From Phycisphaerae bacterium (lineage in GTDB: Bacteria; Planctomycetota; Phycisphaerae; Phycisphaerales; SM1A02), in NCBI GenBank assembly GCA_018656645.1, contig JABHZL010000115.1, positions 1 to 34,856 on the forward strand: a stretch of DNA of 34,856 bases. The letters run 5' to 3'. The translations under genes and the position numbers were made by a program. Numbering within the stretch: the stretch's first letter is position 1; the number at the start of each line of letters is the position of its first letter. Below the pieces are notes generated by a model. That model was not told the DNA's origin. It ran no database searches and saw only the letters and a list, made by a program, of their open reading frames with translations. Shown in pieces: positions 1 through 34,856 of this stretch.

Positions 1-2094
1 CAATGTAACTTCAATTCTTTTTGCAATACTTCGAAGTTTATCGAGGTCTTCCCCGTAAATACTGATCGCGATCGCAGCAGGTGTTCCTGAGAGCAAATGG
101 CTCAAACGGTGTTCGATTGGCTGTCCAACCATTGTTGTGATACCCGGAATGGCAGCAAGGAGTTTGTCTATTTTCGCGCGAACTACTTTTTGAGTTGCAT
201 CTTCAAGAATAGAAACTTCGATTTCAGAACTGCTCACAGGCTCTGCATGTTCATCACGTTCTGCTCTACCTGTTCTGCGAGCAACAGAACCAACACCATC
301 GATTGCAGCAACTTGCATCTCAACATTTGTTGCAAGTCGATTGCTTTCGACAAGTGAAGTTCCAGGTGGTGCGAATAAAAAGACAGTAAAAGTACCTTCA
401 TTGAATGAAGGGAGAAACGAAGTCCCAAAAGTGCTTGCTAGAAGAAGCGCTAATAAGGTTGCAATTGATGCACCTGTGATTACTAACCCTTTGAAATGTA
501 AAGCTGTACTAAGAACTCGCTCGTAAAATCTTTTTAATAGTTTCACTAACCAAGAATCATCATCAATACCTTTTCCAATATTCGAATGAAGAAGAATTTT
601 GCAAAGCGCAGGCGTAAGTGTGAGAGCAACAACAAGTGATGCAATGATTGAAATCATGTAGGTGAGTGCAAGTGGTTGAAAGAATTTTCCCTCAAGACCT
701 TGCAAGAAAAGAAGGGGAACGAACACCATCACAATGATGACAGTTGCAAACACCATTGCGGGTCTGATCTCATTGCTAGCGTCAAAAATTACATCGACAA
801 ATGGTCTTTGTTGGTTGAGCGGCAAAATCTTGTTCTGTTTCAGCCTTCTAAATACATTTTCAACATCTATGATTGCGTCGTCTACGAGAACGCCAATTGC
901 TACCGTCAAACCGCCAAGTGACATGACGTTGAGCCCAAGATGCAAAGCATCCATCATGAGTAACCCTATCGCAAGTGAAACAGGAAGTGCAGTAAGGGTA
1001 ATGATCGTCGTGCGAATGTTCATCAAAAACAACATCAATACAATTGCAACAATGACGACCGCTTCTAAAAGAACATTTGTAACGTTTGAAACAGCGCGGT
1101 TTATGAAATGAGCTTGCCTAAAAACATCTCTGTTGAGCGACATGCCGCTTGGAAGGGTTTTTTCAATTTGATCAAATAGCACGTCAATTTGTGTGGTTAA
1201 CGCAAGTGTATTTGTTCCGGGAGATTTCTGAACAGAAATCACGACCGCTGGCGACCCTGCATCTGACCCTTCACCTCGTTTAAGCGCTGGGCCAAGTTTT
1301 ACATCTGCTACTTGACCAATAGTGACAGGAACACCGTCGTGATATGCGATAATCGTATTTGCAATATCACTTGGTTTTGTAACACGACTTTGCTGGCGAA
1401 TCGGAATTTCGAAACTCCCCACATTTGGTAAATAGCCAGCACTCGCAGTTGAGTGTGCGTTTCCTGCAGCTTTGACAACATCAGAAATAGTTAAACCATA
1501 AATACGTAATCGTTCTTGATCTACATTGACTTGATACTCAGGAAGTTCTCCGCCAATTGCTACAACTTGGGCAACGCCGGGAATAGCGAGAATTTTATTC
1601 CGCAAATCGAATTCCGCGTATGAACGCAGTTCAAGTGGCGTAGCATCTCCACTAGGTGACGATAGTGAAATCAACATGATTTCACCTGCGATCGAAGTGA
1701 TCGGCGTGATGAACGGCTCTATTCCCGAAGGTATGTTTTCTCTTACTGTTGATAACCGTTCTGCAACTAATTGTCTTGCATCGTATAAATTAGCGCCCCA
1801 ATCTAGGTCAACCCAGACTATCGACAATCCAATTGCACTTGCAGATCGAACTCGGCGAACTCCCGTCATTCCGTTTACAGCAGATTCAATTGGGAACGTT
1901 ACATATTGTTCCACTTCATCTGCAGCAAGTCCACCAGCTTCTGCCATGACGATAACAGTAGGAGCGTTGAGCTCAGGAAATACATCTACGCTCATGTTTT
2001 GAATGCGGTACGCCGCGTACCCAGTAAGGAGCAAGGACATCAATACAATGAGTGATGAATAATGAAGTGAAAAGCGTATGAGAGCTTTCAACAT
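1..2094 (-). CDS. Heavy-metal RND efflux pump (CusA/CzcA type), 3' end outside window
   Basis: The frame is open from an ATG at 2094 to the window edge, giving 698 codons of a family usually 1000-1050 residues long, so the C-terminal third is missing. The protein begins MLKALIRFSLHYSSLIV, followed by a first membrane helix and the typical MSVDVFPELNAPTV segment. The fourth-helix motif VDDAIIDVEN lies at about residues 404-413; its acidic residues match the proton-relay position of HME-RND pumps. The preceding NVMSLGGLTVAIG is also typical. The family is an inner-membrane proton antiporter exporting metal ions such as Cu, Ag, Co, Zn or Cd through an adaptor and an outer-membrane factor. It starts 3 nt after the adaptor gene with GGCGAGGA as ribosome site, so the two are one operon. 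The metal cannot be told from what is present. Confidence 0.93.
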   Translation of the reverse strand, partial: MLKALIRFSLHYSSLIVLMSLLLTGYAAYRIQNMSVDVFPELNAPTVIVMAEAGGLAADEVEQYVTFPIESAVNGMTGVRRVRSASAIGLSIVWVDLDWGANLYDARQLVAERLSTVRENIPSGIEPFITPITSIAGEIMLISLSSPSGDATPLELRSYAEFDLRNKILAIPGVAQVVAIGGELPEYQVNVDQERLRIYGLTISDVVKAAGNAHSTASAGYLPNVGSFEIPIRQQSRVTKPSDIANTIIAYHDGVPVTIGQVADVKLGPALKRGEGSDAGSPAVVISVQKSPGTNTLALTTQIDVLFDQIEKTLPSGMSLNRDVFRQAHFINRAVSNVTNVLLEAVVIVAIVLMLFLMNIRTTIITLTALPVSLAIGLLMMDALHLGLNVMSLGGLTVAIGVLVDDAIIDVENVFRRLKQNKILPLNQQRPFVDVIFDASNEIRPAMVFATVIIVMVFVPLLFLQGLEGKFFQPLALTYMISIIASLVVALTLTPALCKILLHSNIGKGIDDDSWLVKLLKRFYERVLSTALHFKGLVITGASIATLLALLLASTFGTSFLPSFNEGTFTVFLFAPPGTSLVESNRLATNVEMQVAAIDGVGSVARRTGRAERDEHAEPVSSSEIEVSILEDATQKVVRAKIDKLLAAIPGITTMVGQPIEHRLSHLLSGTPAAIAISIYGEDLDKLRSIAKRIEVTL

Positions 2095-2097
2095 AAT

Positions 2098-3492
2098 TTA
2101 ATCCTCGCCTTCATGGTAAGTTCCATCAGAGTGAAAATGACCACCCTTTTGAATAGAACCACTTGTCGCGAGCATAAGTTGAAATCCGCCATCAAGAACT
2201 ACTTCGTCACCATCTCTAAGCCCACTAAGTACGGCAACCCATCGACCGTCATTTAGACCAAGGTCTGCCTCAATGCGAATAACTTCGTTTGGGTTATTCG
2301 GATCACGGCGAAAAATAACTTGTGAAAGCCCATCTTGCTGTACAGCTGTAAGCGGGATTGCAAGCTCAGACGTGCTTGTTGAATCAATGACAATTTCAAG
2401 TTGTGCGGTAACACCTGGGCGTGCCCAAGATGATAAATTTTCTGGGGTGACATACAAATCAATTGTTCGATCGTTTGCATTACCTGAAAGCCCAAGTTGA
2501 AGCGTTCCACGCATTGTGTTTTGCAATTCAACTGCATTTCCTGATGAAGTGGGCGTGGGAGGAACTATGTTTACTTGTAATCCATTTCGCAGTGCTTCAA
2601 GATCGCTTTGCAAGCCAGAAGCGTGAAAACGTAATTTGTCTGGTTGGACAATTGTGATGACATTCATTTTTTCATCCGCCCACGCGCCATTTGTAACGTT
2701 TAGCGATTCAACGACGCCGCTATTTGCTGAAACAATTTCAATTGCTGACATCTTTTTCCACCAATCAGGATTGTCTGATGGAATAACGATGTCAAGAATC
2801 GAAGAGGCAGATTGAAGTGAGAAATCTAATTTAGTTTTTGCTGCTCGCAATGATGCAATCGTTTCTTTATAGGATGCTTCAAGTTGTACATCTTTTTCCC
2901 TCAAATCTGCAAGTTCTGCTCGAGCAGCACTGTATGCTGCTTTTGCCGCAGTGAATTCTCTCGAACTGCCTCCGCCTGAATCTCGAAGAGATTCAAGTTT
3001 CTGAATTCGTTCTTCCCACATCTTGACACTATCTTTCACACTGTACTCGTGTTGTTCATGTGCAAGGAATAATGGATTATACATTTCCATTTTTGCATCT
3101 AGTTGTTGAACGATCGATTTCAACTCTGCAATATTTTGTTGTATTTTCCTCCACTCTGGGGAATGAATGCGAAAAAGAAGTTGTCCCTTTTCAACAGAAT
3201 CAAATTGGTTCACAAGAAGATCTATTTTTCCAGAGAGCATCGTTCGATATTCTCTCTTTGCTGAAGGCAAGTATTCAAACCGACCGGGAGATCGAAGTGT
3301 ATCTTCAAGTTGTCTTCGTTCGACAGTTGCAAAGGTAATTCCAAGGTTGTCACGAACGGTTTGTGGAATCGCAACCCGATTAGTGGGTAATGCGTGTGAA
3401 ACATCTGAAATTGTAGGTTTCTCAGGCTTCGGCTTGTTTTTTGAGCATCCTAAAAGAACAAAAATTGTTATGAGTACGAGTTGAATTTTCAT
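2098..3492 (-). CDS. Efflux RND periplasmic adaptor lipoprotein (CusB/HlyD family)
   Basis: This 464-residue protein has a short signal peptide ending in a lipobox (VLLGC at about residues 12-16), so it should be a lipoprotein. Residues from about 90 on have the barrel-hybrid / lipoyl pattern of membrane-fusion proteins (SGKIDLLVNQFDSVEKGQLLFRI), followed by a long charged alpha-helical hairpin (about 120-225). Beta-barrel and membrane-proximal domains follow, with GLRDGDEVVLDGGFQL near the C-terminus. The end, GGHFHSDGTYHEGED, is His- and acid-rich, which could bind metal (inference). It bridges the pump at 1-2094 to an outer-membrane factor. It overlaps the upstream outer-membrane factor remnant by four bases (ATGA), showing that the three genes once formed one transcript. 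Confidence 0.9.
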   Translation of the reverse strand: MKIQLVLITIFVLLGCSKNKPKPEKPTISDVSHALPTNRVAIPQTVRDNLGITFATVERRQLEDTLRSPGRFEYLPSAKREYRTMLSGKIDLLVNQFDSVEKGQLLFRIHSPEWRKIQQNIAELKSIVQQLDAKMEMYNPLFLAHEQHEYSVKDSVKMWEERIQKLESLRDSGGGSSREFTAAKAAYSAARAELADLREKDVQLEASYKETIASLRAAKTKLDFSLQSASSILDIVIPSDNPDWWKKMSAIEIVSANSGVVESLNVTNGAWADEKMNVITIVQPDKLRFHASGLQSDLEALRNGLQVNIVPPTPTSSGNAVELQNTMRGTLQLGLSGNANDRTIDLYVTPENLSSWARPGVTAQLEIVIDSTSTSELAIPLTAVQQDGLSQVIFRRDPNNPNEVIRIEADLGLNDGRWVAVLSGLRDGDEVVLDGGFQLMLATSGSIQKGGHFHSDGTYHEGED

Positions 3493-3797
3493 TGCACGCC
3501 TCCAAGTGTGTCAGTATGTATTTCTCTGATGATTGGTGATGGGTTTAGTTGGTGTTCAAGACCAAGTATTTTGTGTACGGTGATTGCTGCATCTAATTCA
3601 GCTTCACGCAGGTCTAAAAGTTGCTTTTTCACTTCAAATTGGCGAGTTATTGTCTCGAGCAAGATAAACGTGTCTACTTCTCCGATGGTAATAATGTTTT
3701 CTACGTCATTTGTTTGAGCTTCAATCATGGGAATAATTTTATCTTTTAGGATGCCTGTTGGGTCTGTTCCATTAGGAACATGCGCTTCTTTTGCAAG
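3489..3797 (-). pseudogene. C-terminal remnant of a TolC/CusC-type outer-membrane efflux factor
   Basis: The frame encodes about 102 residues after an in-frame TAA at 3800-3798; the first ATG is at 3728. The text resembles the last helical hairpin of outer-membrane factors: IIPMIEAQTNDVENIITIGE, then VDTFILLETITRQFEVKKQL, and a terminal ILGLE. A complete factor has about 400-480 residues with a signal peptide. Neither is present, and the 230 bp upstream is AT-rich and non-coding in all frames I followed. The fragment keeps the normal operon junction with the adaptor gene (ATGA overlap). I read this as a 5'-truncated pseudogene; a short expressed peptide from the ATG at 3728 cannot be excluded. 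Confidence 0.75.
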
Positions 3798-3890
3798 TTA
3801 GCCCATTTTGAACTCTTATGGCACCTCAAATGAGTTATATTCCATTGAGTGGACATGTCTACACATTTGTATATGTATTTTTTTGTATTT

Positions 3891-3946
3891 TATGCATTTT
3901 TTTTGGTGATTATGCATTTTTTTTGGTGATTATGCACTTTTTTGTT
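3891..3946. repeat. 20-bp AT-rich tandem repeat, about 2.8 copies
   Basis: Two exact copies of TATGCATTTTTTTTGGTGAT (3891-3910, 3911-3930) are followed by a partial third copy (TATGCACTTTTTTG...). The repeat lies in the intergenic stretch between the truncated efflux gene and the multihaem cytochrome, about 85 bp upstream of the cytochrome start. It may be a replication-slippage product at the truncation site or part of the promoter region. Confidence 0.85.
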
Positions 3947-4030
3947 ATCAAATTACCCAAGTAGCACGTATATTTGAACGATAAGAAGACATCAGAGGGT
4001 TGTATTAGAATACTAGGAAACGGAAGACTA

Positions 4031-7000
4031 ATGAAATATTTGATAAGTTTTGCCATCGCTTTAACCACTGCTTTGGCAAGTGGTAATCCAGCAGCATCGA
4101 ATCATGGCAAGGTTGTGACCAAAGAAGGGGTTCGCAATCCACATCTTGGAGCAATTGTTCAGCATGGCTCATCGAACAATCCCAAGGTCACGATTACATC
4201 TCCCCACGGTCCTGTTCGTGTTGATACAGCCGATGGTCCAGTCTTTATCAACCAGATAGGACCGAACGAAGGACGCGGCGAAGATGGCCGAGGAGATCCT
4301 TATCCAAAATGTCTCCTTTGTCACGCAGACATTGAAAATGTAACGAAGAACATGGCTGGTATGAACTTGTATTGTGACTTCTGCCATGGCGGAGATCCGT
4401 TTGGCGAAACAATCGAAGATGCACATATTTTTTCTGACGGTACAGTTGACTACAACGAAACAAATCCTCCGATTGACCAAGATCTTGAATATCAAAAATT
4501 CATAAACCCATCGAACTTGCGTGTTGTCGAGTCAACTTGCGGTATGTGTCATCCCGACCACGTTGTTCGAGTAAAGAAAAGTTTGATGGCAACAACTGCG
4601 GGGCATTTTGCTGGTGGGTTGTATCTCAATGATGTTCAAGATACAAAAAACTCTATTTATGGCAATTTTGCAATCGAAGATACGGATGGTGATGTACCAA
4701 TAGACGAAGGTGCAGTTGAAAGTTTGATAGATCTTCTTATCTACACTGGGGGAGATCCCACAAAAGTATCAACGCATTACGCAGCGGTTCCTTCGCAGGC
4801 ATGTGCACGTTGTCACTTATGGTCACGTGGTCGAGGGTACCGTGGAGCAGGCGAATTTGAGAATGTTGATGGTACGTACCGCGCAGATGGTTGTGCAGCG
4901 TGCCACATGATGTATTCCAATACGGGTTTGTCTGAGAGTGCTGATATGTCCATTAGCCACACTGAAGGTGGGCATCCAAAAACACATGTAATTTCAAAGC
5001 AGATTCCAAAAGAACAATGTATCCATTGTCACCACCGAGGTGCTCGAATTGGTTTGAGTTTTACAGGTCGCGCTCAAATGCCACCACGATTGCCATCTGG
5101 TCCTGGTGTGCCTGGTACAACTGACGAACTGTTCAATAAAAATTATCATTACACAGTAGATGATACAAATCCACAGGACGTGCATAGTGAAGCGGGGATG
5201 CACTGCATCGATTGCCACACAGATAATGGGATTCACGGTGACGGCAACATTTACGGTCACATGGATCAGGCAACCAAGATTGAATGTCAGACCTGCCACG
5301 GAATGCCAACTTCTGAACCAACGTTACGTGATAATGATGGAATAAGTCTAACGAATGTTGTTCAAAAACTAAACGGAGACTTTGTTCTTACATCAAAAGT
5401 CGATGGTGTTGAACACACTATTCCTACTGCGATACAAATTGTTAAGAACAATCCTAATGCAGCATGTGCAATGAATGACAACCACTTGAAAGCAGACGGC
5501 GGGCTTGAGTGTTATTCGTGTCATACGTCGTGGCTACCAAATTGTTTTGGCTGTCACTTTGAACGTGATGAAACACAAATGGGTTTGAATTATGTCACAG
5601 GAGCTTATGAAGTAGGAAAAGTGACGACGAATAATAAAATTTTTGAAGCTCTTCGACACTTTTCTTTAGGTGGAAACAGTGAAGGTAGAATTGCGCCATA
5701 CATTGTTGGGTGTCATCCAATTGCTGATGTTACAGCGCCTGATGGAAGCAAAATTCTTGACTTTGTAATGCCCGTAACTAGCAATGGTCTTTCAGGCCTT
5801 GGGCACAACCCTGTGCAACCACACACAGTTCGTGGTGCAGGCGAAGTTAGAACGTGCGCTGAATGCCACCGTTCGCCCACCTCTCTTGGTTTAGGTTCAG
5901 GACTTTTTAGTATTGCTCGTAACTCCATTTACTCTGCAGGAGAAAGTGGTGCGAGGATCTACGATCGTTACGCAGACCCAGATATGCCTGTTCCTGATGG
6001 GAATTTGCTTGTTGAAGATACACCACTTTCTATTGCATCAAAGCCAGATGTTGTTGAAGGTACTGCTGACTATTTATATGTCGCTCAAGGTAATAGCGGG
6101 CTGCTTATTTATGATCGAAATGATATAAATCCGGATGAGACTGTGATGGTGCTTCCAGTTACGGATGCAATAGATGTTGCTCGTGGAGCAAGATATCTTT
6201 ATGTGGTTGATGCAGGTGTAGGCGTTAGCATCTATGACAATGATTCACTTGAAACGACACAACTCGCAGCAACCGTAAGTATTCCAAATGCACAACGTGT
6301 TGTTCCCTGGGGTATTTATTTGTTCGTTCCATCGATGAATGACGGTTTAGTGATCGTGAACATCGCAGATAATACTGCACCATATATTGCAGCAACTGTT
6401 GACAATATTGTTGCAGCAGATGTGTTCGTGTTTAGCCATTACCAAATTGGCAATGACTTTGCAGTTAGGGCATACGTTGCAGATCCGACATTTGGTGTGC
6501 ACGTGGTTGATCTTCTACCAGACATTGAATTCCCACTACTCGTGAACAGTATTGACACGGGTGGCGCAGTTGCTGTAGATGTGTACACTCGATGGGTGCT
6601 AGCAAATGAGGTAGAACCTTCAAGAGAGCACGATTATTTATACGTTTGTGAACGTGAAAACGGTCTCTCTATCTATGACATTACTAATCCTGATGGTATC
6701 TACTATGTTTCTCAAGTAAATCTTGGTGGCTTGGTTGTAGATGTTGAAGTTGTCAGTCAACTTGCGCCTCCAGGAGTTGATGATTACGCAGTTGTTGCAA
6801 ATGCTGATTTTGGTTTGCAGATGGTGGATGTATCAGATCCACTCAATCCAATTGAAATTGGAACTGTGCCTGATGCAAATGGTATTAATCGTGTATTCGT
6901 TGAAGTGCAACAAATGGATAAATTCCTTAGTGAACAGGGTGGAGACGTGAAAGAAAACTCCCATCCATTTATCAACACGCTTACTCGTGAAGATATTGTC

Positions 7001-7210
7001 AGAATACTTTCTGCTCCAATTGACTGTGAGGAAGCAACTTGCCCAACTGATGTCGATGGAGATGGGCAGACTGGTATCAATGACTTACTTGTTGCTATCG
7101 ATCAATGGGGTGCCTGCTATGGCCCATGCTCCGCAGATGTCGATGGCGATGGTTTTGTTGGCATAGACGATCTTCTCGCAATTGTTGGTGGCTGGGGACT
7201 CTGCGAGTGA
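4031..7210 (+). CDS. Secreted 11-haem c-type cytochrome with LVIVD-type beta-propeller and dockerin-like C-terminus
   Basis: I chose the ATG at 4031 because it begins a clear signal peptide (MKYLISFAIALTTALASG) and gives 1059 residues; an in-frame ATG at 3974 would put 19 polar residues before it. Between about residues 93 and 613 there are 11 CXXCH haem sites: CLLCH, CDFCH, CGMCH, CARCH, CAACH, CIHCH, CIDCH, CQTCH, CYSCH, CFGCH and CAECH. One further CH (VGCH) lacks the first Cys. Residues about 640-950 hold about six repeats of the YLYVAQGNSGLLIYD type, as in LVIVD beta-propellers. The end has two DVDGDG...DLL...WG calcium-binding-like repeats typical of dockerin-like tails on planctomycete secreted proteins. 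It probably works in periplasmic or extracellular electron transfer; substrate unknown. It is monocistronic, divergent from the efflux remnant, and followed by a terminator. Confidence 0.9.
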   Translation: MKYLISFAIALTTALASGNPAASNHGKVVTKEGVRNPHLGAIVQHGSSNNPKVTITSPHGPVRVDTADGPVFINQIGPNEGRGEDGRGDPYPKCLLCHADIENVTKNMAGMNLYCDFCHGGDPFGETIEDAHIFSDGTVDYNETNPPIDQDLEYQKFINPSNLRVVESTCGMCHPDHVVRVKKSLMATTAGHFAGGLYLNDVQDTKNSIYGNFAIEDTDGDVPIDEGAVESLIDLLIYTGGDPTKVSTHYAAVPSQACARCHLWSRGRGYRGAGEFENVDGTYRADGCAACHMMYSNTGLSESADMSISHTEGGHPKTHVISKQIPKEQCIHCHHRGARIGLSFTGRAQMPPRLPSGPGVPGTTDELFNKNYHYTVDDTNPQDVHSEAGMHCIDCHTDNGIHGDGNIYGHMDQATKIECQTCHGMPTSEPTLRDNDGISLTNVVQKLNGDFVLTSKVDGVEHTIPTAIQIVKNNPNAACAMNDNHLKADGGLECYSCHTSWLPNCFGCHFERDETQMGLNYVTGAYEVGKVTTNNKIFEALRHFSLGGNSEGRIAPYIVGCHPIADVTAPDGSKILDFVMPVTSNGLSGLGHNPVQPHTVRGAGEVRTCAECHRSPTSLGLGSGLFSIARNSIYSAGESGARIYDRYADPDMPVPDGNLLVEDTPLSIASKPDVVEGTADYLYVAQGNSGLLIYDRNDINPDETVMVLPVTDAIDVARGARYLYVVDAGVGVSIYDNDSLETTQLAATVSIPNAQRVVPWGIYLFVPSMNDGLVIVNIADNTAPYIAATVDNIVAADVFVFSHYQIGNDFAVRAYVADPTFGVHVVDLLPDIEFPLLVNSIDTGGAVAVDVYTRWVLANEVEPSREHDYLYVCERENGLSIYDITNPDGIYYVSQVNLGGLVVDVEVVSQLAPPGVDDYAVVANADFGLQMVDVSDPLNPIEIGTVPDANGINRVFVEVQQMDKFLSEQGGDVKENSHPFINTLTREDIVRILSAPIDCEEATCPTDVDGDGQTGINDLLVAIDQWGACYGPCSADVDGDGFVGIDDLLAIVGGWGLCE

Positions 7211-7234
7211 TATAAAACCCGTACATATTGAATT

Positions 7235-7268
7235 AAAAGCGGCTAGCCTTACGGCAAGCCGCTTTTTT
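7235..7268 (+). terminator. Rho-independent terminator of the multihaem cytochrome gene
   Basis: A GC-rich stem pairs GCGGCT-A-GCC with GGC-A-AGCCGC around a TTAC loop, and is followed by seven T. It starts about 25 bp after the stop codon. Confidence 0.9.
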
Positions 7269-7297
7269 TATATCGTGTTATCGTACGGGTACTAACG

Positions 7298-8683
7298 ATG
7301 CAAAGACGAGAGCAAAGAACAATTGTTGATGGAATAGATTTTGAAAGAGTTTTCAAATTTCCTCTGATTATTACTGCTATTACGAATTCGATGCAACCAG
7401 CGAGGCTGCTTATTGGTTTTGTTATGGTCATTGTTTTAATGGCTACGGGTCGATTGTGGGATTCTCTTGCGCCAACCTTGGCTATTCCGTTGGGCTCAGA
7501 TGCAGAAGTGTCAGAATTAACACAACAGCGTCAGGTTGTAATTGCACTATCAGGAACCATTCTTGGGAACACTGCTCCCGATAATTTGCAAACATGGTCT
7601 GTGCAGGACGCACAATCTCATTTACTCACAGCATGGTCAGAGCATGAAGCAAGTGGTTCTGTTTCAAGAAAAGATAGAGATGAATTTGAAAAACTGTACT
7701 TAGACTTAGAGTCCATTCGCCCACTTGGACCATTTGAATCATCAGCGTCGTTTGTCTCAAGCAAGTGGAATGCAATTGTCGACGCTGCGCTTAATCTCGA
7801 TGCGGTTGGGTCATGGCAAGGGGTTGTTTCGATTGTATGGGAGCTTCCTCAGCTTCTGTGGAATGCTGGGCATCACTGGTTTATCAGTGTGTATGGTTTT
7901 ATACTACTATTGGTGATCAGTGTGGGTGGAGGCAGTATTGCAAGAATGCAAGCCTGTCAGCACGCGAGGGGAGATCGCCTCTCGGTTAAAGGTGCTGTGC
8001 AGTTTTCGACACAAAGATGGCGTGCTTCATTGCTTGCATTAACAGCTCCCGGAATGTTGGTTGCAGGTGTGAGTATCGGTTTGGTGTTGTTCGGTTTACT
8101 ATTATTCAACGTTCCCGTATTGAATCTCATAGGCAGTATTTTGTACGGCGTAGCGCTTTTATTTGGTTTATTAATTGCAATCGTTGCGGTTGGATACGCA
8201 ATATGCTGGCCCATGTTGGTGCCTGCAGTTGCTGTTGAAAATTGCGAAGGCGGTGAATCTGTACAGCGTTCATTTGCTTATATGTTCGCTCGTCCATTGC
8301 ACTTACTTGGGTATCTTGTAGTGCTAGTTGTAGGGCTAGTCCTTGGCTTTATCATAGTCAGATTAATTTCTACAATGACGCTTGATTTTACTGCAAACTT
8401 AGTTGATGCTTGGGCATTCAACCAATCTCTTGGAAATGCAGGCGCAATCCAAACGGATGGAATTCCAGCCCTTGGTTTAATTTGGTACGAATCTGCAGCG
8501 AGTGGACTTGTAACATTGTGGGAAACAGTGGTACACGACTTTATGATCGGCTGGTTATTCAGCGGATTCTTCAGTTCAAGTGTGATGGTGTACTTGTTGA
8601 TGCGTCATCAGTGCGACAGGCAAGATACCCACGATATCTGGTGGGATGGCACGATTGTTGGAAGTACAGTTGCGGAGCCTTGA
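7298..8683 (+). CDS. Polytopic membrane protein of unknown function
   Basis: The 461-residue product has one hydrophobic helix near residues 38-54. A mostly soluble stretch of about 130 residues follows, then about five to six more membrane segments (around 190-210, 243-267, 272-312, 335-358 and 413-436). I see no catalytic motif, Walker box or transporter signature and cannot name a family. It starts 30 bp after the cytochrome terminator, so it is probably transcribed on its own. No strong ribosome site precedes the ATG; an in-frame ATG at 7391 just before the first helix is an alternative. Its stop lies 2 bp from the stop of the convergent gene at 8686-9231, leaving no room for a terminator between them. 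Confidence 0.75.
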   Translation: MQRREQRTIVDGIDFERVFKFPLIITAITNSMQPARLLIGFVMVIVLMATGRLWDSLAPTLAIPLGSDAEVSELTQQRQVVIALSGTILGNTAPDNLQTWSVQDAQSHLLTAWSEHEASGSVSRKDRDEFEKLYLDLESIRPLGPFESSASFVSSKWNAIVDAALNLDAVGSWQGVVSIVWELPQLLWNAGHHWFISVYGFILLLVISVGGGSIARMQACQHARGDRLSVKGAVQFSTQRWRASLLALTAPGMLVAGVSIGLVLFGLLLFNVPVLNLIGSILYGVALLFGLLIAIVAVGYAICWPMLVPAVAVENCEGGESVQRSFAYMFARPLHLLGYLVVLVVGLVLGFIIVRLISTMTLDFTANLVDAWAFNQSLGNAGAIQTDGIPALGLIWYESAASGLVTLWETVVHDFMIGWLFSGFFSSSVMVYLLMRHQCDRQDTHDIWWDGTIVGSTVAEP

Positions 8684-8685
8684 AT

Positions 8686-9231
8686 TTACTCAGCGATGAT
8701 TTCGAATATTGCTTGCGTTCGTAGCACGTGACCGTGCTCGGATTGCAAGTGATAGCCTTGCGCGTGCACTTGCTTGTTATAACGTTGGCAGTCAAGAATA
8801 CTCATGTGCAAAAAATCACCTTCAGTCCATTCGATCATTTTTGCTTCACTCTCGAGTGCAAATGTTCGAAGTTCATCGTACGTATCGCCAAAGAGATGAT
8901 CTGAAAGTTGTTCGGATTGCATGGATGAAATCACCAACAACCGTTCGGCAAACTCTTGCTCATGATCACGTTCACCAATGCATTGCATGGTATTGATGTG
9001 ACCTCGCTCAGGAAGATTTTCAGGATCGGGAGTAATGATTTCAGTTGCGCATGTACCTTCAAACTCTAAACGGAGAACGTGGCCTCCTTTATAGAGCCAA
9101 CCTTCAAATTCGTATCCTGCATGTTGAATATCAACTCTACCTTCGATTTCGAAGAACTCTGGGTGGACTGCAGATCGGAAAAGTGCGAGGTGGTATGGTT
9201 GAGGTATGATAATTTTATTTTGCGCTTGCAT
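8686..9231 (-). CDS. Conserved hypothetical protein, possibly DUF2617 family
   Basis: This 181-residue soluble protein has no signal peptide. Its N-terminal half (YHLALFRSAVHPEFFEI, then YEFEGWLYKGGHVLRLEF) resembles my memory of planctomycete DUF2617 proteins, which carry a HPELFE-like motif followed by a GHV strand. That assignment is recall, not a search result. The function of the family is not known to me. It may be transcribed with the upstream udg gene, 170 bp away on the same strand, or from a promoter in that gap. It converges on the membrane-protein gene and ends 2 bp from it. Confidence 0.7.
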   Translation of the reverse strand: MQAQNKIIIPQPYHLALFRSAVHPEFFEIEGRVDIQHAGYEFEGWLYKGGHVLRLEFEGTCATEIITPDPENLPERGHINTMQCIGERDHEQEFAERLLVISSMQSEQLSDHLFGDTYDELRTFALESEAKMIEWTEGDFLHMSILDCQRYNKQVHAQGYHLQSEHGHVLRTQAIFEIIAE

Positions 9232-9401
9232 GATAATATAGTCCCTAAAAAAAGCCGAACAAACAGGTCTTGTTCACTTAGAAATGTCTCTTATAACGTG
9301 TATTGTTACGTAATAAATTACGAAATCAAGCCTAAAAACCCAATTTTGTTATAAAGAATGCACATATTTCAGAAAGTGCTGTAAATAAATAGGTTGTGGA
9401 A

Positions 9402-10076
9402 CTAGGTTTTTCTGTTTTTATCAAGTTTTGCCATCACTTGTTGCATATCTGACCACATTTGCGTGCGTGTTTCGTTGGTGTAGTTCCTAAGCAAATATGC
9501 TGGGTGAAATGTTGGCATGACACAGATTCCTTCGTAAGAACACCATTTTCCTCGCAATTGGGTGATGCCTGCTGTGGTAGAGAGTAGAAATTGAGATGCA
9601 GGAGCTCCGAGAGCAACAATGACCTCAGGCTCGACAATCGCAATTTGTTTGGCGAGAAAAGGAGCACATTTCGCAATTTCTTCAGCCGTAGGAGTTCGAT
9701 TGTTCTGTGGCCTACTTTTTAAAATATTTGCAATGTAGACATCTTCGCGTTGCATTCCCATTGCAGTAATAATCTCGTTTAATTTTTTCCCAGCTTCACC
9801 AACAAATGGAATCCCTTGAAGATCTTCTTCTGCACCGGGCGCTTCACCAATAAACATGAGCTGTGCATTTGGATTGCCAATCCCGAAGACGGTTTGCGTA
9901 TATCCAGTTGCTTGTAAACAATGTTCACACGTATCGTCATGTATTGTAGAAAGTTGCTCTAAACGTGTTGACGGATCTGTTTCTGGTGTCGTTTCAAGTT
10001 TCTCTGCAACGGGCAAGAAGTCCACTCCCATAAGGATGCTTGTTTCTAAGTGAAGTTGTGCTTGGTGCAAATTCAT
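9402..10076 (-). CDS. Uracil-DNA glycosylase, family 4 type
   Basis: The 224-residue protein carries the family-4 signature [20 protein letters not shown] (residues 78-97), which forms the uracil pocket, and HPAYLLRN near the C-terminus. Family-4 enzymes remove uracil from DNA and usually hold a 4Fe-4S cluster with four Cys. Here C50, C53 and C137 are present, but the third ligand position (normally KC in the KCRPP..NR motif) is Ser121 ([10 protein letters not shown]). The cluster may therefore be absent, three-ligand or differently bound. About 45 N-terminal residues precede the first Cys. It starts 9 nt after the dtd stop, so it should be translated from the same mRNA. Confidence 0.9.
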
Positions 10077-10085
10077 GTGTCTATT

Positions 10086-10532
10086 TTAATCACGATTAAT
10101 CACAAGCGTGACAGGACCTTCATTTACAATTGTAACTTGCATCATGGCTCCAAAAACACCTTTTGACACAGGGATTTTGTGCTCTTCTACGAGTGTTTTC
10201 CCAACAAAATTAACGAGAGGTTCTGCTATTGAAGGCTTTGCTGCTGTGATAAAACTCGGACGGTTTCCAGCACTGCTATCGCCTGCAAGTGTGAATTGAC
10301 TGATTAACAGTATTTCACCTTGAACGTCGACAACCGATCGATTCATTTTTCCTGCATTATCTTGAAATATTCGAAGATTGGCAAGCTTTTTCGCCATCCA
10401 TGATGCTTGCTCTTCGCCATCGCCTTCTTCTATCCCAAGTAACACGCATAATCCACAGGAAATGTCAGCAAAATACGCAGGCGTTTGAACAGTTACACTT
10501 GCAGCAGACACTCTTTGGACAACAGAAATCAT
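10086..10532 (-). CDS. dtd: D-aminoacyl-tRNA deacylase
   Basis: The protein hydrolyses D-aminoacyl-tRNA (and Gly-tRNAAla) to keep D-residues out of proteins. The ATG at 10532 gives 148 residues beginning MISVVQRVSAASV, the usual DTD N-terminus; a frame from 10553 would only add seven residues. The catalytic SQFTLAGD segment (usual form SQFTLxxD) and the C-terminal NEGPVT motif (cis-Gly-Pro chirality motif region) are both present, and the length is normal. Its ATG overlaps the TAA of the upstream MEMO-family gene by one base (TAATG), suggesting translational coupling. The uracil-DNA glycosylase follows after 9 nt. Confidence 0.95.
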   Translation of the reverse strand: MISVVQRVSAASVTVQTPAYFADISCGLCVLLGIEEGDGEEQASWMAKKLANLRIFQDNAGKMNRSVVDVQGEILLISQFTLAGDSSAGNRPSFITAAKPSIAEPLVNFVGKTLVEEHKIPVSKGVFGAMMQVTIVNEGPVTLVINRD

Positions 10533-11743
10533 TAGATCAAAGCCATTGAACAACTTGAAACAAGAGCCGCGCCTTTGTCATCACACCATTGTCGATAGTC
10601 AATGAGCTCTATGGAGTTTGGTTTTGCAAGTTGCATTACTGCCGACATGTTTCCAATTGAACACCACTGGGTTGCGTTGTTATTCCATTTCATTGCATCA
10701 ACAAATTCGTCTGCATCTCCTTGAATAAATTTTGTCATCATTTCACGGTCATGTTTTTCAACATCGAATTTCCGCTGGTCATCCACGGGTCGTGGCTCTC
10801 CAAATTGCTGCCCAACATGACTGAGATCTGCAGAAGCAACAAAGTACGTTGTCCCTTCAACATCCTGTAGTATTTCCTGAAGTGCTGTTACAAATGTTTC
10901 CGTAGATGTTCGGCAGTCATTATCTTCAATCATTGGAATAAGAGGACTAGGAATAAGTGCTGCGATAATGGGAACATTTCCAAAACATTGTTGAATCCAA
11001 GGAATTTGCAATTCAATAGAGTGTTCAGCCGCATGGTCAAGCATATCTGCAATGAGACCATCACCAAATTTATCTATAAGTTTTCCAACAACCTGTTGAT
11101 CAACTGGGCACGTGCCAATTGGTGTCGAAAAACCAATTGTTGAAAGTACGACACCGTCTCCATTGCCAAAGTGGTTGGTCCCGAGGATTACTACTCGATC
11201 TGGATTATCAGCTTTTTGCCATGAATAATATGCAGATGCATAATTTGGCCAACCTCGTTCGTAATCGAGATGTGGTGCGACAATGCCTACAATAGAGTCT
11301 TCAAACTCTGGATCTTCCGTTTCTTGGAACCAAGAGTCGAGTTGTTCTTTGCATGCTTCAGGGTTCTTGCCAAGAGAAGCAGATGTTCGTATGCCAAACG
11401 TATTATCTTCTTTTAATTTGGCAAGTTTTTCACTTTCAAGTTGCGCCATAGTAGGTCCCCAGAGGAGGCCTACTTGGTCAAGTTTTTTAAGAAGTTCGAT
11501 GAATTGGTCGGGAGGGGCTTTTGCAGCAGATGCAATTTCTTCAGCGGTCGATTCACCGTTCATTTTTTGCACAATGACGAAAATATTCGCAGGAATAGCA
11601 ATTGTTTCTTTTGAGAGTTGGAATGGGTCTCTGAGCCCCACGATGACTTGCTCCTCCTTTTTCATGGGAATCGGTTGGATATTCCTCACTTGTGGGCATT
11701 GAAGGTGGTCTGGAAGGTCCGAGAATGGCGAATTTGAAGTCAT
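10532..11743 (-). CDS. AmmeMemoRadiSam system protein B (MEMO family)
   Basis: At 403 residues this is longer than a bare MEMO domain. The first 130 or so residues hold a helical segment (DPFQLSKETIAIPANIFVIV, ...TAEEIA...) like the domain preceding MEMO in planctomycete homologues. The MEMO part follows with GIVAPHLDY, VVILGTNHFG, a TPIGTCPVD strand and AEHSIELQIPW. The two His and a late Cys (WCSIGN) correspond by position to the metal-binding His/His/Cys of human MEMO1 (inference from memory). No AMMECR1 or radical-SAM partner lies nearby, so it is an orphan B protein here. It is the first gene of a minus-strand operon with dtd and udg; the 187 bp before it also serves the divergent lipoprotein gene. 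Confidence 0.88.
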   Translation of the reverse strand: MTSNSPFSDLPDHLQCPQVRNIQPIPMKKEEQVIVGLRDPFQLSKETIAIPANIFVIVQKMNGESTAEEIASAAKAPPDQFIELLKKLDQVGLLWGPTMAQLESEKLAKLKEDNTFGIRTSASLGKNPEACKEQLDSWFQETEDPEFEDSIVGIVAPHLDYERGWPNYASAYYSWQKADNPDRVVILGTNHFGNGDGVVLSTIGFSTPIGTCPVDQQVVGKLIDKFGDGLIADMLDHAAEHSIELQIPWIQQCFGNVPIIAALIPSPLIPMIEDNDCRTSTETFVTALQEILQDVEGTTYFVASADLSHVGQQFGEPRPVDDQRKFDVEKHDREMMTKFIQGDADEFVDAMKWNNNATQWCSIGNMSAVMQLAKPNSIELIDYRQWCDDKGAALVSSCSMALI

Positions 11744-11930
11744 GTGGAGTCTCTTTGAAGAAAATGAGGTTGTTGTGCCGTCAAAGGATACACGCTTTGT
11801 CTGCTGAGCAATAGTCAGTTGTTTTTAGCGTTATACGGTATCACTGCTTGCCTCTGAGCGGTGATTGTCTACAATACGGAATTGCCCTTTTTTTTGGATC
11901 CTTTTACTACTTATGTTCGGAAGGTTGGAT

Positions 11931-13718
11931 ATGAACAAACCACTACTCACCATGACACTCTCGATTTCGCTTTTTGGCTTTATTACTGGATGCGAAAAAC
12001 CCGCGGAAGATCCGGTTGCCCCAGTAGCAGACGCTAAGAACCTCGAGGCACCTGAAGTTGTTGCACCAACACCTGAAGTAGCTCCTAAAGCACCAACAAA
12101 GAAGGCACTGGAAGACTCTAAACCCTCTTCTAATGCAGAACGTGTTGACGGGAACGCTCTTCTAGCCGAACTGAAACCGCAACCACCAGCAGAAATTTCA
12201 AATGGTATAAAAGACAAAAAAGACCCGAGGGCTCCTCAAACTGATCCTGCAGATTTGTTACCACAAGCGATTGAAGCATCGCCAGCGATTCTTGATCTTG
12301 GAACATTTTCAACAAGTGAAAAGGGCATTGGTGTTGTTACGTTGACAAATACAGCGGAAGACGCGGTTACTCTCATCTCTGCTCGAGCTAGCTGTGGTTG
12401 TACAACTTCCGATTTCCAAAATAACACTGTATTGAATCCTGGCGATACGACGGATATTACGATCACAATGAATGGTAAGGGTAAAGCTAGAAAACTTTCA
12501 AAGACTGTGACTTTCACAATCGATGGCCGCCCACCTTTACGCCTTGAAGTTAAGGGTGAAACTGTTTCATTCGTAAACCTTGACGTTGACCCACTCGTGG
12601 TTGACGAGGATGGTTCATCCACTGTAACTCTCACATCAACAGATGGTGAACCATTCAAAGTTCTCTCCATCCTTCCACCGATTGTTGCGAATCTTAGCGA
12701 GGAGCCTGCGGCAACCCAAGAACTCGTGATTGATTGGGATACATTTTGGGATGAAGTACGAACTACAAAGGTAACAATTCGACTCGACCACCCGAAGTGC
12801 AAGGAAATTACAACGAACGTTCGTTTGTCTGCTGAACAACGCAAACGATTAAATGACATCATTAAAGACCGTCGTGCAGGGAATGACCTGCCAACGAAAG
12901 ACCCTACACGCCCACTTACCGGCGATCAATTATCTCGCTATATCAAGGTTGGTCGTGGTGATCAAGTTTTAAAATACATCAAGGATGGTAAAGGCAAATT
13001 TGACGCAGTCGACCGTGGCGGTGTTTCGCTTTTGAGTACTGCATCCCAAGAAGGAGACGCAGCAACTGTCACTGGTCTTCTTGAACTTGGCGCTGAAGTG
13101 GAACGCGTAGATCGTGTACAACGAACATCTTTGATGTACGGCGCTCGGTCAAAAAACCCTGAAGTGATTACCTTGTTGATCGATGCAGGTGCTGACATTC
13201 AAGCACGCGACAGCCTTGGGAATACACCATTATCTTGGGCTGCAGGATTTGGTACTGGGGACGTTGTTATGGCACTGGTTGATGCAGGCGCAGACGTGAA
13301 TACAGTGGACAATGTTTTGGGTTACACACCTCTCTTGTGGGCTTCTGGTTTTGGTGAAACTAAATCCATTAGCATCTTGATAGATTCTGGTGCAGATATG
13401 GAAGTGCACGACACTGCAGAGGGCAGAACGCCGCTTATGCATGCAGTTCGAACAGGTGAAAACGAAAGTGTTGCATTTCTTGTTACATCAGGTGCAAATG
13501 TAAATGCCTTGGATAATGCAAACCAAACTGCTTTACATGTTGCAGCTGCTGGTAATAATGTCAGCCTAGACAAGGTAAAATCGCTTGTTGAGGGTGGTGC
13601 TGATACGAGTGCAAAGGACAAAGATGGTCTCACTCCACTTGATCATGCCAAAGGTCGTACTGATGGGGATGCTAAGGCAGTTGTAGATTACCTTGCCGAA
13701 CATTCAAAGTCAGAATAA
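11931..13718 (+). CDS. Lipoprotein with DUF1573 domain and ankyrin repeats
   Basis: I chose the ATG at 11931 because it starts a signal peptide with lipobox (FITGC) and is preceded by GGAAGG; a TTG 66 bp earlier is a poor alternative. The mature protein has a Pro/Ala/Glu-rich linker (about residues 25-110). A DUF1573-like Ig fold follows (ILDLGTFSTSEKGIGVVTL ... SCGCTTSDF, Cys near 155) and a second beta domain. About seven to eight ankyrin repeats run from about 343 to 595 (for example PLSWAAGF...VDAGADVNTVD). It should be anchored in the periplasm or on the outer membrane, where ankyrin repeats would bind protein partners. DUF1573 fused to ankyrin repeats in one lipoprotein is unusual. It is monocistronic and ends with a strong terminator. 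Confidence 0.9.
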   Translation: MNKPLLTMTLSISLFGFITGCEKPAEDPVAPVADAKNLEAPEVVAPTPEVAPKAPTKKALEDSKPSSNAERVDGNALLAELKPQPPAEISNGIKDKKDPRAPQTDPADLLPQAIEASPAILDLGTFSTSEKGIGVVTLTNTAEDAVTLISARASCGCTTSDFQNNTVLNPGDTTDITITMNGKGKARKLSKTVTFTIDGRPPLRLEVKGETVSFVNLDVDPLVVDEDGSSTVTLTSTDGEPFKVLSILPPIVANLSEEPAATQELVIDWDTFWDEVRTTKVTIRLDHPKCKEITTNVRLSAEQRKRLNDIIKDRRAGNDLPTKDPTRPLTGDQLSRYIKVGRGDQVLKYIKDGKGKFDAVDRGGVSLLSTASQEGDAATVTGLLELGAEVERVDRVQRTSLMYGARSKNPEVITLLIDAGADIQARDSLGNTPLSWAAGFGTGDVVMALVDAGADVNTVDNVLGYTPLLWASGFGETKSISILIDSGADMEVHDTAEGRTPLMHAVRTGENESVAFLVTSGANVNALDNANQTALHVAAAGNNVSLDKVKSLVEGGADTSAKDKDGLTPLDHAKGRTDGDAKAVVDYLAEHSKSE

Positions 13719-13742
13719 CCACAGAAACTAAGGTCTAATTAC

Positions 13743-13775
13743 AGCGAACCGTCAATTTTGACGGTTCGCTTTTTT
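13743..13775 (+). terminator. Rho-independent terminator of the DUF1573-ankyrin gene
   Basis: The perfect 12-bp stem AGCGAACCGTCA / TGACGGTTCGCT with loop ATTT is followed by a T-run. It begins 24 bp after the stop codon. Confidence 0.92.
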
Positions 13776-13783
13776 ACGGCGTG

Positions 13784-13887
13784 TGCAGTACCAAACATAT
13801 CGACTCAGCAAAGTTTCGGCGTGGATGAATGGCGCCTTGGAGTTAGTACGTCAGTAGTGGAAACGACATACGAGGTAGTTCTATTTT
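13784..13887 (+). repeat. Dispersed intergenic element, copy A
   Basis: This copy matches 19032-19097 in order: 18 of 19 bases of TGCRGTACCAAACATATCG, then a CCTTGGAGTTA-like block, then AAAC.AC.TACGAGGTAGTT. It differs by an extra stretch of about 32 bp after the first block (about 13803-13835). Like copy B, it lies directly downstream of a terminator hairpin and upstream of a gene start. Confidence 0.7.
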
Positions 13888-13909
13888 CAACTCCATTGTC
13901 CGTTATAAT
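13881..13909 (+). promoter_or_regulatory. Probable promoter of the M32 carboxypeptidase gene
   Basis: A consensus TATAAT box at 13904-13909 lies 24 bp upstream of the start codon, which would give a leader of about 18 nt containing the AAAGGAAA ribosome site. The -35 region (CTATTT at 13881-13886) is weak and sits at the right end of dispersed repeat copy A. Confidence 0.45.
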
Positions 13910-13933
13910 ATGTGGTTACAAAAGGAAACTCAC

Positions 13934-15466
13934 ATGACTACTCTCACAACATCAAAAGAATACGAACAACTGATTAAACAAACCAAAGATGCAACTTTAC
14001 TTGGAACTTCGATTTCATTACTCCATTGGGATCAAGAAGTCATGATGCCAAAGAAAGGTATTGATTTTAGAGCAGATCAAATTGCACTCACTTCAAGAAT
14101 GTACCACGAGATGTGTATCGATCCGAAAATAAATGACTGGTTATGTGCGTGTGAGGAGGATAGTGAACTTGTTGGTGATCCAACAAGTGATGCAGCAGCA
14201 AACGTTCGCGAGATTCGACACGCATATGAACGTACAACGAAACTCCCAACATCCCTCGTTGAAGAAGAGGCAAAGCTTTCAAGTCGCGGTCAAAATGCAT
14301 GGGCAGAAGCTCGAAAGAACAATGATTTTTCAGAGTTTCAACCATGGTTAGAAAAAATTGTTGCCTTGCTTCAACAAAAAGCAGAGTGTTACGGTTGGGC
14401 TGATGGAGGGGAACCTTGGGACGCACTTGCAGAAGATTACGAACCGGGTTGCACGGCCGCAGCAGTGAGTGAAGTGTTTACCCCTCTCCGCGAGAAGTTG
14501 CAAACACTTCTCGATGCAATCATGGGAAGTAGTACAACACCATCCAATGCATTTAATGAAGTAGCGTTACCAATCGCAGAACAACAAGCGTTTGTAAGGG
14601 CGATAGCAGAGCAAATAGGTTTTGATTTTGATGCTGGGCGTCTTGACGAGTCAACACATCCATTTTGTAGCGGCACCCACTGTAAAGATGTCAGGCTCAC
14701 AACTCGCTTTCATGAAAATAATGTGAATGATGCGATCGGTTCAACAATGCATGAAGTTGGGCACGGTATTTATGAACAAGGGTTGCTCTACAAACATGTA
14801 GGTACACCAATGGGGACGGCGGTTTCACTTGGCATTCACGAATCACAGAGTCGAATGTGGGAAAACCAAGTCGGGCGAAGCGAAGCGTTCTGGAAATGGT
14901 GCCACCCCAAGATGACCGAATTTTTCGGTGACAGAGTTGCATCACTTTCCTTTGATGATGTATATGGAGGAGCAAACATTGTTCGTCCAGATTTTATTCG
15001 CGTCGAGGCAGATGAAGCAACGTACAACATGCACATCATGATTCGTTTTGAGTTAGAACGCATGATGATGAAGGGCGATCTTGCTGTTGCAGATTTGCCT
15101 GATGCTTGGAACCAACGATACCGCGATTATTTAGGCATAGATGTACCAAGTGATACAAAAGGTTGCTTGCAAGATATTCATTGGTCAATGACTTCAATGG
15201 GTTATTTCCCAACGTACACACTAGGTAATTTGTATTGCGCTCAGTTTTTTGAAACAGCACTAGAAGCGCATCCTGATCTTTACGAACAATTTGCTCGTGG
15301 TGAGTTTGGCACGTTGAAAAGTTGGCTCAATGAAAATATCCACAAACATGGACGGCTATATCGCGCAGCAGACTTGTGTGAAGTTGTAACTGGGAAGACC
15401 CTCTCATCCGATCCACTGATGCGACATCTTGAAAGTAAATTGAAACCTCTTTACGGGCTTGCTTGA
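13934..15466 (+). CDS. Carboxypeptidase, peptidase family M32
   Basis: The protein is a zinc metallocarboxypeptidase of the Taq type, usually cytoplasmic, that trims C-terminal residues from peptides. The ATG at 13934 follows AAAGGAAA and gives 510 residues, normal for the family; the frame could start 24 bp earlier but without a ribosome site. The N-terminus has the LLHWDQEVMMP motif typical of M32. The zinc motif is HEVGH at about residue 273 (STMHEVGHGIYEQ), and the downstream GIHESQSRMWEN helix supplies the third ligand. The C-terminus (YRAADLCEVVTGK...LKPLYGL) is complete. It converges on anmK; the two coding regions overlap by 16 bp at their 3' ends. Confidence 0.96.
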   Translation: MTTLTTSKEYEQLIKQTKDATLLGTSISLLHWDQEVMMPKKGIDFRADQIALTSRMYHEMCIDPKINDWLCACEEDSELVGDPTSDAAANVREIRHAYERTTKLPTSLVEEEAKLSSRGQNAWAEARKNNDFSEFQPWLEKIVALLQQKAECYGWADGGEPWDALAEDYEPGCTAAAVSEVFTPLREKLQTLLDAIMGSSTTPSNAFNEVALPIAEQQAFVRAIAEQIGFDFDAGRLDESTHPFCSGTHCKDVRLTTRFHENNVNDAIGSTMHEVGHGIYEQGLLYKHVGTPMGTAVSLGIHESQSRMWENQVGRSEAFWKWCHPKMTEFFGDRVASLSFDDVYGGANIVRPDFIRVEADEATYNMHIMIRFELERMMMKGDLAVADLPDAWNQRYRDYLGIDVPSDTKGCLQDIHWSMTSMGYFPTYTLGNLYCAQFFETALEAHPDLYEQFARGEFGTLKSWLNENIHKHGRLYRAADLCEVVTGKTLSSDPLMRHLESKLKPLYGLA

Positions 15467-16506
15467 GTCCAGCCAACAAGATTACTTGTTTTTTGACGCC
15501 CAGTAATTTGGGGTAGCGTGATTGATACCCCATCGGTCGCAAGCGTGCCGAGAATTGCCATCGCCATTGCTTCTCTTGCTTGGGTAGGTACTCCAAAAGT
15601 ATCCGTTTTTTGTGCGTTTATACCTATTGCTTTTACGAGTGCCTCATTGTGCACGCCTCCGCCTGCAATAAGTATTCGTGTAGTACTTGCCGTCATAGAT
15701 TGAATGAAAGAACCGATAGCCTTTGTAGTTGTTGCAAGCAGATCGTTGGTTTGTGTCTGGCTGCTTTGTTCAAGAATCCACGCGCCCAAATCATCGTTTG
15801 ATCCAAGTGATCGTTGTTGATTGTATTGTTCTTGGAGTTTACTTTTGAGTTTGTTGCATAATGCATCATGCACTTCCCCCTGCATTGCATGTTCTCCACT
15901 TTGATCGAATGGAAGGCCTAAGCGTTCTCTTGCAATTGCATCCAAAAGTAAATTGCAACAACAGAGATCGAAACCCAATATATCATCGGGTGTACAATTT
16001 TTTGGCAGGATGGTGATGTTGCAAAAACCACCAAGATTTACAACAGCAGTGTCGCATGTTTGATCTCTAAACATGACCCAATCTGCTAGTGGCGTAATTG
16101 GAGCGCCTTGTCCACCGAGTTGTAAATCAGCAGCTCGTGGGTCAGTAAGAATAGTGCAACTAAATTGATTTTCAATGGGTGAGGTATCGATGAGTTGCAC
16201 ACTTTTTGGAGGATCATGGAAAATTGTTTGACCGTGTAATGCGATGAGATCGATGTTATCGATTCCTAATTGCGTTATTGCGTGTAGGGTTTTTCTCCCA
16301 ACTTGTAATGATGCTTCCTTGAGATCAGTGTCGCAACCAGTACCTGTTGCTAGGTGACGTAATTGTTGTTGCAAGTCATCAATTGGCTCAGTTGCCATCT
16401 CTAGAAAAGAAGCTTTTATTTCTAATCCATACCCTTGGACAGAAATGGAAACTGCGTCGATGCCATCCATGCTTGTACCTGTCATTGTTCCAATTACGTG
16501 CCGCAT
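15451..16506 (-). CDS. anmK: Anhydro-N-acetylmuramic acid kinase
   Basis: The 351-residue protein phosphorylates and opens 1,6-anhydro-MurNAc, feeding recycled cell-wall sugar into MurNAc-6-phosphate. The N-terminal [14 protein letters not shown] is the diagnostic ATP-binding loop. [28 protein letters not shown] and NLGGFCNIT follow, and [12 protein letters not shown] lies near the C-terminus. One conserved block, usually GFDTGPGN, reads GFDLCCCN here. It is a single gene, convergent with the M32 carboxypeptidase and divergent from the UDP-sugar decarboxylase. The ATG at 16506 lies only 6 bp from a 12-bp palindrome. Confidence 0.94.
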
Positions 16507-16512
16507 TTGTCA

Positions 16513-16524
16513 CACTGTACAGTG
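16513..16524. promoter_or_regulatory. 12-bp palindrome between divergent anmK and UDP-sugar gene
   Basis: CACTGTACAGTG is a perfect palindrome in a 20-41 bp gap between two divergent starts, which makes it a candidate operator. No promoter boxes were recognised around it. Confidence 0.3.
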
Positions 16525-16547
16525 AAATGTCGCGTATCCTGCACAGT

Positions 16548-17552
16548 ATGACGCAGCGAATTTTAGTCACAGGCGGTGCTGGTTTCCTTGGGTCTCACCT
16601 CTGCCAACGCTTGGTTGATCGAGGTGACCATGTGATCTGTCTAGACAATTTTTTTACAAGTAGGAAAGAAACAATTGAGCACTTGCTTGATTGCCCTAAT
16701 TTTGAACTGGTTGTGCATGACATTACCAAACCAATTGAGATGAATGTAGAGATGATTTTTAATCTTGCATGTCCAGCTGCGCCGGGTCATTATCAACATG
16801 ACCCTATCAAAACTATGAAAACAGGGGTGCTTGGGGCGATTCACACGCTTGGAATGGCACGAGCGAATCGGGCGAGGATTTTTCACGCATCAACGAGTGA
16901 AGTGTACGGCGATCCATCGGTACATCCACAACCTGAAACATACAGAGGTAACGTTAATCCAATCGGTCCAAGGGCGTGCTATGACGAGGGAAAACGTGCC
17001 GCTGAAACGCTCATGTTTGATTATCACCGCGTCCACGGCATTGATATTCGCGTGGGACGAATTTTTAATACATATGGTCCTCACATGCATCCATTTGATG
17101 GCCGTGTTATTAGCAATTTTATTGTGCAAGCATTGCAAGGCAAGGACATTACTGTGTTTGGTGATGGAAGCCAAACTCGATCGTTTTGCTTCGTTGATGA
17201 TTTAATTGATGCCTTTGTGCTAATGATGGATGCGGATGAGGCAACGGGTCCGATCAATTTAGGCAATCCAAACGAGTTCACGATCTCGGAATTGGCAAGC
17301 AAAACAATCGAACTTGTTGGGAGCGAATCAAAAATTATTCTGAAACCTCTTCCAGAAGATGATCCAATACAACGACAGCCAGATATCACGCTCGCCAAAA
17401 CTACCCTCGGTTGGGAACCGTCGATCCAATTGCACGAGGGTCTTGCTAGAACAATAGAGTGGTTTAGAGGGATTGACGTCGATGAATGGGAGCCTCCAAC
17501 TCCTAACTGGGCGGGTGGTTTGACCGCTTCAGCAGCTCAGAATCGGGCTTGA
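16548..17552 (+). CDS. UDP-glucuronate decarboxylase-type NAD-dependent epimerase/dehydratase
   Basis: This extended short-chain dehydrogenase begins [14 protein letters not shown] (Rossmann fold, NAD binding) and has TSEVYGDP and the catalytic pair in [10 protein letters not shown] (Tyr145, Lys149). The [15 protein letters not shown] context and [15 protein letters not shown] are typical of UDP-xylose synthases, which convert UDP-glucuronate to UDP-xylose. I place the start at 16548 ([10 protein letters not shown], 334 residues). An in-frame ATG at 16527 would add seven residues, and neither start has a clear ribosome site. The last 20 or so residues are a nonconserved tail. It is divergent from anmK and 141 bp upstream of recA. 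Confidence 0.92.
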
Positions 17553-17553
17553 C

Positions 17554-17569
17554 TGACACCATAGTGTCA
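17554..17569. promoter_or_regulatory. 16-bp dyad upstream of recA, candidate operator
   Basis: TGACAC-CATA-GTGTCA is a perfect 6-4-6 inverted repeat directly after the previous stop codon and 125 bp upstream of the recA start at 17694. A near match, TGACAT-AATG-GTGTCA, lies at 28846-28861. Neither the GAAC-N4-GTTC nor the CTGT-N8-ACAG LexA box was seen before recA, so this dyad is a possible alternative damage-response operator (inference). Confidence 0.4.
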
Positions 17570-17693
17570 CCCTCAGGCGATAAAAACGCAGAAACATACC
17601 GAATATCTACCGAACACCGCTTGACTTTGCCGATGATTATGCAATCCTACCGTAAACCTAACAAACACCGCATCGTGAAGGAGCATACAAGAT

Positions 17694-18962
17694 ATGGCAA
17701 CAACAACAAAAAATGGTCAACGAAAAAAGGCGAATAATTCAGGATCTCGAAAAAATAACGGTATGGTGTCAGGTACGAAAGTAGTAAAGAACACACGAGG
17801 TGCGAAGGCAACCCAAGCCGATTCACAAAAACCACGGAAGGCAAAAAGTCGAATGGCAACAAAATCAAAATTAACGAAGGTATCAATGGCAAGCAAAACG
17901 CTGGAAGATAAGGGAAGAGTGCAGGCGCTAGATCGCGCCCTCTCGCAAATTGACAAGGCGTTTGGATCTGGTGCAATTATGCGTCTTAGCGGCGACGATT
18001 GCGGTGCTATTCCAGCAATCTCAACTGGTGCCATCAGTCTTGACTTAGCACTTGGCGGTGCTGGCATGCCGCGGGGTCGCGTGGTTGAAGTCTTTGGTCC
18101 TGAATCTTCTGGTAAAACAACACTGGCATTGAACGTTGTTGCCCAAGCACAAAAAACTGGTGTTGCGGCATTTATTGATGCTGAACACGCGCTTGACCCA
18201 GTTTGGGCGAAGAAATTAGGTGTGGATGTTGACGCATTACTTGTCTCGCAGCCAGATACAGGAGAGCAAGCATTAGAAATTTGTGAAATGCTTGTTCGTT
18301 CAAACGCTGTGGACGTCGTTGTGATTGACTCGGTTGCTGCATTAATTCCACGCGCTGAGATTGAAGGCGAAATGGGTGCAACACATGTTGGTTTGCAAGC
18401 ACGTTTGATGAGTCAAGCACTGCGTAAATTAACGGGTGCAATTGCTAAGAGTGATTGTATGGTGATTTTTATTAACCAACTTCGCGAAAAAATCGGCGTG
18501 ATGTTTGGAAGTCCTGAAACAACACCCGGTGGTCGTGCTTTGAAGTTTTATTCTTCTATACGAGTGGATATTCGTCGAATTGGTTCAATTAAAGATGGCG
18601 ATACACCAATTGGTAATCGCGTTAGAGCCCGCGTTGTAAAAAATAAAACAGCGCCACCTTTCCGCAATGCTGAGTTTGACATTATGTTTAACGAAGGCAT
18701 CAGTATTACTGGTGACCTGATTGACCTTGCTGTTGAAGATGAGATCATTGCAAAGAGTGGCTCATGGTTCAGTTACGGTGAGACGCGATTAGGGCAAGGA
18801 CGTGAAAATTCAAAGCAGTTCCTTGCAGAAAACCCAGAAGTTTTCGAAGAGATTAAAGCAAAAGTCTTGGTCGCTCGAGGTGTTGGGGAAGATGATCCAA
18901 ACTGTGTCGAAATCGAAGTGCCAGACGAAGCAAGCATTGAAGCTCCTATGGATATCGACTAG
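17694..18962 (+). CDS. recA: Recombinase RecA with basic N-terminal extension
   Basis: RecA forms filaments on single-stranded DNA, drives strand exchange and stimulates SOS repressor cleavage. The core is complete: Walker [30 protein letters not shown], and the DNA loop [19 protein letters not shown]. The product from the ATG at 17694 (AAGGAG 10 nt upstream, in-frame stop just before) has 422 residues. The first 65 or so are a Lys/Arg/Thr/Ser-rich tail with about 18 basic and one acidic residue, which ordinary RecA lacks. A second in-frame ATG at 17886, with GAAGG five bases upstream, would give a standard 358-residue RecA. Both forms may be made. The C-terminus is acidic, as usual. Confidence 0.95.
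17876..17888 (+). promoter_or_regulatory. Possible internal ribosome site and start within recA
   Basis: GAAGG (17876-17880) precedes ATG (17886) by five bases, a better spacing than the upstream pair AAGGAG/ATG (10 nt). This start removes the basic extension and gives the family's normal length. Confidence 0.45.
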
Positions 18963-19031
18963 TACCTTCGTAATCACTTTTTGCATACAAGGTGCGGCGC
19001 TAGAGCGTCGTGCCTTGTTGCGTTTTCTTTC

Positions 19032-19097
19032 TGCGGTACCAAACATATCGCCTGGAGTAACAATATTAACTTTGCAAACTACCTACGAGGTAGTTTT
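19032..19097 (+). repeat. Dispersed intergenic element, copy B
   Basis: This is the shorter partner of 13784-13887, with the same three blocks in the same order but without the inserted stretch of about 32 bp. Its last block forms the hairpin at 19076-19099. It lies between recA and the MFS gene. Confidence 0.7.
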
Positions 19098-19099
19098 TT
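19076..19099 (+). terminator. Hairpin with T-run between recA and the MFS gene
   Basis: AAACTACCT pairs with AGGTAGTTT (9 bp, loop ACG), followed by more T. This is a plausible recA terminator. It ends only 18 bp before the GTG of the next gene, so it could instead act as a leader hairpin. A weaker GU-containing hairpin lies at about 18988-19017. Confidence 0.6.
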
Positions 19100-19117
19100 A
19101 TACAGTATCGTACAACT

Positions 19118-20377
19118 GTGCAAGGTAAGAAAAACAATATCACAAACACTGGGAAAAAACGTGGTTTGACCGCCTTGCTTATCGCACAGTTCATGGGAGC
19201 GGCAAATGACAATATCCTTAAGACATTGCTGAGTTTCGCAGTTGTTCGAGGAATGTGGGGAGGGAATTTAGGAGAAGGGGGGCAAGGGCTCGTTGCACTT
19301 TGTTTATTTGTTCCATTTATTCTTTTCTCTGGTTGGGCTGGTCCACTTTCGGATAGATATTCTAAAAAAACAGTTGCTATTTGGATGAAAGCTGCCGAAC
19401 TCCCTCTTGCACTTGCAGCTGGTATTGGATTCTTAACGAATAATTTATGGCTCACTATTTCTGCAATGGTTTTACTTGCGACGCAATCCACATTTTTTAG
19501 CCCTGCAAAATATGGCATGATTCCAGAGATTGCTAGAGAAGATCGAGTGAGTCGAGCAAACGGTATCTTGAACATGACGACAAATATTGCTGTAATTACT
19601 GGCATGCTTGTCGCAGGATTTGTTAGTGACGGATTGTCTGAAAAGAATGCCGACTGGTCTCTTTGGATTCCGGGCATGGCACTATCTTTGGTTGCGATAA
19701 TTGGGTTGATCGCAATTTTCTTCTTACCAACTTTGCCACCAATGAGTGTAACGGCCAAAATAGATCTAAATCCAGTCGCTACGTATATCAAAACGGCAAA
19801 ATGGGCTTGGGGATCTCCACTCATTCCCGGTGCAATTGCGTGGGCCGTTTTCTATCTTGTCGCAACACTTGCACTCCTTGTTGTAACTGAACTTGGTGAT
19901 CTATTACAAGTAAGCGATGCGTACATTTCTTATATTTTGGCAATCCTCGGTGTTGCTGTTGGATGTGGTTCGTTATTTGCTGGGTTCATTTCGAAAAATA
20001 AGATACGAATTGATGTTTCGAGATTCGGCGCTCTTTCAATGGCTTGCATATTATGTTTAGCTGGGATCATTTCACCCTCATATTTATGGATGCTGATCTG
20101 TATGTTTGGTCTTGGCTTTACTGCTGGTCTGTATGCAGTTCCTCTTCAATCATTTATGCAATTACTTCCAGCATCTGATCATCGAGGAAGGGTCCTCGCT
20201 TCCTGTAATGCACTATCTTTCTTGTTCATGGGCGCGGGTTCTTTAGGCTATTGGATGGCAAGACCACTTTTTGGTGATCATCCGCAGTGGATTTTTGTAC
20301 TCTGCGGAATCATCGCGTTTTTTGCTTGGATAATTTGCCGCCGAATTCCATCCATAGAATCGCAACCATCGGTATGA
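19118..20377 (+). CDS. MFS transporter, LplT-like
   Basis: The 419-residue protein has about 12 membrane segments. LIAQFMGAANDNILK near the N-terminus, SDRYSKK (loop 2-3) and STFFSPAKYGMIPE match the lysophospholipid transporter LplT and the transporter half of Aas-type fusions, which flip lysophospholipids inward for re-acylation. No acyltransferase or acyl-ACP synthetase domain is attached, so the substrate is inferred only from family likeness. The start is a GTG at 19118; no in-frame ATG precedes it, and no good ribosome site was seen. The next gene begins 10 bp after its stop, so the two are probably co-transcribed. Confidence 0.85.
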   Translation: MQGKKNNITNTGKKRGLTALLIAQFMGAANDNILKTLLSFAVVRGMWGGNLGEGGQGLVALCLFVPFILFSGWAGPLSDRYSKKTVAIWMKAAELPLALAAGIGFLTNNLWLTISAMVLLATQSTFFSPAKYGMIPEIAREDRVSRANGILNMTTNIAVITGMLVAGFVSDGLSEKNADWSLWIPGMALSLVAIIGLIAIFFLPTLPPMSVTAKIDLNPVATYIKTAKWAWGSPLIPGAIAWAVFYLVATLALLVVTELGDLLQVSDAYISYILAILGVAVGCGSLFAGFISKNKIRIDVSRFGALSMACILCLAGIISPSYLWMLICMFGLGFTAGLYAVPLQSFMQLLPASDHRGRVLASCNALSFLFMGAGSLGYWMARPLFGDHPQWIFVLCGIIAFFAWIICRRIPSIESQPSV

Positions 20378-20387
20378 TTTCTCAACT

Positions 20388-21554
20388 ATGACTACAAGTA
20401 TTTATCTTGATAATAATGCTACGACGAGACCGCTAGAAGCAGTCAACGAAATTATGCAATCTACAATGTCTCAGCAGTGGGGAAATCCATCAAGCATTCA
20501 TCGAATTGGACAAGAAGCTCGTCAACTTGTCGATTTAGCAAGAGAGCAAGTTGCAAAATTGATCAACGCGAATCCATCTGAAATTACCTTTACTTCGGGC
20601 GGGACTGAAGCAGCGAATCTCGCACTTCATTCTGCTTGCCAAGAGCGACCTGATCGAAAACTCATCATCACAAGCCAAATTGAACATGCGGCTGTTGCAG
20701 AAATGGCTGACGCATTGTGTGATCGAGGTATTGAAGTTATTCGAATAAACAATGACGAACATGGAGTAATGTCCATGCAAGAACTTGAAACTTTGTTGCA
20801 AGATCGAGCGAACGAAATAGCCGTTGTGTCGTTAATGTGGTGTAACAACGAAACCGGTGTCATTGAACCAATTGAAAAGGCAAGTCTTCTTTGCAAAAAA
20901 TACGACGTTCTTCTTCATTCTGATGGAACGCAGTGGGTTGCTAAGATGCCAGTAGATGTGCGCGATGTACAAATCGATTTCCTATCGTTTGCATCGCATA
21001 AATTCCACGGTCCAAAGGGGATTGGTGCAATTTACACAAAAGAAGGTATTGTAATTTCACCACTTGTATTAGGCGGTCCACAAGAACGTAGACGTAGGGG
21101 GGGAACTGAAAATGTTCCAGCAATTGCTGGTTTTGGTGTTGCCTCCGAAGCCGCCTTATCATGGTTGAATAAAGCAAATGTTGATTTAATGATTAAGTTG
21201 CGTGACGATTTTGAAATGCAACTAAAAGAGACTATTCCACAAATAAAAATTAATTCAAGTGGTGCACCTCGCGCATGGACAACATCGTCTGTTGCATTTC
21301 CTGAGATTAAAGGTGAACTTTTATTACTCATGCTCTCAGAGCGAGGCGTGTACGCATCTTCTGGTTCAGCATGTTCTAGCGGCGCGTTCAAAGAATCTGC
21401 TGTCATTGCTGCACTTGGTGATCAAGATGGAGAGTGGGGCACTGTTCGTTTTAGTTTTGCAAGGACGACAACACATGAAGAGTTGTCGCAAGCGGTTCAA
21501 ATTATCTCCGAGGCGACGCAAAAGGCATTGGAAGTGATGGCTTCTACTGCATAA
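20388..21554 (+). CDS. Cysteine desulfurase (NifS/IscS type)
   Basis: This PLP enzyme removes sulfur from L-cysteine for Fe-S clusters and thiolated tRNA. The 388 residues start with IYLDNNATTRPL and include SGGTEAANLAL (PLP phosphate loop), NNETGVIEPI, and the PLP lysine in SHKFHGPKG. RRRGGTENV follows, and the catalytic Cys sits in SGSACSSGAFK. The short active-site loop resembles the NifS/IscS group rather than SufS. No IscU-like scaffold gene lies beside it. It follows the MFS gene by 10 bp, and tRNA-Lys begins 21 bp after its stop, so the tRNA may be processed from this transcript. Confidence 0.95.
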   Translation: MTTSIYLDNNATTRPLEAVNEIMQSTMSQQWGNPSSIHRIGQEARQLVDLAREQVAKLINANPSEITFTSGGTEAANLALHSACQERPDRKLIITSQIEHAAVAEMADALCDRGIEVIRINNDEHGVMSMQELETLLQDRANEIAVVSLMWCNNETGVIEPIEKASLLCKKYDVLLHSDGTQWVAKMPVDVRDVQIDFLSFASHKFHGPKGIGAIYTKEGIVISPLVLGGPQERRRRGGTENVPAIAGFGVASEAALSWLNKANVDLMIKLRDDFEMQLKETIPQIKINSSGAPRAWTTSSVAFPEIKGELLLLMLSERGVYASSGSACSSGAFKESAVIAALGDQDGEWGTVRFSFARTTTHEELSQAVQIISEATQKALEVMASTA

Positions 21555-21575
21555 TTGCAGTACACTCCATTCTTC

Positions 21576-21648
<73 letters not shown>

Positions 21649-21653
21649 TTCTA

Positions 21654-21686
21654 AAAAAAAGGGAAACCAAGGGCTTGCCTTTTTTT
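21654..21686 (+). terminator. Terminator after tRNA-Lys
   Basis: AAAAAAAGG pairs with CCTTTTTTT, with an inner AAGG/CCTT option and loop GCTTG. The T-run makes this a good terminator for the upstream gene and tRNA. Confidence 0.65.
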
Positions 21687-21788
21687 CTACATACCCTGTG
21701 TGCCGTAGCAAGGCTACGACTGCGTGATTTGCAAGGCAAACCCCGCCAATCCTTCTGTCCACTGGTCGGCTCTTTGCCGCCCAACGGA

Positions 21789-21814
21789 TCGAGTCTTGCA
21801 CAGGGCATTCTAAA
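21789..21814 (+). repeat. 26-bp direct repeat of the tRNA-Lys 3' end, copy 2
   Basis: This is an exact copy of 21630-21655 (CGAGTCTTGCACAGGGC plus flanks) without the rest of a tRNA around it. It resembles an attachment-site half left by an integrated element. Confidence 0.88.
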
Positions 21815-21957
21815 CCAGTGATTGACAGCAGAGTGTTCTCTGCTAACTATGGGCGAAGAAAAAACGAAAATTAATGTAATAGCAAAGCTATTGCAAAGGG
21901 CGATTTTGATCTTATTATTGGACTGATATGTTTTTATTACAAATAAACGTAATATTC

Positions 21958-21985
21958 TTGCTCAAAGTGTCGTTAAAGGTATACT
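21958..21985 (+). promoter_or_regulatory. Probable promoter of the Cys-rich/efflux gene block
   Basis: TTGCTC (21958-21963), a 16-bp spacer and TATACT (21980-21985) form a fair -35/-10 pair. Transcription would start about 21992, leaving almost no leader before the ATG at 21996. Confidence 0.45.
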
Positions 21986-21995
21986 AAAGAACTTG

Positions 21996-22436
21996 ATGTA
22001 TAAACGACACAGCATCTTAACGAACATGATTGCCATAGTGCTTACAGTTACTATGTCAATTTGTTGTTGCATTGTCAAATCTGCAACCGGTTCAACTACT
22101 TCATGTTGTACTGTTAAAATTGCTGAGACAAATTCATGCAATCAGCAGACACCGTCTTGTTGTCAAAAGCAACCAGCCCCCGAAGAGGATTCAGAAAACG
22201 AACCCTGTTGCGAAGAATGTAGTTGTACTACGGTAGGCATAATCCTTACGCAAAATTGGACCCCACCAATTGATTTGATTGGTGTTGATGCTCCAACTCT
22301 ATTCTTTACAATAAATATTTTTGGAGTAGATCGGCATGTTGCCTATGCAATACACGGCCCTCCTAAATATGACCCACATATTCTTGGGTACAGCAGCGCG
22401 CCTTCCATGCGCGGTGTAGTCATTCTCCAAGTCTAA
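21996..22436 (+). CDS. Cys-rich small exported or membrane-anchored protein
   Basis: The 146-residue product begins with a positively charged stretch and a hydrophobic helix (MIAIVLTVTMSICCCIV), so it is probably exported or anchored. A Cys-rich segment follows with CCC, SCC, SCC and PCCEECSC (about residues 24-78), then a neutral C-terminal part with no motif I know. Clustered Cys next to efflux genes suggest metal binding, like the small Cys/His-rich proteins beside copper or RND operons, but I recognise no family. I start at the ATG at 21996; an ATG at 22026 is possible. A CACAGC/GCTGTG hairpin (22459-22476) lies between it and the outer-membrane factor gene, 72 bp downstream. Confidence 0.65.
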   Translation: MYKRHSILTNMIAIVLTVTMSICCCIVKSATGSTTSCCTVKIAETNSCNQQTPSCCQKQPAPEEDSENEPCCEECSCTTVGIILTQNWTPPIDLIGVDAPTLFFTINIFGVDRHVAYAIHGPPKYDPHILGYSSAPSMRGVVILQV

Positions 22437-22508
22437 ACCACATAACATTACTTTCGCTCACAGCTATTTGGCTGTGATTGTTGATGTCTATGTGTAAAGG
22501 ACTTTTAA

Positions 22509-23843
22509 ATGGTACTACATTCGAGCAGAACTACTCTGCAAATAACAATTCAATTCATTATTGCGACATTTTTAGCTAGCTGCGCATCATCTATTGACGC
22601 CACCAAAGATGTGAAGTCAGCAACCATGCTTGCAACTACCCGTTTACCAGTGCTGATCGATGAGTCGCTCGTCTGGAACCCAAGCGAGCCACTGTCCGTC
22701 GATGCCGCTATCTCGTATGCAATCATGCACGACGCACTTTTGCAACGCGACATGGCAATCATCGTTCAGCGACGCGCTGAAATTGCACAAGCTGAGTTGC
22801 CAGCTAACCCAACATTCTCTGGCGCTTTTGGAGTAGCAATTGATGGATTATCAGGTGCGCCAATCATCATGCAAGGCATGCAGGGTTTGAGTTGGTTATG
22901 GACAAGACCAGATCGAATTGCCGCTTCCGAGCAAACTTTGCAACAAGCCATACTAACTGCGGCAAACCGCACAGTGATTATTGTTGCCGAAGTTCGCACT
23001 GCCCACGCTGAAGTTTCAAAGGATATGCTCCATGTTCAAGCTGTTGAATCGAGTGTATCGCTTTCAAACAAAGCACTTGAAATAACTTCAGAACTTGTTT
23101 CCGCTGGCGAAGCCTCTTTAGATGAAATTGACGAAGTTACACTTGCATTAGAAAAAAACAAACACCTCTTGCTCTCGAAAATAAAGACACTGAAACTTTC
23201 AAAATTGAAGTTACTTGAAGTGATGGGCTGCCCTGATTACATTGAGTTGGTTTCGATTATTCCTAACGATTTTAGTGCCCAGCCGGCCGATTTCGATGAA
23301 CGAACCCTGCTTGAACTAGCTATTAAAAATCGACTAGATTTAGCAACGAAACGCGCTGTTGTTCAGCAGATGTCAGCTGAACTTGGTCTTGCTAATCCAC
23401 CGCTTCTCTCGGGAACGATTGGTTTCAATGAAAACTTTGTCGATCGACAAGCAATTATGGGTGGTGGTTCAGTGACGATTGCGCTAGATGGTGATGCAAA
23501 GGAGGCAATTGCAGATTCAAAACTCAAACAAGCAGAATTGAATTACATCGATGCCCTTCGAACAGTGCAGTATGAAGTTCGCTCAACACTTGAACAATAC
23601 TTAACAGTTCAAGAGCAATCTGAAGTGATAGATCCTGCGATCATTGCAACAACAAATATGAGACTTCGTCGTGCAAATGAGATGTTTCATCGTGGGGAAC
23701 TCCATCCACTCTCACTTATCAATTTTCAGCAAGAAGTTCTAGATGCAAACATCCTTGCTATTGAAGACAAACTTACACTTGCCACAACACGATTTAATCT
23801 TGAACTCGCTGTAGGTGGTACTTTTCGAGATATAACACAATGA
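22509..23843 (+). CDS. TolC-family outer-membrane efflux lipoprotein
   Basis: The 444 residues begin with a signal peptide and lipobox (FLASCAS, Cys at about 25), so the protein is acylated like CusC/OprM. The rest is two long helical repeats characteristic of the TolC family: DAAISYAIMHDALLQRDMAI at the first repeat, and a second one with TLLELAIKNRLDLATKRAVV and NMRLRRANEMFHRGELHPLS. It would be the outer-membrane channel for the adaptor and ABC permeases that follow. AAAGGA lies about 8 bases before the ATG. Its last codons overlap the adaptor gene by four bases (ATGA). Confidence 0.9.
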   Translation: MVLHSSRTTLQITIQFIIATFLASCASSIDATKDVKSATMLATTRLPVLIDESLVWNPSEPLSVDAAISYAIMHDALLQRDMAIIVQRRAEIAQAELPANPTFSGAFGVAIDGLSGAPIIMQGMQGLSWLWTRPDRIAASEQTLQQAILTAANRTVIIVAEVRTAHAEVSKDMLHVQAVESSVSLSNKALEITSELVSAGEASLDEIDEVTLALEKNKHLLLSKIKTLKLSKLKLLEVMGCPDYIELVSIIPNDFSAQPADFDERTLLELAIKNRLDLATKRAVVQQMSAELGLANPPLLSGTIGFNENFVDRQAIMGGGSVTIALDGDAKEAIADSKLKQAELNYIDALRTVQYEVRSTLEQYLTVQEQSEVIDPAIIATTNMRLRRANEMFHRGELHPLSLINFQQEVLDANILAIEDKLTLATTRFNLELAVGGTFRDITQ

Positions 23844-25081
23844 ACACACAAAAAATTCCACAACCAAAAAAACAATTTGTCACTCGACTGGGTATTCCTC
23901 TTGCAATCATCTTGACAACCGTATGCATACTTATCTATGCAAGCTGGGAATCAATCCGACCTGTCATAACGGTTGAAGCAGTCACAGTTGTGATGAGGAA
24001 TGTCGAAACCAGCACTCCGCAATCAACAACAGCAGAGCAGGGATCAATTGTGCAAGCACCAGGTTGGGTAGAAGCAGAGCCATTTTCTATCTTTGCTGGA
24101 GCTCTTACTGAGGGCATCATTGAATCTATACTTGTTCTTGAGGGTGATGTAGTTGAAAAAGGACAACCAGTTGCGAAACTTATTTCTGACGATAATAAAT
24201 TGGTATTAAAGGCAGCTGAAGCAACCGAGTCGCTTTGGATTGGCAAACTCAAGGCAGCAAATGCAGAGATGCTAGAACTTGCCGATGAATACAAACGAAA
24301 AAAACCGCTTGCAGAATCTGGCGCACTTGCCCAAGGACCAGTTGAACGACTTCGACATCGACAGATGGCAGGAGAAGCAAATATAGCTATCGCTCAAGCG
24401 TCATTACTCGAAGCAAGCACGGCAAAGGAAGCAGCCCAGCTTGCTCTTGATCGATGTGTTGTTCAATCACCAATCGATGGAGTTGTCATGGAACTTCTTG
24501 CATCACCTGGATCCGTAATTCGTTTTGGTGGTAGTGAGCACTCCACACACATCTTGCATTTGTATGACCCAACGCAATTGCAAGTTCGGGCTGATGTTCC
24601 GTTGTCTGACGCCTCCCGCGTTGGTGTTGGGCATCCTGCTCAAATTATTGTTGATGTCTTACCCAACATATTATTTGAAGGTGAAGTATTACGATTCGTT
24701 CATCGTGCAGATCAACAGAAAAATACTGTTGAGGCAAAAGTGAAAATAATAAATCCGTCTCCACTTCTCAAGCCTGATATGCTTGCTCGAGTCAAAATCC
24801 TACAACCAACAAGAGAAGCAGATGATAATGAAACATGGACAGAGCAACATGTTTTTATTCCAAAATCTGCGATTGCAAATATTGCAAATCCTGCTGTGTG
24901 GGTTGTTGCTGACATACACAAAGGAATTGGGAATGCACAACTTGCGACACTCGTCCTTGGTGAACAAGAATTCGATGGCTGGATTGAAGTTTTATCAGGT
25001 CTTTCAACTGGCGATCGAATCATTACAAGCGATATCAACTTTAAACAAGGCGATGTCGTTCAAATTTTAGGAGGTCAATAG
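23840..25081 (+). CDS. Periplasmic adaptor (HlyD/MacA-like membrane fusion protein)
   Basis: The 413-residue protein has one N-terminal membrane anchor (LGIPLAIILTTVCILIYA). A biotinyl-lipoyl-like half motif follows (GIIESILVLEGDVVEKGQPVAKL), then a helical hairpin (about residues 125-205), the second lipoyl half (DRCVVQSPIDGVVMELLASP) and a beta-barrel domain. It has no lipobox. It would connect the inner-membrane ABC permeases to the TolC-type protein encoded just upstream. The ABC ATPase gene begins 1 bp after its stop, with AGGAGG shortly before the start. Confidence 0.88.
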   Translation: MNTQKIPQPKKQFVTRLGIPLAIILTTVCILIYASWESIRPVITVEAVTVVMRNVETSTPQSTTAEQGSIVQAPGWVEAEPFSIFAGALTEGIIESILVLEGDVVEKGQPVAKLISDDNKLVLKAAEATESLWIGKLKAANAEMLELADEYKRKKPLAESGALAQGPVERLRHRQMAGEANIAIAQASLLEASTAKEAAQLALDRCVVQSPIDGVVMELLASPGSVIRFGGSEHSTHILHLYDPTQLQVRADVPLSDASRVGVGHPAQIIVDVLPNILFEGEVLRFVHRADQQKNTVEAKVKIINPSPLLKPDMLARVKILQPTREADDNETWTEQHVFIPKSAIANIANPAVWVVADIHKGIGNAQLATLVLGEQEFDGWIEVLSGLSTGDRIITSDINFKQGDVVQILGGQ

Positions 25082-25082
25082 A

Positions 25083-25766
25083 ATGACTCTCATTGAATGT
25101 AAAAATGTAACAAAACATTATTACCGTGGTACAGAACAAATCACACCATTGAAAAATTTGAACCTCACCATCGACCGAAGTTCGTTTGTTGCACTTATGG
25201 GTCCCTCTGGTTCTGGTAAAACAACGTTGTTGAATTTAATTGCCGGCATCGACCGTCCTAGTGAGGGTGAACTTACCATAGAAGGCACTCCTATTCACAC
25301 GCTTGGGCGAAATAAATTAGCTCAGTGGCGATCAGAACATATTGGTTATATCTTCCAACTGTATAACCTCATACCTGTCCTTACTGCTTACGAAAATGTG
25401 GAACTCCCACTTCTATTGCATTCTCTCTCGAGGAAGGAGCGGCACCAACGAGTTTCACACGCTCTTGATGTTGTTGGGATTAGTGATCGGCACGAACATT
25501 ACCCTCGCCAACTTTCCGGTGGGCAAGAGCAACGAGTTGCGATTGCACGAGCTATTGTGACTAACCCAACCATCTTGCTTGCTGACGAACCAACAGGTGA
25601 CCTCGACCTTGAGACAGGTACTTCGATTATGGATTTGCTCAAAGAGTTACAAACAAATCAAGGGCAAACAATAGTCATGGTGACGCATGATCCCCGAACG
25701 ACTGATTGGGCAAATACCGTATTGCATCTTGAAAAAGGTCAACTCATAGAGCAGGTGAAAACATGA
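25083..25766 (+). CDS. ABC transporter ATP-binding protein (MacB/LolD type)
   Basis: The 227-residue ATPase has Walker [10 protein letters not shown], a Q-loop in [19 protein letters not shown] (typical of the MacB/LolD group), signature [14 protein letters not shown], Walker [13 protein letters not shown] and the H-loop MVTHD. The signature has E where most relatives have Q (SGGQQQRV). It powers the two FtsX-like permeases that follow. Its end overlaps the first permease start by four bases (ATGA). Confidence 0.96.
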
Positions 25767-26920
25767 GAATGATTCGAGTTATCTCAACTGTTTTAAAACA
25801 GATCAAACGATCGCCAATTCGGACAAGTTTGACACTTGGCGGGATTGCTGTTGCAATGTTTCTCTTTATCATGGTTGAATCTATGCGGACTGGCGTGAAA
25901 GCCGCAACCGAAATTACTGCTAACGATACAACATTGGTTGTCTATCGAGAAAATCGATATTGTCCTTTCTCAAGTCGCCTACCTCAATATTATGAAGATC
26001 GTATTGAACAAATAGATGGTGTAGTAAGTGTTGTTCCAATAAAGGTTCATGTTTCTAATTGCGGCGCATCACTAGATGTTGTGACGTTTCGTGGTGTCCC
26101 ACGTGAATCAATTAAGCACGCCTTGGCTAAGGACGGCGTCATTGTTGATGGTTCCATTGAGGCGTGGGAAAGACGTAGTGATGCAGCAATTGTCGGTTCT
26201 GGCCTTGCAAAACGACGTGGTATAAAAGTTGGTGACCGATTTTCTGCAGCGGGTATTGAAGTATTTGTTGCAGGCATCCAAGAAACGGACCAATCACAAG
26301 ATAAAAATGTTGCTCTAGTACAACTACCGTTCCTTCAGGAAGCTGCTCGTAAAGGGGGAACAGGAACAATTGTGACGCAATTCAATGTACAAGTTAATAA
26401 TCCAAATGAACTAGATCGTATTGCATCCTCTATTGATAAAACATTTGCACATGATGAGCATCCAACCTCAACATTTCCAGAAAAGGCATTCGTTGGTCGA
26501 GCTGCTCGCGATATTGTGCAACTTTCTGAAGTTGCCGGGCTCCTTGCATGGGGCGCACTTGCCGCTGTATTCGCATTAGTTGCAAACGCAGTTGTACTCG
26601 CCATGCGTGATAGGGTTCGCGACCACGCCGTATTACAGACACTGGGATACACGGGTTGGTTAATTGGCTGGATGGTGCTTCTAGAGGGTGCGTTCATTGC
26701 ATTAGCAGGTGGCATTATTGGTGGTATCGCAGCGTTCGTGGCTGTGCAACTAGGTCAATTCACTATGACGATGGAAGGCGTAAACATAGAAATCGCAAGT
26801 GATCCAACTGCTGCCATCGTAGGGGTTGCACTTGCTCTTGCACTTGGCATGTTTGCAGCAATGATTCCTGCACTCCGTCTTGCTCGAACAGACATCGCAT
26901 CCTGTTTTAGGGCTGTGTAA
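25763..26920 (+). CDS. ABC transporter permease, FtsX/MacB type (first)
   Basis: The 385 residues have an N-terminal helix (SLTLGGIAVAMFLFIMVESM), a periplasmic domain of about 220 residues, and three C-terminal helices (about 255-280, 300-330 and 350-375). This is the usual four-helix FtsX plan. The periplasmic part contains two Cys (RYCPFSS and SNCGAS) that could form a disulfide or bind a ligand. The C-terminal PALRLARTDIASCFRAV is the conserved coupling end. MacB-type permeases push substrates from the periplasm outward by shape change rather than through the membrane. A second permease follows after 12 bp. Confidence 0.9.
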   Translation: MRMIRVISTVLKQIKRSPIRTSLTLGGIAVAMFLFIMVESMRTGVKAATEITANDTTLVVYRENRYCPFSSRLPQYYEDRIEQIDGVVSVVPIKVHVSNCGASLDVVTFRGVPRESIKHALAKDGVIVDGSIEAWERRSDAAIVGSGLAKRRGIKVGDRFSAAGIEVFVAGIQETDQSQDKNVALVQLPFLQEAARKGGTGTIVTQFNVQVNNPNELDRIASSIDKTFAHDEHPTSTFPEKAFVGRAARDIVQLSEVAGLLAWGALAAVFALVANAVVLAMRDRVRDHAVLQTLGYTGWLIGWMVLLEGAFIALAGGIIGGIAAFVAVQLGQFTMTMEGVNIEIASDPTAAIVGVALALALGMFAAMIPALRLARTDIASCFRAV

Positions 26921-26932
26921 GAAAGATAATCA

Positions 26933-28093
26933 ATGAAAATATTACCCTTTGAATATGCAACTCGAAATCTCGGCCGCTCCCCGGTTCGTTTACTCCTTAC
27001 GGTCTTTGGAAGTGGACTGGTTGTTCTTCTTGTCATGATTGCCGGCAGTTTCATGGTAGGTATGCAGGCTACTTTAGATGTTAGTGGTTCGAATAATAAT
27101 ATTATGCTTTTAGGCGCTGGCAGTGTGGAAAGCGTTGAACGAAGTGAGGTCGGTATGGATACCGCAGGCATTGTTGCAGGAAGTATCGATGGGTTTCGTT
27201 CTCGTGCAGGAGTCGAAGGCATTTCGTCCGAAATCCATGTCCAAATGCCAATTCTCGTTGATGGTGAAGATAGGCTTATACTTATTCGTGGCATACGACC
27301 AGAGGCTTTCCTCGTACACGATCAGGTGAGTATTACTACAGGTCATGCACCTCGCAACGGTCGAAATGAACTTTTAGTTGGCAAACTTGCAGCACAAACG
27401 CTTGGCTACAATGAAGCAGTAGATGCAGTTGGTAAAAAAGTTATGCTTGATGATGATGCGTACACCATTTCAGGTGTACTCGAAGCTGGCGGTGGCATTG
27501 CTGAGGGAGAAATATGGGCGTCGCTTATCGACCTCCAAATAACAACCCAACGCGATACGCTCTCGTGCATCATTGTGTCTCTTGACCAAGCGAAAGCCAG
27601 TGATCTAGACGTATTTGCAGCGAGCCGAATTGATTTAGAGCTTGCTGCAATTTCGGAAAACGAATATTTTGCAGCCCTTTCACAATTTTATAAGCCAATC
27701 GAAATGATGGTAGTGATGACATGCATCATGATTGCTGTTGGCGGCATGCTTGGGGGATTTAATTCAACATACGCTGCGTTTGCAAGCCGTGTTAGAGAAG
27801 TCGGGACGCTGCAAACACTTGGTTATAAACGGAGCGCCATAGCTCTCTCGTTAGTTCAAGAATCAATTCTTTCTGCATCTATTGGCGCCATCATTGCATG
27901 TATGATTTCGATGCTTGTCCTCGATGGTTTTACAATGCGGTTTTCAATGGGAATATTTACTTTGTTTATGACTCCCAAAGTTGTTACACTTGGCATCGGA
28001 TCTGGTTTGATGCTAGGTATTATTGGCGCAATTGCCCCAGCCATTCGCTGTTTACGTTTACCAATCCCAGAAGCGCTTCGCGCATCAGAATAA
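26933..28093 (+). CDS. ABC transporter permease, FtsX/MacB type (second)
   Basis: The 386-residue protein has the same four-helix plan as the preceding permease: N-terminal YATRNLGRSPVRLLLTVFG, a periplasmic domain with NNNIMLLGAG, and three C-terminal helices ending in PAIRCLRLPIPEALRASE. The GTLQTLGYKRSAIALSLVQE coupling helix is typical of FtsX permeases. The two permeases differ in sequence, so the transporter is probably a heterodimer sharing the single ATPase. The lipoprotein gene starts 12 bp after its stop. Confidence 0.9.
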   Translation: MKILPFEYATRNLGRSPVRLLLTVFGSGLVVLLVMIAGSFMVGMQATLDVSGSNNNIMLLGAGSVESVERSEVGMDTAGIVAGSIDGFRSRAGVEGISSEIHVQMPILVDGEDRLILIRGIRPEAFLVHDQVSITTGHAPRNGRNELLVGKLAAQTLGYNEAVDAVGKKVMLDDDAYTISGVLEAGGGIAEGEIWASLIDLQITTQRDTLSCIIVSLDQAKASDLDVFAASRIDLELAAISENEYFAALSQFYKPIEMMVVMTCIMIAVGGMLGGFNSTYAAFASRVREVGTLQTLGYKRSAIALSLVQESILSASIGAIIACMISMLVLDGFTMRFSMGIFTLFMTPKVVTLGIGSGLMLGIIGAIAPAIRCLRLPIPEALRASE

Positions 28094-28105
28094 TAAGGAA
28101 CTCAA

Positions 28106-28678
28106 ATGAAACAAATATTCACAATTTTATTAGTAGCCACACTCAGTGCATGTGGCGGAAAAGAAGAAAGCAACGTACAGCCAACAACTGCCTCCCTAGA
28201 ATTACCTAGTTCTTTCTTTACAGAAACTCGCCCAAACGATGTTAAAGATCTTGTTGAAGTAAAGAAGACTGCAAAGAAAGGTGATGAGGTTACATTTCTT
28301 GCTCGAATCGGTGGTCGAAAAGATGCTTCATTTGTAAAAACACTCTCGATGATGATAGTTGCAGACCCGTCACTTATTTCGTGTGAACTCATGGGTGAAG
28401 AAGAACATTGTGCTACACCCGAAGACTATTGTTGTGAAGATCCAGCACTTCGTACACAGGGACTAGGCACAATTCGTTTTATGGATGAAAAAGGCGAGCC
28501 ATATTCTTTTTCAATTGAAGGCAGCCATGGGCTTGAAACTTTAAAATATGTAGTTGTCGCAGGTAATGTCGTTGACATAAACGATAAAGGGCTATTCATT
28601 GTCGATGCAAGTAAAGTTTGGGTTGGTGGAAAACCATCGTTTGGCAATAATAGACAGGGAAGTAAGGAAGGCAGCTGA
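28106..28678 (+). CDS. Lipoprotein with conserved-looking Cys cluster, last gene of the efflux block
   Basis: The 190-residue protein has a signal peptide with lipobox (LSACGG, Cys at about 16). The middle part (FLARIGGRKDASFVKTLSMM, then DPSLISCELMGEEEHC and TPEDYCCEDP) resembles a planctomycete family I remember with a TPWDYCC motif; I cannot name its function. Four close Cys (one at SCEL, one at EEHC, a CC pair) suggest metal or thiol binding. The rest is an OB-like beta domain (GTIRFMDEKGEPYSFSI, VVVAGNVVDINDKG). It is likely an extracytoplasmic partner of the ABC efflux system. The last seven or eight codons and the stop lie inside a tRNA-Lys-like sequence, so the C-terminus may have been altered by recombination. 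Confidence 0.8.
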   Translation: MKQIFTILLVATLSACGGKEESNVQPTTASLELPSSFFTETRPNDVKDLVEVKKTAKKGDEVTFLARIGGRKDASFVKTLSMMIVADPSLISCELMGEEEHCATPEDYCCEDPALRTQGLGTIRFMDEKGEPYSFSIEGSHGLETLKYVVVAGNVVDINDKGLFIVDASKVWVGGKPSFGNNRQGSKEGS

Positions 28679-28716
28679 CTCTTAATCAGCTCGGTTGCAG
28701 CCGAGTCTCTCTGTCT
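28653..28716 (+). pseudogene. Degenerate tRNA-Lys-like sequence
   Basis: A 20-bp stretch (GCAGCTGACTCTTAATCAGC, 28671-28690) is identical to the tRNA-Lys(CTT) anticodon arm at 21599-21618. Around it a 7-bp acceptor-like stem pairs GACAGGG (28653-28659) with CTCTGTC (28709-28715, one GU pair), and CTCGG/CCGAG forms a T-arm-like hairpin. The flank TCTAAAA also resembles the real tRNA's flank. The D-arm is missing and the T-loop is wrong, so it is not a working standard tRNA. Its 5' half lies inside the lipoprotein gene. Confidence 0.65.
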
Positions 28717-28845
28717 AAAATCCAGACGTCAAGCGATAGCAGGATGTTTTGTAGATCTCAACGAAGATCTGCATGCAGAAAAATATCCATTATTCGCTCA
28801 AAAACTCCTATGTAGAGAAAACCCGAACAAAACCCTATCAAGGGG

Positions 28846-28861
28846 TGACATAATGGTGTCA
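28846..28861. promoter_or_regulatory. 16-bp dyad, possible operator overlapping a -10 box
   Basis: TGACAT-AATG-GTGTCA (one T-G mismatch in the dyad) shares its half-sites and spacing with the recA-upstream dyad at 17554-17569. It lies 130 bp before the next start codon. CATAAT inside it could serve as a -10 box. Confidence 0.35.
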
Positions 28862-28916
28862 GGGCACTCCCCGATACTACTCAGGCACCGGAAGGGGTTC
28901 CATGGTGGAGAGCCCT
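28861..28916 (+). ncRNA. Candidate structured 5' leader RNA
   Basis: AGGGC-A-CTCC (28861-28870) pairs with GGAG-A-GCCCT (28907-28916), nine pairs with one A-A mismatch. An inner hairpin, CACCGGAA-GGGG-TTCC-(AT)-GGTG, lies inside. The element begins a few bases after the CATAAT box and about 75 nt before the ribosome site of the next gene. It matches no riboswitch class I know. Confidence 0.35.
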
Positions 28917-28990
28917 TCAAAGTGCAAATGCGTGAAATATCTGAAATGTCAAATAGTTTCATGGAACGTGAAGCACAGAAGGAGTAAACC

Positions 28991-29263
28991 ATGGTCATCA
29001 GAACAATAGACACGAAAGTCATTGGGCATCAATCTGCTTCTAGAGGACTCTCTATTGCAAGTAGGTTGGCAGCATCAAGGCGCGTTGGTCATTCCCCACA
29101 AGATCCACAAGAACGCCGCAGTAGAGGGTCTGTGATGCCATTGAGTCTGAGAGAGAAAGTGCAACAGGATGAACTTGCATCATTGCGACAACTGAGGTGT
29201 GACGTCAATTTACTTAATGGCGATCTCGATCATGACATCGCTATTCTCAACATCGTTGCGTGA
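28991..29263 (+). CDS. Small protein of unknown function
   Basis: AGGAG six bases before the ATG (28980-28984) is the best ribosome site in this part of the window and is the main reason to call this gene. The 90-residue product is hydrophilic and basic in its first half (SRLAASRRVGHSPQ, QERRSRGS). It ends in a predicted helical segment (SLREKVQQDELASLRQLRCD, then LLNGDLDHDIAILNIVA). No signal peptide or known domain is visible. The rRNA methyltransferase gene starts 25 bp after its stop, so the two may form an operon. A regulatory or RNA-binding role would fit its size and charge but is a guess. Confidence 0.55.
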   Translation: MVIRTIDTKVIGHQSASRGLSIASRLAASRRVGHSPQDPQERRSRGSVMPLSLREKVQQDELASLRQLRCDVNLLNGDLDHDIAILNIVA

Positions 29264-29288
29264 GTACTTGCCCCTAGATTAGACAATT

Positions 29289-30314
29289 ATGATTGGATGC
29301 CCTTACACTTCATCTTCTCAAATGGATGAATTGAAGGACAATGTAGAGCACGCCATTCAGCAAGTGGAAGAGTTATTACCCGCTGAAGCGATAGAGCGAT
29401 TTCGTCTCATTTTAAATAGTGAAGATTACCTTGCTACATTGCGAAGTTTCTCTCAACCTAAACCAGTTGTATTTCGAGTGAACACGCTTCGCTCAACGAT
29501 CGAGGAAGTGTTAGAAGAAATTGAATCTGCCGGGTTAGTTGTTTCATCAATCCCATGGTGCCCACTAGGGTATAAGTTAGAGAGCGGAACAATTCGTGAT
29601 TTACAAGCACTTCGATGTGCTAAAGATGGGTGGATCTACATCCAAGCAGCATCAAGCATGGCTGCTGCACACGCGATGCAACTCAAAGAGGGTATGAGTG
29701 TGCTTGATATGTGCGCAGCGCCTGGAAGTAAAACATCTCAGCTAGCAGCAGCACTAAACAATACCGGAATCATGGTAGCGAATGATCGAAGCAAAAAAAG
29801 ACTGTATCGGTTGAGAGAAATTTTACAGTGGCAAAATGTGATAAACGTTGAAGTTCTATGCGGAAGTGGAGAGAGGTTGGGCAAATCACATGCAGATTGT
29901 TTCGACCGTGTTCTTGTGGATGTCCCATGTAGCGGGGAAGGGCGATTTAGATTGGATAGGCCAATTCGCATAGAAAAGTGGAATGTTCAGGCAATTCGGC
30001 GGCTTGCAAAATTACAAGAGCAGTTGTTAATAGCTGCACTTCGATGCGTTAAAGTTGGAGGAAAGGTAGTGTACTCCACGTGCACGTTTGCCCCAGAAGA
30101 AAACGAATGTGTTTTGGATCGTGTACTAACACGTCATTCTATTGCGGCAAAAGTTCTGCCGTTTCCAAAAGAACTGGTACCAACTTCTTCAAGAACATCA
30201 CTTACAGAGTGGAAGGGAAAAAAGTTTGTACATGATCTAAGCGGCGCAATTCGCATTGTTCCAGACAAGAACACGACAGGTTTTTTTGTTGCTGTGCTCG
30301 AACGCGAACACTGA
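29289..30314 (+). CDS. RNA (cytosine-5) methyltransferase, RsmB/NOP2/Sun family
   Basis: The 341-residue protein has an N-terminal PUA-like/helical part (PVVFRVNTLRSTIEEV) and the SAM-binding motif LDMCAAPGSKTSQLAA. DVPCSGEGRFRLD contains the release Cys, and YSTCTFAPEENE the nucleophilic Cys. These enzymes methylate C5 of cytosine in rRNA or tRNA. It lacks the NusB-like N-terminal domain of RsmB and the long C-terminal extension of RsmF, so the target site cannot be named. The start is ATG 29289; an ATG at 29322 is also possible, and neither has a clear ribosome site. It converges on the WYL regulator gene. Confidence 0.9.
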   Translation: MIGCPYTSSSQMDELKDNVEHAIQQVEELLPAEAIERFRLILNSEDYLATLRSFSQPKPVVFRVNTLRSTIEEVLEEIESAGLVVSSIPWCPLGYKLESGTIRDLQALRCAKDGWIYIQAASSMAAAHAMQLKEGMSVLDMCAAPGSKTSQLAAALNNTGIMVANDRSKKRLYRLREILQWQNVINVEVLCGSGERLGKSHADCFDRVLVDVPCSGEGRFRLDRPIRIEKWNVQAIRRLAKLQEQLLIAALRCVKVGGKVVYSTCTFAPEENECVLDRVLTRHSIAAKVLPFPKELVPTSSRTSLTEWKGKKFVHDLSGAIRIVPDKNTTGFFVAVLEREH

Positions 30315-30361
30315 ATTTGACATACAAGTTGCAGTCAATGAAGAGTGTCCCCCGATCTCAT

Positions 30362-30391
30362 AAAAAAGTAACGGGTTTCAGAGAGTAACCC
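30362..30391 (-). terminator. Weak terminator candidate of the WYL regulator gene
   Basis: Read on the minus strand, GGGTT pairs with AACCC around a 9-nt loop, just after the stop codon, with six T five bases later. Confidence 0.35.
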
Positions 30392-31366
30392 TTATGCGTA
30401 TCGTTCAGCCATCTCTTTTGTAAGTGACGAAACTTTATCTACCAGTTCTGGTGGTTTTATTACTTTGCAACTTGGTCCCATCCCAAGAATCCACCAGACA
30501 ATTTCATCAAGTCCAGAAACAGTACACCTAAAGGTGCATGATTCATCATCGTGCCATTCAATGTCCTGTGTGGCATGCCATTGTGTATCGCTGATGGTGA
30601 ATGAAAATGGATGGTCGAACTTAATTTCAACCTCAAAATCTTTTGGTCCAGGAATCATTTGCCACGCATTACCGAGATGTTTTTCAAGTGTAAATGAAGG
30701 GGGGACTTCTGTAGAGTGATTTGTTATTTCCATTTTTAAAAACCGGCTAAGTTTAAGCGTCCGAATAGCATCTCTGTTTTCATGGAAACCAACAATGTAC
30801 CACGCTCTTTTACCAAAGAATAAAGCGTAAGGGTGAAACAAGAAAACTTCATCATCATTTCCGCTACCAATACTCTCATACTTACATTCGATTATCTTTT
30901 TCTTGAGAAGTGCGCGTTGCGCGGTGTCATAAATGTCACCATATCCCTCTTCATCCATTGTTGGCGTAGTCCGCAACTGCATTGTTTGCAGACGTTCAGT
31001 GAGTTCTTCACGAACAGCGAGCGGTAACTGGGATTGGATTTTATGAATAGCCATTGATGCAGGTCGAATAAATGGGATTGCACCACTGTCTGCTAAAGTT
31101 TCGCAAAGTGCTGACATGGCTAGTGCTTCTTCAATGGTCAACCTCACGGGGGGCATAAAGTAAGTACCGTTAATTGTGTACCCCTTACTTCCTCCATCAG
31201 TTTCAATTGGAATGCCAAGTTCCTTAATTTGTTTGATGTCGCGAAAGATAGTTCGCTCTGCGGTATTGAATTCCTTTGCGAGTGCTTCTGCAGTCCAACC
31301 TCGTTGTGTTTGAACAAGTGTAATGATTTGCATCAATCTGTGAACTTTTGTGTATTTAACTGGCAT
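30392..31366 (-). CDS. HTH/WYL-domain transcriptional regulator (YafY-like)
   Basis: The 324-residue protein has an N-terminal winged helix-turn-helix (about residues 5-60: RLMQIITLVQTQRGWTAEAL, NTAERTIFRDIKQI). A GYTINGTYFMPPVRLT linker follows, then a WYL domain (about 145-230) whose core reads HPYALFFGKRAWYIVGFH, with WYI in place of WYL. The C-terminal WCX part ends IVWWILGMGPSCKVI. Such proteins sense nucleic acid or small ligands and often control DNA-repair or defence genes. Here no such target is adjacent. It stands alone between convergent and same-strand genes; TATACA just before the ATG may be a -10 box of a near-leaderless transcript. Confidence 0.92.
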   Translation of the reverse strand: MPVKYTKVHRLMQIITLVQTQRGWTAEALAKEFNTAERTIFRDIKQIKELGIPIETDGGSKGYTINGTYFMPPVRLTIEEALAMSALCETLADSGAIPFIRPASMAIHKIQSQLPLAVREELTERLQTMQLRTTPTMDEEGYGDIYDTAQRALLKKKIIECKYESIGSGNDDEVFLFHPYALFFGKRAWYIVGFHENRDAIRTLKLSRFLKMEITNHSTEVPPSFTLEKHLGNAWQMIPGPKDFEVEIKFDHPFSFTISDTQWHATQDIEWHDDESCTFRCTVSGLDEIVWWILGMGPSCKVIKPPELVDKVSSLTKEMAERYA

Positions 31367-31406
31367 CTGTATAGCGTAGCAGCCTTTGCATCTCTACTCC
31401 GTAAAA

Positions 31407-31439
31407 TTGCAGGGCACAGTTTTTGGCTGTGCCCTGCAA
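31407..31439 (-). terminator. Terminator of the HTH/TPR and PEP-CTERM-like operon
   Basis: A perfect 13-bp stem (TTGCAGGGCACAG / CTGTGCCCTGCAA) lies 5 bp after the stop of the PEP-CTERM-like gene. On the minus strand it is followed by TTTT. Confidence 0.8.
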
Positions 31440-31444
31440 GAGGG

Positions 31445-31885
31445 TTATTCGACTCTGCGACGTTTTTTCAAAAATCCAAGAGCGAACAGAACGGATGCTG
31501 GGGGAGCTGGAATAGAACCGTTCAGGGGCGGACTAGATAATGCAGAGTCATTAAGTACGCTCTTTGGAAGCTCCACATGTGTAGACCAATCAGATTTTAT
31601 ATTTGGAAAATTACCAGTATTATCCTTTTTTTCAAAGTATGTAAGTGAGAATAAATCTTCTTTAGTTGGCATTGGGTTCTTTGTGAATTTTTCGTTTGTC
31701 CAAACAGGTCCGCCCCACATTGCGGAATCGCGTTTTGGTGCAGGGTCTTGGCCAGTGTGACCAAAAAGTGTAAGTTTTATTGTGTTTTCATTTCCAATAT
31801 CTGGATCCGCAATATCTGCTCTTGTTTCAGAACTGATAAATACAATCGCTATAATTGAGATAAAAATAAATTTCATTGTTGTCAT
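31445..31885 (-). CDS. Small secreted protein with PEP-CTERM-like sorting signal
   Basis: The start at 31885 is set by AGGAGG five bases upstream; it gives 146 residues beginning MTTMKFIFISIIAIVFISS, a signal peptide. The mature part is hydrophilic (HTGQDPAPKRDSAMWGGPVW) with no known domain. The C-terminus reads IPAPPASVLFALGFLKKRRR: a PAP-type motif, a short hydrophobic helix and a basic tail, the layout of PEP-CTERM proteins processed by exosortase. It follows the HTH/TPR-like gene by 11 bp, its ribosome site touching that gene's stop, and a strong terminator closes the pair. No exosortase lies in the window. Confidence 0.8.
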   Translation of the reverse strand: MTTMKFIFISIIAIVFISSETRADIADPDIGNENTIKLTLFGHTGQDPAPKRDSAMWGGPVWTNEKFTKNPMPTKEDLFSLTYFEKKDNTGNFPNIKSDWSTHVELPKSVLNDSALSSPPLNGSIPAPPASVLFALGFLKKRRRVE

Positions 31886-31896
31886 GCTGAACCTCC

Positions 31897-33147
31897 TCAC
31901 GATTCTTCTACAACATTGCCGGTATTCAAAAGTGACCAGCCAGTTTCTTTGAATTGTGGAAAACGCCCCATTGTTCCTGTGATAAGACGGATGTCATCTC
32001 TATCTATGACAACAGGAATGTCTTGACCTGTCCATCCAATTAGTCGGTTTCTTCCTTCGAATTGCATAGAGAAAACTCGTTCTCGCATTGCCCAATGATC
32101 GAGACGATCGGCAATTTCATCAGCTTTGTTCGTAAATAACGCCATGTATCGTTGTAGATCTTTTTCATCAGAGATATGACGAAGAACGATGTTGCAACCA
32201 AAGATACACCACCAACCATAACTCTCAAGCCAGTCGCCTTTTTTAATTTTATTGACATCAACTACCGGAGTAAGCCCGTCAACAATTCGTGCCAATGCTT
32301 CTCTTGCATCATGTCGTCCAAGAATAACATCAACTTCTATTAGACCGCCACGGCACGTATTTGCAATTCCACCAAAAGAATCATGAACATTACGTGCAAC
32401 CGATTCATAAAGGTCAGCAGCATTGCTTAATGATCTGCGTGAACTTTCTGCATGGCAAACTGCATTTTCAGGGTCAATGTCAAGCATTCGTCGTTGAGAT
32501 TGTCCAAGTACAAACCAAGCATGTGCTTGGGCAACAAGGTCTCTATTTGTTTTTGGGGCAAACTCTTTGTACACATCGACAACACGTTGTGCCATCCCTT
32601 GCGCTTCATCAAGCTCCCAAAGGGTGTAATGCGCGTTTGCAGCAGTCGTTTGCAAAAGTAACCGAAGACTTGTAGAGATTGGATGTTCACGCAATCCTGC
32701 TTGTGCTGAACTTAACACCTTGCTGAATCGTCCAAGTCCATCATATCCACCCGCAAGTCGGTTGAACGACCTTGCTCTTTCCTCACTGGTCTTCGCAACA
32801 CGCAGCGAAGTTTGCGAAGTTTCAATCATTTTCTTGTATTCTCCACTTCTATGGAATTGCTTTGATTTTTCATCAAGTTTTTCAAAAGAAGTTCTTGGAT
32901 GCTTTTTCACGACTTTTTCTTCACCTTCACAAAGCCATTTTGCAACTTCGTCAACCGTCCAATCGAGCATCTCTGCAATAAACATAACAAGTTCGATTTT
33001 TGGTGAACCACTTGCTGGCACAAGTTTTGTCGGGTCACGTCCTAACAGTTGTGCAAGTTCACGGCGTGTTTTTCCGCGATAAGTTTGCGCTAATTCAAGC
33101 AGCTGTTCGAGCCGACTCTTCCGTAATTTGATTCCGATTTCTGTCAT
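31897..33147 (-). CDS. HTH N-terminus with TPR-like helical repeats, unknown function
   Basis: I start at 33147 because AGGAG lies seven bases upstream; this gives 416 residues, while an ATG at 33201 has only a weak site. The first 75 or so residues (ELAQLLGRDPTKLVPASGSP, ...DWTVDEVAKWL) look like an XRE-type DNA-binding domain. The rest is a run of amphipathic helices resembling TPR repeats (ARSFNRLAGGYDGLGRFSKV, AHAWFVLGQSQRR). The layout recalls regulators that bind a peptide or protein through TPRs and DNA through the HTH, but I recognise no family. It is co-transcribed with the PEP-CTERM-like gene. Confidence 0.75.
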   Translation of the reverse strand: MTEIGIKLRKSRLEQLLELAQTYRGKTRRELAQLLGRDPTKLVPASGSPKIELVMFIAEMLDWTVDEVAKWLCEGEEKVVKKHPRTSFEKLDEKSKQFHRSGEYKKMIETSQTSLRVAKTSEERARSFNRLAGGYDGLGRFSKVLSSAQAGLREHPISTSLRLLLQTTAANAHYTLWELDEAQGMAQRVVDVYKEFAPKTNRDLVAQAHAWFVLGQSQRRMLDIDPENAVCHAESSRRSLSNAADLYESVARNVHDSFGGIANTCRGGLIEVDVILGRHDAREALARIVDGLTPVVDVNKIKKGDWLESYGWWCIFGCNIVLRHISDEKDLQRYMALFTNKADEIADRLDHWAMRERVFSMQFEGRNRLIGWTGQDIPVVIDRDDIRLITGTMGRFPQFKETGWSLLNTGNVVEES

Positions 33148-33497
33148 TGTTCTCTCCTGATCTTCTCTTTGATCAAGTTTCGATTGGGCTGATTTTGTCA
33201 TCCGCGATGACTATTGCACTCAAAGTGCAGTCCACCACCAACCCCAGCAATTGAGAACGCTACACGAAGATTTTCCCATTCCGCCGAAAAATCGCCTTTT
33301 TTCTTGAAAGTTTTTTTTGGCGTTGCTACGCCAAAAGGCGTTGATCAGAATTGTGGTAACTATTTGCAGTGTTGGTCAATTTGTGGGTTACAAAACCGAC
33401 ATGCAAGCCGGTGGTCGGCTTGTGGTGGCAGTGTAAGTTGTGACTTAAAAAAGAGTTACAACATAATGTGCATGTTGCACAAATGAAGGAATCGATT
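33148..33497. other. Divergent intergenic region with hairpins
   Basis: No convincing gene is seen between the divergent starts. It contains a perfect 9-bp hairpin TTTTGGCGT-TGCT-ACGCCAAAA (33315-33336) and a 7-bp hairpin CAAGCCG-GTGGT-CGGCTTG (33404-33422). Neither is followed by a T-run, so they are not standard terminators. Confidence 0.5.
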
Positions 33498-34232
33498 ATG
33501 TTTGCATGGAAAAGCATGGTAATGGGCTTGTGTCTGATGACCTCAGTGTGTGTTCTCCCAGCTTGTCAGAACGGGGGAACAATTCATGGCGTTTTTGAAA
33601 ATCCATTGATGAGAATCACGATTGATGTGCAATTATACCCAATCGGAGTACCAGAAAATCTTGATCTCGATGTGCTGAAACCAAAAGGGTTTGTATTTGA
33701 TGGAAAGCAATACAATTATTACCCAAGTTTTGGTGGAGTAGTTGATCCAGAATCTGGCCAACTATATCAACTTGACGATCCTAGTTGGGAAAAATTTGAA
33801 CGACTATTTAAAACGAATAACAACGGTGGTCTAGATGGTAATCGGATGAGTTCAATAATTGAAACAAAAGGTACAGGGCACATTACACCAATGTTGGATG
33901 AAGTAATTGATCCTTCAATGGCAGAAATATCAATTTCTCTGTCAGGTACTGGAGATATGGTTTTGCCATTTTGGGATATTGAACGGTGGCCATCGCTTCA
34001 TAGAAATTTGTTTATCTTTCCTGACGGTATTGAAGGTTCAGCAGACCTCATTAATCTAGAAGTCTCTGGTGATGCTTGTGATGTTTTTGGTTACCTCGTT
34101 GAATTCGGATTACTTGAGATGAATACAGCAATGAATGAATCTCGCTGGGTTGCTGTTGTAGATGAGTCAAATGAATTCGTTGATTTCTTTGTTGAAGACA
34201 TTCTATTGACAACGATTGAACTACCGCATTAA
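33498..34232 (+). CDS. Lipoprotein of unknown function
   Basis: The ATG at 33498 follows AAGGA by eight bases and starts a signal peptide with lipobox (VCVLPAC, Cys at about 23), giving 244 residues; two earlier in-frame ATGs (33468, 33483) lack a site. The mature protein is acidic and beta-rich (ITIDVQLYPIGVPENLDLDV) and is followed by YNYYPSFGGVVDPESGQLYQ. No motif or family is recognised. The next gene, also exported, starts 12 bp after its stop, so the two are probably an operon and may act together outside the cytoplasm. Confidence 0.7.
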   Translation: MFAWKSMVMGLCLMTSVCVLPACQNGGTIHGVFENPLMRITIDVQLYPIGVPENLDLDVLKPKGFVFDGKQYNYYPSFGGVVDPESGQLYQLDDPSWEKFERLFKTNNNGGLDGNRMSSIIETKGTGHITPMLDEVIDPSMAEISISLSGTGDMVLPFWDIERWPSLHRNLFIFPDGIEGSADLINLEVSGDACDVFGYLVEFGLLEMNTAMNESRWVAVVDESNEFVDFFVEDILLTTIELPH

Positions 34233-34244
34233 GGGTTCCAACGA

Positions 34245-34856
34245 ATGATTGATCAACAATCTTTAGTCCTCCTCTTCTTTGTTGCGGCTATGTTTTTGGT
34301 CGCAGGCTCCCCTTGCTTCGCAATGACATTTGCGAGGCACGGGGAGTTTAGAAGCAGGGTGAGAAACAAACAAACAATAATGAATGACAACATGAGTATG
34401 ATTAAAATGAAAATAGAAAAAACAACACACGATCGATGTCCAATTTGTGCTAGTGCAGGAGTTTCAAAAAATGAAGAACCAGAAGGTGAAATTTCTGGAT
34501 CAGTGGCAATTACAAGTGATGGCACAGTTTGGTTGACAGTATTCCTTGAAGACATCGCGATCTTGGCTCGAGTACTTTTATATGACAAGGACAACGGAGA
34601 ATTGGCGTATAGGCTTATCGTTGAAGAATTAGAGCGAGCTGAAGGAACACATGGTTCAGTTTCATCAGACACTTTCGTTGTGCTTGACGAAAAAGCAAGA
34701 ATGGCAGAGTTTTCAACGAAAGACGATGCGACATTGGAACTCCTGCAGTTGATAGATGCGCTAGGTCTTGACATTCAATCTGGAACTCGAAAAGCCGTCC
34801 CAATTGCAATCGGATGTGGTTGGCGTTCTCCAGAGACGACAAAGACGATGGTTGCA
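34245..34856 (+). CDS. Exported protein of unknown function, 3' end outside window
   Basis: The frame is open from the ATG at 34245 to the window edge (204 codons). It starts with a hydrophobic signal segment (SLVLLFFVAAMFLVAGSPCF) and has a CPICA pair about residue 65. A mixed alpha/beta part follows with TSDGTVWLTVFLEDIAILAR and GELAYRLIVEELERAEG. The codon text is regular, and AAGGG lies nine bases before the start. It follows the lipoprotein gene by 12 bp. I do not recognise the family; the CXXC could be a redox or zinc site. A minus-strand frame over the same bases (34774-34253) is taken as a shadow. Confidence 0.6.
   Translation, partial: MIDQQSLVLLFFVAAMFLVAGSPCFAMTFARHGEFRSRVRNKQTIMNDNMSMIKMKIEKTTHDRCPICASAGVSKNEEPEGEISGSVAITSDGTVWLTVFLEDIAILARVLLYDKDNGELAYRLIVEELERAEGTHGSVSSDTFVVLDEKARMAEFSTKDDATLELLQLIDALGLDIQSGTRKAVPIAIGCGWRSPETTKTMVA

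Follow-up and report, generated by a model that had tools for sequence, protein, structure and literature searches.

Several bacterial systems have been described in which cargo DNA is associated with a tRNA gene. For example, fGI-2 of 'Ca. Methylopumilus' lies at a tRNA-Lys(ctt) gene, with the last 20 bp of the gene recurring and cargo ranging from 330 bp to 42 kb, according to the parts of the report drawn on here (PMC10872708). The same excerpts refer to tycheposons, in which tRNA genes bound the cargo of streamlined aquatic bacteria (via PMC10872708). In the cited sections on Alteromonas, additive islands use a conserved tRNA as the target for cassettes, heavy-metal efflux clusters included, and one island ends in a repeated copy of the final 52 nt of a tRNA (PMC4119200). 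In Islander, as far as the quoted description goes, an intact tDNA with a displaced downstream 3' fragment in the same orientation marks such islands (PMC4383910). Phage Ms6, in the extract available, has a 26-base T-loop core, similar to the 26-bp repeat described below.

Among papers returned by literature searches for tRNA islands in Planctomycetota or Phycisphaerae, no title or abstract opening describes such a hotspot. The DNA considered here, referred to as the window, is a stretch of 34,856 nucleotides from the 2.0-Mb MAG of an uncultured member of the Phycisphaerales (G000). It was compared with the genus relatives G001–G012 and with further genomes of the family.

A repeated tRNA-Lys 3' end

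The window carries an intact tRNA-Lys(CTT) gene on the forward strand (21576–21648), which was called by ARAGORN and scores 70.7 bits against Rfam RF00005 and 106.8 bits against a genus tRNA-Lys model built from 14 sequences. Its 3' end belongs to an exact 26-bp repeat, both copies of which are on the forward strand. Copy 1, which is attL-like, occupies 21630–21655, and copy 2, which resembles an attR-like displaced tRNA 3' end, occupies 21789–21814. The copies are identical at 26/26 positions and 159 bp apart, with 133 bp between them. The repeat spans nt 55–73 of the tRNA, which take in the T-loop and the 3' strands of the T-stem and the acceptor stem, and runs on for seven bases past the gene. 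The sequence-only reading had it cover the T-arm, the acceptor end and seven flanking bases; this is correct for the acceptor 3' strand and the flank, but the T-arm is included only in part, as the repeat starts in the T-loop at nt 55.

The expected number of chance pairs of exact 26-mers in the window is 1.3e-7 to 2.2e-7. When the 2.0-Mb genome was searched for a 21-base core of this sequence, allowing up to three mismatches, only the two copies were recovered. The 133 bp between the copies are also single in the genome, the next match being 25 nt long (E 0.04). Copies of a tRNA 3' end of at least 12 nt within 1 kb were found in 2 of 73 distinct tRNA contexts. All of these contexts have 200 bp or more of downstream sequence, and the set is biased towards tRNA-Lys and this family. 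Both cases are tRNA-Lys(CTT) genes of the genus, one in the window and the other in G011. G006 provides a third case, which falls outside this count because its contig begins inside the tRNA.

The remainder of the tRNA had been read as absent at copy 2, and this was borne out. Copy 2 gave no match with the genus tRNA-Lys model, with filters off, and a shuffle test detected only the 3' end. Specifically, when the 99 bp upstream of copy 2 were compared with tRNA nt 1–54, 962 of 1000 shuffles scored as well, and 936 of 1000 were as good for the region upstream of the corresponding copy in G006. The same test applied to tRNA relics gave 2/1000 for G011, 0/1000 for G004 and 0/1000 for window positions 28640–28740. 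The similarity past the 3' end by which a decayed tRNA is recognised is missing from copy 2, which was rejected as a decayed second tRNA on the model and the shuffle test together.

A related explanation would make copy 2 the 3' remnant of a tandem second tRNA-Lys gene, the rest of which has decayed as in other relics of the same island. Such relics are common there, occurring in G009, G005, G001 and G011, at window position 28652 and, via alignment, in G004, and the 3' end of the G011 relic is nearly intact (31 nt, 97%). Nevertheless, this origin is improbable for copy 2, given the shuffle results in both the window and G006 and the missing model match. In addition, decay that spares exactly 26 bp, seven of them non-tRNA, would itself be unlikely.

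The 159-bp unit and its distribution

Copy 1 is followed on the forward strand by a hairpin spacer (21656–21690) made up of an A-run, a stem and a T-run, which is not common to G006 and in which a terminator scan did not call a terminator. Copy 1 and this spacer (21620–21679) match the second copy in G011 and the sequence after it. Next comes a non-coding stretch of 98 bp (21691–21788, forward strand), at the start of which the acceptor end appears inverted (ATACCCTGTG). This stretch is homologous to G006, with 76% identity over 96 bp, and is better kept than three neighbouring genes, for which the DNA identity between G000 and G006 is 67–69%. The layout in G006 is alike, consisting of tRNA-Lys, the homologous stretch and an exact 23-bp copy of the 3' end, 188 bp apart. 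There, copy 2 leads directly into the leader on the RsmF side, without further cargo between.

Among 181 family genomes, G000 and G006 are the only two in which the 98-bp stretch was found at length; G009 has a 29-bp partial match, located elsewhere. The unit was therefore not obtained as a conserved part of the tRNA-Lys locus in distant relatives free of integrated DNA, being absent at length from 179 of the 181 genomes, but the G006 unit does stand without further cargo. This distribution is patchy with respect to relatedness. The RsmF protein of G000 is 83% identical in amino acids to that of G011, 79% to that of G004 and 59% to that of G006, yet the assemblies of the nearer two, G011 and G004, are without the stretch, a comparison that calls for caution since NifS was not found in either.

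Local duplication, by slippage or short-homology recombination, could have copied the tRNA end and its flank with no mobile element involved. The shortness of the repeat, at 26 bp, favours this, as do the bases past the tRNA, which are equal between the copies within a species and differ between species (TTCTAAA in G000, TTGAA in G006). However, two distant species share the 98-bp stretch as homologous DNA, and it has no source copy elsewhere in the genome; DNA must therefore have been added and not only duplicated. Duplication as the sole event is thus unlikely.

The unit from 21691 to 21814 may also have been kept as a structured RNA or processing element, in which the anti-acceptor motif ATACCCTGTG could base-pair with one or the other tRNA 3' end, thereby influencing tRNA maturation or termination. 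In both species the unit folds better than shuffled sequences (z -3.05 and -3.16, with 2/200 and 0/200 shuffles as good), and in 3 of 28 predicted pairs both partners differ from one sequence to the other. The 76% identity, against 67–69% for adjoining coding DNA, points the same way. This comparison involves two sequences only, however, and their single-sequence folds differ. Together with the 179 of 181 family genomes that have no match at length, and an Rfam scan in which no family but tRNA reached the gathering score, this makes a conserved RNA function quite unlikely. On the same scan, the unit was rejected as a known RNA family.

An assembly artefact, in which a metagenome assembler fused the versions of two strains at the repeat, would be in keeping with the contigs of relatives that end inside, at or up to 16 bp from tRNA-Lys (G004:C87, G005:C42, G005:C74 and G006:C26). 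Against this, G006 was independently assembled with the same layout and homologous 98 bp, and an artefact is very unlikely.

Reverse-strand open frames of 78 and 115 aa span the tRNA and the unit. For the 78-aa frame, 68 residues had no Pfam match at E 10, and when the tRNA-Leu and tRNA-Val integrases of this genome (see below) served as tblastn queries on the island and the G006 unit, the one match was at chance level and lies in cargo (E 0.37). An integrase remnant on the reverse strand is therefore not supported. Four patterns, two of the tRNA end and two of the 98-bp stretch, had no exact match in IMG/VR. These patterns and a 182-bp query returned no phage or plasmid match either, and a phage or plasmid relative of the unit was rejected.

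The NifS–RsmF interval

The tRNA-Lys gene lies between two core genes. On the left is a NifS-like aminotransferase class V gene of the cysteine desulfurase type (20388–21554, forward strand; Pfam PF00266, genus synteny), and on the right an RsmF-type rRNA methyltransferase gene (29289–30314, forward strand; Pfam PF01189, synteny). Core synteny resumes before RsmF, at the leader of a small ORF (28792–28934, forward strand), which is 85–87% identical in DNA to G011 and G004. This leader has relatives in several genus genomes and is a possible regulatory RNA. The cargo-free order, seen in L057 and G016, is M32 peptidase, AnmK, epimerase, RecA, NifS, tRNA-Lys and RsmF. The spacing from NifS to RsmF is ~0.65 kb in L057, ~1.15 kb in G016 and ~0.5 kb in G007. 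In G007, NifS adjoins RsmF (L232:3012-3524), and no tRNA-Lys was found between them. In the window, 7.4 kb separate NifS from the small ORF before RsmF, and these hold the tRNA-Lys, the 159-bp unit and a seven-ORF stretch with an efflux operon.

At least two tRNA-Lys(CTT) copies or fragments are present on interval contigs in 8 of the 13 genus genomes (G000, G001, G003, G004, G005, G006, G009 and G011). The relic in G004 was identified by alignment, with no shuffle of 1000 as good, and is absent from the results of the model search. G002 has one tRNA-Lys(CTT) in the interval and G007 has none. In G010 and G012, the NifS-side contigs that were read showed no tRNA-Lys(CTT), and NifS was not found in G008; all three genomes have weak matches.

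The cargo itself changes from genome to genome. G009 carries a 187-aa ORF, G001 a sulfotransferase with TPRs, G005 a DegP-like protease and G011 an ORF with a type III restriction enzyme endonuclease domain, while G000 and G001 carry the efflux operon. This varied cargo within the genus indicates that the locus has taken up DNA repeatedly. The interval thus combines conserved core flanks around variable cargo, repeated tRNA copies or 3' fragments at the joints, and horizontal cargo. By this organisation it is an additive flexible genomic island at tRNA-Lys.

Other recurrent sequences were observed in the relatives. A GTGTGTCCTAAAGCCTGC-type sequence follows tRNA-Lys near nt 70 twice in G005 and also in G009 (L044:3487 and 4828; L048 near 12181, reverse), and AAACCACTT recurs inverted at the two ends, as judged by eye. 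Several full tRNA-Lys copies are preceded by a shared upstream stretch, as if modules carry their own promoter and tRNA-Lys. The element ends common to G005 and G009, after tRNA nt 70, are not seen in the window and so do not account for the 159-bp unit.

Efflux cargo and a decayed tRNA-Lys

The cargo of the window shares a forward-strand stretch with G001 (21869–28662), with 91.8% DNA identity over 6.8 kb. By Pfam, its products are an outer-membrane efflux protein (OEP), a HlyD-type adaptor, an ABC ATPase and two MacB/FtsX-type permeases, alongside two small proteins without a Pfam match. In G001, the cargo is on the same contig as NifS and a decayed tRNA-Lys. DNA identity between G000 and G001 reaches 91–93% for OEP and the first MacB-type gene, compared with 67–75% for the core genes NifS, MFS and RecA. 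This difference shows that the efflux cargo has passed horizontally between species.

The first permease is present in 10 of the 13 genus genomes. In the other eight genomes that have it, no tRNA was found around the gene within 8.4–15 kb per genome. The G008 copy of the cargo has 86% DNA identity to the window over 5.9 kb; NifS was not found in G008 for a core-gene comparison.

A decayed tRNA-Lys follows on the forward strand (28652–28717), scoring 22.5 bits with the genus model (E 8.8e-5). Its best-kept part is the anticodon arm (28671–28708). The ORF at 28106–28678 extends a few codons into it. Past the last cargo ORF, the window enters tRNA-Lys sequence from about nt 24, while G001 enters sequence that is found, by eye, before other tRNA-Lys copies. 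The decayed gene lies directly behind the efflux operon, and its anticodon arm is like that of a variant tRNA in G003. The sequence-only reading had set the anticodon-arm copy at 28671 apart as a separate matter. Instead, judging from its model match and position, the fragment is a decayed tRNA-Lys that marks the far end of this cargo and so belongs to the same island.

Integrases elsewhere in the genome

Each of the 13 genus genomes has a couple of tyrosine recombinase matches resembling one conserved gene pair (one of them partial in G008), which we take to be XerC and XerD. G000 has two extra tyrosine recombinase genes (L236:4110-5483 and L237:115-1401), the 3' ends of which overlap tRNA-Leu(GAG) and tRNA-Val(TAC) on the opposite strand. 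These genes likely represent integrative elements.

The 3' end of tRNA-Val recurs alone on another contig of this genome, G000:C117 (L243 ~1504–1524), as an exact match of 21 nt from the T-loop to the last base, where no tRNA was called. The 128 bp that start with this fragment (the fragment and 107 bp) are 87% identical to the tRNA-Leu end together with the end of its integrase gene. Of the integrase, only the last 44 aa remain (68% identity, E 3e-12), followed by an unrelated ORF. C117 therefore carries an isolated tRNA 3' end next to what is left of an integrative element. This case is not proof for tRNA-Lys, because no integrase of that site is known and because tRNA-Leu is without a second copy; a search for a second tRNA-Leu 3' end, as an att control, did not find one.

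Origin of the repeat

The 26-bp repeat is probably an attL/attR-type scar of integration at the tRNA-Lys 3' end, within an additive flexible genomic island. Several observations lead to this reading. The repeat is exact and runs from the T-loop through the tRNA 3' end, copy 2 is a tRNA 3' end alone, and G006 has the same layout. The unit is patchy, occurring in G000 and G006 even though G000 is closer to G011 and G004. The site is a hotspot with changing cargo, and this cargo is 91–93% identical to G001 where core genes are 67–75% identical. Finally, two further tyrosine recombinase genes of this genome overlap tRNA-Leu and tRNA-Val, and the tRNA-Val case on C117 slightly strengthened the integration reading and lowered its rivals a little.

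In the proposed sequence of events, an integrative element would have brought a copy of the tRNA-Lys(CTT) 3' end and undergone strand exchange within the T-loop/acceptor part of the chromosomal gene. The copy on the element would restore the tRNA gene, while the host's own 3' end would be pushed downstream and become copy 2. Nearly all of the element would later have been lost. The present 133 bp, with the hairpin and the 98 bp bearing the inverted acceptor-end motif, could then be a leftover element end, or a stripped element that lacks an integrase of its own. This event would be one layer of a NifS–RsmF island in which several cargo modules and tRNA-Lys copies have come and gone. We infer from the present layout the tyrosine integrase that would have made the joint, the element end that remains and the order of events. 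Recombination between copies 1 and 2 would leave an intact tRNA-Lys.

Several findings count against integration. The island sequences read showed no integrase at this locus, the four PF00589 matches of the genome all lie off this contig, and no integrase is known for tRNA-Lys here. The interval is only 133 bp, and no empty site for exactly the 159-bp unit was seen. Species-specific flanks are not what a foreign attP would predict unless its core matched each host, although flanks that match within a species could arise if one copy were repaired from the other or if the host's own end were duplicated. The spacer hairpin of G000 cannot be aligned with that of G006, the island does not stand out in GC content, and the searches of IMG/VR and of phage and plasmid sequences, as well as that for a second tRNA-Leu 3' end, were negative. 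The original suggestion of an attL/attR pair, or of repeated integration at one tRNA, is thus upheld as regards a 3'-end fragment in the expected orientation and on the expected side, at a locus that repeatedly took DNA. It is not upheld as regards an integrase, the length of the interval or an empty site.

A bolder and rather improbable reading is that the hairpin and the 98-bp unit are not debris and form a minimal protein-free element of ~130–190 bp, a tRNA-specific counterpart of a MITE. Such an element would enter the tRNA-Lys 3' end across species using a tRNA-targeting recombinase in trans, duplicating the host tRNA end and flank.

Comparison with known systems

An integration scar in an additive tRNA-Lys island is of a known kind, and what is new is the host lineage and phylum. 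At 159 bp, the unit falls well short of a whole island. As described in the cited excerpt, Islander recognises a fragment of the tDNA 3' end downstream of an intact tDNA and in the same orientation, as seen here; however, the 159-bp interval fails both its integrase filter and its length filter of 2–200 kb (PMC4383910). The Alteromonas islands extend from a single cassette to >110 kb in the sections drawn on, whereas here the 26-bp pair bounds only 133 bp (PMC4119200). Unlike tycheposons, as outlined in the excerpts on fGI-2, no tyrosine recombinase was found near tRNA-Lys, where most relatives' contigs break in the interval (PMC10872708).

As far as the same excerpts describe it, fGI-2 of 'Ca. 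Methylopumilus', whose host is a streamlined aquatic bacterium, is similar in its tRNA-Lys 3'-end copies and variable cargo (PMC10872708). It differs in belonging to another phylum and in the state of its tRNA copies, since the window combines an intact tRNA with a 3' copy and a decayed tRNA, and the genus has decayed full-length copies. The present comparison places a tRNA-Lys cargo hotspot, with traces of what appear to be several generations of insertion, in an uncultured Phycisphaerales genus with genomes of ~2 Mb, and shows that an efflux operon has moved between species at that hotspot.
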